DNA of 64,000 bases, taken from contig WFMF01000384.1 in the NCBI GenBank assembly GCA_011033025.1, positions 107,831 to 171,830 on the forward strand. Direction: 5' to 3'. A program made the position numbers and the translations under genes. Shown here piece by piece: positions 1 to 64,000 of this stretch. Numbering within the stretch: position 1 is the first letter of the stretch; each line of letters opens with the position of its first letter. Under the pieces are notes generated by a model, which was not told the DNA's origin, did not search any database, and worked only from the letters and a program-made list of their open reading frames with translations. Source of the DNA: Beroe forskalii. Taxonomy: Eukaryota; Ctenophora; Nuda; Beroida; Beroidae.

Positions 1-113
1 GTACATTGTACATTACGCCTTCATATGCATTATGCATGTACACAATTATGCCCGAGTGCTATGAATATATTACTCTACCAGAGGTATACTGAGGTCTTGA
101 CGCTCTGCCCTAG

Positions 114-3100
114 GTGTACTGGGAGTTCCGTAAAGTGATAACGAGCAACGCAGTGACGAAGCTGTGCAGCGCACAGAGCACCACAGAGGGGCTCTGCGCG
201 GACGGGAAAATCATCAGTCGTAATAGGGACTCTGATGCCACGTTAGTGATGGAAAAACAAGTGCAAATAGATACATTTGAAATTGAAGGAACCTTGGGGC
301 AGAATATAACAGTACTTGGGACAGGAACATAATTCAACCAAGGAAATACAAATTAAATTTTTGAAGAGTGATAAAGGGTGACTGCAAAACTATGTGAATA
401 TCACCCTATATAGCAAGTATCCAACCTGTTTTCAGTTACAATGTGGACAGAGAAGGAGACGGCTCTTCCGCCTACATAGCGAGTGATAGGTCCCTTGTCA
501 CAACTCTCTTCATACGAGGTACTTAATAGCAGAATAACAATAGCAGTCTTTGAAGTGCGATTGCATGATGAGTTATTTTATCAAGACATTTAAAAATATT
601 TAGTATCGGTGCCTCTTTGGTGACTTATAAGAGTATACGATTTCATTTCTTTAAATGCAGTATCAATCGACGGTTGATAATCTTACCCGTCGTTTCAGCG
701 AAGGGTACGCTTGAAGACAGACTGTACACGTGTGGTGTGAAACTTCCCGAACTGGATCCTTGGACACTACAACTTACCGTCGATACTTTCACGTTGAGTC
801 GCTTTATTTTATGCTCATTTTGGGCAGTTTGACATATTCAGCAATGGCCCGCTTTCAAATTAAAAGCAAAATATTCAAATTTGCCTTTTCTCTTGAGTAT
901 AAATATGAGACATATTTCGTAATGAGAGCACCCAGGGTATCTACGACGTACAAGGAAGTCAAGTCGGCCACTGAGGTACAGCTAACTTGCACCTTCGAGG
1001 GGATGCTCTCAGAGCTTGACGTTTACTGGAGCCAAGGTTAACATTGTCCTGATCTGTATCATGATCCACGTTGTGTAGTCAGTCTAAATCCATGAAAAGG
1101 CACACCGTATAATAAGCATTGCAATGTGATTTGTCGTGTGAAATCTTTAACTGACAGACCGCATGAACGTGCACATGTTCATTCTAACCGACTGTATTCC
1201 GCTCAAGGTCGAGGAGGGAAAAAGATGTCTCAGAGTGACTGCGGGGAGTTCACATTTGCCATGACATACGACGGACACGGACATCGTCAGGTATTACTTG
1301 GTATTATCAGTATTAGAGGCAGCATGTTAGAGGCTTATTGATACTTTGTTCAAATTGGTTTTTATCAAATTGTACCGTGTCACTGGACATTAATTCGGAT
1401 AGATTTGTAAACAAAGTACAAGTTATGAACTGTCCTGACCTCCTTACCCTGCAGCATACCACACTCACCGTACCTCCGGACCTGAACAACTTCAGCACCG
1501 ACTACTTCTGCAGTGTCTTCGATCATGATATTTACAGGTTAGATTTGTAGACTTGGTTAGAATTTCATGCTTATTTCGATTCAGGGAGCTGGCAACCGCA
1601 TTCCAACGTTTTTTTTTGCTAGAATTATTGATCAGAAAGAATTGACTGAAATGACCATAATATAATAGTAGTAGAGATGGTCTGCTTTGGATCGGTTTCA
1701 TGGATTCCAAAATTCACCGTCCAACCCCCTTCAGAGACACCACGGTTTTCCTGGGAGTGTTCCACATGGATCCCGAGTCCCGGGTGATCCAGGCAGGGGT
1801 GGAAGTCACTCTGGGAGTACAGGTTTCATCCCTGAGGTACCCTGTGGCTGTAGTCTGGAAGAATAACGAGGGATTCCCCTTCACTTCCCAAAATCCAGGA
1901 CCCTACATAGTATGTATACAGAGCATGATATCATAAAGTGTATAGTATGTATAAAGTGTATAATGTTCATTGCATGTATATTCTACAGGTCATTCTATGT
2001 ACAATGTACATTTATCATCTAGTAATCTTTAGCAAAATACAATTCATTATTTCATCACTAAAGCCTCGCGTTGATCTGACAATGCGATTTAAATGACCAT
2101 TGCTTGACATTTCCTGGATAACATCACGGAATAAGACTCTTCTCCTAGATTAAGGACGACACCTGGGACGAATCTTCGAACACGCAGAGCCCCACCCTCA
2201 CCATCCCAGCGTCCCTGAACACGGGATCCCGGGACTTCACCTGCGAGGTGACGCCCCGGCCCTGCATCGCCACTTCCTACGCGGGCTGCACGGACGACGT
2301 GGCCAACTCGGCGGGCACTCCACGGGAAAACGTGGCGGGAAAGGTGGCGGTGAAGCTGGTGGAGCTGCGCAACTCAGGGAGCCAGTGCAGCATCGACATG
2401 TTCAAGTCCCTTCGAGCAGAGGTGATTAACTTACTGACACGTAGTGATAAAGTAATGGCACTTTACGTTTACTTGTAGTTTCTTATATCATATCTTTCTG
2501 GATCTTATTGCTCTGCTGTGTTAGTGGGTTACTCCATGAAATACATAGACACGCGCCTATCGGGTCCATTTTGGGATACTGCCCGAGGGCGTAAGCCCGA
2601 GGGATGCATCCGGTTTTGGCCCGAGCCCGTAGGGCGAGGGTCTAAACCAATATGGAACCGATCAGGCAAGTGTCTATATATTATAGACCCGCATGAAAAC
2701 GTCAGAGGGTTCTATAGAGTAATGGCACTTTACGTTTACTTGTAGTTTCCTAATATCATATCTTTTTTGATCTTATTGCTCTGCTGTTTTACTCTATTAT
2801 AATACCCAACTCTTTCTCCGCAGGTCCCCCTGGCTACGGCTGCTACTGCCATACAGAAACCTTGTTTCGATATAATGGTGGTGGAGCCCAATGTGACGCT
2901 GCGGTACCCCATCTTCAAGTCTCAGTCCTACGTGGCTCCTGGTAACAACTTGGAGGTGAAGCCTCTGGCGATCTACGAGGCTGCCTTCGCCAGCAACACC
3001 GTCTATAGGTATGTCAAATGTGGTAATGTTAAGTATGTGGTAATTTATAGTATGTGGTAATGTGGTATTGGTATGTTTATATGAACATAGGGTAATACGA

Positions 3101-3795
3101 AATTTAAAGGAGGACCTTAAACTGCAGTTTGGGCCGTTTTAAGGAGCACATAAGGCTAAAGGTCGACCATAAACGGTTATGCAATCCGGCCCTTAACCTC
3201 ATTTTTATACAGTCTATGTCGGTTCCACGCTGTACCCTCTGAAATTCCTACCCTGCTACATGTTGAACACCACGCAGGTGTACAGCTAACGGGTGGGACC
3301 GGAACCCCCCTGGCTGTGGCTCGGACGCCCTGGAGTCCAGTATTCCTCCTGGAGCCTGCTCCACCCGGAACCAGTTCGACCCGGTCAAGTACGAGGTGAG
3401 GAGATCATATTAAAGTTTATATGGGAACAGTACGTTACCCGTTCTTATCGCACGAGGAGTAGGCAGTAGTCGAGTGTCATAAGTTCCTTATACCACGAGG
3501 AGAAGTTATCGCACTGTATAGCTTACGAAAAGTGGTGTAATGTTATAAACAAGCCCTGCTCAACATCTCAACGTGTCCTCGACCCATGTTATTCCGAATT
3601 CGATCAAATAGTAATGGGCTCTAATGGTGATCAAACATCATGTCTTCACTACTTTCAAACTGTCAGCGCAATAATAACGCGCCAATGCGGTATCTCCTTC
3701 GTAGGTTTTGGAAGGATTTGAGGTTCCTGATCCTGACTTTTCCACATCGAAGAAACCCAAGCCGTATTACACACACATTGCAGATGGTACAGTTG
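114..3795 (+). pseudogene. Ig-type receptor ectodomain cassette, truncated paralogue (unit 1)
   Basis: I see a chain of exons with compatible phases: 114-241, 436-518, 699-792, 927-1036, 1208-1290, 1455-1537, 1735-1909, 2149-2421, 2824-3008, 3213-about 3276 and 3705-3795. The translation has Ig hallmarks split over exon pairs: VYWEF (strand C Trp), LYTCGV, LTCTF, VYWSQ and DYFCSV (Tyr-x-Cys of strand F). From 436 on the exons match those at 9127-13963 almost base for base. Two lesions mark this copy as broken. An extra T near 3223, absent from the paralogue, shifts the frame of the exon starting at 3213. The exon starting at 3705 loses homology at 3795, just before a foldback element, and reads into a stop. 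The first half of the first Ig domain must lie upstream of the window. It could still supply 5' exons to gene A, because exon 114-241 has no counterpart in unit 2. Confidence 0.75.
2452..2805. mobile_element. Small MITE-like insertion with duplicated flank
   Basis: In the intron between exons 2149-2421 and 2824-3008, unit 1 carries about 260 bp that unit 2 lacks at the matching place (11600-11670). The flank containing AATGGCACTTTACGTTTAC is present on both sides (about 2455 and 2722). The inserted core (about 2535-2720) has an imperfect inverted repeat: TAGACACGCGCCTATCGG near 2548 against CCGATCAGGCAAGTGTCTA near 2657. Between them are short GC-rich palindromes of the GCCCGAGGGC type. No ORF is visible in it. 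It is either a non-autonomous DNA element or a duplication-linked insertion. Confidence 0.6.
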
Positions 3796-4012
3796 GGGTC
3801 GTATATGCCCTGATCGGTAACACAGTGTGAAGTAAATAGTACACTAGGTCTGAGAACGTTTTTTAGTAGTTCATAGGTCAGAGATGCACCGAAAAAAAAC
3901 TTTCCAAAATCGGAGTTGGGGAACCCCCATTTTTGAACCCCTTTTTCTCCGTAAAGGGGCATGAACTTCGAGCGACTATATCTCGGCTTCTAATTGAGAT
4001 ACAGAACTCAAC

Positions 4013-4600
4013 AAATGCATTTAACTATGCAAAATGAGCACATTATAGGGGGTAGAACGTGGTTTTGAGGTCGTACCTCTTTCCGTTCTCGAGTTATCGC
4101 CAAAAAACCCCTTTTTAGCCCTGTTTGAGCGTATGGCCAAAATTGCCCTTTTTTCATAAAAAGAACTGAAGGTCTTACAGAACTAAACAAATACACTAGG
4201 CTATGCAGAATGGGGGTAGTGGTTTTGAGGTCATTTCTGGGGGTAAAACCCCTTTTTTAGCCTTACGCGTTTTTTGTCATAAAAAAGAACTGAAGGTCTT
4301 ACAGAACTAAACAAATCTTTCCGTTCTTATGGGGGTAGAACGTTTTGATCGCCTTTCCGTTCTTGATTAAAAAAAACCTTTTAGCCCTACACGAATGGTC
4401 GAAATTGCCCCTTTGTCATAAAAAAAGAACTGAAGGTCTTACAGAACCTTACAAGTGCACCAGGCTGTGCAGAGTGAGCACATTGTGGGAGGTGGAGCCT
4501 GGTTTTGGGGTCGGGCCTCTTTGTGTTCTCGAGTTATATCATCGAAAAAAACCCTTTTACCCCAAGCATATGGTTGAAATTACCCTTCTCAGGTAACGTG
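4013..4600 (-). repeat. Tandem array of about 180-bp monomers, inverted arm
   Basis: Three to four diverged and partly deleted monomers contain the reverse complements of CCTTCAGTTCTT and CGAGAACGGAAAGAGG. They are the same monomer that stands in the opposite direction at 5775-6690. The short ORFs here are products of the repeat. Confidence 0.7.
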
Positions 4601-5269
4601 TTTCATTGAATCATTTCGTTCAAAACCCACGGTGGGGTACCCCTAAGGGCTATGAAATAAATATACTTATTAATGATGACAATAAAACTGAATAAAGCAA
4701 CCACATGATTCCTCGAAGGATTGGAATCAGTACTTTTTCGCCAGATTATTCCGTAATTCCTTGTAAAGTTGTAAGTTTACCTAGATATTACACACGATTT
4801 TAATACTAAATGATCTTTTACCTCTACTGAACTCTTTCTTTTTCCTCCCCCTTCCCTCTAAACTGTGTTGCTCAGAAATCCAGAGTTCTGGGTGGCCCAA
4901 CCTTGCAGTAATAACTTAGTAAGCTGTGAGGGGTACGAAGGCCGAAACCCCTCCGTTTCCCTGCCACCTGCTGATGATATACCTACATTGCACTATTGCA
5001 GTATTTCCGTTATGATTGTAGTATACCCGTACACCTCTATTGATAAGACCTTGGACTAGGTTATTTTAATGATTACATGATATCATGATTTGTTAAATGA
5101 AAATACAGTTAATCTTAATTTTTCAATGTTCAGGTACTGAAATTTATTATCATAATATAAGTATTACATCATTATGATGTCCGTGACAAAATTGTTTCCT
5201 TCATCTCTTTTTTTATTTTGAATATTTCACTTCTATTCCAAGTTCCAACAGCCACACGGCCAATGACAT

Positions 5270-5533
5270 GAATCGAAGGATTCAAGTATAATCAAGCCAG
5301 TGACGGTTATTAAGGAAGTATAATCCATACTTTCTTCGCCCGAGACTTCGCTGCAATGGGCAGCTCCTCATTTAACGCTCCCGTACAGTTTCCTGTATGC
5401 TCGGCTAAGTGAACCGTCGGGTTGCATAGGCTCAAGACGAATTTTTCACCCTTAGCTCAGTGGCGCTGGACCAGAATCGAACCCCGGACCTTTCGATCTT
5501 GTGCTCAACTTGATACCACTACACCACTGGCCA
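5270..5533 (-). mobile_element. tRNA-derived SINE (tRNA head 5461-5533)
   Basis: On the minus strand, 5533-5461 forms a 73-nt tRNA-like head. It has an A-box-like TGGTGTAGTGGT and a B box GGTTCGATTCT, and its outer ends TGGC and GCCA can pair. The anticodon stem pairs poorly, so I do not call a functional tRNA. The body continues towards 5270 with sequence that is neither tRNA nor the surrounding repeat. RNA polymerase III promoter boxes of this kind drive SINE transcription. The copy sits between the two tandem arms of foldback 1. The body end at about 5270 is approximate. Confidence 0.6.
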
Positions 5534-5774
5534 ATAGAATCATAGAGTAAAGAGACTGGTGTGATTCAAAATTGCAGCACGGGTGGAGCATATTTTTTAG
5601 AGATAAGAAGATTGAAGATTAATTAAAGCAGTTTTCAACCAATTTCTTACTTCTGGTAAGCCATCTATCCAATAATATGATTGTTTCGAAATGCAATAAT
5701 AGGCATTATCGACCAATCACCAATTACTGACTCGAAGTTTGTCGTTATACTTTAGGCTGATCAAAAATTTATAA

Positions 5775-6690
5775 TGTACTCATTCTGCATAGCCTGGCCT
5801 AGTGTATTTGTATAGTTCTGTAAGACCTTCAGTTCTCATTTACAGCAAAGGAGCAATTTTGGCCATTTGCAAGGGGCTAATTTAAAGGATTTATTTGGCG
5901 ATAACTCGAGAAGGGAAAGAGGTACGACCTCAAGACCATGTTCTACCCCCACAATGTGCTCATTCTCCATAGCTTAGTGTATTTTCATAGTTCTGTAAGA
6001 CCTTCAGTTCTTATTATTTATGACAAAGGGGCAATTTTGGACATTTGCGTAGGGCTAAAAAGGGTTTTATGGCAATAACTCGAGAAGTGGAAGAGGCACA
6101 ACCTCAAAACCACGTTCTACCCCCATAATGTGCTTATTCTGCATAGCCTAGTGTATTTGTTTAGTTCTGTAAGACCTTCAGTTCTTTTTTATGACAAAGG
6201 GGCAATTTTGGCCATACCCGTAGGGCTAAAAAGGGTTTTTTGGTCGCGGAAAGAGGTACGACCTCAAAACCACGTTCTACCCCCATAATGTGCTCATTCT
6301 ACATAGCCTAGTGTATTTGTTTAGTTCTGTAAGACCTTCAGTTCTTTTTTATGAAAAAGGGGCAATTTTGGCCATATATGTGTAGGGCTAAAAAGGGTTT
6401 TTTTGGCGATAACTCAAGAACGGAAAGAGGTACGACCTCAAAACCACGTTCTACCCCCCATAATGTGCTCATTCTGCATAGCCTAGTGTATTTGTTTAGT
6501 TCTGTAAGACCTTCAGTTCTTTTTTATGAAAAAGGGGCAATTTTGGCCATATGCGTAGGGCTAAAAAGGGGTTTTTTGGCGATAACTCGAGAACGGAAAG
6601 AGGTAAGACCTCAAAACCACGTTCTACCCCCTATAATGTGCTCATTGTGCATAGTTTAATGCATTTGTTGAGTTCTGTATACATATGAGA
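5775..6690 (+). repeat. Tandem array of about 180-bp monomers, direct arm
   Basis: Five to six monomers each contain GTGCTCATTCTGCATAGCCT, AGTTCTGTAAGACCTTCAG and CCTCAAAACCACGTTCTAC in that order. Individual copies carry small deletions. The array is the reverse-oriented partner of 4013-4600 and belongs to foldback 1. Confidence 0.8.
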
Positions 6691-6959
6691 CGTTATAAAT
6701 TCCGGATCCATGTATAGTCTTATTTGTCAACTGTCAAGTATCTAGAATAGCATTCGTCAGAAATCGATGGCCTTCCATTCAGTGTGGGCCTGAAGGATGC
6801 TTCAATGATGGATACCACTGAGAAAATCAGATGCTGCAGTAATTGTCTCCACGGACAAGCTTTATATGATCTGAATTATTGGTTTGGAGACATAAAAGTA
6901 TCAATTGAATGGGAATACGCTATTGAGGTCACTTCTTCACTTGTTTCTTCCAAAACTGT

Positions 6960-7830
6960 TTCTTCCCAAACTCTGGCTTTCTGGGGCTGCCGCCCTCAGA
7001 GTCTGAGGGCTCAGACCCCTGCTGTTCATTTGTTTTACAATATTAAATTTATTGAAATTGAGTGCGACATTATCGATCGTGCTGTTGAAAACATTGCAAA
7101 ACCCTATTGAGCTATTGAGGTGACAACAGACATGTCTCTTTTCCAGACATATGGCTTCTGGAGGCTGCCACCCCAGACCCCTGCTGTTCTTTATTCCTGG
7201 TGATTGGTAATATATTTAGTGAAATAATGTACGACAAAATCGACGGAGCTGTTGAAAATTGACATGAAAACAATGCAAAAAACTCTATTGAGGTGACATT
7301 TCTTTAAATTCAAGACCTCTGGCTTCTGGGGCCGCCGCCCCAGACCCCCGCTGTTTTTTCTTTCTTTTGATTGTGAAAATTTAGCGAAATTGAGTACGAC
7401 TACAACGATGAAGCTGTTGAGATGAAAACAATGCAAAAACTTTATTGATTTGACATTTCTTTCAATTCCAGACCTCTAGCTATGAGGCTGCCGCCCCCAG
7501 ACCCTGCTGTTCTTTCTTTCTTTTGATTGTGAATATAATAAGTGAAATTGAGTTCGACTACAACGATGAAGCTGTTGAGATGAAAACAATGCAAAAACCC
7601 TATTGAGATGACATTTCTTTACATTCCAGACCTCTGAGCTTCTATGGGGGCTGCCGCCCCCAGGCCCCTGCTGTTCTTTCTTTCTTTTGATTGTGAATAT
7701 AATAAGTGAAATTGAGTTCGACTACAACGATGATGCTGTTGAGATGAAACAATGCAAAACCCTATTGAGATGACATTTCTTTACATTCCAGACCTCTGGC
7801 TTCTGGGGCTGCCGCCCCAGGCCTCTGCTA
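6960..7830 (+). repeat. Tandem array, period about 160 bp, with GGGGCTGCCGCCCC hairpin
   Basis: About six copies of a block contain CTCTGGCTTCTGGGG, a short GC palindrome (CTGCCGCC), CAGACCCCTGCTGTTC, then an AT-rich part with GAGTTCGACTACAACGATGA. Isolated copies of the hairpin part recur near 28850-28890 and 29625-29650, so the unit is dispersed. The moderate ORFs across it (e.g. 6784-7110) are repeat read-through rather than genes. Confidence 0.7.
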
Positions 7831-8149
7831 GTGCTAATACAAACTTGAATTATCTTTATTTTCGAAAAACGCACTTACTGCGAATGAGGCGCCGCGAAGC
7901 GGCGCCGAATGAGCTCAAATTTGCACGCCCCCAAAAATTCTGGGCTGGATCCATGCCTGTCTCAATTAGAAGCCGAGATATAGTCGCTCGAAGTTCATGC
8001 CCCTTTACGGAGAAAAAGGGGTTCAAAAATGGGGGTTCCCCAACTCCGATTTTGGAAAGTTTTTTTTCGGTGCATCTCGGACCTATGAACTACCAAAAAA
8101 CGTTCTCAGACCTAGTGTACTATTTACTTCACACTGTGTTACTGTCCTA

Positions 8150-8265
8150 CCCTTATTAGTTAATAAGGGTGATGGTTTTGGTTCCACAACCATAACCATC
8201 ACCCTTAACCTAACTATTAATGGCTAGGATAAAGTTTAGCCGTGGTAGGGTTATTATGGTTGGGA
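8150..8265. repeat. Palindromic repeat duplicated at 14090-14205
   Basis: The block AAGGGTGATGGTTTTGGTTC, followed by its near inverse AACCATAACCATCACCCTT, is repeated almost exactly at 14096-14205. There it stands in the intron after exon 13838-13963. It therefore marks the continuation of the unit 1/unit 2 homology on the far side of foldback 1. In unit 1, about 170 bp between exon and repeat have been replaced by the foldback. Confidence 0.7.
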
Positions 8266-8654
8266 TTTTATTTTAATGCTGACAAACATAGCAATATGAC
8301 TCACTTCTTCAATTGTGGTTTTATATCCCATATTTGTCAATGCAACTATATCACACTGTGTCATATTGTGTACTATAAAGAGTATTGTTATAGGGATATC
8401 CACCAGGCAGGTGGAAATGTTGAATGACTCATTATTCCACCCAAACATTTAAGCTTCAATTATAAATAATACATCAGAGCATTGTCAAAGCTGAACAACA
8501 CCACCAGAAATACAATCATTCATTATCAAATTTGAGAATATCAAGTACTAAGCCACATCTGATCACATGCCAGGGATGAATTGCAGGAGTTAGTTGGAGG
8601 GTAAGGAAGGTGTTTGGTGAAGTGTTAGGTGATTGATGTAACACATCAGCTACA

Positions 8655-9083
8655 AAGATTTTCGCCCTCGGGCTCACAACTTCTACATAAGCCTTGCCAA
8701 CCCCTCCGATCTAATACTTACGAAACCTACTCGTGTTTGTATCGCATTTGTAGAAAAATTGTTAATGAAAGAAAAACTTCAATATTATTGTTGCAAACCT
8801 TCCTGAGTGTTCAAATCTCCGAGGATTTACTTGAACTTTCAAATTTTTTCATCTTAGATATGCCAATCTCCCAAAAAGCTCACGCGAGTGGATATATACC
8901 ATATACTCCTCGCCTCATGGGCTGAATTTCGTATAGCACTCGGGCTCTTCGAGCCCTGCGTGCTATACGATATATATCCCACTCGGGCTAGCGCCCTCGA
9001 GGGATATATTTTCATATCGCACGCGCACGCGCGTGCGATATGAAATTCAGCCCTAGAGGCTGCGGGTATATGTATATATATCA
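8655..9083 (+). mobile_element. Right-end fragment of element X
   Basis: The sequence matches the right part of the copies at 41704-43360 and 46065-47690, including GGCTGAATTTCGTATAGCAC, a GC-rich hairpin and the palindrome built on CGCACGCGCACGCGCGTGCG. It abuts unit 2 at 9083, exactly where unit 1 has the flank of exon 114-241, so unit 2 has lost that exon. The matching left-end fragment lies at 63747-64000. Confidence 0.7.
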
Positions 9084-9126
9084 CCCTATGCTATATAAGT
9101 AGCAAGTATATCCAACCTGTTTTCAG

Positions 9127-12100
9127 TTACAATGTGGACAGAGAAGGAGACGGCTCTTCCGCTTACATAGCGAGTGATAGGTCCCTTGTCACAACTCTCT
9201 TCATACGAGGTACTTCATAGCAGACTAACAATAGCAGTCTTTGGAGTGCGACTATATTTTAGTACTAGCGTTTGCCCGCGAAGATTCGCGGAAACAATCA
9301 ACATGATACCTTTGGTTCATCTTGTATCCAGCAGCCTACAGCTACTTGCTTCATGTTACCTCATCTTGGAATTTGTTAAGTAATTGGATTACCATTACCG
9401 CTTACCGAGGATTACAGATATTCGCGGAAATGCACCGCACAACATACTTTGTAATTTGAGATCACCTATATAGTATTGCCTTTCCGTAGCATATATTAGC
9501 ATTAGTAAACGCATGATATTTATTATGCAAATAACTAATCAACGGATAGTCCAATTCAAATTTTCCTTAAATAATAATAATCCACTTAATTGGGAGAATA
9601 TTTTCCCGAAAAACCGATCAAAAATATCAAATGCACTTCTTAAATAGTCATTTTACACAGACAGACAGATGCACGAACACTCTGAAATTATTAATATAGA
9701 TTGGTGCGGCGAGATTCGAGAATAATGAGTTATTTCATCAAGACATCTGAAAATATTTAGTATCGGTGCCTCTTTGGTGACTTATAAGAGTAAACGATTT
9801 CATTTCTTAATATGCAGAATCGATCGACAGTTGATAATCTTACCCGTCGTTTCAGCGAAGGGTACGCTTGAAGACAGACTGTACACGTGTGGTGTGAAAC
9901 TTCCCGAACTTGATCCTTGGACACTAGAACTTACCGTCGATACTTTCACGTTGAGTCGCTTTATTTTATGATTCTTTTGGGCAGTTGACATATTCTGCAA
10001 TGGCCCGCTTTCAAATTAAAAGCAAAATGTTTGACACCAAATTAGCCTTTTCTCTTGAATATAAATCTTCGGTATAATATGAGACATATTTTGTAATGAG
10101 AGCACCCAGGGTATCGACGACGTACAAGGAAGTCAAGTCGGCCACTGAGGTGCAGCTAACTTGCACCTTCGAGGGGATGCTCTCAGAGCTTGACGTTTAC
10201 TGGAGCCAAGGTTAACACTGTCCTGATCTGTATCATGATCCACGTTGTGTAGTCAGTCTAAATCCATGAAAAGTCACACCGTATAATAAGCATTGCAATG
10301 TGATTTGTCGTGTGAAATCTTTAACTGACAGACCGCATGAACGTGCACATGTCCATTCTAACAGACTGTTTTCCGCTAAAGGTCGAGGTGGGAAAAAGAT
10401 GTCTCAGAGTGACTGCGGGGAGTTCACATTTGCCATGACATACGACGGACACGGACATCGTCAGGTATTATCAGAGGCACCATGTTAGAGGCTTATTCAT
10501 ACCTTGTGTAAATTGGTTTTGTCAAATTATACCGTGTCACTGGATTGATTTGTGAAACTAAGTACAAGTTATGAACGGTCCTGACCTTCTTACCCCGCAG
10601 CATACCACACTCACCGTACCTCCGGACCTGAACAACTTCAGCACCGACTACTTCTGCAGTGTCTTCGATCATGATATTTACAGGTTAGATTTGCAGATTT
10701 GGTTAGAATTTCATGCTTATTTCGATTCAGGGAGCTGGCAACCGCATTTTTTTTCTAAAAATTATGGATCAGAAAAAATTGACTGAAATAACCATAAAAT
10801 AATAGTTATAGTAGAGACGGTCTGCTTTGGATCGGTTTTTTGGATTCCAGAATTCACCGTGCAACCCCCTTCAGAGACACGACTGTGTTCCTGGGAGTGT
10901 TCCACATGGATCCCGAGTCCCGGGTGATCCAGGCAGGGGTGGAAGTCACTCTGGGAGTACAGGTGTCATCCCTGAGGTACCCTGTGGCTGTAGTCTGGAA
11001 GAATAACGAGGGATTTCCCTTCACTTCCCAGAATCCAGGACCCTACATAGTATGTATACAGAGCATAATATCATAAAGTGTGTATATGTATAAAGTGTAT
11101 AATGTGCATTCTACAGGCCATTCTATGTACCTACAATGTACATTTATCATCTAGTAATCTTTAGCAAAAATATAATTCATTATTTCATCACTAATGCCTC
11201 ACGTTGATCTGACAATGCAATTATGACCATTGCTTGACATTTCCTGGATAACATCACGGAATAAGACTCTTCTCCCAGATTAAGGACGACACCTGGGACG
11301 AGTCCTCGAACACGCAAAGCCCCACCCTCACCATCCCGGCGTCCCTGAACACGGGATCCCGGGACTTCACCTGTGAGGTGACGCCCCGGCCCTGCATCGC
11401 CACCTCCTACGCGGGCTGCACGGACGACGTGGCCAACTCGGCGGGCACTCCACGGGAAAACGTGGCGGGAAAGGTGGCGGTGAAGCTGGTGGAGCTGCGC
11501 AACTCAGGGAGCCAGTGCAGCATCGACATGTTCAAGTCCCTTCGAGCAGAGGTGATCAACTTACTGACACGTAGTAATGAAGTCATGGCACTTTACGTTT
11601 ACTTGTAGTTTCTTATATCATATCTTATTGCTCTGCTGTGTGAGTGTGTTACTCTATAATACCCAACTTTTCCCCCGCAGGTCCCCCTGGCTACGGCTGC
11701 TACTGCCATACAGAAACCTTGTTTCGATATCATGGTGGTGGAGCCCAATGTGACGCTGCGGTACCCAATCTTCAAGTCTCAGTCCTACGTGGCTCCTGGT
11801 AACAACCTGGAGGTGAAGCCTCTGGCGATCTACGAGGCTGCCTTCGCCAGCAACACCGTCTATAGGTATGTCAAATGCGAAATGTGGTAATGTTAAGTAT
11901 GTGGTAATTTATAGTATGTGGTAATGTGGTATTGGTATGTGTAGTATTTAGATTGTAGGTATGTGGTAATGTGGTATTGGTATACGTATTGCGTAGTATC
12001 TAGATTGTAGGTATGTGGTAATGTGGTATTGTGTAGTGTTACAGGAGCACATTGGGTAATACAAAATTCAAAGGAGGACCTTAAACTGCAGTTTGGGCCG

Positions 12101-13963
12101 TTTTAAGGAGCACATAAGGCTAAAGGTCGACCATAAACGGTTATGCAATCCGGCCCTTAACCTCATTTTTATATAGTCTATGTCGGTCCACGCTGTACCC
12201 TCTGAAGTTCCTACCCCTCTACATGTTGAACACCACGCAGGTGTACAGCTAACGGGTGGGACCGGAACCCCCCTGGCTGTGGCTCGGACGCCCTGGAGTC
12301 CAGTATTCCTCCTGGAGCCTGCTCCACCCGGAACCAGTTCGACCCGGTCAAGTACGAGGTGAGGAGATCATATTAAAGGTTATATGGGAACAGTACGTTG
12401 GGGGGGGGGGGGCCAACCCCCTCAATTTTGGTGGATATCAAAAAATCGCCAATAGGGGGTTTAATTTTGGGGGGTTTTGGGGGGTTTTAGGGGGCTTAAT
12501 TCTTAGTGAAAAAAGGGGAATTTTTTCTCAAATGGTACCATTTTTGTTCCTGATTTTTTGCACCATTTCAAAATGGTACCATTTTTGGTCGTGATTTTTG
12601 GCGATTTTTGGAAATGGTACCATTTTTGGTCGTGATTTTTTGCACCATTTCAAAATGGTACCATTTTTGGTCGTGATTTTTGGTGATTTTTAGAAATGGT
12701 ACCATTTTTGTTTCCAGTTTTTGGTACCATTTTTGTTTATAATTTTTGGAACTTTTATGAAATGGTACCATTTTTGTTTCTGATTTTCAGCATCTTTTTC
12801 AAATGGTACCATTTTGTTTCTGATTTTTGCACCCTTTCGAAATGGTACCATTTTTGTTCCTGATTTTTTGCACCATTTAGTTTCAAAATGGTACCATTTT
12901 TGGTCGTGATTTTTGGTGATTTTTAGAAATGGTACCATTTTTGTTTCCGGTTTTTGGTACCATTTTTGTTTATAATTTTTGGAACTTTTATGAAATGGTA
13001 CCATTTTTGTTTCTGATTTTCAGCATCTTTTTCAAATGGTACCATTTTGTTTCTGATTTTTTGCACCCTTTCGAAATGGTACCATTTTTGTTCCTGATTT
13101 TTTGCACCATTTAGTTTCAAAATGGTACCATTTTTGGTCGTGATTTTTGGCGATTTTTGGAAATGGTACCATTTTTGTTTCCAGTTTTTGGTACCATTTT
13201 TGTTTATAATTTTTGGAACTTTTATGAAATGGTACCATTTTTGTTTCTGATTTTCAGCATCTTTTTCAAATGGTACCAAATTTGTGTCCGATTTTTTGCG
13301 CCTTTTCGAAATGGTACCTTTTTTATTAGTGATTTTTGGCTACTTTTTCAAATGGTACCATTTTGTTTCTTCATTTTGTTTCTTCATTTTGTTTCTTCAT
13401 TTTGAATCATACTAGAATAATTTTTGCTGTCGATAGGGGGTTTAATTTTGGGGGGTTTAATTTTTGCTGTCGATAGGGGGTTTAATTTTGGGGGGTTAAA
13501 TTTAACCCCCTGGTGGATATAACAAATTTCCAATAGGGGGCTTAATTTTGGGGGGTTTTGGGGGGTTGCCCCCCCCCCTACGTTACCCGTTCTTATCGCA
13601 CGAGGAGTAGGTAGTAGCCGAGTGTCATAAGTTCCTTATACCACGAGGAGAAGTTATCGCACCGTAATAGCTTACGAAAAGTGGTGTAATGTTATATACA
13701 GGACCTGCTCAACATCAAAGTGTCCTCGACCCATGTTATTCCGAATTCGATCTCAAATGGGCTCTAATGGTGATCAAACATCATGACTTCACTACTTTCA
13801 AACTGTTAACGCAATAATAACGGTATCTCCTTCGCAGGTTTTGGAAGGATTTGAGGTTCCTGATCCTGACTTTTCCACATCGAAGAAACCCAAGCCGTAT
13901 TACACACACATTGCAGATGGTACAGTTGTCAGATACAGAATAAGAAACACGGACTGCTATGAG
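9127..13963 (+). CDS. Gene A block: Ig-like ectodomain exons (unit 2)
   Basis: Ten exons encode alternating halves of Ig-like folds. Key marks are RLYTCGV (9856-9949), VQLTCTF and DVYWSQ (10101-10210), DYFCSV (10601-10683), VAVVWKN (10875-11049) and DFTCEV (11279-11551). The pattern of Cys, then Trp, then Tyr-x-Cys is the Ig core. Each domain is cut near its middle by an intron, as in gene B. For the exon starting at 12177 I chose the donor after 12240 (CAG|GTGTAC), because it keeps phase 0 into 13838. A second donor after 12358 follows an open frame with Cys residues, but reaching it needs a frameshift shared with unit 1. The element at 12400-13578 sits in the next intron. Confidence 0.75.
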
Positions 13964-16900
13964 GTAAGCTATGGTAAAACGTATTATATTTGGGTCAAAC
14001 ATGGTAGGCAGAGGAAAAAATTAGGCAGACTGGAAGAACACCGATTTTCAAAAAGTGGAAACAATTTGAAGCATTATTCAGAAACAGGTAGGTTAATAAG
14101 GGTGATGGTTTTGGTTCCACAACCATAACCATCACCCTTAACCTAACTATTAATGGCTAGGATAAAGTTTGGCCGTGGTAGGGTTATTATGGTTGGGATA
14201 TTATAGACAGAAGTAGCACTTCCACTTCTGTTCCAACTTTTTGAAAATCGGTGTCCCTCCAGTCTGCCGAAAATTACGAGATTTTACACGGTGATGTTAC
14301 GGTATTGTTTTATTTAGCGCGTCCTACCAAGAGGGTATTTAGTTGAAGGTGGCCGAGGACCGTATGTCGATTACCAGTTCTTGATTTAGGACAAAACTTG
14401 CCATCGCATGAAGAAATATTTTCCTAACCCGGTGACTTTCTATAACCTTTCAATATCAGTCACAGGTGTTTAATGTTAATGTCAGGTCAGGGACCTTTTA
14501 CCGATGCAGTTTCTTGATGCTGTCATGTGTACCTAATCTACCGAACTCCAATATTCCGCATACATTAAATTATGTTTGGGTGATTCAAAATCAAATGACC
14601 ATAAAATTTCTGGGATTTTGATACTATAATCTCTTCCAGCCAGTTAACGACGTGGCTGATACAGAGTTCACTACGACTTGTTCTAGAGGGAGTTTTACAG
14701 AAGAAGCCATACCTGTCAAAAGAGGTTAGCAGAATACCTTACGTTATGTTTTTCTCGAAGCTATATTTCGTCAAAAGCCCGCGAAGTTCTATTTCCGAAG
14801 CTTTAATTCTTCTTTGGACTACTTAATATAGAAAAGTATGATATCCTGTTTCAGTGTGTTGTGACTACCCTGTTTTTGAGAGTGAGGATGGGTCCAATGC
14901 TGAGATCTGCATCAGAGCCTACGTGGAGAGCCCGGCGTCAGGTTCCCAGGGCAGTGACTCGCTCACTGGACAAATCTACCTCATGAAGAGTGAGTCAGCT
15001 GAAATCGATGCTTTGTAAATAATAATAAGATATTCGACGAGTCATACTTCATTCGTAAAATCATTCGTCACCAATATATTAATGATCATCATGAAAAGAT
15101 TTCATTCGTTAAATCGTTAAAAGATGATATTCTGTCATGCTTCAAACACTTTATATACCTATACTGCGTTTTATAAAAAGTACAAAGGTAAATTTGCCCA
15201 TAATTTCTGACTCGTTCAGATAAGAAAGTATTCTTTGACAAGAGATGTCCATGTTTCACGATACTCTGGAATGAGGCCCAATGCATCGAAGGGAAGCTCC
15301 TGTCTACCATGCCTCTGACTAATCTCCCTGACGAAGTAAGAATATTATGATTATGCCTTTTCTAGTGTACAGCACCCGGAATTTATCAAAAACTCCTTAT
15401 GGCAAGTGGCAAGATCGCTGCTAATAATATAAGTTTAAAAAGTATGTCAACTTTTGCATTTAAGTCTTAATAGATTATCTTCCACGGTTGCACCGTTAAA
15501 ACATACCCGTTGTGTTTCAGATCGTCGAGAATAAAGGGAACTACAAATGGGTTACTTATGATAACCATGAAAGGATGGAACTCGATCCAGTTTTTGTTGT
15601 TGAATCAAGTGAGATTTCACTAAACCAATGAAATGATTTCTTAGTAAATTGTAGGTTTTCTTGAAAATTCCTGACGTCAAATATTAATTGTATAATTACT
15701 GTTTGCCTCCCTCTAGTTCGTTGTTCTCTTCTGCAGTGTGTTGTGAGATCCCTCAGAATTTCCACGACACGGGTAATCCCGTGACAAGCATGGGGTCTGT
15801 CAGCTACATCTACCGAGGAAGGACCGTCACCTACTCCTGCCAGGGATACTGCTATAGGTCTCAGCTTAGTCTAATTATACTTCATTTTCATGCTCAAGTT
15901 TCAACTTGATGCTCAAGTTTCAACTTGATGCTCAACTTTTAACCTACTAGTACTAATCCAAAATCGTATTGTGTACAATATGATGACATGCAGATGAATT
16001 CCTCAATGGAACTGCCAACAGAAACTCTAGGTTGTTTATCAGTGAATTTAAACTCCCAGAATTAACACAGACATGACAGAAGCTACGTGTATGGCGGACA
16101 CACCCACCCTTGAGTCCCCCAAGTGTGAGCCAGAACCCTCCTGCTGTAAGACCTACAACGAAACTAACCCATTCATCACCAACATGGGGCAAATCGAGTG
16201 GAAAACAACTGAAAACGGTTGGAAACTTAACACAATCCAATGTATGCTCAGGCTAACTGTCTTAATTCTCTTGCACCAGTTTCCGAATTCTTATTCAAAG
16301 TGGTGCAGTGATGAAAATAATTTCAATGTTGAGACCGTTAATTTGATACACAAAAATTCGGTAAACCCCTTCTTCTTAGCTGGGGTAGGAGTTGAAGCCC
16401 AATGGATGAGTACATTAGTCCTGTTCACTCCTTACTTTCTTAAGGTATATATCACTCCACACATCCTCTCAGGAGACAAGACCACAGTGCCGCCAACTGC
16501 TGGTGTTGAAGACGTGTCAGCAACCAGGAGGTGCTACTTTTCTGAATGGGACTTGGTCCGGTACACCAACATTGCTCTCAACCGAGCTCTCATCGGATCT
16601 GCTCTAGCTGTACTTTTCTCTCCTTTAATCTTGTCTTAACTCTCTTCTGAATCTTTATGTATGAAATATGAAGAGTATCTGATAACTTCTGATGTGGTTT
16701 CAGGATGGACATTCATGATAAATTTCGTAACTTTGAAGTCAAATAGAATACAAATAATTCGTATTGACTGGCCATTTTCGTACGAGGTATCGATACCTCG
16801 TTGTACAAAAATGGCCAGTCAATACGAATTATTTGTATTCCCTAAGAAGTAGAAAAATAAGAAATTGAAGGATCCTTCAATTTCTTATTTTTCTACTTCT

Positions 16901-19900
16901 TAGGGAGAAAATGTGATTACTCTTGAAGAAGACATTCAACCGGCAACTGGAGGTGAAAAACCAGCGGACGGTGCAGGTGACAATCCAGCACCCGATGCAG
17001 GTGACAATCCAGCACCCGATGCAGGTGACAATCCAGCACCCGATGAGGTGACAATCCAGCACCCGATACAGGTGACAATCCAGCACCCGATGCAGGTGAC
17101 AGTCCAGCACCCGATGCAGGTGACAATCCAGCACCTGATGCAGGTGACAGTCCAGCACCTGATGCAGGTGACAATCCAGCACCCGATGCAGGTGACAATC
17201 CAGCACCCGATGCAGGTGACAATCCAGCACCTGATGCAGGTGACAGTCCAGCACCCGATGCTGGTGACAATCCAGCAGACGGTGCCGCCAAGAAGGAAGA
17301 CGCAGCTGAAAAATCTGAGGTAATTGACGAAGTTTTTGGTGTTCAATAATTGAGTCGTTCTATTATTGAGGTTTTTTAATTGGCAATGTGTCATCTTATG
17401 ATGTCACATAAGCATTCAAACATTTTCATTTTTCGGGTCAAATTTAGCTGCGAAAGACGAAAAATCCCGCAGGAGAATCCGTATGTTTCGTGTGTTATTC
17501 TCGAGTATCTTTTGAGTGTCAACTTGACTCTGGAAGAGACTTTGGCAACACTTGATCACCTCTACCAGTACTCTTCAAACATCACTGATAAATCGGTCAG
17601 AGTCTTTGAGAATCAAACTTTGTATCGTTGGAAATCTGCTAATGTTTGAATTGGATCGGACGATAACGAAACAATAATCTGTAAAACAATCTAATTAACT
17701 GAGTACTGAATCGATATCATCTCACAGGAGAAAATACACTGCTACAATGCACTACGCTACATACTACTGGATCCGTGGAAGTTCGGGTATTCCACTCAGC
17801 TTAACTCTGAACAGATAAATCGGTGAGTCTGTTGCTCTTTTTTGTGTCACAGGTCTGTGTCTCACTTTAGCCTGGCGCTGGTCAATGGTCAATGTTCATT
17901 TATGTCTTGTGCAGGTCTAATGCAGGTATTTGGTACGGGTAATATGATCAAAATGTACCGAAGCAACTTAACATTTAAGCCTGTAATTATTTTATTACTG
18001 ATGACTCATGGTCCGTGATATCTTATGTGATAATTCCATGTTCTGATATCTGACCCATGCTCTCATTTCCCAGGCTGATTGTGACAGCTGCCAACATCAT
18101 CAACTCTTGGGTGTCCACTATCAGTGAGTCTATGAACCGGAAGTTCGCGTATGCTGGCATCAAAGTCAAGTCAAACGCACCGGCTCATGCTTCGTCAAAA
18201 CTTGTATACGACAACTGGCTGGTTGATGTGAGTACTGGTTCCATTTTCAAGGCAGAATTTAAGCGATTTTCGATGAGATTGCAAAGTACTGCTACTTAAC
18301 AGATTCTGGTCACTCCTTCACTCTTACATTTATTTTTCTCACAGTTGAGTGCTAATAAGTTCGTGAAAACGAGTTTCTTGTGGGTGATGCAGAACACGCT
18401 CTTCCCAGGGACATATATCAGCGACATCATCAGGTAAGAATATCAATGGTTGCTTTATTCAGTAATCAGGATACCCTCACATGCCACAACCCTGTGGACA
18501 TACGGCGTGCGAGTCTAAACTGGTCTAAACTGGACACCTGAGTGGTATTTTAAAATGAACCCTGGGTGGTATTTTAATGTTAGGAAAGTCTACCTTAGGA
18601 GGTGTATTTATGTGCGATAAAATTTCGGTGTTTCAAATTTTGGTAAGTTGAAAATATGGGGATTTTTCAAGTCATTCGTTAACATATGATAATGACGTCA
18701 TTTTGAACATGCTGGATGAAAAATTTTTCATAAAATTTTACAAGTTTCAAAGGTTTCTTTTTTCAGTGTTAATGTTCTTATTCAAATATTACAGGTTTTT
18801 ATGTCTTTTCAGCCCAGTGGCTTGGGTTGATCTACCACTAAACTCATCTATACCTGGTGAAGATCAAAGAATAAAAGTGAACTTTACATCGTCAAAACCG
18901 GTAGGGAAATTCGAGATCATTCAGATCTTCTCTCGCAATAAAAAAGGAAATGACGCGTTATTTACTTATTTAGCTTTGGTTTCATCCCGTTCCGTGGTAT
19001 AAATGGACTGATTCTCCATTTGATGAAAAACGCGCTTCTCAGTCTGACACAACTTCAGTCTGAACTCTGACAACACTTCATGCTGACTTCACTTCACATT
19101 GTGCGGCACCTTTGTTCCTATCCCACTTCGATCATTGCGAGTCACCAATGTCAAACCCTTCCATGTTTCATTCAAACACTACATCCCCTGTAGACGCGAG
19201 ACAGTAGACTATAGACGAGACTGTAGACTGTATTTTAAGTTCCATCTCAGTTTGACACAACTTCAGTCTGAACTGTAGACGAGACTGTAGACTATAGACG
19301 AGACTGTAGACTGTAGACTAGACTGTAGACTGTAGACTATAGACTATAAACGAGACTGTAGACTAGACTGTAGACTAGACTGTAGACTAGACTGTAGACT
19401 ATAGACGAGACTGTGGACTGTAGACTAAACTGTAGACGAGACTGTAGGCTGTAGACGAGACTGTAGACTGTAGACTGTAGACTGTCGACGAGACTGTAGA
19501 CTGTAGACTGTAGACAAGACTGTAGACGAGACTGTAGACAAGACTTTAGACAAGACTGTAGACGAGACTGTAGACTGTAGACTGTAGACTGTAGACTGTA
19601 GACTGTAGACTATATAGACTGTAGACTGTAGACTGTAGACTGTAGACAGCTAACTATGACTCCACTAGCTTGACAAGGACCGGCATTATGCGTGCGGTGT
19701 GTACAATATTGGATCTTGGAGTAACGGTAAGCCACCGTCCCTGCTTTTCAATGCAAATTCTGCCAACTATCACCAAAGTGGCAAAAATCCGTGTGTCACT
19801 ATGCCACTTTGGCCTGGTGCTGTGCTTATAGTACGCCGGTGTGGCGGTTTAATGTAGGTTTTGCGCTGGTCGTGTGCAGGTTTGATGCCACTTGCCAGTC

Positions 19901-22900
19901 TAGAATGCAGGTGTTGATCCGGTTTGGCGCGACACCAGCTAAGGGAAATCTCAATGAGAATAAACAAGTCTCTATGAGCATAACCAATAAATATGAGGCT
20001 AATTAACTGAGACATGTTGCCTAATACTTTATTAGTGGAAAGTAAAACTTTCTAAATAGTGAATTAATAACTAAAGTTTTCCATGTTGCTATCGCTATTC
20101 ATGATGCTTCATAATAGCAACAAATTCTATGAAAAGCTATGATATAGTTTTTCACGCCGCACTGGTGGTTTTTTGGTCAACAGTGTGCCAGATGCATAAT
20201 CTATTAAATTAAAATCTGAAAGCTACGTTTACCTCAAAATTACCTCTTGGACTCCGAGATGGTACACTATTCAATGTACCGAGACCCCTAAAATACGCAG
20301 GTTTACCGGTTTCATTCACAGATAAGCTGAAGGAAGCTGACTACGTGGCATGGAATCGAGGGGGTTGCACCAATACGACGGTGTCTTATGAGGGCAAGTT
20401 CGTGCAGTGTGAGTGCTGGGGCTGGAAGATGTTCTTAGCAGTGACACAGGTTTGAAACAAGTACTGAGTGATCTAATTAGGTAACTTAAAGAATTACTTA
20501 TTAACTCGTAGTACTCATATAATATCCCCGTTCAGTGTCGACAAATGAGCGAATGAAGTTTCTGAAGTGAATGATTTTGGCTGATCCCTCAGATGCTTTC
20601 GTTTATCTTTGCAGCAGCTGGGTTCGCGTTGTCCGACTCGATGAAAAATATTTACATCGACTGTAGAGAATGTAAACTTGTAAATTTGTGATCTTCAAAA
20701 AAATATTTAAAAAACGTAATATAAAATATTTCAGACTCGAAACTATTCTTCCTCATTCGTGGGTAACTTCACGGTGGGGAATGCTGCTGGACCTCTCCTG
20801 CTGAACATGGAGAAGTGGTTGCCTCTGGTGGGGATCGGCATTCTAGCTCTCTCCTTCCTTCTCATCATCAAGGCAGAGTAAGCAGATTTTAGTTATACTA
20901 TCCTTCCTTATCATCATCAAGGCAGAGTAAGCAGATTTTAGTTATACTAACCTACCTCTCATCATCAAGGCAGAGTAAGCAGATTTTAGTTATACTACTC
21001 TTCCTATCATCATCAAGGCAGAGAAAGCAGATTTTAGTTTATACTATCCTTCCTTCTCATCATCAAGGCAGAGTAAGCAGATTTTAGTTATACTGTCCTT
21101 CCTTCTCATCATCAAGGCAGAGAAAGCAGATTTCAGCTTATATTCATTATTCGTCACGATAGGTAATAGGTATGAGATATTTTTGGATAGTGCCATGTTT
21201 TGTTGGATACGACAAACTGTTAACAAATTCCCAGGACGAAGAGAAAGCCTCTGATGCAGTGTCGACTGAACGAGATATTTGCGATGGTGGGAACTCACCT
21301 TGTCATGAACATCACCGTCTGGCTGGAGCCAGATAACATCAGTTGCGTCTACATGCTTTTCATTTTTGAGTATTATTTCCTACTTCCGCCTATTCATTGG
21401 ATACGTTGTAAATTCTTTGACCCTGACTGACTGTGCCGGAAGAAATAGACATTTGGAGCGTTGTATGATGGTGGGCTTTCATGTGCAAGGGTCCGGGGTA
21501 TGGTCAAAAAACCGTTTTTCGTGTATAACACTCATTTTTGAGCTAGACACTTCAAATTTTTGATGGACAACTGTATGACCTAGTTCTAAGTAATTCAAAA
21601 TTTTCATCCAAAAACTCCAATCACAAGCTTAGTTATCAATGTTTATTTTTTCAATCAACGCACGATACCAAACACTCAGTAGAACAGGAAGTAACACGGC
21701 TCTAAACAAATAGAACTACCCTATAAACCAGTCTAAACCTGTCCTGAGACTACAACTTATTGGCCTTTGTTAAGCCGGCCTTTTATTAACCGGCCTTTTC
21801 TTAACCGGCACTATGGACAAAAATCGAATCGTTTTTGAACCGTTTATTCTAACCGGCCCCCTGGACAAAAATTCTTCAAGGAGTTGCCCAACCAAGAAAT
21901 TTTTGATAAAAAAGCCACGAAAACCAACTTATACTACGTTGATTGCTTCGAAAAGCCCAAATCGTAGTCTTATATCATGATTTAGGTCGTTTTTGTCCTT
22001 AAGGGTCAGTTTGATAAGGGTCAATAAGGTATATAACCTTTTATATCCTGGGTGTTATCTAATTGACATACAAGCCTGTTAATGAAATATCCCCTATTCA
22101 GTTGATTCATTTTCGTTGGCAACTCTGCTCTGGTCGTCAGTTGAGTTCATTTGCTTCCGCAAGATCATCCAAGGGAAATCTAATTCCGACTTGAAGCCAG
22201 GCAAAAAGTTTGCTCTCAAGGTAATTTATATATGAATTTAATTTAATATGAAAATCGTTTAGAATCGTTAAAAGTCGTATACCTTATGAAAGTAACAACC
22301 TTCTTACAAAAATACGTTCTGTAACCTGTTTTTGCTTAAGTTCACGTATTTCAGATGATACCGGTTGTGTATGTTCTCGCCTTCCTAGTGCCCAGCGTTT
22401 TCCTTGTGGTGAACAAAGTAGCCGCTCCTAGGAAAACTTTAAACTTTGCACAGCCATTCGATGCACAAACGTGAGTTGATTGAACTTGAAGGGACGTTTT
22501 TAAATCCAGTAAAGTTTAAACTAAATGGAGAAGTACAGAGATGTGCTATTCTAATTTTCTAAAAGAAGTTGAATGAAATGATATCAGATATATGTATTTA
22601 ATGTCGTAAGAGGTAAAAGTGACTTAGCTGAGTTTACTGAAGCAACTTGAGTGACGTTTAATGATTCCTCAGGTGTTGGATTTATCAAGATTATGAGTTT
22701 TACTTCCTGACCGTGCCCCAACTCTCGTATAGCTTCATTGGCATCGGACTGTACATATTACTGGTTGTTACCAATGCAGCCTCTAAAGAGGGCTACAGGG
22801 TGAGTTCCTGACTTCAAGTGTTAAATCCCCGTGCTCAAAAAAATCAAAAAGAAAGAGCTTCGAGCTATGCTTAATTTGATGAAGACTTGTTTGGAGCCTA

Positions 22901-23757
22901 TTTTTGAGATAAGTAGTGTCCTCGAATAGAATCTCTTTCAAATTTTGAACTACATTCCTCCTTTCCTCTAAATAAACCATTACATAAATGTTCAGTTGTA
23001 AGACTGTTTTCCATAATTTCTAAAAACCTCGTGACTTTGAAACTATAAAAGGATTTTGTTTCAGAATGACGTGATAGGATCAGGGATTGTACTGTCTAAT
23101 GCTGTGTTATCCTGGGTGCTCTTTGCCTTCAGAGCGAACCTTTACGTGGACTACGCGTCAAGGTTCCTCCTTGCGTCCCAGGTATTAGCCCATAATTTCA
23201 CGCGTTTGTCTAGTATTATAGCGCAATAGTGTGTCAGACAAACGATGAATTTAAAGGTTGACAATTCAACTCTTTATTGTGAGGTAGAGAACTTTCGTAT
23301 ACATGTATATAACATAGCGCAATAGTAATTTAATAGATGATGTCATTATTGTAAAGTTATGAAGATAATTTTTGAAGACTTTCAGTGCACACTGCATTAA
23401 TAAATATTCTATATACTGTAAATAAAAAATTGCCATATTCCATTGCTAAACATTACGTTAAGTCAAATTAATATTGATTGAATAGTGATTGTGAATGGGT
23501 TTTATCATAATATTATGTTACTTAAGCCTACATTTGTGAACACAGTTTCAATTCCTGATTCGTATAATCGTCTACAGTAAAGCAGTGATTCGTTTTTTTC
23601 TGATAGAGAAATGAACTGAAAGTTAACCGATCGTCGTCTGTTCCAGGGCCTGTTCACTTTGGTTGGGTATTGTGGACTTTGTCAAGAAATCAAAGAATCG
23701 CTGCTACCAGGATGCTTTGGCAAAGATGAAGACGATAACCAGAAATTACTCAAATAG
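9127..23757 (+). CDS. Gene A: Ig-ectodomain adhesion-GPCR-like receptor
   Basis: A phase-consistent exon chain runs 9127-9209, 9856-9949, 10101-10210, 10382-10464, 10601-10683, 10875-11049, 11279-11551, 11681-11865, 12177-12240, 13838-13963, then the exons given in the block entries, to a stop at 23757. The order of parts is Ig-like halves, Cys-rich exons, an acidic repeat, a GAIN-like region, a GPS-like Cys/Trp motif, seven hydrophobic segments and a short acidic tail. This is the build of adhesion GPCRs: surface receptors whose ectodomain binds a partner and whose GAIN domain holds a tethered agonist. I see this from the exon translations; the ligand cannot be inferred. The 5' end is missing because a mobile element ends at 9083. 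Two junctions do not keep frame: the repeat exon 16904-17319 and the 21369/22102 splice. The gene is either damaged or these are local sequence errors. An ATTAAA lies about 50 bp past the stop. Confidence 0.8.
9250..9725. mobile_element. Retroelement-like insertion absent from unit 1
   Basis: Unit 1 reads continuously across this intron point (about 555-565), while unit 2 has about 470 extra bases. The inserted block starts near ACTAGCGTTTGCCCGCG and ends with ACAGACAGACAGATGCACG, an AT-rich run and TATAGATT. A CAGA-rich stretch followed by TATAGATT resembles the 3' ends of some RTE-type retroelements or their SINEs, but I cannot name the family. No ORF of note is visible. Confidence 0.55.
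12400..13578. mobile_element. G-tract-bounded element with GGTACC minisatellite core (copy 1)
   Basis: The insertion begins with 13 G at 12400 and ends with 10 C at 13578, and is flanked by direct repeats TACGTT (12394-12399 and 13579-13584). Unit 1 has the empty site with a single TACGTT (about 3431-3436), so the boundaries are exact. The subterminal parts are G-rich (CAATAGGGGGTTTAATTTTG and variants). The core is a roughly 60-70 bp minisatellite whose units carry AAATGGTACCATTTTTG. All three frames stay open over long stretches because the repeat lacks stops; I do not regard those ORFs as genes. A sister element lies at 28944-29565. Confidence 0.85.
14015..14285. repeat. Imperfect inverted repeat in gene A intron
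   Basis: The block around CCGATTTTCAAAAAGTGGAA (14041-14060) is mirrored by TTCCAACTTTTTGAAAATCGG near 14231-14251, with further matching AGACTGGAAG/CCAGTCT flanks. The arms surround the palindromic repeat at 14096-14205. It looks like a MITE in the intron between exons 13838-13963 and 14640-14724. Confidence 0.55.
14640..16609 (+). CDS. Gene A block: Cys-rich membrane-distal exons
   Basis: The exons are 14640-14724, 14855-14989, 15220-15335, 15521-15608, 15737-15857, 16060-16241 and 16476-16609, with all phases chaining. Two exons begin with the same motif, VCCDYPVF and MCCEIPQNF, each following a phase-1 intron, and a third contains EPSCCKTYNE. The block therefore looks like three diverged copies of one Cys-Cys module. 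Other marks are the Tyr/Cys-rich TYSCQGYCYR at 15820-15857 and several N-x-T/S glycosylation sites. I do not recognise a named domain. The reading frame also stays open through the 16242-16475 intron, so retention would not stop translation; the GTATGC donor and AGGAG|AC acceptor are preferred because the encoded peptide changes character there. Confidence 0.65.
16747..16839. repeat. Near-perfect palindrome
   Basis: Arms of about 45 bp, AATACAAATAATTCGTATTG against its inverse, meet at TATCGATA with a small mismatch near the centre. It lies in the intron directly upstream of a second palindrome. Confidence 0.85.
16840..16905. repeat. Perfect 66-bp palindrome containing a splice acceptor
   Basis: Two perfect 33-bp arms meet at GGATCC. 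The right arm ends CTTCTTAGGG and holds the acceptor (AG at 16902-16903) of exon 16904-17319, so the left arm is an inverted copy of the acceptor region. Confidence 0.9.
16904..17319 (+). CDS. Gene A block: acidic Pro/Ala/Asp repeat exon with 1-bp deletion
   Basis: The exon opens GENVITLEEDIQPATGG and then repeats an eight-residue unit GDNPAPDA encoded by 24 bp, about a dozen times, ending with a Lys/Glu-rich stretch before the GTAATT donor. Such a stalk would be extended and acidic, and would space the ectodomain from the GAIN region. One unit reads GATGAGG where the others read GATGCAGG, i.e. one base is missing at 17045/17046. The exon is 416 nt where 417 is needed for phase 0 into exon 17728. 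Downstream of the deletion the frame becomes VTIQHPMQ repeats and the correct frame is lost. Because the unit is a multiple of three and contains no stops, other frames on both strands also look open. Confidence 0.75.
17728..20449 (+). CDS. Gene A block: GAIN-like region and GPS-like motif
   Basis: The exons are 17728-17822, 18074-18227, 18345-18433, 18813-18900, 19669-19726 and 20322-20449. The first three encode helical sequence (LIVTAANIINSWVSTISESM), then strand-like sequence (VAWVDLPLNSS, RIKVNFTSS), as in GAIN domains. The last two carry the proteolysis-site pattern: Cys in YACGVYN, Trp in GSWSN, W then GC in VAWNRGGC, C-x-C in VQCECWGW, and then FLAV. In the family, cleavage occurs at His-Leu before Thr or Ser, just after that C-x-C. 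Here the place is taken by Trp-Gly-Trp-Lys, so autocleavage is unlikely. Exon 18813 could extend to about 18996 in the same frame. A minisatellite fills the intron before 19669. Confidence 0.75.
19205..19645. repeat. Intronic minisatellite, GACTGTAGAC type
   Basis: Imperfect head-to-tail copies of 10- to 18-bp units such as GACTGTAGAC and GACGAGACTGTAGACT fill this stretch. It lies in the intron between the GAIN exon ending at 18900 and the GPS exon starting at 19669, and ends about 20 bp before that acceptor. Confidence 0.9.
20735..23757 (+). CDS. Gene A block: seven-helix membrane domain and tail
   Basis: The exons are 20735-20877, 21235-21369, 22102-22220, 22355-22470, 22673-22799, 23065-23181 and 23647-23757. 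The hydrophobic segments in order include WLPLVGIGILALSFLLII (helix 1), IFAMVGTHLVMNITVWL (2), SFSLATLLWSSVEFICF (3), MIPVVYVLAFLVPSVFLVV (4), LSYSFIGIGLYILLVV (5), GIVLSNAVLSWVLFAF (6) and GLFTLVGYCGLC (7). A Cys before helix 3 (NISCVYM) and one in the second extracellular loop (QTCWIYQDYEF, C then W) match the conserved disulphide and Cys-Trp pair of family B/adhesion receptors. The tail is short and acidic (GKDEDDNQ). The join 21369/22102 is off by one base: canonical GT-AG gives a stop, although the peptide spacing across the join fits helix 3. Confidence 0.8.
20850..21140 (+). repeat. Minisatellite copying an exon 3' end and its splice donor
   Basis: Six copies of a unit of about 49 bp contain CTCATCATCAAGGCAGA, GTAAGC and GATTTTAGTTATAC. 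The first copy is the true end of exon 20735-20877. Copies 1, 2, 3 and 5 keep GAGTAAGC; copies 4 and 6 read GAGAAAGC and have lost the donor GT. Confidence 0.9.
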
Positions 23758-24047
23758 ATTTCAATATTTCATTCATTTTGTCACTTTTGCTATGATATGA
23801 AATTGACCATATATTAAAAGTATAGATAGTACTGACAATGGATTTTAGCCTCTAAAGTGATGAAAAGGTATTATATTACTCAAAATACCATGGATGAGAC
23901 AATTTAGCCGTGGTGTTAGGCCATGACTCTTTCAATTTCGTGCGCGTTGCGCTTTTTGATGCGCGCAAATGTGCTTTTTATTTGCTTTTAGTTTAAAACA
24001 CAAATTTGATATATGAATTTCAAGGTATGTCTCCCAATCTCCCATAT

Positions 24048-24413
24048 AAACGGCTCTGAGTGACGTCACAGATCTAAACGTCAATTTTTCTGTATCCTAA
24101 CCGTGGTGTTTCCACATAAAAGACGGCGCGCACTCAGTGCGCGCCACTGAGTGCGCGCCATTCCCACCTTGGAGATTTAATGGTGGGAATGGCGCGCACT
24201 CAGTGCGCGCCGTTTTTATCATGTGGAAACACCACGGTAAACCTAACCATTGCCCTAACCAAAACCCTAACCTTAATCCTTATCCTAAACCTAACAAATC
24301 CTGACCCTAACCAGTGCCCTAACCTTACTACTTAAAGCGCTAGATGCGCTTAATTATATTTTTCTGAGTGACGTCATTGTCATAGACAATGAAGGCTCCC
24401 GTTTATATGGGAG
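24048..24413. mobile_element. MITE with CTCCCATATAAACGG ends, copy 1
   Basis: The terminal inverted repeats are CTCCCATATAAACGG at the left and CCGTTTATATGGGAG at the right. Just inside both ends is CTGAGTGACGTCA, a palindromic TGACGTCA site. The middle holds degenerate CCCTAACC repeats. A second MITE is nested at 24101-24237. A reverse-oriented copy without it lies at 27713-27950. Confidence 0.8.
24101..24237. mobile_element. Nested hairpin MITE, CCGTGGTGTTTCCACAT ends
   Basis: The left end CCGTGGTGTTTCCACATAAA is mirrored by CATGTGGAAACACCACGG at the right. Inner GC palindromes are built on GGCGCGCACTCAGTGCGCGCC. The flanks read CTAA on the left and TAAA on the right, consistent with a short TA or TAA target duplication. 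The sister copy at 27713-27950 lacks it. Confidence 0.8.
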
Positions 24414-24699
24414 ACTGACCGCAACTCTGTTTTGCAGAGAAGCGCGCTGCGCAACGCAGACACAAGACAGGGATATACGTGTTTAGCAACATCCTACGAG
24501 GAATGGGAGGTTGGGTACCGTATTAATTGTGCAAATGAAAATTGTCAAAATCATCCAAAAATGAGCAAATTTTTCGGCGCTCAAATCTCGATTTTAAGGA
24601 TATCACGTCGACTCTTTTGATCACTGTACTGCCTGTAAATCATATTTTTAAATTGACAGACCTGAATAAATATTAACAATATTTTGTACCCACGTGCTG

Positions 24700-26260
24700 T
24701 TGTGCTGCAAAGTGGTTTTTTGCTCTTGTATCAGGGCGCTGGCAAGCGCCCGCAGCCACGGAAAAAAAAACACCGAGGGCATCTGCCCGAAGGGCAGATG
24801 CCCTCGGCCCGAAGGGCCGAGGGCAGCCGAACAGGCCAGCAGTCCCGGCCCGAAGGGCCGGGACTGCTGGCCAGAAACTCCAAACAAGCCAGTAGTGCCA
24901 GAATGAAGTGCTAAAAGTGGTAGCGGAACCGTTTTTCAAGTATTGAAAAATACGTTTGCCAGCGCCTATTATATAAAAATACAATGAATTGCGAAAATCG
25001 CGATTTTCGAGTCGCGTTTTCAACCTGTTAATTTGATCCGTTTGTCGCGAAAATTTGTACAGACATAGTCGTCCACACAAATAACAAACCCTGAAAATTT
25101 CATGAAAATCGACCGCGTCGTTTTCTCACAATAAATTATCAAAAAAACGCTATTTTATCAAAAATTAGAAGATGGACTACGACCCGACTCGATGATAAAA
25201 ATTGTGTTTGAGTGTTCTCGAGAACTATAAAAGATACAATTATAATCTCAACGGCATAAGAAACTTCAGAATGATGTGCGTGCATTAGGCTATATGAAAT
25301 TTTAAAATGACAATTCCTTAATTGGTTAATTAGCCAATTAAAGTAATTATCGCGTATCTCAAAAGTAAAAATGATATCGTCTTAATTCTAATGGCATTAT
25401 TAACTTACGTCGAAACTACAATTTATTCGTTTCATTTAAGTACCGGTTGCCAAATGCTTAATTAGTTAATTGGCCAATTAAAGTAATTATCGCAATTAAC
25501 TCGAAAAGTAAAAATGATAGCGTCCCAATTCCAACGGCATCATTAATTCAAGCCAAAATTATGATTTGTTCGTTTCATTTAAGTACCGGTTGCCAATCGC
25601 TTAATTAGTTAATTGGCCAATTAAAGTAATTATCGCGTATAACTCAGAAACTAAAAATGTTAGCTTCTTAATTCTAACGGGATCATTAACTTAAGCCGAT
25701 ACTACGATTTATTCGTTTCATTCAAGAACCGGTTACCAACCGATTAGTTAGTTAATTGGCCAATTAAAGTAATTATCGCCTATAACTGAAAAAGTAAGAA
25801 TGATAGCTACTTAATTTATACGGCATCAGTTACTTACGTCGAAATTACGATTTATTTGTTTAATCTAAGTACCGGTTGCCCGCCGCTTAATTAGTTAATT
25901 GGCCTATTAAAGTAATTATCGCCTATAAGTCAAAAATTAAGAATGATAGCGACTTAATTTCTACGGCACGAGTAACTTACGTCGAAATTATGATTTATTC
26001 GTTTAATCTAAGTACCGGTTGCCCGCCGCTTAATTAGTTAATTGGCCAATTAAAGTAATTATCGCATATAATTCAAAAAGTAAAAATGATACCGACTTAA
26101 TTCCAACGGCATCATCAACTTAAGCCAAAACTACGAATAATTCGTTTAGTCGAAGTATCGGTTGCTAACCCCTTAATTAGTTAATTGACCAATTAAAGTC
26201 ATGCCATTTCATAACTCAAAAAAGTAAAAATGATAGCGACGTAATTCACGTTTAGAGAAT
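24700..26260 (+). mobile_element. Composite repeat: GC hairpin cluster plus AT-rich tandem array, copy 1
   Basis: From left to right there is a GGCGCTGGCAAGCGCC hairpin, three hairpins with CCCGAAGGG loops (24775-24805, 24803-24821, 24835-24873), a unique part of about 450 bp with AATCGCGATTTTCGAG, then seven copies of a unit of about 142 bp containing TTAATTGGCCAATTAAAGTA and ATTATCGC (25320-26260). The same modules recur in reverse order and orientation at 44640-45985. ORFs in both strands of the hairpins arise from the palindromes. No transposase is visible. Confidence 0.75.
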
Positions 26261-26330
26261 GAAAGTTCTTGGCAGTAGCAATTATCACAACTTGAACTGA
26301 TTGTCGTAAGTTTTATGCCAAAAAGAGTGA

Positions 26331-27008
26331 TATGGATAGCCAAAACAATTGAAAATTGTTTGGGTTTACGCAGCCACTCCAGTACTTTTTAAATTATACG
26401 ATTAAAACTATTGATATGAGTTTAAATCGCAGCCTGTCCGTGGCGGTGTGCTTTGGTTTCCAAGAAATATCTTGGTCTACTTCATTCTTGTCGAATATCT
26501 TCACAATCGCGATGTTGTCACTCCAACCATAATAAGTGTGACTACGTGTTTCCTAACGGCATTATAAAAGTAGTGGACTCGTTTTTTACATTGCAATCGC
26601 CCTCAAAGTCGCTAAAAGATGACGATTTCAATCATCAAATAGGGATGAACGTAGATTATTTCAGCTGCGTGGATGCGTAAAGAAAGTACCTTTTTATTTT
26701 AAAACACGTGAAAAGGCTTGAACGCATTGCCTTCAAGCCTTTTCACGGAAAAACACCCTTCAAAAAATGCTAGAAATTATAGGTACTTTCCTTACGCGTC
26801 CACTCACGCTTAATTAACTGAAGGAGATTCAAACGGCAGTGGCCAGTGAGTTGATGAATGTTAAGTTCTGCTTATTTCTTAGTAACCAAAGCACACCGCC
26901 ACGGACAGGCTGCGATTTAAACTCATATCAATAGTTTTAATCGTATAATTTAAGGTACTGGAGTGGCTGCGTAACCCAAACAATTTTCAATTGTTTTTGG
27001 CTATCCAT
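26331..27008. mobile_element. Foldback MITE, about 680 bp
   Basis: The outer arms 26331-26465 and 26885-27008 are inverted copies (GGATAGCCAAAACAATTG against its inverse, and the CGCCACGGACAGGCTGCG block). A second inner hairpin centres near 26727 (CGTGAAAAGGCTTGAA and its inverse). The short ORF at 26453-26680 lies inside and does not resemble a gene. Confidence 0.8.
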
Positions 27009-27091
27009 GGTCTTTATGAAAGTGTGATGATGAAGCTGAAGATAGAGGTGTGATGAAGATTGACAAAGAATTAAATGGAAAATGAGATTGC

Positions 27092-27523
27092 GCGCGTACA
27101 CACACCTATGCGGGCTTAGGAACTGCTTGAATTACGTCACTCCGCATATAAAGGTTATTTTTCTGAAACTTAAATATTAAATTCACAAAATATATTGAAA
27201 TACAAAATTGAAGTAATACAAAATTGAAGGATAAACTTTTGCAAAATTAGTTGATTCAAAGTCGATCAGCATGTAAATCTTCAGATCACGCATTTCATGA
27301 AATGCGTGATCATGATCTGAAGATTTACAATTTACATGCTGATCGACTTTGAATCAACTAATTTTGCAAAAGTTTATCCTTCAATTTTGTATTACTTCAA
27401 TTTTGTATTTCAATATATTTTGTGAATTTAATATTTAAGTTTCAGAAAATAACCTTTATATGCGGAGTGACGTAATCCAAGCAGTTCCTAAGCCCTAGCC
27501 CGCATACGTGTGTGTACGCGCGC
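27092..27523. mobile_element. Near-perfect long palindrome, about 430 bp
   Basis: Arms of about 205 bp meet near 27298 at CATTTCATGAAATG. The right arm has one extra run of about 13 bp (CATGATCTGAAG region) and a few mismatches towards the outer ends, where GCGCGTACACACACC pairs with GTGTGTGTACGCGCG. It reads as a recent foldback or inverted duplication. No gene is visible. Confidence 0.85.
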
Positions 27524-27665
27524 GGCGCTTCCCTACGGGAGGAAGCGCGCCGCGCAACGTATATCCCTGTCTGCGTTGCGCGGCGCGCTTCCGCAGCACA
27601 GTGTCCCGTAGGGAAGCGCGGCGCGGCGCGCGTACGCACACCTATGCGGGCTTAGGAAATGCGGG
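27513..27665. repeat. GC-rich hairpin block
   Basis: Repeated and inverted GCGCGGCGC, TTCCCTACGGGA and GCGGGCTTAGGAA motifs stand beside the long palindrome and share its outer sequence. The short ORFs on both strands here are Arg/Ala-rich artefacts. Confidence 0.6.
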
Positions 27666-27712
27666 CTTAGGAACGATTTTGGGTGTGCGAGTTACACCCA
27701 GACAATGGTAGG

Positions 27713-27950
27713 TCTCCCATATAAACGGGAGCCTTCATTATCTATGACAATGACGTCACTCAGAAAAATATAATTAAGCGCACCTAGCGCTTTAAGGACT
27801 AGGGTTAGGGCCAGGATTAGGGTCAAGATTTGTTAGGGTAACGGTTAGGATTAAGGTTAAGGTTTTGGTTAGGGTTATGGTTAGGTTTAGGATACAGAAA
27901 AATTGACGTTTAGATCTGTGACGTCACTCAGAGCCGTTTATATGGGAGAG
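27713..27950. mobile_element. MITE with CTCCCATATAAACGG ends, copy 2 (reverse)
   Basis: It is bounded by CTCCCATATAAACGGGAG and CCGTTTATATGGGAG, with TGACGTCACTCAG inside each end and TTAGGG-like repeats in the middle. It is an inverse copy of 24048-24413 without the nested hairpin MITE. Confidence 0.8.
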
Positions 27951-28943
27951 ATACCCAGACAATAGCGCTCAATTTTCGAGCAAGAATAAATCTGAATTTA
28001 ATGTGCAGCTCTTTTATTTAATGATTTGGTATTCTCTGCGAGTGTGCACCACGTGCATGACTATGAAAGCAAGATAAAATTTAGATTTTTTTTCTTATTA
28101 TTTTCTTATCTGCTTTGGGTGTATCTCAACACCCATATACCCATACAAGCCGCCCCTGCATTATTATGCAGTATGAACTCCTGTGATTTGGTCTGAGTGT
28201 CGACGGGCGATGTCCGTCCCTTTCTTCTGACTTGTTGTTGCGCAAAGTGACGTCCAAATGTGGAACGTTGCGCCGCGCGCGCGAGGGTAGGGTAACATCC
28301 TACGAGGCTGAGTGCCATTTTAAATTCAGCATAGTATACCTAATAAGCAGAGAATTAGCAAGCAGAGAACAAGATATATTCCTTTATAGATATCAAATAC
28401 CACTCATTTATTTCAAATACATAATACACACACACACAACATTAAAAGGGAGATGGATACATTGGAGTTGGGCACTTGGTGGGTTATGATTGGCAGGTGT
28501 TCCCAGGGCCATTGAGAGGGGTTCTTACAGCAACAACTGTTGCTGGCTCCAGCTTCCAAAATAATTGTTAAATTGCTAAATAATTGTTAAAATTTGATAT
28601 TGATCAAATGGGTATGAGATTAGAGATAGTTTAATACCATTATGCCAAAGTAGCAAAATATTTTTGACTATCATATTGGCTATTGTATTGATTATCGTAT
28701 TATTACAGCAATTATTGTATTGAGACAGCAATTTCATTTACTCAGAAAATCTGGCTCCTGGGGCTTTCTTAATATTGCTTCGACCTGAAATTTCAGATAT
28801 TGACAAAATAGCAGTAAATACCATTGAGGCAATTATTACATTCATTCAGAACTTCTGGCTTCTGGGGGCTGCTGCCCCCAGACCCCTGCTTATCAATACA
28901 TCATTGTTGTGGAATTGCTTTCTTGATCTTCCGTCAACATAAA

Positions 28944-29565
28944 GGGGGGGGGGTGTCACTGTCCCAATTGTCCCAAACTCAAGAAAAAGTGGATTGGGAC
29001 AGGGACAATTGGGACAAATGGGACTCAAAAATGTGAATTCGGACTGGGACAATTGGGACATTTGGGACAAATGGGACAATTGGGACAATTATGGGACAGA
29101 GAAAATGGAACAAATGGGACTCAAAAAAGTGAATACGGACTGGGACAAATGGGACATTTGGGACAAATGGGACATTTGGGACAAATGGGACATTTGGGAC
29201 AAATGGGACATTTGGGACAAATGGGACATTTGGGACAAATGGGACATTTGGGACAATTGGGACAAAAGGGACAGAGACAACTGGGGCTCAAATGATTGTG
29301 TTTTTGAATGGGAGTTTAGTGTTTTTGTCTTACAGCTTCTTACATAGCAGCACACAACCAAAACTTGTACTTATTAGCATAATAGTAGTATGATAGAAAA
29401 ACATTGGCCAATGTAAAAATGATAGATGACTGATTTGTCCAACTTTTTGTTTGTCCCAATTGTCCCAAATGTCCCAGTTGTCCCAAAAACCAGTCCCAAA
29501 CTCAAAAAAAAAGTAAATTGGGACAGGGAAAATTGGGACAATTGGGACAGTGAAACTCCCCCCCC
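28944..29565. mobile_element. G-tract-bounded element with GGGACA minisatellite core (copy 2)
   Basis: The element opens with 10 G and closes with 8 C, flanked by a 5-bp direct repeat ATAAA (28939-28943 and 29566-29570). The subterminal sequences are inverted copies (CACTGTCCCAATTGTCCC against GGGACAATTGGGACAGTG). The core is a run of GGGACAAATGGGACATTT units. It has the same architecture as 12400-13578 but an unrelated core. Open frames on both strands follow from the stop-free repeat. Confidence 0.8.
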
Positions 29566-29685
29566 ATAAAACATCAGATAGTTACAAAGATGCTCATGAG
29601 TGATCATTTCATTTACTCAGACATCTGGCTTCTAGAGGCTGCTGCCCCAGACCTTTGAAGCTTTGAAGCCTGCCCTAGGTGCAAA

Positions 29686-30382
29686 ATGGCTAATTATGAA
29701 AAAGAATATAGACCCCTAGTAGGGATGTCACAAGCCCCTCTGAACAGCCCTGGTTCTTCCCAGTGTGAAGTAGAATCTTCAGAGTCAAAGTCTCATGGCC
29801 TGACTCCCGACATAGCAATCCTTGTGATGGATGATGATGTCACTAGAAGGATTTCACCCATCCTTAGTGTGCAACACTTGAAAGTTTCGAGGGTCATGGA
29901 AAAAAGTGCATGCAGGGTAAAATCCTACTAATTGTCATAGTCTAAACAATGGATGAAGAAGAAATCATCAACTGAGTGGAAGATGTCTGTGCCTTCTTTC
30001 CAATGCAGGCAAAAATGTTATTTGATGTTATGGCACAACTGGTTCATTTTTTTCCCATTTATCAGTGCAACAAGATTTTCATCTGACCCCTCTTTTCATT
30101 GCACCTATTGGGTACATTAGCTATAATAAACTTTCTTTGAATGTGTCAAGAGCTGTCATTCATCACAAAACCTTGAAATCCTTCAACACCGTTGTTGCTG
30201 ATTCGCTTCTGCAGTACGTCACATTTACGAGATGTTCAGAACCTATTTTGATTCTTCCAGATGATAGTGTTGCAGTCACTAACAGAAACTTTCCTGCCAA
30301 ACAGTGTGGTAGATATACTGAGAACATCTTCCACCTTCAAAGCTGTAGGCCTTTACCAAGTTGGAACACCATCTCACCATAA
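29686..30382 (+). other. Two weak ORFs, unidentified
   Basis: An 81-codon ORF (29686-29931, starting MANYEKEYRPL) and a 105-codon ORF (30065-30382, containing GYISYNKLSLNVSRAV) have ordinary amino-acid composition and are not repeats. A GTAAAA donor could end the first at about 29916, and an acceptor ATCAG precedes the second near 30065. I recognise no family. They may be exons or the remains of a mobile-element protein. Confidence 0.25.
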
Positions 30383-30399
30383 CTGATCTCTTTCCTCTT

Positions 30400-31915
30400 C
30401 CTGTCTTCTTAATAAGCCCCTCCACACAATACTTTAAGCCCCATAAGTTATCAGATAAGTTTATATATTTTGATTGGTTTAAAACACTGCCAAGCACAGA
30501 ATTGTTATGGCATGTCCAACTCCTATAGTCCTATGTGTATGGTTTTCCATGCCTGGCAAAATCTTGTGCAGCTCACTGCATGTAATTAACAGGCAGTGAG
30601 CTGCACATGATTACCCCCAACATGATAGAAAAGCCCCACACATATGAGTTTGACATGCCCCTGTTGCAGTTTAGATGTGGTGATTTAATTAATGGTCTTT
30701 CAGAAAGTTTTCTATATGATTTGTATACGGTCATAAACCCATTAGCTTATTATTAGTGTAATATTGCATTAACGATTATGACCAAATTTCTGTTGAATGA
30801 GGGTTATGATTGATAAACCATTAAAAGTCATCAATCAGATATAAACACTTTTGAACTTCTCTTCTGTAATATGTCTTCAAAATCTGGAATATCCTGGGAA
30901 ATTGTTTTGCATGCATATTTCATATTTTCGTTTAAGAAACTGGGAATATTGTACATTTAATATTAAATCAAAAATGAATTTCCTAATTCTTCCAGTATAT
31001 TTAAAAATTATTTCTAGAGTTGTACTCAAATACAACTCATTATGTTTTATTCTATGCCACCAATATTCAAATACAAAGTATCATTTACTTCAAGTTTGTT
31101 GAGGATATAGTTTGTATTGTCTCCTACAAATGCAAACAATTCATGCTTAATCCTTTCATGTTCTGTGTTAATGACACCTCCCTGAAACAGATCTATGTCA
31201 ATTAAATAAAAAAAATTGAAGTTTTATTCAGCATAGTTTTCTGGAATTTGTCACAATTCAGCAAAGTTAATTAAGAAAAGTTCAGTTCAGTCCCTAACAA
31301 GAGGTCAGGGTTGGGGTTAGGGATTAGGTTAGGGCTGGAGGTATAGTCGGCTCAAGGATTTTATGTTTGGGGTCCAGGTTATTAAGGTAGCCTACCTCAA
31401 CTCCAACTGTATTATCCAAATCTTATTCCATGACTAAACTCTGAATGTAACCGTAGTTTCTAGAAATTCTAATTAACACTTTTGTGACAAGTTTATGTTG
31501 ATGTTTTGAGTTTTGAGAACGCCTTCTGAAATTTACATAATATGCTAATATGGAAGTTCAGTTTATCCAGATACATTTGCCAAAGTTAACTTCATACTTC
31601 AAAGACAAGTCGCATGAACATTCATCTGGATGAAGCCCAGTTAATTCACCACAAATTCGGATGAATTAAAGTAAATTCATCTGAGTTTGTGGTTGAGTTG
31701 AACATTGAAGTCTGCCAAAAAATTCGATGCAAGAATTCATATTGTAAACATTTTTTGGAATTCACTTCATGTGTTTCTCAGGATTATGCCCTTGCTCCCC
31801 AAGTTCAAACTGAGCTATTCAAATCAGTGCACTTTATTCTCTATCAGTAATATGTTTGTACTAGTGATAGCCCATGGAGATTGGAGTTATTTCATATTTG
31901 CTGAGATCCATATTG
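30400..31915. other. No gene recognised
   Basis: AT-rich sequence with one short TTAGGG-like patch near 31300. The 3' end of the minus-strand receptor-like gene may lie here, because its last exon seen (31923-32008) ends at a splice donor, but I could not identify a terminal exon. Confidence 0.4.
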
Positions 31916-31922
31916 TTTTTAC

Positions 31923-34900
31923 CTGTAAGTAACTTTTTCCAAGATCAGCTGCTTCCCCTGGACTGTCAGCCACACCTGTCTCAACTAAAAATGCCACCAT
32001 GTTTCTTCCTGGAAATGTACCAGTTTATATTCGCCTCTATCGACAATTGATATGACCAAATAATATGACCTAATAATATAACATGATCATGTGTAATTTT
32101 GGATCATGTTGTATTCCCTGATCAATATCATTGGTTATGCCGGACTAAATGATGATGGGCAGTCCTAAGTTGGAGAGGAAAATATAGTGCTAGAGAAAAT
32201 AAGCTCAATTTTTGTTATTTGGCAAGTTTGTGTCTGAGGTAACTCTAGGTTAATTTATCTATTTTCGTTGTAATGAGCTTGAATCTTTGAATGGTCAATA
32301 AACTGATAATTGTTTTCCAAAATCTTATCACATGTCAAGTTTATCAAATTACAAACAAAGCATAGCCTACCTTCAAAAATATCATTATTTTCCTTTCGTA
32401 TTGGTGGGTAATGAGCAGTAAAGACAGCTCTGTGATATAAAACAAAACGTCTACAGCGTTCTAGATCATCAAGTGGTAGGTTTTTGATTTCTGGTGAATT
32501 ATCAAAATCTGCTATGTACCCTAGGGAATAGGTATTGATTTTAGATTAGATTTTATTAAGAACTTAAGAACTTCATTGAACTGCAAGGCCAAGAATAATA
32601 ATTATTATAAAGGATTAAGGCAGTTGAAGCACCCGTGCTTAGTAGAGCCCATATGCCGGCTGAAAACGGAGTTGAAATCCCGCGATTTTTTAGAGGGTAG
32701 TAGAAAAATATATTCCATCTAGGAAAGCATAATTTTTATTTGAAATTAGGGGCCTTTAGATTTTCCGTTATTAATGCTCAAAGTTGGAAAAAGAATCACG
32801 AAGAACAAGGCCGAGTTTAGGATTGATTCACCAGTTGCACGCGTTGCTATGGTGATTGGTGATTGCGCGCAAAAACTGCACGTGCATTTTAACGAAGATT
32901 GTGCGATTTCGTTACTGTGCACTTTGGAATTAACGTTTCCAATGTTTTAATTCATAATTTACGTTCTTAATGGAATTTCCGAGTTTGGTAAAAATTTTAC
33001 GACAGAAGACTATCAACTCTTATCACTATTGTACTATTGTAGGAGAAAAGGTCAGAGTTGAACAATTTGTTCCATTGTGAAAATCAGCGATAATTCTTTC
33101 ATATCAAGATATTTGTATTTTGATGGTTTGCCGCGAGGATTCCACAGAAGGAGATATTTATAATTGCTCAAGTTAGAAGTGGGTTCTAAACAGTTACAGA
33201 TGAAAATGCGATCAATTTTGATTCAATGAGCTTGGATTCAAATTTGTTGCCCATCTTTTCTCTGATTCTGAACTTTGAATGAGAAAACCATTGTTCTTGA
33301 GTTCGCCATATTTACTGTCCTCAACATTAATTTACAATCGCAAAATCTGAAATATTTTTGATTCATATTCAAATCCTATGTAAATATTTCGTAATTTCGT
33401 TTTGTTGCACCCCTACCCCCAGTAACAAAAAATTGCCTCAATGACTTCGTTCAATTTATTTTACGTCCAACTGACTATATTATGTCCAATGAAAGATAAA
33501 ACCCGACGGGTTTTCTCGTCTTATCTAAATTGTGGAGTAGGGTTAATTTGAATCATTGTCAGAATATTCCCAATATTGGATATCCTTCATATTATGTTTT
33601 ACACTATTATAATTGCCATGATTAGCTATGGAATTGACAGATGCATCATATCATTTAATACATACTTGATAAAAGTGTCTTTATTTTCATGGGTATGTAA
33701 GTAAATCGTTCCAATTCTTCCTCCATTGAGCCTGGACTGAAATCAGATTATCTATCTAATATTTATTAATAAAAATTATTCGACATAATTGGGGGTGGGT
33801 AGGGTACTTATGGCTTTATGGAACATACTAAGATATATCCATACTCCATGGTTTAACAAATTGGGACATAAAATTCATCTTTTTTACCGACATCCCATAA
33901 AAAAGTGCCATTGCACTTTAAATTGAAATTATCCAAGAACACCCTATCACAAACATTTTTAGTTTTTTGTTGTTGGAAAAGTCCTCAGTAGTTCAGTATA
34001 CTGAATAGATACCTTATGCAGAACATTGCAGTCATTGCAGCACCAGCTAAGTCAGCAATGATAAGTGCAGTTAATTCTGTGAATTCTAGGATTCCATCTG
34101 CTGTGAAGTTCATCTTCCCCCAGTAGTTTATGTTCCTTATGCCAAATGTCAACTCCTACAGATTGCCAATTTAGCAATATGGTGATTTATTATGATTAGA
34201 TCAAAATGGTAATGAAGTATTTTGATCTTTTCTTCCTCCTTCAACACAAATTTCAAAAATGAGTGAATAGAAGTCTGCTTACCAATATAATGAGGCAAAA
34301 AGTGTAGCAGAAACATATCTTGCATGCAGTGAACTTTTCTTTATCTTCATCTGATATATCATACTCTATGAGTTCTTGATGAGCATCTGGCAGACGCCCT
34401 CCAATTTGCTGTTTTAAGTACCAAGCCAGAATCATAGCAGCAATATATAGAATCACTGCAATACTATTGAATACGGTGTATACAATTACCTAGGACAGTG
34501 ATCATAGGTAGTAATAATAATCTTGTTAACGTGATGACAGTTTAATTGATATATTTCCATTATTAGGGACATTTCAGGCACTCTTCATAACTTCATAAGG
34601 AGATCTTATTATAATTCTTCAAACTTACACTTATAGGATAAGGTATGTTGACATCACTTGTATCATTCTGAAAAGAAACATGGGCATTATATGTCAATCT
34701 TAACGTGTAAACTGGTAAGAAATGTAAAAATTTATGAGCTTTCTCCAAACTATTGAAGCCAGGGGGTTATTATATGCCAATCTGCTATACAATATTATAA
34801 ATTTATAATCTAGGGTTGTGTTGAGAAACACACTTTGTATATACCAACATCTGACACAATAGCTGTTCGTACTGAACGGAACCTCTCAGCTTCAGTTCCT

Positions 34901-37900
34901 TGTTTAACATGCCGTTCAGCAAGGATATCCACTAAGCTCGCCAGGCTAGGCCATATACGAACAACCATAGGGACATAAGTTGGTTTTATACCTTAAGGAT
35001 CTTGAAGACTCTTCCATGTGTTTGAAATTAGATATCAACACAGTACTGTTATCTTCGATTTTGATGTTATATAAGCTAGTCTTTATGTGAGAGAGGAGGC
35101 GGAAGAACCGACCATCAACTACGATCTCACCAGACTACGGAACTAATCAGGGTTGTGTTGAGAAACACAGTTTGTATATACCAACATCTGACACAATAAT
35201 TGCTCGTACTGAACGGAACCTCTCAGCTTCAGTTCCTTGCATATCATGTCGTTCAGCAAGGACATCCACTAAGCTCGCCAGGCTAGGCCATTTATCTTAA
35301 ACTATTGAATTTATTACCTAGTCGGCTTTTATTCAAATTGCCGATAAGGGCAAAAAGACTTTGGAATTTTTGTCCAAAGGACATTTGAAAGGGCTGGTTA
35401 AATTGGCGCTGGTTACATAAATGGTCAGTTAACTTAGGTCCAATGAAACTTTTATTACTTGGCTTATACAATATTTAATACACTTGAACATAAACGTTAT
35501 TCAAAACAGATTATCACCAAAATAAGCATTGAATATAATTAACTCATTAAACTGGGATTTGGTTTTAGGTCTCTTGATACAAGTATACAAACAAGAGTAT
35601 AACTGGGGTTTTGGACTTCTGGTGGCCTGACCTGCCAACCACTAAAACAAACTTGCCCAAGTCCAGGGCCTCTTTAAATTATTCGTTTTTTGTTCATAGG
35701 ACCAGTAAAAAGTGGCCCTAATAAGTAGCTGGCTAAATTAAGACAAGAGACATAAAGACCAATAAAAATGTATGTCTATCACCAAACTTTACACAGTTTA
35801 TAGTGAAAATATATGTAGATAATACTAACCTTTTTTCTTATATCCAAGAAAAATGTAATGCTCTTGTTGTTATACTGCAGTGAGCCACTTTGAATTTCAG
35901 ATTTGAAGCAAAGATAAGTAGCAATGTGAATCACAGTTGGAATCAATATAGCTGTTCTGAAATTGACATGATTTTAAATGGATTATTTGAATACCATTTG
36001 GGTGATTGTATCATGAATCACTAAGGGTTGCATACCTAGTTTACAAGAAGAGTACTTTTTAGATCATATTGGCATTCATTTAAATCTATTAAAATTACTA
36101 ACGGGTGATAACTAAAAAATGGGACTTTTTTGTAACGGTCACTGCAGCCAAACCACTGAATCTTCACCATATTTTTTGGTATTCCGAGAATTTCAGCTGT
36201 TCAAGCCGTTGGAGTGGAGAACCATGACACATTTTGTAAGGAAACTCCGAAAATTGTTTGTACAGTTGATTTTATAAACTTTTTGGTGCTAAAGAATAAA
36301 GATTCCTTTTTGACTTGGCGGGGAAATTGAGCATGTCAAATATTTTGTTTTCACACAGTCATGCACTGACGAAAATTTCGTGAGCATATCTCAAGGATAA
36401 GTGCACTTTATCCACCCTCGAAATTTCAGAAAATTGCACTTTCGACAAAAATTGCATTTTCCGAGATTTTTGTGGTTTGGTGATTTTTTGTTACTGGGGG
36501 TAGGGGTGCAACGACACAACGTAACGAAATTACGAAATATTTTAATAGGATTTGAATATGAATCAATAAATATTGCAGATTTTGCGATTGTAAATTAATG
36601 TCGAGGGCACATAACAGTAAATAAGAAGAACTCAAGAACAATGGTTTTCTAATACAAAGTTCCGATTCGGAGAAAAGATGGGCAACAGATTTGAATCCAA
36701 GCTCATTGAAATCAAAATTGTCCGCATTTTCATCTGTTTAGAACCCACTTCTAACTTGAGTAATTGAAAATTCCTCCTCCTGTCGAATCCTCGCAGCAAA
36801 CCATCAAAAGATCAAAACTACAAATATCTTGATACGAAAGAATTATCGCTGATTTTCACAATGGAACAAAGTGTTCAAGTATTACCTTTTCTCCTTAAAT
36901 AGTGATTAGAGTTGATAGTCTTCTGTCGTAAAATTTTTACCAAACTCGAAAATTCCATTGAGAACGTTAATTATAACTTAAAACAGTTGAAACGTTTCCA
37001 AAGTACACAGTTACGAAATGGCAGAATCTTCGTTAAATGCACGTGCAGTTTTTGCGCGCAATCACCAATCACCATGGCAACGCATGCAACTGGTGAATTA
37101 AACCTTCAACTCGATCATGTTTTTCGCGATTCTTTTCCAACTTTGAGCATTAATTACGGAAAATCTAAGGCCAAAATTCAAATAAGAATAATGCTTCTCT
37201 AGAGGGAATTTATTTTTCTACTACCCTGCAAAAAATCGCAGGATTTCAACTCCGTTTCAAGCCGGCGTTTGGGTTGCGCTAAGCACGGTGCTTCAACTGC
37301 CTTAATCCTTTAGAAAAATCATTCTTATGTGCAATACAGACTCTTCAAAATCAATTTGACTACTGTTTCCATTTTTTCAATGTCTTGCAAAGACAAATCC
37401 AGGTTCATGGGCGTAGGAACCCACAAATACTGTCAATTGTACGCTGATCATTAAAGTAACCCTAATTTGATGGGTAAAACATGGGTGTGTTTTGGACTAA
37501 CATTTTCTGATTGCTTATAACTGGATATGGTTATGCACTCACCCTAAAAATTTTTATATACAGACCACCACAAAGGTTCAGTGCATCATGGTATGGCCCG
37601 AAAAAGTTGCCAGTCAACTTCAATGGCTGTCAACAAGCCATCAAAGTGGTTGGTTTTTATGGTACCATTAGAAAACTGTACAAACCATTTTCCAAGTTTC
37701 CTTACAAAATGTGTCACAATCCTCCACTCCAACAACCCGAACAGCCGAAACTCTCGGAGCACATGGGAAAATGGCTAATCTTACTCAGAATACCAAAAAA
37801 TATGATGAAAACTCAATGGTCTGGCTGCAGTGACCGTCACAAAAAAGTCCCATTTTTTAGTTATCACCCGTTAGGTCTTAGTTAGGTTTGGGACCATCCA

Positions 37901-40900
37901 CACTGAGGGAGGGAAAGAGCATAATTAATATACTAATATAGTCTTCAATTAATTTCTGGGAGTCTTCATGGAGATAAATGATTCATTGAGATAAATTAAA
38001 CAAGAAATGCGCCTGCCGGCTTATTTCTTGTGCCCGTTGTTCCCGTATGCAGGCGCTTAATTTCCTGTTCCCTGTGGCTGGTATTAAACATACCGTCATT
38101 AGAAATAGAAATATTATAATTAAAGTCTAATTACATATTCAAAAGCAATGTCAGATCAGCGAAATCAAGGGATCTTGAAACTCATCGAATGGAGAAAGTC
38201 CCAAACAGTGCTGAAACTAAAGATGTAAATTAAACATTAAAACACGCCGTAACCATTGTCTGTCTCGCTTACTGACAAGATTTCTCGATGAGTTGACGAT
38301 GAAACGCTTCATCGTTTTGAACATCACAAAACTATGATTTATGAATCAATTTTATAAATATTCCATTTGTTAAAGTATAAACTGGAAAGAATAGATACGC
38401 TTGTTTTCTTTAACCTCGGCGAGTGCTTAAATTCTATGCAAAGCAATATATGGCTGTACGTGATCACAAGTCGCACGTGCATTTTACTGCATGCGCAAAA
38501 TTTATGAACACCTGCCATGTTCTGTTTGTGCGTGTACGCATTCATTCTTGGTGTTTCCTTTTGAGCTTTGTTAATCATCTCGTGCCACATCAAGCGTGCG
38601 CATTATCATTTATCAAGCGTTTCCATTCGAAATCACATCATTTTCTGTCCTTACAAGTTTCTGCTGTTTGATGTTATGTTGCTAATGCTCAAATACCACA
38701 GTCAGAGGCCAGAGCTCACTTGATTGCGCGGATTGCACATGGCGACTATTGATATTCAACCAAATGCAATGTCCTTCCTGGGCAGTGGGCGTCGAAATTT
38801 GCGACTTTATGATCAACTGTGCCAACTTGAACCTTTAAAAAGGATTACTTGATTCAAGATTAAAGATTCAAATTTCGTAAATTCATGATGGAGAATTTCA
38901 AGAAAATCGGAAGTCATTCATGTAACTCTCATTATTGAAAAGTTTGAAGAAATTGAAGAATGAGGAAAGATTTAAAAAAATCAATTTCCAAGTTTCAACA
39001 TTAAGATGAACAGAGCATTGAACCCGGATAACTGCAAGCTAGCTGCAGTGCAAACAGTACAGAATGCCACTACACCAAGCTATATTGGCGCGAGTGATAT
39101 TATAAAGGAGCAGTCGGATGCTTGAAGTGACATACATACCACATGCACGCACGCATACGACCAAATTTGGTCGCACGCAGCACACCACCTATTTCAGATT
39201 TAACAGTACGCGTAAAGGTAGTATACACACAACCCCCACAAAACACGATCTCTGCTAACCTTTTCTCAATGCCTTTTTGTAAAACAAAAACGCAATTGGG
39301 AACAGGAAAAAATCTGTAGTTTAAGTTATTTTTTAGTTTTTTGATAATAAGTAGGTATTATGTTAGCCCATGTGTTCTGCAAAATCTGTACTACACAGTT
39401 TTTCATAACAATAGAATAATAAATATGGTTTTATGCCACTGACAAACTAGGCAGTAGACCAGTAGGCACTTTGTTAAATTGCTTGGTGGGTACTTTATAT
39501 TTAATGTGGGTGACAGGTACTGGGTACATTTAGTACAATATTGTTGATTTTTGAAATGAGGGCCAACTTCTTAAATCTTTAAAACTTGACTTACATAATG
39601 ATAGATATGACAAGTAGAAGCCATCTTTTTCTCACAAATCTGCAACACTTGTACAAGAAAAGTAATGCAATCAATGTTGTGCAACCTGATAGCAAATGTT
39701 TTTGATGGATCAGTCAATACAATATACTGATAAAAACATGTAAATTTTTGTGATTGAATAGTTTATTCATCATCAGATTCAGTAACCCAAGACACTTGCT
39801 TTTTGCATACCTAAGTGATCTATCATTGATATTGCTGAGAGGACCATAGGAAGGGCCATGGATGTATGGTTTTCCACTACTTTTTTAAGGATGAAGGTAC
39901 CAATCACAGTTGCCATGTTAGTCACCAGGTCTATAGATAACACGATGAATATCATCTTCCTCAATATCTAAGTAAACAAAGTTTTAAGTAAACAAAGTTT
40001 TTTTTTATTGATTCGTAAGGAGCTAATTCGTAATTGCAATAAACGTTGTTATAACATGGGTTTAAAAACTGTCACATGGATCAAGAAATTCGGATCAAGA
40101 AAACGGTAGTGATCAACTTGGTTGAGAACATAATGCATTAATATAGTATTTTACAACTCCTAGGGTCATATTAACCTGCTATAAGTTTTTGATTATGACC
40201 TACTTTAGTATGGTTAATTTTAGATTATGCATGAGTTTAGTGAGGTTAAGTTTTGATTATTGCCTACTTTAGTGCGGTTAATTTTTGATTATCAAGCGAC
40301 CTTTGTGTCTTTTTATTGGGGTCTCGCCGCTCATACTGAAAACGTGACAATGAATTTTCATGACGTCTAGGTATCACTTCGTAACACACTACGTGACTTT
40401 TAAAATATGCAGGCTGTGTGCCAGAATGCCAGATTCACTACCTAAGTACCTAGTATGCATTCCTTCTTAATTTTACAGATATGATACACCAATTTAAAAA
40501 AAGATGTAAATGATATCCAATATCGGCTAATTAAGCAATCTAATGCATATTCACCAGCGTCATTTTGTATGTCGTTTAAAATATTCTTTATCATCTCCGT
40601 TTCGGGCGTTAATCGCTCGTTAAATCTTCGACCTTCGGTCTCGGATTTAACTACAAGTATCATCTCGGGCTTCACCCTCGATGATAATTTAGCGATTAAC
40701 CCCCTGAACCTCGATGACAAAGACTATACTTAGTAACATTTTTGCTAGATTTGTAATCAATGTACATTAAGATTTCTTATTGAGAATAATTTGGTATGAT
40801 GCACTCTAATTAATGATTAACTAACAGCAGCAGGCCCATTTGGCCTGCAAATTATACACAGCTCACTCGGCACTGCTACGCAACACCTTGTTTGCAACTT

Positions 40901-41675
40901 TTAAATGCAAAATTTCTAATTGATTGAAAACTTTTTACCGCATCAAAAAATTCCAATCAGATCAAAAGCTATGAACGAAGAAATCAAAACAACATTAAAT
41001 AGATATGAATAGGCGTGCAGTTAATCTGCACGTGCAATTTTCCTTTCTGCACGCATGTTGCCATGGTGCGTGACAGACACACAGAAAACAATACAGTTCT
41101 GTCCTAATTTTATGACAATTAAATAATTGTTTATTTACCGAATTGTGATGAATCCTGGCATATATCAGCATAGCAAAAATCAAAAGCATCATCAAGCTTG
41201 TCAATGCAAACGTCCATCGATCGTTTGTTACATAATAATCTAATGGACTTATCGAACTGGTTTCATAATTTGGGAGAATCTCTTTCACGATAACTAGACT
41301 ATACATCAGCAGCACCCTGTCAATATAGGGATTTAAGAAGAAACAAAAAAATCGTCTTGAATTAATAAACAAACAATATTATCAAAACGTTATACCTGAG
41401 CTCTGAATTTTACACCAATTGTCCACATATAATTGAGATCTATAATCTGTTAATGTGTTAATAAACTCATCTGTTTCCCTTGTGCTTACCCTAATATTGT
41501 TGAAAGTAAGAATGCTGCAATGTAATTGATTGGATATCCCACATGTTTGAGGATGTATATTTGAACATAAATGCTTGAAGGAGAAGTGGAATGTCCAAGT
41601 ATGATGAATTCGTCCTTCAGTTTTTTATCACCCCAGAGTCTGTAGATCATGAAATACCCGACAGGATACACTATT
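31923..41675 (-). CDS. Divergent seven-helix receptor-like gene, 3' and 5' ends not found
   Basis: Minus-strand exons in order are 41675-41490, 41316-41139, 39967-39811, 39685-39595, 35956-35830, 34667-34629, 34489-34283, 34155-34013, 32520-32371 and 32008-31923. Phases chain at every join except 34013/32520, which is off by one, so a small exon may be missing. The translation has about eight hydrophobic segments. One N-terminal segment is followed by seven GPCR-like ones: WTFALTSLMMLLIFAMLIYA (1), IFIVLSIDLVTNMATVIG (2), the Cys-bearing HLGCTTLIALLFLYK end of helix 3, WLLLVISIIITAILIPTV (4), VIVYTVFNSIAVILYIAA (5), CFCYTFCLIIL (6) and LTALIIADLAGAAMTAMF (7). LSIDL in helix 2 resembles the conserved Asp of rhodopsin-like receptors. 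The DRY and NPxxY motifs are not recognisable. Long introns hold transposable elements. No family can be named. Confidence 0.6.
32598..33440 (+). repeat. Dispersed repeat of about 840 bp, copy 1
   Basis: It runs from GGATTAAGGCAGTTGAAGCA to CACCCCTACCCCCAGTAAC and recurs inverted at 36485-37315 with scattered differences. It lies in an intron of the minus-strand gene. No ORF of note is visible. Confidence 0.8.
34812..35292. repeat. Direct repeat of about 140 bp, two copies
   Basis: Copies at 34812-34954 and 35150-35292 share GGGTTGTGTTGAGAAACAC through CGCCAGGCTAGGCCAT. Each contains an imperfect inner palindrome around ACTGAACGGAACC and GTTCAGCAAGG. They lie in the intron between exons 35830-35956 and 34629-34667 and could be two SINE-like or MITE-like insertions. 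Confidence 0.75.
36100..37877. mobile_element. Terminal-inverted-repeat element, probable TA target, with nested repeat
   Basis: The left end CTAACGGGTGATAACTAAAA and the right end, its inverse finishing TTATCACCCGTTAG, form inverted repeats of about 190 bp (36100-36290 and 37655-37877). The junctions read TA on both sides, fitting a TA-duplicating Tc1/mariner-type element. The interior is occupied by the 840-bp repeat (36485-37315), so that repeat inserted into it or was captured. The ORF at 37511-37885 crosses the right end and has no transposase motif I can see. Confidence 0.65.
36485..37315 (-). repeat. Dispersed repeat of about 840 bp, copy 2 (inverted)
   Basis: This is the inverse of 32598-33440, from GTTACTGGGGGTAGGGGTG to TGCTTCAACTGCCTTAATCC. 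The two copies flank four exons of the minus-strand gene, so recombination between them would invert that block. Confidence 0.8.
37880..39590. other. Intron of the minus-strand gene, nothing recognised
   Basis: AT-rich sequence between exons 39595-39685 and 35830-35956. The short ORFs at 38339-38671 overlap on both strands and show no family features. Confidence 0.4.
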
Positions 41676-41703
41676 CTGGTAGATGGATTATGTGTATACT
41701 ATA

Positions 41704-43360
41704 TTATATCCACTCGCGTGCGCTTTTTGAAGACATTTTAGGTAGCGGGCGCGCGCGGCCCGGTAAAATATCTGCACGCTAAATTTTTATACCCACCGGA
41801 TATAGCCCGGCCCGCGAGAGCAGTTCTACGCCGGTTGCAATATAGCCCGCCTCTTGGAAGAAAAATATTTTTGGTGCTAAACTGGCTGAGATCATTGAAA
41901 GTGTTCACAACAACAATTTTAGCAGCAAAATATCGATCATGAGGCAAAAAACTGGCAAATAGAAGGATTTTGTGGAGTTGATTATCGACAAAACATCGAG
42001 GCGATGGAAAGTTAAGAGTCAAAACACTGAAACTGATATTCATCATTGTTCAGCAGCTTACTGAATCATGAAATTATGAGAAGTAGTTCAACTTCGAAAT
42101 AGAATTGGATAAAATTGACAGCAAAACAACATAGGTATCGATAATTAATAAATATTCAACAAAATATGTGGCCAACAGTAGACAAAAGTCGAGTCAAATA
42201 GCAGAGAAAACAGTGAACTGCAGTGATAGCAGTGACAGCAGCAATTCTGTAAAATTCTGTAAAACTAAAAGCAATCATTCCGAGAAAGAGAAGTAAAAAG
42301 ATACAAAATCAAAAACGAGAGAATGAAATACAATATCATGAAATAAAGCTAGGAATTTGCATTTGTGTTGATCATTAATTGCATTGCCATGTTGTCATGG
42401 TTACAAATTCTTCGGAAATAGCAAGAGGTGAGTGAGAGCAATACGTCATTATCATTAGTAACAATGGTGCATTATTTTTTCTCACACACAGCGGATACGA
42501 TGTAAAATAAATGCCGCCTAATTACCGCGACACTCTGATACATAGTGCAACTTCTCATGAGAAAAATTTTGAGGGACACTTTATTCTATTGACTTACCAT
42601 ATTCAACCATGGTAATTACGTCATTCTCATTTGTCTATTATAACAGTGCAGAGTTTCACCAAATGTAAATACGCTCATTTTAACCCATTTTATTTCATCG
42701 TTTTGTATCTCTTTTCAAGTTCTGCTGTAACTGATGCGTTTCACAAAGTGACATGCTACCATTTTCCCCTTTGTTTGTTTTTCCAATTATTGTTTGTTTT
42801 TCCAAGATTGCTAGTGTTTTAAGTTTAATTAACAGCATCTAACCACATTTTTAGCCAATAATCCTTCGTTTGCAAGACCTTTGAGATTGATCCATGCTTA
42901 GATTCGATTCGCCTTTAAAATTTTCGCCCTCGGGCCCTCGGGCTCATAACTTCTACATAAGCTTTACGAACCCCTTCGATCAAATACTTACGGTGCTTAA
43001 TCGTGTTTGTATTGCATTTGTGAAAAAATTAAATTTTTGTTAATTAGAGAAAAAACTCAATATTATTGTTGCAAAACCTTCCTGTGTGTTCAAATCTTCG
43101 AGGATTTACTTGAACATTCAACTTTTTTCATCTTAGATATGCCATTCTCCCAAAAAGCTCACGCGAGTGGATATATACCATATACTCCTCGCCTCATGGG
43201 CTGAATTTCGTATAGCACTCGGGCTCTTCGAGCCCTGCGTGCTATACGATATATATCCCACTCGGGCTAGCGCCCTCGAGGGATATATTTTCATATCGCA
43301 CGCGCATGCGCGTGCGATATGAAATTCAGCCCTAGAGGCTGCGGGTATATGTATATATAT
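41704..43360 (+). mobile_element. Element X, copy A, with hairpin tail
   Basis: The left end TATATCCACTCGCGTGCGCT is mirrored by AGCTCACGCGAGTGGATATA at about 43156-43175, giving imperfect inverted repeats of about 26 bp. Beyond that lies a tail with an outer inverted pair GGGCTGAATTTC/GAAATTCAGCCC and a perfect 28-bp palindrome on CGCACGCGCATGCGCGTGCG (43293-43320). The same arrangement occurs at 46065-47690, a right-end part at 8655-9083 and a left-end part at 63747-64000. It inserts beside or into ATATATCACC-like sequence. No coding sequence is recognised. This copy starts just upstream of the first exon I can see in the minus-strand gene. Confidence 0.75.
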
Positions 43361-43507
43361 TATTATGTATGTTACTGAGAATGGAACATTTTGACTACAA
43401 TAAAATAATAAATCGTAAACTCCCTTATTAACTTATTAAGTTATTATAGCACACTCATTGTATTTACTTACTTGGCTGGCATCGCAATTGCGATGTAATT
43501 TTTGGCA

Positions 43508-43700
43508 TTCCCGCCCTGGCCAGGGCGGTAACCCCCCGCGGTAATAAAAAAGACTGGCCAGGGTATATATTAGACGAACGAGTGTCACAGGGTGATATAA
43601 GAAGCATAATTCCCGCCCTGGCCAGGGCGGTAACCCCCCCGCGGTAAAAAGAAAACTGGCCAGGGGTATAAGTTAGAGATTTGAGTGTCACAGGGTGATA
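43508..43700 (-). repeat. Two copies of an approximately 90-bp GC-hairpin repeat (family Y)
   Basis: Each unit contains TATCACCCTGTGACACTC, CCTGGCCAG, ACCGCGGGGGGTTACCGC and a terminal CCCTGGCCAGGG palindrome. They are inverted here relative to 47690-47880 and 49485-49573, where three more copies lie. Confidence 0.75.
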
Positions 43701-44336
43701 GATATAATAATATATATCATGATAATTGGGAGCAAATTTGGAAAGCCGAGATGTCAAGAACGGGAAATGGTAGAGCCATGATCGAGGTCAGGTTTTGTTG
43801 ATCTAAGATGGGAAAATGTTATAGGCTATAAGAGAAGTTCTGGTGACGTCATTTTCCCGTCACTATGACGTCATCAACTTAGCAAAATTTTATTGCTTTT
43901 TTAGCGAGAATAGGCCATCTTTATGTGCATTTTTCACCAAGAAGGAATGGAGATAGCTCAAAAATGTTGCAAAATCGTTAGTTGGAAATTTAAAGAGCTT
44001 TCAGAAAATCATACGGATCATTGGGCTATCTCGATTTTTCATCGAGATATACGCGATTTTCTAAGTACGGTGAAAAATCATTTCAAAATTTTAGGAGAAA
44101 AATTAAACGAGTGATATGTCAAGAACTGCAGCTTATCTTGAGATGAGACCGGTCAAAGTATGTTGTACTAAGGGGAATTGTCTTATAGGCTATATGAGAA
44201 GTTGGTTTGAGCTTATTTGGGTGCTGTGATGACGTCATCAAAATCGCGTAAACCACTAAAATAGCGTATTTTGTGATAGAACGCTATTTTGCGCTACTTT
44301 TACATCTCCAACTCATAGAGTTTTCATCGGATTTGT

Positions 44337-44530
44337 GGGTCCGAATAACGGGGTCCGAATAACGGGGTCCGAATAACGGGGTCCGAATATCGGGGGTCCG
44401 AATAACGGGGTCCAATAACGGGGTCCAGTAATGGGGTCCGAATAACGGGGTCCGAATAACGGGGGTCCGAATATCGGGGGCCAGAGTAACAGGGTCCAAA
44501 TAACGGGGTCCGAATAACGGGGGTCCGAAT
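44337..44530. repeat. 14-bp minisatellite, GGGGTCCGAATAAC
   Basis: About a dozen head-to-tail units, some with an extra G or ATATC in place of ATAAC. They lie inside the left arm of foldback 2; the right arm lacks the expansion. Minus-strand ORFs of Pro/Thr-rich repeats here are artefacts. Confidence 0.9.
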
Positions 44531-44639
44531 TGGGGAAATATACGATGGACTAGTGAAGCACGAGTTCACGCGGACGTTTTGTAGAAATTAGATTTGAAGA
44601 AATTGAGATTTATTAATGATTTTTTTGTTATAAGCGATA

Positions 44640-45985
44640 CCACTTTAATTGGTCAATTAATTCAATTGCTGGTTGGCAAACTCGGTACTTAAGTCGAAAC
44701 GAATGAATCAGCTTTTCGGCGTATGTTAATGATGTTGAGATTAAGACGCTATCATTTTTACTCTTTTAAGAAGGCGATAATTACTTTAATTACCAATTAA
44801 CTGGTACTTAAATAAGACGTAAAAATCGTAATGTTAGCTTTAGTTACTGATGCCGTTGGAATTAAGTCGCTATCATTCTTACTTTTGTTATAGGCGATAA
44901 TTACTTTAATTGGCCAATTAATTAATTGGCAGGCAACCGGTACTTGAATTAAACGATTAAATCGTAGTTTCGACGTAAGTTACTGATACCGTAGAAATTA
45001 AGTCGCTATCATTCTTACTTTTTGAGTTATAGGCGATAATTACTTTAATTGGCCAATTAACTAATTAAGCGGCGAGCAACTGGTACTTAAATTAAACGAA
45101 TAAATCGTAATTTAGACGTGTTAATGATGCCGTAAAATTAAATCGCTATCATTCTTACTTTTTGAGTTATAGCGATAATTACTTTAATTGGCCAATTAAC
45201 TAATTAAGCGGCGCGCAACTGGCACTTAAATAAGACGTGTACAAATCGTAATTTTGGCTTTAGTTACTGATGCCGTTGGAATTACGCTATCATTCTTACT
45301 TTTTGAGTTATAGGCGATAATTACTTTAATTGGCCAATTAACCGTTCAATTAGAATTGTCATTTTAAAATTTAATATGGCCTATACCACGCACACCATTC
45401 TGAAAAGCTCATATGCCGTTTAGATTATGATTCTATCTTTTATAGTTCTTGAGAACACTCAAACACAATTTTTATCATCGTCGTAGTCCATGTTCTAATT
45501 TTTGATAAAATAGCGTTTTTTTGATAATTTATTGTGAGAAAACGACGCGGTCGATTTTCATGAAATTTACAGGGTTTGTTATTCATGTTATGGACTACGC
45601 CTGTACAAATTTTTATGACCAACAGATTGAATTAACATGTTAAAAACGCGACTCGAAAATCGCGATTTTCGCGATTTACTGTATTTTTATATAATAGGCG
45701 CTGGCAAACGTATTTTTCAATACTTGAAAAACGGTTCCGCTACCACTTTTAGCACTTCATGCTGGTACTACTGGCTTGTTAGGAGTGTCTGGCCAGCAGT
45801 CCCGGCCCTTCGGGCCGGGACTGCTGGCCTGTTGGGCTGCCCTCGGCCCTTCGGGCCGAGGGCATCTGCCCTTCGGGCAGATGCTCTCGGCCAGCATCCC
45901 CGGCCCTTCGGGCCGGGGATGCAGACTCTCGGATGCCCTCGGGTTTTTTTCCGTGGCTGCGGGCGCTTGCCAGCGCCCTGATTAC
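44640..45985 (-). mobile_element. Composite repeat: AT-rich tandem array plus GC hairpin cluster, copy 2
   Basis: About six units of the TTAATTGGCCAATTAA repeat (44640-45365), then the unique AATCGCGATTTTCG part, then four hairpins with CCCTTCGGG loops at 45791-45829, 45841-45861, 45861-45885 and 45894-45922, and a final GGCGCTTGCCAGCGCC hairpin. It is the inverse of 24700-26260, with one hairpin more. Confidence 0.75.
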
Positions 45986-46064
45986 CTCGCCGTCCAAAGC
46001 TCGCCCTCGGGCCCTTCGGGCCCTCGGGCTCGCGAACCGCCGCGGGGGGCTTGCCAGCCCCCTG

Positions 46065-47690
46065 ATATCCACTCGCGTGCGCTTTTTGAAGACATTTTAG
46101 GTAGCGGGCGCGCGCGGCCCGGTAAAATATCTGCACGCTAAATTTGATATACCCAGCGGATATAGCCCGGCCCGCGAGAGCAGTTCTGCGTCGGTTGCAA
46201 TATAGCCCGCCTCTTGGAAGAAAATATTTTTTGGTGCTAAACTGGCTGAGATCATAGAAAGTGTTCACAACAACAATTTTAGCAGCAAAATATCGATCAT
46301 GAGGCAAAAAACTGGCAAATAGAAGGATTTTTGTGGAGTTGATTATCGACAAAAACATCGAGGCGATGGAGAGTTAAGAGTCAAAACCCTGAAACTGACA
46401 TTCATAATTGTTCAGCAGCTTACTGAATCATGAAATTATGAGAAGTAGTTCAACTTCGAAATAGAATTAATAAATATTCAGCAAAATATGTGGCCAACAG
46501 TAGACAAAAGTCAGAGTCAAATAGCAGAGAAAACAGTGAACTGCAGTGATAGCAGTGATAGCAATGATAGCAGTGATAGCAGCAATTCTGTAAAATTCTG
46601 TAAAGCAATCATTCCGAGAAAGAGAAGTAAAAGATACAAATCAAAAACGAGAGAATGAAATACAATATCATGAAATAAAGTTAGGAATTTGCATTTGTGT
46701 TGATCATTAATTGCATTGCCATGTTGTCATGGTTACACATTCTTCGGAAATAGCAAGGGGTGAGTGAGAGCAATACGTCATTATCATTAGTAACAATGGT
46801 ACATTATTTTTTCTCACACACAGCGGATACGATGTAAAATAAATGCCGCCTAATTACCGCGACACTCTGATACATTGTGCAACTTCTCATGAGAAATTTT
46901 TGAGGGACACTTTATTCTATTGACTTACCATATTCAACCATGGTAATTACGTCATTCTCATTTGTCTATTATAACAGTGCTGCAGAGTTTCACCAAATGT
47001 AAATACGCTCATTTTAACCCATTTTTCTTTCATCGTTTTGTATCTCTTTCAAGTTCTGCTGTAACTGATGTTTCAATAAAGTGACATACCATTTTCCCCT
47101 TTGTTTGTTTTTCCAATTATTGTTTGTTTTTTCCAAGATTGCTAGTGTTTTAACTTTAATTAACGGCATCTAACCACATTTTTAGCCAATAATCCTTCGA
47201 TTGCAAGACCTTTGAGATTGATCCATTCTTTGATTCGATTCGTTTTAAATTTCGCCTCGGCTCCTTCGGGCCCTCGGGCTCATAACTTCTACATAAGCTT
47301 TGCCAACCCCTTCGATCAAATACTTACGGTTAATCGTGTTTGTATTGCATTTAGAAAAAATTAAATTTTGTTAATTAGAGAAAAACTCAATATTATTGTT
47401 GCAAAACCTTCCTGTGTGTTCAAATCTTCGAGAGGATTTTACTTGAACATTCAACTTTTTCATCTTAGATATTCCATTTCTCCCAAAAAGCTCACGCGAG
47501 TGGGATATATATACCTCGCCTCATGGGCTGAATTTCGTATAGCACTCCGGGCTCTTCGAGCCCTGCGTGCTATACGATATATATCCCACTCGGGCTAGCG
47601 CCCTCGAGGGATATATTTTCATATCGCACGCGCATGCGCGTGCGATATGAAATTCAGCCCTAGAGGCTGCGGGTATATGTATATATATAT
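46065..47690 (+). mobile_element. Element X, copy B
   Basis: Nearly identical to 41704-43360 over its full length with small indels. The left end ATATCCACTCGCGTGCGC follows a GCTTGCCAGC hairpin. The right end runs into TATCACCCTGTGACACTC of family Y. Confidence 0.8.
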
Positions 47691-47880
47691 CACCCTGTGA
47701 CACTCGTTCGTCTAATATATACCCTGGCCAGTCTCTTTTATTACCGCGGGGGGTTACCGCCCTGGCCAGGGCGGGAATATATATATATTATATATTATAT
47801 CACCCTGTGACACTCAAATCTCTAACTTATACCCCTGGCCAGTTTTTTACCGTGAAGTTACTGCCTGGCCAGGGCGGGAA
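47690..47880 (+). repeat. Family Y repeats, two copies
   Basis: Two units of the TATCACCCTGTGACACTC ... CCTGGCCAGGGCGGGAAT type in tandem; a third plus-oriented copy ends foldback 2 at 49485-49573. Confidence 0.75.
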
Positions 47881-47949
47881 TCCTAGTATCATGCAAAGCA
47901 GAGAAACCTTAATTTGTGCATTGAAAACCCCGTGCCCTCTGTCTATAGA

Positions 47950-48096
47950 CACCACCAAAACCGTTGGACGGTTGGTCTAGTAACCCCCCGCTGGTTTGGA
48001 TGTGATCAGCCCATTTTGTCTCTTTTCAGGTTCCGTTGTTGTCATCCAAAACCCGCGGGGGGTTACTAGACCAACCGTCCAACGGTTTTGGTGGTG
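47950..48096. mobile_element. Palindromic MITE
   Basis: The left arm CACCAAAACCGTTGGACGG is mirrored by CCGTCCAACGGTTTTGGTG. The arms are about 40-45 bp and include GGTCTAGTAACCCCCCG and its inverse, around a loop of about 55 bp. No ORF. Confidence 0.85.
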
Positions 48097-49587
48097 ATAT
48101 CTTTGACATATGTATGTAGTTTGAACCCATGTAAGTTGCCAAAATGCAGTTTGAACCCACGTAACGCCCCTCACGTAGTCCAAACCCACTTGCCCTACGA
48201 CGAAAGTCTAACCCACGTAACTCACCCTTACGAAGCCCACAACTACGTTATTCTAACTTTGGAATTACTAGAATTGATATATTTCTTAATTTCTACAAAA
48301 TCACATTTTGTCAGAACTCGTGCTGAAATATAGCAACCTGATCTAATTTCGCGTGTATTAGTCGTATTTAAACCCATTTCAACGTAATCATGTCGAAAAT
48401 CCCGTGTAAATATCAATTTCTTCAAATCCCCTAATTTCTACAAAACGTCCGTGTGTACTCACGTGCTGAATTATAGCAACCAGATCTAATTTTACATGAA
48501 ATAGTCGTATTTAAACTAATTTCAACGTAATCAAGTCGAAAATCCCGTGTAATAAATTTCTTCAAATCCTAATTTCTACAAACAAATCCGCGTGAACTCA
48601 CGTGATCCACTAGCGCTTCATCGTGTATATTTCCCATTATTTAGTCACTGCGAGACATGAAGAAACCATTATTAGTTCACCATTGTATCACAGAATAGGG
48701 CTACATTAAAATTTTTTGTCATAAACGCAATTTCAACCATTTTGCGGCTCAATTTTTAGAGGCTTCACATGACGACATTTTTTCGACCGATCACCTTGGA
48801 AACTATTTTGTAGCTAAATCTCGAGGTCTAAAAGCAAAATATCGACGTAAACATTATCTGATGAAAACTCTCTGAGTTAGAGATGTTCAAAGTAGTGCAA
48901 AATAGCGTTTTATCGCAAAATACGTTATTTTAGTGGTTTTACGCGATTTTGATGACGTCATCACAGCACCAAAATAGGCTCAAACCAACTTCTCATATAG
49001 CCTATCAAGCAATTCCGCCTTAGTATAACATACTTTGACCGGTCTCATCTCAAGATACGTTGTAAATCTCACTCGTTTAAGTTTTGACCTATAATTTGGA
49101 AATCGATTTTTCACCGTACCTTAGAAAATCGCGTATATCTCGATGAAAAATCGAGATAGCCCGATGATCCGTATGATTTTCTGAAAGCTCTTTAAATTTC
49201 CAACTAACGGTTTTTCAACATTTTTGAGCTATCTCCATTCCTTCTTGGTGAAAAATGCGCACAAAGATGACCTAAAAAAGAAACAAAACTTCGCTAAGTT
49301 GATGACGTCATAGTGACGTGAAAATGACGTCACCAGAACTTCTCTTATAGCCTATAACATTTTCCCATCTTAGATCAACAAAACCTGACCTCGATCATGG
49401 CTCTACCATTTCCCGTTCTTGACATCTCGGCTTTCCAAATTTGCTCCCAATTATCATGATATTATATATTATATCTATATTATATCACCCTGTGACACTC
49501 AAATCTCTAACTTATACCCCTGGCCAGTTTTCTTTTTACCGCGGGGGGTTACCGCCCTGGCCAGGGCGGGAATGGAATATTTTTCAG

Positions 49588-52500
49588 AGATCCGGAAACA
49601 ATATGATCGTCATCCAAGGTCTGAATAATTTTGTGACCTTGATCCACAACACACTTGGATCCTCGGAAAAGGTGCGCTTTTAATTCAAGATATCAAACAT
49701 TTACCAAGTTTGTTTGATCCAATACATCCGCAAAATATGAATCAGTCAATTATATAGAAGAAATTGTGCTTGGCTATTAACATGTTGAAATGCCACATCA
49801 AACTATAGCTGAATTACCGTGCAGGTGGGAGGAATTCTGAACCTTGTTTTCCGGTCGAAAGCCGTGCAAAAACTCAAGAAAATGCTCGTTCAGGTGTTGC
49901 CCGTCATCTCTCACAGCCTCAACTCGATAACTGAAGAAGCGGGAAAGCTGGAGAAACTCACTATGTGCCAGCAAATAATTCAGGTTTTTAGTTGAACTCG
50001 GGAGAAACTCACTGCTTACCAGCCAGTAATTCCGGTTTGAGCGTTGTTAAGAGAAGTAATTAATTAAGTACCTCTATTGATTAACTCCAAGAAAGCAAGC
50101 ATGGATTAATTCTGAAATGGAAAGCCGCGTATAGATACTTTGATTACGCTGGGTTATCACAAACAACTGATGCCCCGACTAAACTTGATTTTCCCCCCAA
50201 ACAAATGTCCTAAAATCAACTTATTGCTTATAAGCAATAAGTTGATTTTAGGACATTTGTTTGGGGGGAAAATAAATCAAATAAGCGCTTATTTGATTGC
50301 CTCGTTATCATATTTTTCCATATGACCTTAACTTAAACATATACGTCTAAATAGACTCCCTAGACTTAACATTCTATTTCATGTACAGATTGTCAACAGC
50401 TTTGTTCAGGATTATGAGAACGTATTGGGGGTGCTTTGTAAGCCTTTCCTGTAAGTACCCTGTCTCGTTAGCTAAAAATAAGTTAAGATAATGATGCTTG
50501 GAAATTATGTCAATCGTGTTTTTGTTTTAATCAATGTTAATAAGCGTCTATCTTGATAATGTACCTATGTCGTAAGCCAACGTGCTCATGTTTTTGTAAT
50601 AGCTTTGCGTCGCTATTTTGCTGCGTAGTAAAATTTCGAAATATTGGAAATCATACTTATAGCAAACACCAACATCGAAGTTGCCTTATTTCAAAACGTA
50701 ATGTCGTAATAATATGCCCTCGAATACGAGCGAAGTTACAAGCAATACGAAATATAGGTATACGGGCCCATGGCTGGCTCTCAAAAACCACCTCGAAGAA
50801 ATCAATGATAACCTAGTCCCGAGCGTCATTGCCACAGCCCACAGCATGACTTGGCGACCCGTAGACTGCCTTTAAGATCACAATTTGCAATTTATCTAAT
50901 TAAGATTGTCCTTGAAATTGACATAGAGGCTATTGCTCTTAAGTGAATTTTAATTTTCGCGCAATGAATTTATTCATTGTCAGGCTTTTATATCTTGATA
51001 GTTTGCACCAAAATGACAAAAGCATCGCTTACTGATTATGACGTTTCTTATTCATTGATAGAACAATAGTTAATTAGAGCCGCCACATTGTAATAAGGGC
51101 ACATGCCACATCCATGTTAACCTTCACGCACTAATTCGCTGCCTAACATCCATATTCAATATCAAGTGGGTGACTTCCTCAATTAAGAATTCCGACTCCG
51201 ACCCTTGAGCTGAAATTCATTAAAAGCTCCATACAACTAAATTAAATTATTCATTGACTAATCTATAAACTGTGCCTTGCAGTGTCAGTGTGTGTAATTA
51301 CTGCTTATGGGCTTGTCTGGGCGTATTCTTTGGCTGGCTGGTCATCAACCAACTCAAGCCTTTCGCAGACAGGGTCGAGGTACGTGTTTCAATGAAAGAT
51401 AGCCTAAAACCACTTCTTATTTATTTTGTTGCAAATCTGAACAAAATCAGAATTTATCAAAAATATAAGATTAGTGTTTACACTGTTTCACTGAAGCGCT
51501 CTCAAAATAGGCTTAACGAAGGCACTTGAAATAATGACTGTGACATAACCACTCTCAAACGTCCATCATTCGTGCACCGTCTTTAGAATAACAAGTAAAC
51601 TGTACTAATGAGAAATACGCAAGCATGAAATGATTTCAACAACGGATCAAATTATAAGCATTCCTAGTTTGAAATGTTGAGAAGTTGACATCACAATATT
51701 TAACCACTGTAAATGATATTTTGATATAATTAATTTAACGCGATTGAGCTTGAAACTTGATGAACAATCACAGAACGGTCGCGTCAATAAATAGTTGTAG
51801 CTCAGAGAATGTTCTATAAATAAGCTACTTATAATTGAAAATTCCAAGAGGAAATCGTGCGTGTTATTTGTACTAACATAAATATGTGAGAAGTTGCGAA
51901 GGAAAGCGAATTCAAGTCATGTGAACACCTGCTGCACTCCTTTGGACCATTTGGCGACTGTTAGAATTATATATGTTTGCTACTCCTCTATAATAGTTTT
52001 CAAATTTCCAATACTTTGGAACATCCCAACAACAGCAGTAGATAATGGTTTAATTTTCAGCCTTGCCAAAATTTTATTCTGAATGTCCGAATGAACATGA
52101 ATTTCCGAACGACCATGGCCATTGGCCAGCGCCGACATGTGTTTACAAAAGTCTTGTCGCAAAAGCAACTATGGAGCTGGGGTTTTACGAGTAGCTTGCC
52201 AAATTGGCAATTTTTAATAGATTTCTGGCAGGGTTGAGGTCAAATAACCTTTGATGGCACGATAACGACTTTACACTGAGCATATTATGCCAGGAAAACA
52301 GAGAAATGGTAACGCCTAAGCCACGGTCAGGTCATTGTTTAGCTACAAAACGATCGAAACTGTTAAATGTTACCAACTCACAATAGGACACCCTTTATGG
52401 GCAGTTTTCAGTAATGATAAATACCGATCGATGAGAGCTGTTCTAAGAAATCCTTCTAACATTTTGTGTGGCATGCTGATAGCAATATGGTCATAAAATT

Positions 52501-54024
52501 GATAGCATCGCCTAAAGATTTAAAGAAAAGCAAAAGCTGCGGGGTTATCTCAGGCCGCAGTCCCTAAGAGCTTAGGAAGATAAGGCTGCTTTGTGGCGGT
52601 GAAAGAACTATAAGTTTCCTGGAATTCGTGATAGACTATGAACAAACAAGCAAAATAAAAGGGGTTACAGATGGTAGATCGGGCTGCATGAAATGTCAAA
52701 ATATGCTTTTATGTACATATACGTAATCGGCTTGGGCCTTTGTCACAAATAAACCATTATTTCTATTGCTAGTTACAAGAGGCGGGAATCTTTAAGCAAA
52801 ATGATCAAAAGTGCCACCGTTTTCAAGTAAATTTTGTTACAGCTCATTTCAACTCCCACTAACCTTACCCCTCCCTCCACCATTTCCCCAAGAGGTTATG
52901 TGGCAGTCATCCCTCTACCGTGCGTTGCTACACCATTGGTTGACATCATACCGGAAGAGTAGACAGTCGGTTGACGTCATCAAATGAGCTGCAGGGAGAG
53001 GGAGGGGCCGCTGTCAAAGCGGTGATACAGGCTGTGATTCCCCTGCACGCACTCGACCATTCAGTCTCATGGTGTAAATATATGTTGGTTGCGGGACATC
53101 ACTAGACGGGGAAGGGAGAGGGCACCAGATGCTCTCAGGTTATTCCATGGAGGTTGAGTTGCAGGTTGAAACCGCGGCAGATGCCATCATTTAACCTGGC
53201 TGCACAGTAGTATACCTTTCTTTTCAAATCTGTAAAAAGTGTTTTTGGAGATCATAAAGAAATATGACCTGGTATTCAAAGATCATAGGATATGCGGCAC
53301 TGTGAAAGAGAGTGGGTCGAGGTGACCAGATCCGTGCGAATTTGTAGAGAAGTAGAGAGTTAGCATGATCCTGCACACAGTCAGTGAGCAACCTTCCTGC
53401 GCTGAAAATTACCTTCATGAAGGCCTTAAAATAATTGGTAACTTCCAAGCCGAAAGTACACATTATTCAAGCAGTAGTGTCATGCCTGAATTTGAAATTT
53501 CATTTCCATTGATTCCCCCTTTTTTGGCCCAAAAACCAATTGTTGAAATTACACCAGAGCAATTTTCTGTTGTAGGAATTTCTGAGGATTGACTACTTGA
53601 CGTGTTTGCTTCAGGAGTGGATGAAAGTGGAGTGTATCCTTGACAAAAACATCACAATCACCCCGGAGGCTGATGAAACAGAGAACCTCATGTCTGAAGA
53701 CGCGTTCCCGCCTTCCTACAGGAAATCTTATGTGAGTTGACAATTGATAATTGGTAAATAAGTTTTTATCATAATTAAATAAGTTTTTATCATAATTAAT
53801 GAACACAATTCTGCCTAAAAACACACTCCCCCGTCTGAAGACTCTGCGTAGACTCCCAACTTTTCCAGGGCACCAGTAACTTGGTGTACTTGGAGGAGGA
53901 GGAAAGTGCAGACAGCTTTGCCGAGCATCTCACTCTCATTCAGAACGAGCAGACGCTCTATCAGTCACTGATCAGTAACCCTAATAACCATCTCCTGGCC
54001 AGAAAGCTCGGGAGTACCATATGA
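49588..54024 (+). CDS. 3' part of a single-span membrane protein, weakly prominin-like
   Basis: The exons are 49588-49671, 49825-49983, 50389-50450, 51283-51379, 53615-53731 and 53869-54024, with all phases closing and a TGA at 54022. The protein runs through helical, probably extracellular sequence (VQKLKKMLVQVLPVISHSL, TMCQQIIQIVNSFVQDYENV) to LCKPF, then a Cys-rich hydrophobic segment (CNYCLWACLGVFFGWLVI), then an acidic tail of about 100 residues (LEEEESADSF). Helices followed by a Cys-Lys-Pro and a last membrane span resemble the C-terminal end of prominins, which shape membrane protrusions, but I see no decisive signature. Upstream exons are not visible; foldback 2 precedes exon 49588. 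A partial duplicate of the exon 49825-49983 end stands at 49998-50042. Confidence 0.55.
50189..50298. repeat. Two adjacent perfect palindromes
   Basis: 50189-50272 is an 84-bp palindrome without a loop (arms from TTTTCCCCCCAAACAAATG to TTGCTTA). 50275-50298 is a 24-bp palindrome centred on AAGCGCTT. Both lie in an intron. Confidence 0.9.
51380..53614. other. Long intron, nothing recognised
   Basis: Between the membrane-span exon and the tail exons of the gene at 49588-54024. Only short ORFs on both strands, without family features, and no clear repeat. Confidence 0.5.
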
Positions 54025-54941
54025 AGTGGGACAGTGGGGCAAGGACAGAGGTTAGTTTGCCATTTTGGCCTTACCGGAATACCGGGCATATATGGTATAA
54101 TTCTAGGACTGAAGCGTCAGACCAACCAGAGCGCACTTTCATGCCCAAGATTGGTATTCAGCATCAGACTCCTGAAGGGGGAATAAAAGGTAGCCTCATT
54201 ATCAAAATGACAGTTTAAACGTTTAAGACATATCATCAGAACTGGGACTTAGGATCTTTAGAGTATTGCAGAGTAACTTCTAAATCATTTCAATTGATTA
54301 GATAGAATTGAAACCAGGCTAAATGATTAATGCAATTACTAGCGCTTTTTATCTGATTTAATCCGATTTATTATTTGTTTTATCAATTTGTAATTATCTT
54401 ATTTCAGTGATTCAGTGAAGTGTAATGAGAACTTTTTAATATACATTCGACTTTTTCACCTTACATTTTAATTTTTATAGTTATTTGTGATTTTCGCGTG
54501 GCTTGATAGTTCGGTATGAGATTTACAGTTAATAGGTCTATCAAATGGAGTGTGACTTTATTAGATTCAATAATCAATTCCGTTTGAGGGAGATTAAACT
54601 TTCTTTGGTGGAGTCCTGCTCCATTTAGTTTGGAAATTAAAAAGTTAAAAGAAAATACCAAAGTACTGTGGCAGTTATTTCTCCCTATGCTATTGTTTGA
54701 TAGATTACTTCTTTATCAGTTAATATTTCCTTTAACCATAACTTTGTATTAGTTTTGGGAGCAACTCTTAGCTATACATTAATTCTGACATTCATGGTCT
54801 GTATACCAACACTTGGCTCTGATAAATTGTATACTTAGAATTCAGAATTTTAAATTTACAGGGATTCTCGTTCTGGTTTAGGTGGTGGGGAAAACAATGC
54901 GAATACTCCTTTTCTAGCTTCCTTCATTCGTCAAAGACTTC

Positions 54942-57648
54942 ATAATCCACCCGATTTTTGCAATGACCTAGAAATTTTTTATAACAATTCATAAACTATT
55001 TCAGGGGCTAGTACTGGGTCTCAGGAGCCCAGAAAAAAAAGTTTACCAACCTACCCCATGGGGGCGGTGGTTTTTGGGCCACGCCCTTTTTTATTTATAC
55101 GCTATGTCGTTTTCATAACTCGGCAGGAAAGTCGTAGAGACTTCATTTTGGGCCTCAAACGAATCGCCCAATCAACGTGTTTTATACAATTGTTGACTCA
55201 ATATGCCGTAGAACCCTCAGGGAAGAGTTATGGGCCAAAAACCATTTTCGGAGTAGTCCGCAAACCATTATTACGGCTATATTGGTATCTTGGCTCCAGG
55301 AAGGTCGTAGAGACTTAATTTTGGGCTCAAACAATCGCAACAGCCGTGTTTTATACAATTTTGACACCAATATGCCCGTAGAACCCTCAGGGGAGAAGTT
55401 ATGGGCCAAAACCATTTTCAGAGTAGTCCCCGAACCATTATTTGGGCTATATTGGTAGTTTGACTCCAGGAAGGTCGTAGGCTTTATCTTGGGCGCAAAC
55501 GAATCGCAATGACCACGTTTCTATACAATTGTTGACACCAATATGCTGTAGAACCCTCATGGAAGAAGTTATGGGCCAAAAACCATTTTCGGAGTAGTCC
55601 GCGAACCATTATTTGGGCTATATTGGTATCTTGGCTCAGGAAGGTCGTAGAGGCTTTATTTTGGGCGCAAAAGAATCGCAACGATTGTTGACTTGAATAT
55701 GCCGTAGAACTCTCAGGGAAGAAGTTATGGGCCAAAAATCATTTTTCAGAGTACTTGCAGCCCATTCTTTGGGTTATAGTGGTATCTTGGCTGGGGAAGC
55801 TCGTGGAAGATTTATCTTAAAATGAAGTTGCTCGCAAATTTGGCAATGTTTTATTTGACTGTTGCCACAGATATGCTTTAAAACCTCAAGAAAGAAGGTA
55901 CGGATCAAAACCATGTTTTTGGCTGCCCATAACCCATTGCTCGGGATTTTAAATTGGTATTTCGACTCATGAACTCAGGCAGTTCCTATAGACAAAAACA
56001 TATGATTTTATTTCATAGCGGCCACAAACCATTTTTCAGGGTACCCGCAACCCATTCTTGATGTGAAGTATTTATATATTCTGTTGGTGCTTATTTGCCT
56101 AGTGCTGCTAGGCCTGCTCACTCAGCTGTGTGAAGCAGCTGGTGCCGCGCTGGATGAACAAGACGCGTGTCAGCTTGTCAGTGACAGGCAAGTGCATCTA
56201 TTTTCTTTCATAGAGACACCAAATGTCTTGATTATAAGGTGACTACAGAATTTCAACCATTTAAGCTCCAAAGCTTAAAGTAAGTATGCTAAAATTTATG
56301 TTTGTGTAAAACTTTGTTAGTTGTTGAGGAATGAACAGAATCTGAAGTGAAGGGAAAGAGTGCAGATGCTTATATCATGGTATTATTAAGTTCTGGATTT
56401 CTACCATGTCAAACAAGAACATGATTGGTCAGAAGCTGTAGGATAATGTCCTAGCTGTAGGATAATGTCCTAGACTTAAAGCTGTAGGACAGTGAGTGAA
56501 TACCTACCTACATACAAAACTACAAAAAGCTCCATAAAATCATGGGTTTTGGGTCTCTAGGAACTACCTGAGCCCACCTGAGGTCATGAGTCGAAATACC
56601 AATATATCCCGAGCAATGGGTCATAGGTAGCTAGAATCATGGTTTTGATCCATAACTTCTTTCCTGAGGGTTTTCAAGCATATTTGTGGCAACAATCAAA
56701 TAAAAACATTGCAATTGTGATTCACTTCAGTTCAAAATGAAGCTTCTTGAGTTCTATGAGCTTCCTCCGCCAAGATTCCACTATAGCCCAAAGAATGGGT
56801 TGCAAGTACCTGAAAAAGTGGTTTTGGCCCATAACTTCTCTTCTGGGAGTTTTCTAGTGTGTTTGTGACGACAATCGAATAAAAACATGGTCCTTTCGAT
56901 TCATTCGCGCCAAAGATAAAGCCTCTACGACCTTTCTGGAGCCAAGATACCAATATAGCCCAAATTATGGTTCGCAGACTACTCCAAAATGGTTTTGACC
57001 CACCTTCTTCCCTGAAAGTTCTACGGCATATTGGAGTCAACAATTGTATAAAAAACACGGCTGTTGCGATTCTTTTGCGCCCAAGATAAAGCCTCTACGA
57101 CCTTCCTGAGCCAAGATACCAATATAGCCCAAATAATGGTTTGCGGACTACTCCGAAAATGGTTTTTGGCCCATAACTTCTTCCCTGAGGGTTCTACAGC
57201 ATATTGGTGTCAACAATTGTATAAAAACGTGGTCATTGCGATTCGTTTGAGCCCAAGATAAAGCCTCTACGACCTTCCTGAGCCAAGACACCAATACAGC
57301 CCAAATAATGGTTCCGGAATACTCCGAAAATGGTTTTTGGCCCATAACTTCTTCCTGACGGTTCTACAGCATATTGGTGTCAACAATTGTATAAAAACGG
57401 TCATTGCGATTCGTTTGCGCCCAAAATGAAGTCTCTACGACTTTCCTAAGCCGAGTTATGAAAAAACGACATAGCGTATAAATATAAAAAAAAGGGCGTG
57501 GCCCAAAAACCACCGCCCCCCATGGTAGGTTGGTAAACTTTTTCTGGGCTCCTGAGACCCAGTACTAGCCCCTGAAATAGTAAATGAATTGTTATAAAAA
57601 ATTTCCAGGTAAGCTGGAATTTTTGCAAAAATTGGGTGGATTATCAAC
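54942..57648. mobile_element. Foldback element 3, about 2.7 kb, arms made of about 180-bp tandem units
   Basis: The outer ends ATAATCCACCCGATTTTTGC (54942) and its inverse (57648) continue through ACTATTTCAGGGGCTAGTAC. Then come tandem units of about 180 bp, each with TTGGGCTATATTGGTATC, GAAGTTATGGGCCAAAA and CAATTGTTGACACC. About five units stand in one direction (55100-55960) and about five inverted (56560-57440). The unique centre is 55970-56560. The Trp-rich ORFs on both strands across the arms come from the repeats. The layout matches foldback 1 but the sequence does not. Confidence 0.8.
56060..56187 (+). other. Possible signal-peptide exon in the centre of foldback 3
   Basis: The frame reads KYLYILLVLICLVLLGLL, then TQLCEAAGAALDEQDACQLV, as a secretory signal peptide with a cleavage-like CEAAGA. 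It ends at AG|GCAAGT, the consensus of GC-AG introns. No in-frame ATG is present: the ATG at 56061 is one base out of frame. It could be the first exon of gene B, damaged or captured, or chance. I could not find a downstream exon in the right phase. Confidence 0.3.
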
Positions 57649-57789
57649 CCAAAGACGGTGTACACACGCATGCCTTCGTCTGCGTGTTCCTTAACACAGC
57701 TCCAAGATGCAGGGCTGCACAGGGTTCATTAGCTTCCGTAGCAAGATAATTACACGGCATGCTGCTGCAGCTACTCGTGTCTAACACCA

Positions 57790-57918
57790 GCTAGTGGGCA
57801 TGTGTGACCGAGCTCCTCTCATTTCTCATCCGTTGGATCATGAGCAGAATATGTCCACTATCATTGGAGGTTGATGCCCAATGCCCATTCGTCCTCAAAT
57901 CGTGCATCATGAATAAGG
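57790..57918 (+). other. Possible exon before a GTAAGA donor
   Basis: After an acceptor-like CAGCTAG, an open frame (ACVTELLSFLIRWIMSRICP, with several Cys) ends at a good donor AATAAG|GTAAGA at 57918. I recognise no domain. It may be an N-terminal exon of gene B. Confidence 0.3.
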
Positions 57919-57919
57919 T

Positions 57920-59120
57920 AAGATTTTCACTGCCATCCATCCTCAAACTCTCCCACCTCACTCATTTTCCTGCCAATCTGCCATTCTCTAAGTGTCAAAG
58001 TTTATTCCCACATCACTTCCTGTCTTATGGTTGTGGTCAGTGCCTGGTGACTCACTTGATCTCATGTTTTCTTAATATGATACCTATTATCAACAGAATA
58101 GGTGTAAGAGTTTAGCCACATCGCGTTGCGGTTTGTACAATTAGCGGGCAGGATATAATGAAGGATAACGCTCGCTGATTGTTCGAACCATAAAGTGCTG
58201 TGGGTAAGCTTGTCCTATCTGGGGGCCAAGTGCAGTGGAAGGCTCGTATCTCATCAGCAGCTCCTACACTTGGGTGCCTACTAGGCCCTCTCAGGCCCAT
58301 CCCCCTAGCAGTAGTAGTGGGTAAACTATTTTTGGTGGCTTCATGTCAAAATTGCACAGTACCCACAAGCTGCGTTAGAAGGTCGTACAAGAATCGCACG
58401 AGTTGCATGAGTTTGTAGGATCTATAAGACGATACGGATAACCTGATAGGATTGTAGGAGAGAATCGTGTGCATAATTCTTGACAATTAAACTCATAATC
58501 ATGAAAATTATCATATTATCCATCAGAGCATGTCTTTTGAATATAGCACATTATATCAACGGGCATCCCCACTTTCAGTCTTTTTCTTAGGTTCACCTAC
58601 TTTCATCATTTGTCTTCACAACGGGGTTATTCGTACGATTCTTCTTTGTGCTTTTGCTCACCAAATCGGTCATTAACCTAATACTTAGCTCTTGAAAGAG
58701 GAGAGCAGACACCAGTGAGTGTTATGAGTTTTAGTTTATATGTATGTCCTGAATGTATAACCCAGGCTTTTGTTTTTGCGTCTATGCTATGAATTATTCC
58801 GCCTTGGCTACCGCTAATAGAAAATAGGAGCTTTTAATAGTCATGAGCAAGAAGCAACTGCCCCAAGTATGTCTACCAGTGTCTAAGCTTTCTCTTATTA
58901 ATATTTCTTACACTCTTGGCCTTGCACGCCTTTTACTTTTAGCATAAGTAATTAAGAAAGGAATCGATTATCTTCAAAATTTCACGCATCGTTTTCATCT
59001 TTTCGTGCTTTGCACTAAAAACCTCTCGAATAATTTTATTTTGGTTGGACCTCTCGACCCCATTCAAATTCTGTACCGCCCTGTACCGCCCTGTACCGCC
59101 CAGTACTGTCTCCTGTCTCA
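57920..59120. other. No gene recognised
   Basis: Mixed sequence upstream of the first confident gene B exon. ORFs of about 70 codons on both strands near 58112-58418 have no recognisable features. A 10-bp CTGTACCGCC repeat stands three times at 59072-59101. Confidence 0.4.
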
Positions 59121-59121
59121 G

Positions 59122-62100
59122 AATTCTTTTCCAGTCATTCCACCCCTAAACGTACCTGAACTCAGGGTACAATTATATGACATTTTTGGAGTAGTAGATG
59201 AGTACTACGGAATGAGGCCCCGTGTAGGAGTTGGGACAGCGCTTTTACTGTCTACACTCCTCTCATATCAACATGGTTAGATTTCAATTGGTAACATATC
59301 TTAGATATTTTTGTCTTATATTCTGAGTAAATCATTTATTTTCTGCATTTAAAGACTCTTTTGTAATTTTGTCGGAACGTAAGTGGAATGTTAATAATTA
59401 TATACTTTTTCAGTAGCACAGGCTACAGAGAGCCAATTCGGTACTGACCCGGTGGTAATAACGCCAAAACCAACGATAGTCAGGACTGGAACACCTGCCA
59501 CTCTAACATGCGTTTTCACGTGAGTTATTATATTGTTACTCTTTTAACTTTGATCAGCATAATATTGAAGAAGTGCTTCTTTTCGATGAGTTCATGACAA
59601 GAATGATTCACTGATATGGTTAAAAATTTGGGTGGAAGCATTTTTATCTAAAAGAGTAAAAGTAACGAATCCATGACATGCTCCCCCTCAGAAAACTAAT
59701 GGAACTCATGACATGCTCCCCCTCAGAAAATTAACAGAATTCATGACATGCTCCCCCTCAGAAAACTAGTTGAATTCATGACATGTTCCCTCTCAGAAAA
59801 CTAACTGAATTCATGACATGCCCCCCTCAGAAAGCTGGAGCATCAGATCGAGGTGCTGTGGACGGACAGGTCGGGAGCTAAGGTGGGGGTGTACGGTCCT
59901 AACACACGGGACTCCTACACTCAGATAACACGGCCCTATGATCCTGACGAGTACTCACAGGAGGGTGAGATCTAGGACACTCTTCTAAATGTTCGTTCAA
60001 TGATTTATGAAGATCACTTTATGTCCCCCGACCTCGTGTCCCCCAACCTCGTATCCCCCGACCTCGTTTCCCCCGACCTCGTTTCCCCCGACCTCGTTTC
60101 CCCCGACCTCGTGTCCCCCGACCTCCTGTCCATCGACCTCGTGTCCCCCGACCCCGTGTCCATCGACCTCGTATCTTCGTATCCCCGACCTCGTTTCCCC
60201 CGACCTCGGTTCGGGTTCCCGGTCCCGAATCCCGTAAGTCACGGGATTCGGCCGTGAGATGGATGGAGTCATATTATCAAAATAAAACGCAGAGCTTTTT
60301 AGTTAAGCTGACAGAACAGCTTAGCCTTTCCTAAATTGCAACAAGCTTAGTGTTTAATGAGACCTTATGTTCATTGTCCATTTAATATCTTAAATAAGTA
60401 AATACTACTCTCCTGCAGCTCTCCTGATCCTAAGTTGTGTATCCCAGGTGTTCTGATAGTACACGCCCACGCAGTAATAGCCACTACCTCCTTCAAGTGC
60501 GAGATAGGGGCGGGGGCAGTCCCTGAAAACAGACTACCTCTTACTCCTGGCAGGATAGGCTTACAAGTCTACAGTAAGTGCTGTGGGGACTATACAAGTG
60601 TACAGTAAGTGCTGTTGGGACTGTACAAGTGTACAGTAAATGCTGTGGGGACTTTACAAGTGTGCAACTGTACAGTAAGTGCTGTGGGAAATGTACAACT
60701 GTACAGTTAGTGCTGTGGGGACTGTACAAGTGTTAAGTAAGTGCTGTGGGAACTGTAAAAGTGTACAGTAAGTGCTGTGGGGACTGAGTCGTAGGGAAGA
60801 AAAGGCAGTTGAAACCATCAGAAGTAATCCTAAATACTTCTTTTCGTACGCAAAACGGTTTCAAAAGACGAAATCTACGATTCCTGTTCTTCGTAATGCA
60901 TGCAATGAATTGACCAGTGACCCCAAAAGCAAGACAGAAATTCTCCAAACACAATACCAAAAAGTTTTCAGTGACCCTGTTAAGGCTGACATCAGTGCAT
61001 GCCTCTAGTCGGATGGTCTTCCTCAAGGAATGAGCACCTCCTTCTTAGACTTTAGCTTTTCAAAAGAAGACATCATATCAGCCCTAAAGGAACTTGACCC
61101 TTATTCAGCTTGTCCTGATGACGATGTCCCAGCCAGAATTCTCACATCATGCAAAGACGAATTGGCAGTCCCTCTACATATTATTTGGTCGGATTCCCTC
61201 GCCAATGGATTTATTCCTCCTGTTCTTAAGGCTCAGTTCATAACACCTGTCTACAAGAAGGATGACCGCACTGATCCTGCCAATTATAGGCCAGTATCCC
61301 TGACTTCTCGCCATCATTAAGACCTTTGAGAGAGTTATGAGAGACAGGCTTGTGGAATATCTCGAGGAATCAAACTTCATCAGCAACAACCAACATGGGT
61401 TTAGGAAAAACGCAGTTGCTTTGACCCAGCTGCTTAGCCACATCGAGTTCATATACAGCTGCCTAAATAGCAATGATGAAGTAGATGTGATTTACCTCGA
61501 TTATTCGAAGGCTTTCGACAAAGTGGACCATCAAGTACTGTTGGAAAAGCTCAAGCGGTATGGCATCGGTGAAAAATCTTGTCCTGGATTAAAGAGTTCC
61601 TCACAAACCGAACCCAAACTGTTCAGGTGGAAGGGGTTTTGTCATCAGCCCAACCTGTGGTAAGTGGAGTCCCACAAGGTACAGTGCTAGGACCCATACT
61701 GTTCCTTTATACATAAACGACCTACTTCCGACACTAAAAATTGCAAGGGACTATGTTTTGCAGACGACACCAAATTGATATCAAGGGTGCTTGGTCTGGA
61801 ATGTACTGCAAAAATACAGGAAGATCTGTGCAGGGTAATACAATGGTCAACCATGAATAACATGGAACTCCATGAAGACAAATTTCAACTGCTGAGCTAT
61901 CCTCTTAACAGTTCCTACCTTGTACGGCAACTACCTTTCTATCCGGAGAATGTAGAATACAAAACTCCCAAAGGACACGTTATCGAAGTTATGGACACTG
62001 CTAAAGATTTGGGGGTCCTTGTTTCAAGTGATAGATCATGGTCGCCTCATATTGAACAAACTGTTCAAGGAGCTAGGAAAATGTCCTCTTGGGTTCTCAG

Positions 62101-63591
62101 CGCCTTCTGTGATCGTTCTCCCTCGTGATGCTCACTCTACAAGTCAATGGTCCGCTCCAGGCTTGAATACTGCTGTCCGGTTTGGAACCCTTCCGAAGAT
62201 AACTGACATAAAGAAATTAGAGAACGTCCAACGCTGCTTCGTCCGAAAGGTAACTGGACTCAAAGATTTGAGTTATTGGGACCGCCTCAAGAAGCTGAAA
62301 CTTATGTCACTTCAACGCCGGAGAGAAAGATACTGCATCATTCAAGTTTGGAAGATAATCCACAGCCACGCTCCAAACGATGTCGAAATGCAGTTTAAGC
62401 ACCATCCTCGGCTTGGGATCAAGGCACTCATCCCTCAGATAAACACCAAAGCCCAACTATCTGTGCGTAGTGACTACGACAGTTCATTTGGTGTTAGAGC
62501 AGCTCAGCTTTGGAATATCTTGCCATCTGATGTCTCAACTGATCTCACTTGAAAGCTTCAAGATCGGTTTGGGCAAGTTCCTTGAGCAGTTCCCGGATAC
62601 ACCTCCTGTTCCGGGGTACACAGCTGTGAACAACAACTCATTGCTGAGCTGGAAGGAGACGCGCACGACGCAGATGTCCTGAGCACGCCCAGTCAAACTC
62701 ACCAAAACGTACCAAAACGTACGTACGTACTGTGTACAGTAAGACGTGTTGTGGGTACTCAACTGTACCCACAGCACTGTTCCAAATTTGGGTACAGTAT
62801 GAGTATCGCAGTGAAAAGTGCTCTTCTGTCGCTCATCGTGATTCGCACTTCAGCCTTCATAGTGACACTTGATTTCAGTTCAGGCGTATCATTTATGTTC
62901 TAATTTCTCTTCTCGATACTATCATGATCATAGTCGCCCATCCTATTCAACACTTCAACAAGGTTATGTCCCCATAGGTATCAGTGGTCTCAGTCGGCAA
63001 GTTATTCGGGAGACTGATGTGTTATTGAGCTGCCAGTTCGCTTACGTCACTGCACAACCCGACGAGGTTAGTTATTGAGATTTTCTTATTCCGATTAGCT
63101 GCTTTGAATCAAAGGTTTTGGATGGTCGTTCCTATAGCACATTCATGCTCTACAATAGAAGCTGTAAAGTACAATTAAATCACAGAAATCAGGATTTCAA
63201 CGTTGGTATCATCCTCATTTTAGTTAATTGGGGATGGGCGGAGGGGTGAATATCTCTCAACTCCTACTTGCCATTTCCATACTTTCAAAATATGATGATT
63301 TTGTACAGCAAAGTGCTTACACGTTAACCAGGCGTCGGGCAGTATATTTGCTGATATATGGATGTACATTTCATTTGCATTATGTATGCACACAATTATG
63401 CTCGAGTGCTATGAATATATTACTCTACCCGAGGTATACTGAGGTCTTGACGCTCTGCCCTAGGTGTACTGGGAGTTCCGTAAAGTGATAACGAGCAACG
63501 CAGTGACGAAGCTGTGCAGCGCACAGAGCACCACAGAGGGGCTCTGCGCGGACGGGAAAATCATCAGTCGTAATATTGACTCTGATGCCAC
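59122..63591 (+). CDS. Gene B: 5' Ig-like exons of a second receptor copy (runs off the window)
   Basis: The exons are 59122-59275, 59414-59519, 59831-59964, 60448-60573, 62978-63066 and 63464-63591, and phases close at every join. The first contains a hydrophobic stretch (GVGTALLLSTLLSY). Then come Ig halves: TPATLTCVFT with IEVLWTDR, TTSFKCEIG, and VLLSCQFAYV with VYWEFRKV. Cys, Trp and Cys are placed as in Ig domains, each domain cut by an intron before the Trp. Exon 63464-63591 is nearly identical to 114-241, so gene B and unit 1 are copies. From the paralogue it should continue into a GAIN/seven-helix region beyond the window. The intron 60574-62977 holds a LINE, and element X begins about 155 bp after the last exon. 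The transcription start is not seen. Confidence 0.7.
59672..59846 (+). repeat. 35-bp minisatellite copying a splice acceptor
   Basis: Five units start at 59672, 59707, 59742, 59777 and 59812, exactly 35 bp apart. Each contains CATGACATG, a C-rich tract and CTCAGAAA. The last one supplies the true acceptor of exon 59831-59964; the first four are copies of it in the intron. Confidence 0.92.
60024..60215 (+). repeat. 15-bp minisatellite, CCCCCGACCTCGTTT type
   Basis: About twelve imperfect units of 15 bp in the intron after exon 59831-59964. Because 15 is a multiple of three and the units lack stops, ORFs appear on both strands; I reject these as genes. Confidence 0.9.
60559..60785 (+). repeat. 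Approximately 31-bp minisatellite copying an exon end and splice donor
   Basis: Seven units of the form TACAAGTGTACAGTAAGTGC plus TGTGGGGACTG. The first is the end of exon 60448-60573 with its GTAAGT donor (60574). Later units keep GTAAGT in four cases and carry GTAAAT or GTTAGT in others. The LINE begins directly after the array. Confidence 0.9.
60786..62720 (+). mobile_element. 5'-truncated, frameshifted non-LTR retrotransposon (Jockey/CR1-like)
   Basis: The fragment encodes the linker and reverse-transcriptase part of a LINE: VETIRSNPKYFFSYAKRF (60820), the palm motif YLDYSKAFDKVDH (61493), GVPQGTVLGP (61668), FADDTKL (61758) and the C-terminal RRRERYCIIQVWKI (62318). The endonuclease half is missing, as usual after incomplete reverse transcription. 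At least three frame changes (near 61320, 61600-61700 and 62100) break the ORF, so it is dead. It lies in a gene B intron in the sense direction. GTGTACAGTAAG occurs on both sides and may be a target duplication, though it is also the minisatellite unit. Confidence 0.85.
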
Positions 63592-63720
63592 GTTAGTGAT
63601 GGAAAAACAAGTGCAAATAGATACATTTGAAATTGAAGAACCTTGGGGCAGAATATAACAGTACTTGGGACAGGAAGATAATCCAACCAAGGAAATACAA
63701 ATTAACTTTTTCAAGGGTGA
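63464..63720 (+). repeat. Duplicate of 114-370 (unit 3)
   Basis: From about 63350 to 63745 the sequence follows 1-390 with few differences, including the exon, its donor and the intron as far as TGAATATCACCCTAT, where element X begins. It is the third copy of the receptor cassette in the window. Confidence 0.85.
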
Positions 63721-63746
63721 CTGCAAAAATATGTGAATATCACCCT

Positions 63747-64000
63747 ATATCCACTCGCGTGCGCTTTTTGAAGACATTTTAGGTAGCGGGCGCGCATAGC
63801 CCGGTAAAATATCTGCACGCTTAATTTGATATACCCACCGGATATAGCCCGGCCCGCGAGAGCAGTTTTACGCCGGTTGCAATATAGCCCGCCTCTTGGA
63901 AGAAAAATATTTCAGGTGCTAAACTGGCTGACATCATTGAAAAACCACAATAACAATTTTAGCAGCAAAATCTCGATCATGAGGCAAAAACCCCCACTGA
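63747..64000 (+). mobile_element. Element X, left-end fragment (cut by window end)
   Basis: It starts ATATCCACTCGCGTGCGC after ATCACCCTAT and follows copies A and B to the window edge, through CGATCATGAGGCAAAAA. Confidence 0.8.

Follow-up and report, generated by a model that had tools for sequence, protein, structure and literature searches.

Tetris of Drosophila virilis is, in the available part of its description, a non-autonomous terminal-inverted-repeat (TIR) transposon of the MITE type with internal tandem repeats (PMC4079207). A target duplication of 6 bp is named for hAT6 in an excerpt of a second paper (PMC12730594), and the excerpted accounts of IS3EU/GingerRoot combine a 6-bp duplication with ends that read TA..TA or TG..CA (PMC10045372, PMC12730594). 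Dada, as excerpted, duplicates 6 bp (6-7 bp), has no terminal inverted repeats and targets multicopy small-RNA genes (PMC3706591), and the partial text on the IS256/MuDR group gives duplications of 4-10 bp (PMC10045372). Here, we compare with these systems an element of Beroe forskalii that is bounded by a G run and a C run.

A dispersed element in the second tandem unit

The window, i.e. the whole 64,000-bp stretch of DNA analysed, contains two tandem gene units (1-9100 and 9100-14000) about 9.15 kb apart, in which blocks are 91-98% identical. The extra 1,179 bp in unit 2, at 12400-13578, are one copy of a dispersed DNA element, named family A in the following. An earlier note on this DNA had described a clean insertion with a 6-bp target duplication at this place, and its coordinates are right (all features are given on the + strand). 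The element opens with a G13 run (12400-12412) and closes with a C10 run (13569-13578), as seen in the sequence and in the alignment with unit 1. TACGTT is present on both flanks, at 12394-12399 and 13579-13584, where comparison with other copies gives the same limits, and it occurs once, uninterrupted, in unit 1 (3431-3436). This empty site was located by BLAST and by alignment of the joined flanks. BLAST of unit 1 against unit 2 gave two pieces, 3050-3436 matching 12011-12399 and 3431-3795 matching 13579-13928, which overlap exactly by the 6-bp duplication. The joined flanks of unit 2, with one TACGTT kept, aligned to unit 1 with 703/750 identities and 21 gaps, none of which falls at the junction. 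The claim of a clean insertion thus agrees with the unit-1 alignment and with the duplications found in other copies.

The left subterminal region (12413-12528) starts with CCAACCCCC, continues with GGTGGATAT... from 12430 and also carries G6/T4 repeats. It is followed by a palindrome array (12530-13363) with 22 sites of AAATGGTACCATTT, mostly at a 41-bp pitch and with a higher-order repeat of about 234 bp. The right subterminal region (13418-13568) brings GGTGGATAT...CCAATAGGGGG a second time, from 13512 and oriented as at the left end, and GGGGTTG precedes the C run. Judged from putative splice sites, the copy is apparently intronic, 41 bp past a GTGAGG donor after 12358 and with the next exon from 13838. 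We also noticed that an approximately 80-bp dispersed repeat (3424-3505 and 13579-13653) starts almost exactly at the TACGTT target.

Dispersed copies, nested insertions and the palindrome array

The genome searched comprises 216 Mb in 1,134 contigs. A first look gave 570 candidate left ends and 439 candidate right ends, of which 40 were scored per search. The terminal motif GGGGGGGGGGSCAACCCCC has 257 exact occurrences (136 + 121) and a 25-base left-end pattern without the G run has 146 (78 + 68), the reversed control being 0 in both cases. Against 20 loci (L009-L028), the left non-satellite end found best matches 91-100% identical, and the right end best matches of 86-99%, some of them partial and the shortest of 58 bp. 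Compared with other copies, the ends of the window copy reach 100% identity over 114 bp on the left and 99.3% over 151 bp on the right. The shared subterminal motif foreseen in the earlier note is indeed present, CAACCCCC being conserved across the family A copies.

Target duplications were counted in the 24 distinct copies of loci L001-L053 that are readable at both ends by the end patterns; the rearranged L004/L011 cluster (three rows) and L003, which has a left end only, were left out, and the 24 are mostly best matches to the window copy and so a non-random sample. The direct repeat measures 6 bp in 13 copies, 5 bp in five, 7 bp in two, 8 bp in one and 4 bp in one. Copies without a duplication had been named beforehand as evidence against the insertion; 22 of the 24 carry a direct repeat of at least 4 bp, and in the other two the flanks agree at 5/6 bases (L019) or at 0 (L027). 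A repeat of at least 5 bp is found in 21 of the copies; when the flank partners were shuffled 2,000 times, the mean was 0.97 and the maximum 6. Furthermore, four of the six copies with a 4- or 5-bp repeat reach 6 bp (CTAAAA, CAATTA, CAATAC and CCTTAA) if a C of the run is assigned to the target. The end pattern missed a decayed copy at L043, outside the count, whose flanks TGCTTA and TACTTA agree at 5/6 bases.

The 24 copies are 736-3,000 bp long (median 1,098), with runs of G7-15 and C6-17 whose lengths are uncorrelated within copies (r = 0.08). A terminal hairpin, in which the G run would pair with the C run behind it, was considered and rejected: eight ends folded no better than their shuffles (z from -0.60 to 2.56). 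One family A copy (L003, G000:C303:936934) lies directly behind a coding stretch that resembles cytochrome P450 by eye.

Nested inside two family A copies is a second kind of G-ended element, family C (GGGGGGGGATGAAGCCC...), whose 21-base end pattern has 29 exact ends genome-wide and none in the control. The length of these copies, 5.25 kb on contig C303 and 3.0 kb on contig C181, is due to the family C element inside. In both, family C duplicates known family A sequence, ATTTTT in the first and TTAATT in the second, and the uninterrupted targets are found in 41/45 and 19/45, respectively, of the partly overlapping loci L001-L045. In these nested cases, insertion with target duplication is directly visible. 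At about position 1655 of locus L051, a family C copy encloses one more G-run end (G13 TCCAGCGGCCAACGGCC); a similar end exists at C2:561550 (L086), with no other end found within 900 bp.

The site AAATGGTACCATTT is a perfect 14-base palindrome. In the window array 17 of the 22 sites are exact, one has 1 mismatch, one has 2 and three have 3; the pitch is mostly 41 bp, sometimes 25, 39, 40 or 46, and the spacers differ between units. Over 26 loci, 570 AAATGGTACCATTT-like sites were counted, 331 of them exact, again with a modal pitch of 41. A sample of 4,436 pairs of 41-bp units was taken in which spacer identity is below 60% (mean 0.55); in these the palindrome retains an identity of 0.905, which is an upper estimate because sites were picked by resemblance (up to 4 mismatches). 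Genome-wide, exact AAATGGTACCATTT occurs 5,760 times, versus 4 for the mirrored sequence. Among the first 50 matches listed, all on contigs C1 and C2, four clusters at ends of family A account for 42, a further cluster of six (C1:1400495-1401156) has no family A end listed, and two are solitary.

Possibly, the array is a series of binding sites of a protein that acts as a dimer, either the transposase or a host factor, with the palindromes kept while the spacers drift. The ctenophore chromatin-loop anchor motif is described, in the excerpt available, as GC-rich with two CpGs (PMC12221973), and AAATGGTACCATTT does not fit that description and was rejected as such an anchor. Family A is a natural case of a transposon that scatters a single palindromic site, in thousands of copies and at fixed pitch, and the array could be tested for protein binding.

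Further G-run elements and the search for the moving enzyme

A second G/C-run element of the window, family B, lies at 28944-29564 (+) and has a core of TGGGACAAA-type minisatellite repeats unrelated to family A. When one C of the run is assigned to the target, the 6-bp direct repeat CATAAA stands on both flanks, at 28938-28943 and 29565-29570. Genome-wide, family B ends (six G plus 21 places) have 282 exact occurrences, with 0 in the control. Three further B loci were fetched. One, L080, is a copy with TTTATT on either side by eye; the other two, L081 and L082, have a common flank and represent one duplicated place, in which no right end was found within 800 bp. The end patterns of the two families give annotation the boundaries of some hundreds of insertions (146 exact A left ends and 282 B ends), the cores of which otherwise resemble plain minisatellites.

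Two more elements, each seen in one copy, have G-run ends and long inverted repeats together with a TTAA duplication: family E (L077, 63-2625) and family F (L085, 25-810), the latter with an extra T at its left end. They are like family A in their G/C-run ends and differ from it in the TTAA duplication and in unrelated sequence; they may be kin to piggyBac or Kolobok. Terminal G runs are therefore common to elements of at least two duplication classes, and for this reason we do not regard them as diagnostic of one superfamily or system. At three other G-run places (L083, L084 and L086) no second end was seen within about 900 bp. Runs of at least 11 G plus the searched places number 5,160 in the 216 Mb, with many different sequences after the run. 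The reversed control, 5,209, offers no contrast because it picks up equivalent runs read from their opposite side. A number of this size probably exceeds what base composition would suggest. Homopolymer-G ends are hard to square with specific recognition of transposon ends; as a single genome has them on elements of two duplication classes, what terminal G runs do can be tested.

The autonomous relative foreseen in the earlier note was not found in the loci read. The long members of family A include no autonomous copy: those on C303 and C181 are the nested insertions, and an 8.2-kb span on contig C271 is bounded on one side by a complete 1.2-kb copy, which has a duplication of its own, and on the other by a separate end. 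No transposase was recognised by eye among the open reading frames of at least 130 aa in the loci, which resemble host genes, a gypsy-like element or simple repeats. Three right ends with no left end nearby (L030-L032) sit behind a palindrome array, where no gene was seen by eye, and the Pfam search with a 71-aa stretch close to the L042 end had no match above the cut-off. Of 23 loci with a hAT dimerisation domain, none was seen to be G-ended, their 5' ends possibly falling outside the loci.

Two side observations come from the loci fetched. Locus L079 (G000:C191:126000-130800) has a Mutator-like (MULE) open frame of 618 aa and lies in an FG-repeat gene that is nucleoporin-like by eye; its inverted ends are arrays of an approximately 16-bp CGAGGGTATTC repeat, and a candidate 9-bp duplication, TATTTTGAA, was identified by eye. 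The mitochondrial contig (L078) encodes a divergent COX1 whose frame is open with TGA as Trp; with AGR taken by us as Arg (NCBI code 4), Arg stands at several conserved-Arg places. Taken alone, this gene indicates a non-bilaterian animal, perhaps a ctenophore.

Origin of family A and comparison with known systems

Many dispersed copies of family A share the same inverted ends, the target duplication is of constant length (exactly 6 bp in 13/24 copies and at least 5 bp in 21/24) and the copies read are devoid of a transposase reading frame. These features point to a non-autonomous TIR DNA transposon whose transposase is encoded elsewhere, and we hold this assignment to be very probable. A DDD/E-type transposase from elsewhere would cut along the outer border of the G/C runs and join the element to the strands of a target opened with a 6-bp stagger, and repair of the gaps would then yield the duplication. 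The enzyme probably binds family-specific subterminal sequence, because the G run is also found on elements of another duplication class, and the runs may change length by slippage, since the two ends of one copy disagree in length.

The transposase might belong to a known 6-bp superfamily, most plausibly hAT6-like and less so IS3EU, the G runs having been gained in this lineage; we regard this as possible, though not as the likelier course. Both groups are published with 6-bp duplications, as far as the excerpts go (PMC12730594, PMC10045372), and the TTAA elements suggest that ends of more than one class may gain G runs in this genome. Against it, although 8 of the 23 hAT-domain loci hold a G or C run of at least 6, none was seen acting as an end: at L057/L058 two copies stay alike beyond the run, and the remaining loci were judged by position and by eye. 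The usual hAT end signature is absent from family A ends. IS3EU/GingerRoot ends, in the excerpted description, are TA..TA or TG..CA (PMC10045372), whereas those of family A are G..C.

With somewhat greater reserve, we consider an undescribed DNA-transposon superfamily that encodes its own transposase; it would be characterised by 6-bp duplications together with G-run/C-run ends and would comprise families A, B and C, which are unrelated inside. The TTAA elements would then have gained G-run ends convergently. This proposal is tentative. If it is true, homopolymer-G termini are favoured by some feature of the host, be it slippage during repair of transposon ends or a factor that binds G tracts, and family A has also spread its phased palindrome array, with the 5,760 exact sites, through the genome.

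It is unlikely that family A is moved by MULE transposases. MULE domains occur at 46 places, many with long open frames, the ends of the single locus read likewise consist of short tandem repeats, and the range of 4-10 bp in the IS256/MuDR group means that duplication length alone does not exclude a MULE. However, that locus, one of the 46 places, starts with CAGGTCTGAATACCC instead of a G run, and the candidate for a duplication there measures 9 bp by eye.

Loss of the element from unit 1 by precise excision, instead of its never having been there, has a very low probability in our estimate. Precise excision is known for some transposons, and the genome search with the unit-1 site found no third full paralogue: units 1 and 2 are the sole full relatives, and five further matches, 76-80% identical, are confined to query bases 124-205 and represent a short dispersed repeat. 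The polarity of the event therefore rests on the other copies and on the two nested cases, in which family C was seen to insert with duplication. The ends of the window copy are near-identical to those of other copies, while the flanks differ by about 6% from unit 1, and insertion consequently took place after the gene duplication. The word "proven", applied to the empty site in the earlier note, is slightly strong, given the small probability of a precise deletion in unit 1. An origin as a minisatellite arisen in place in unit 2, with the flanking 6-mer a matter of chance, is in keeping with the tandem array that forms the core of the window copy but is refuted by the same ends at more than 100 places, the copies read differing in their flanks and each having its own duplication.

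Our best reading remains that family A works like a cut-and-paste TIR element, its superfamily being left unnamed. The poly-G and poly-C ends had been noted as unlike any transposon class familiar to the author of the earlier note, and this held: we could not match the unusual homopolymer ends to a described family, the nearest candidates being compared by description and IS3EU/GingerRoot and Dada failing in their defining features. The literature matches listed, from openly licensed papers and in part from weak queries, likewise held no match for a G-run-ended or 6-bp element.

Family A is distinguished from piggyBac and Kolobok by duplications that vary in sequence and are mostly 6 bp long, instead of TTAA. 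Polintons are large elements with their own integrase and polymerase. In its 6-bp duplication family A resembles hAT6, as excerpted (PMC12730594), but no hAT gene could be linked to G-run ends among the 23 loci. With the partial description of IS3EU/GingerRoot it shares the 6-bp duplication and inverted ends and differs in its G-run..C-run termini, and so in the defining ends. With Dada, as partly described, it has the 6-bp duplication in common (PMC3706591), whereas its ends are inverted, its targets varied and its flanks different in the copies read. Like Tetris-type TIR/MITE elements, in the available part of their description, family A has inverted ends, is mobile and carries an internal tandem array; it differs from them in its G/C homopolymer ends, its 6-bp duplication and its phased array of a 14-bp palindrome.
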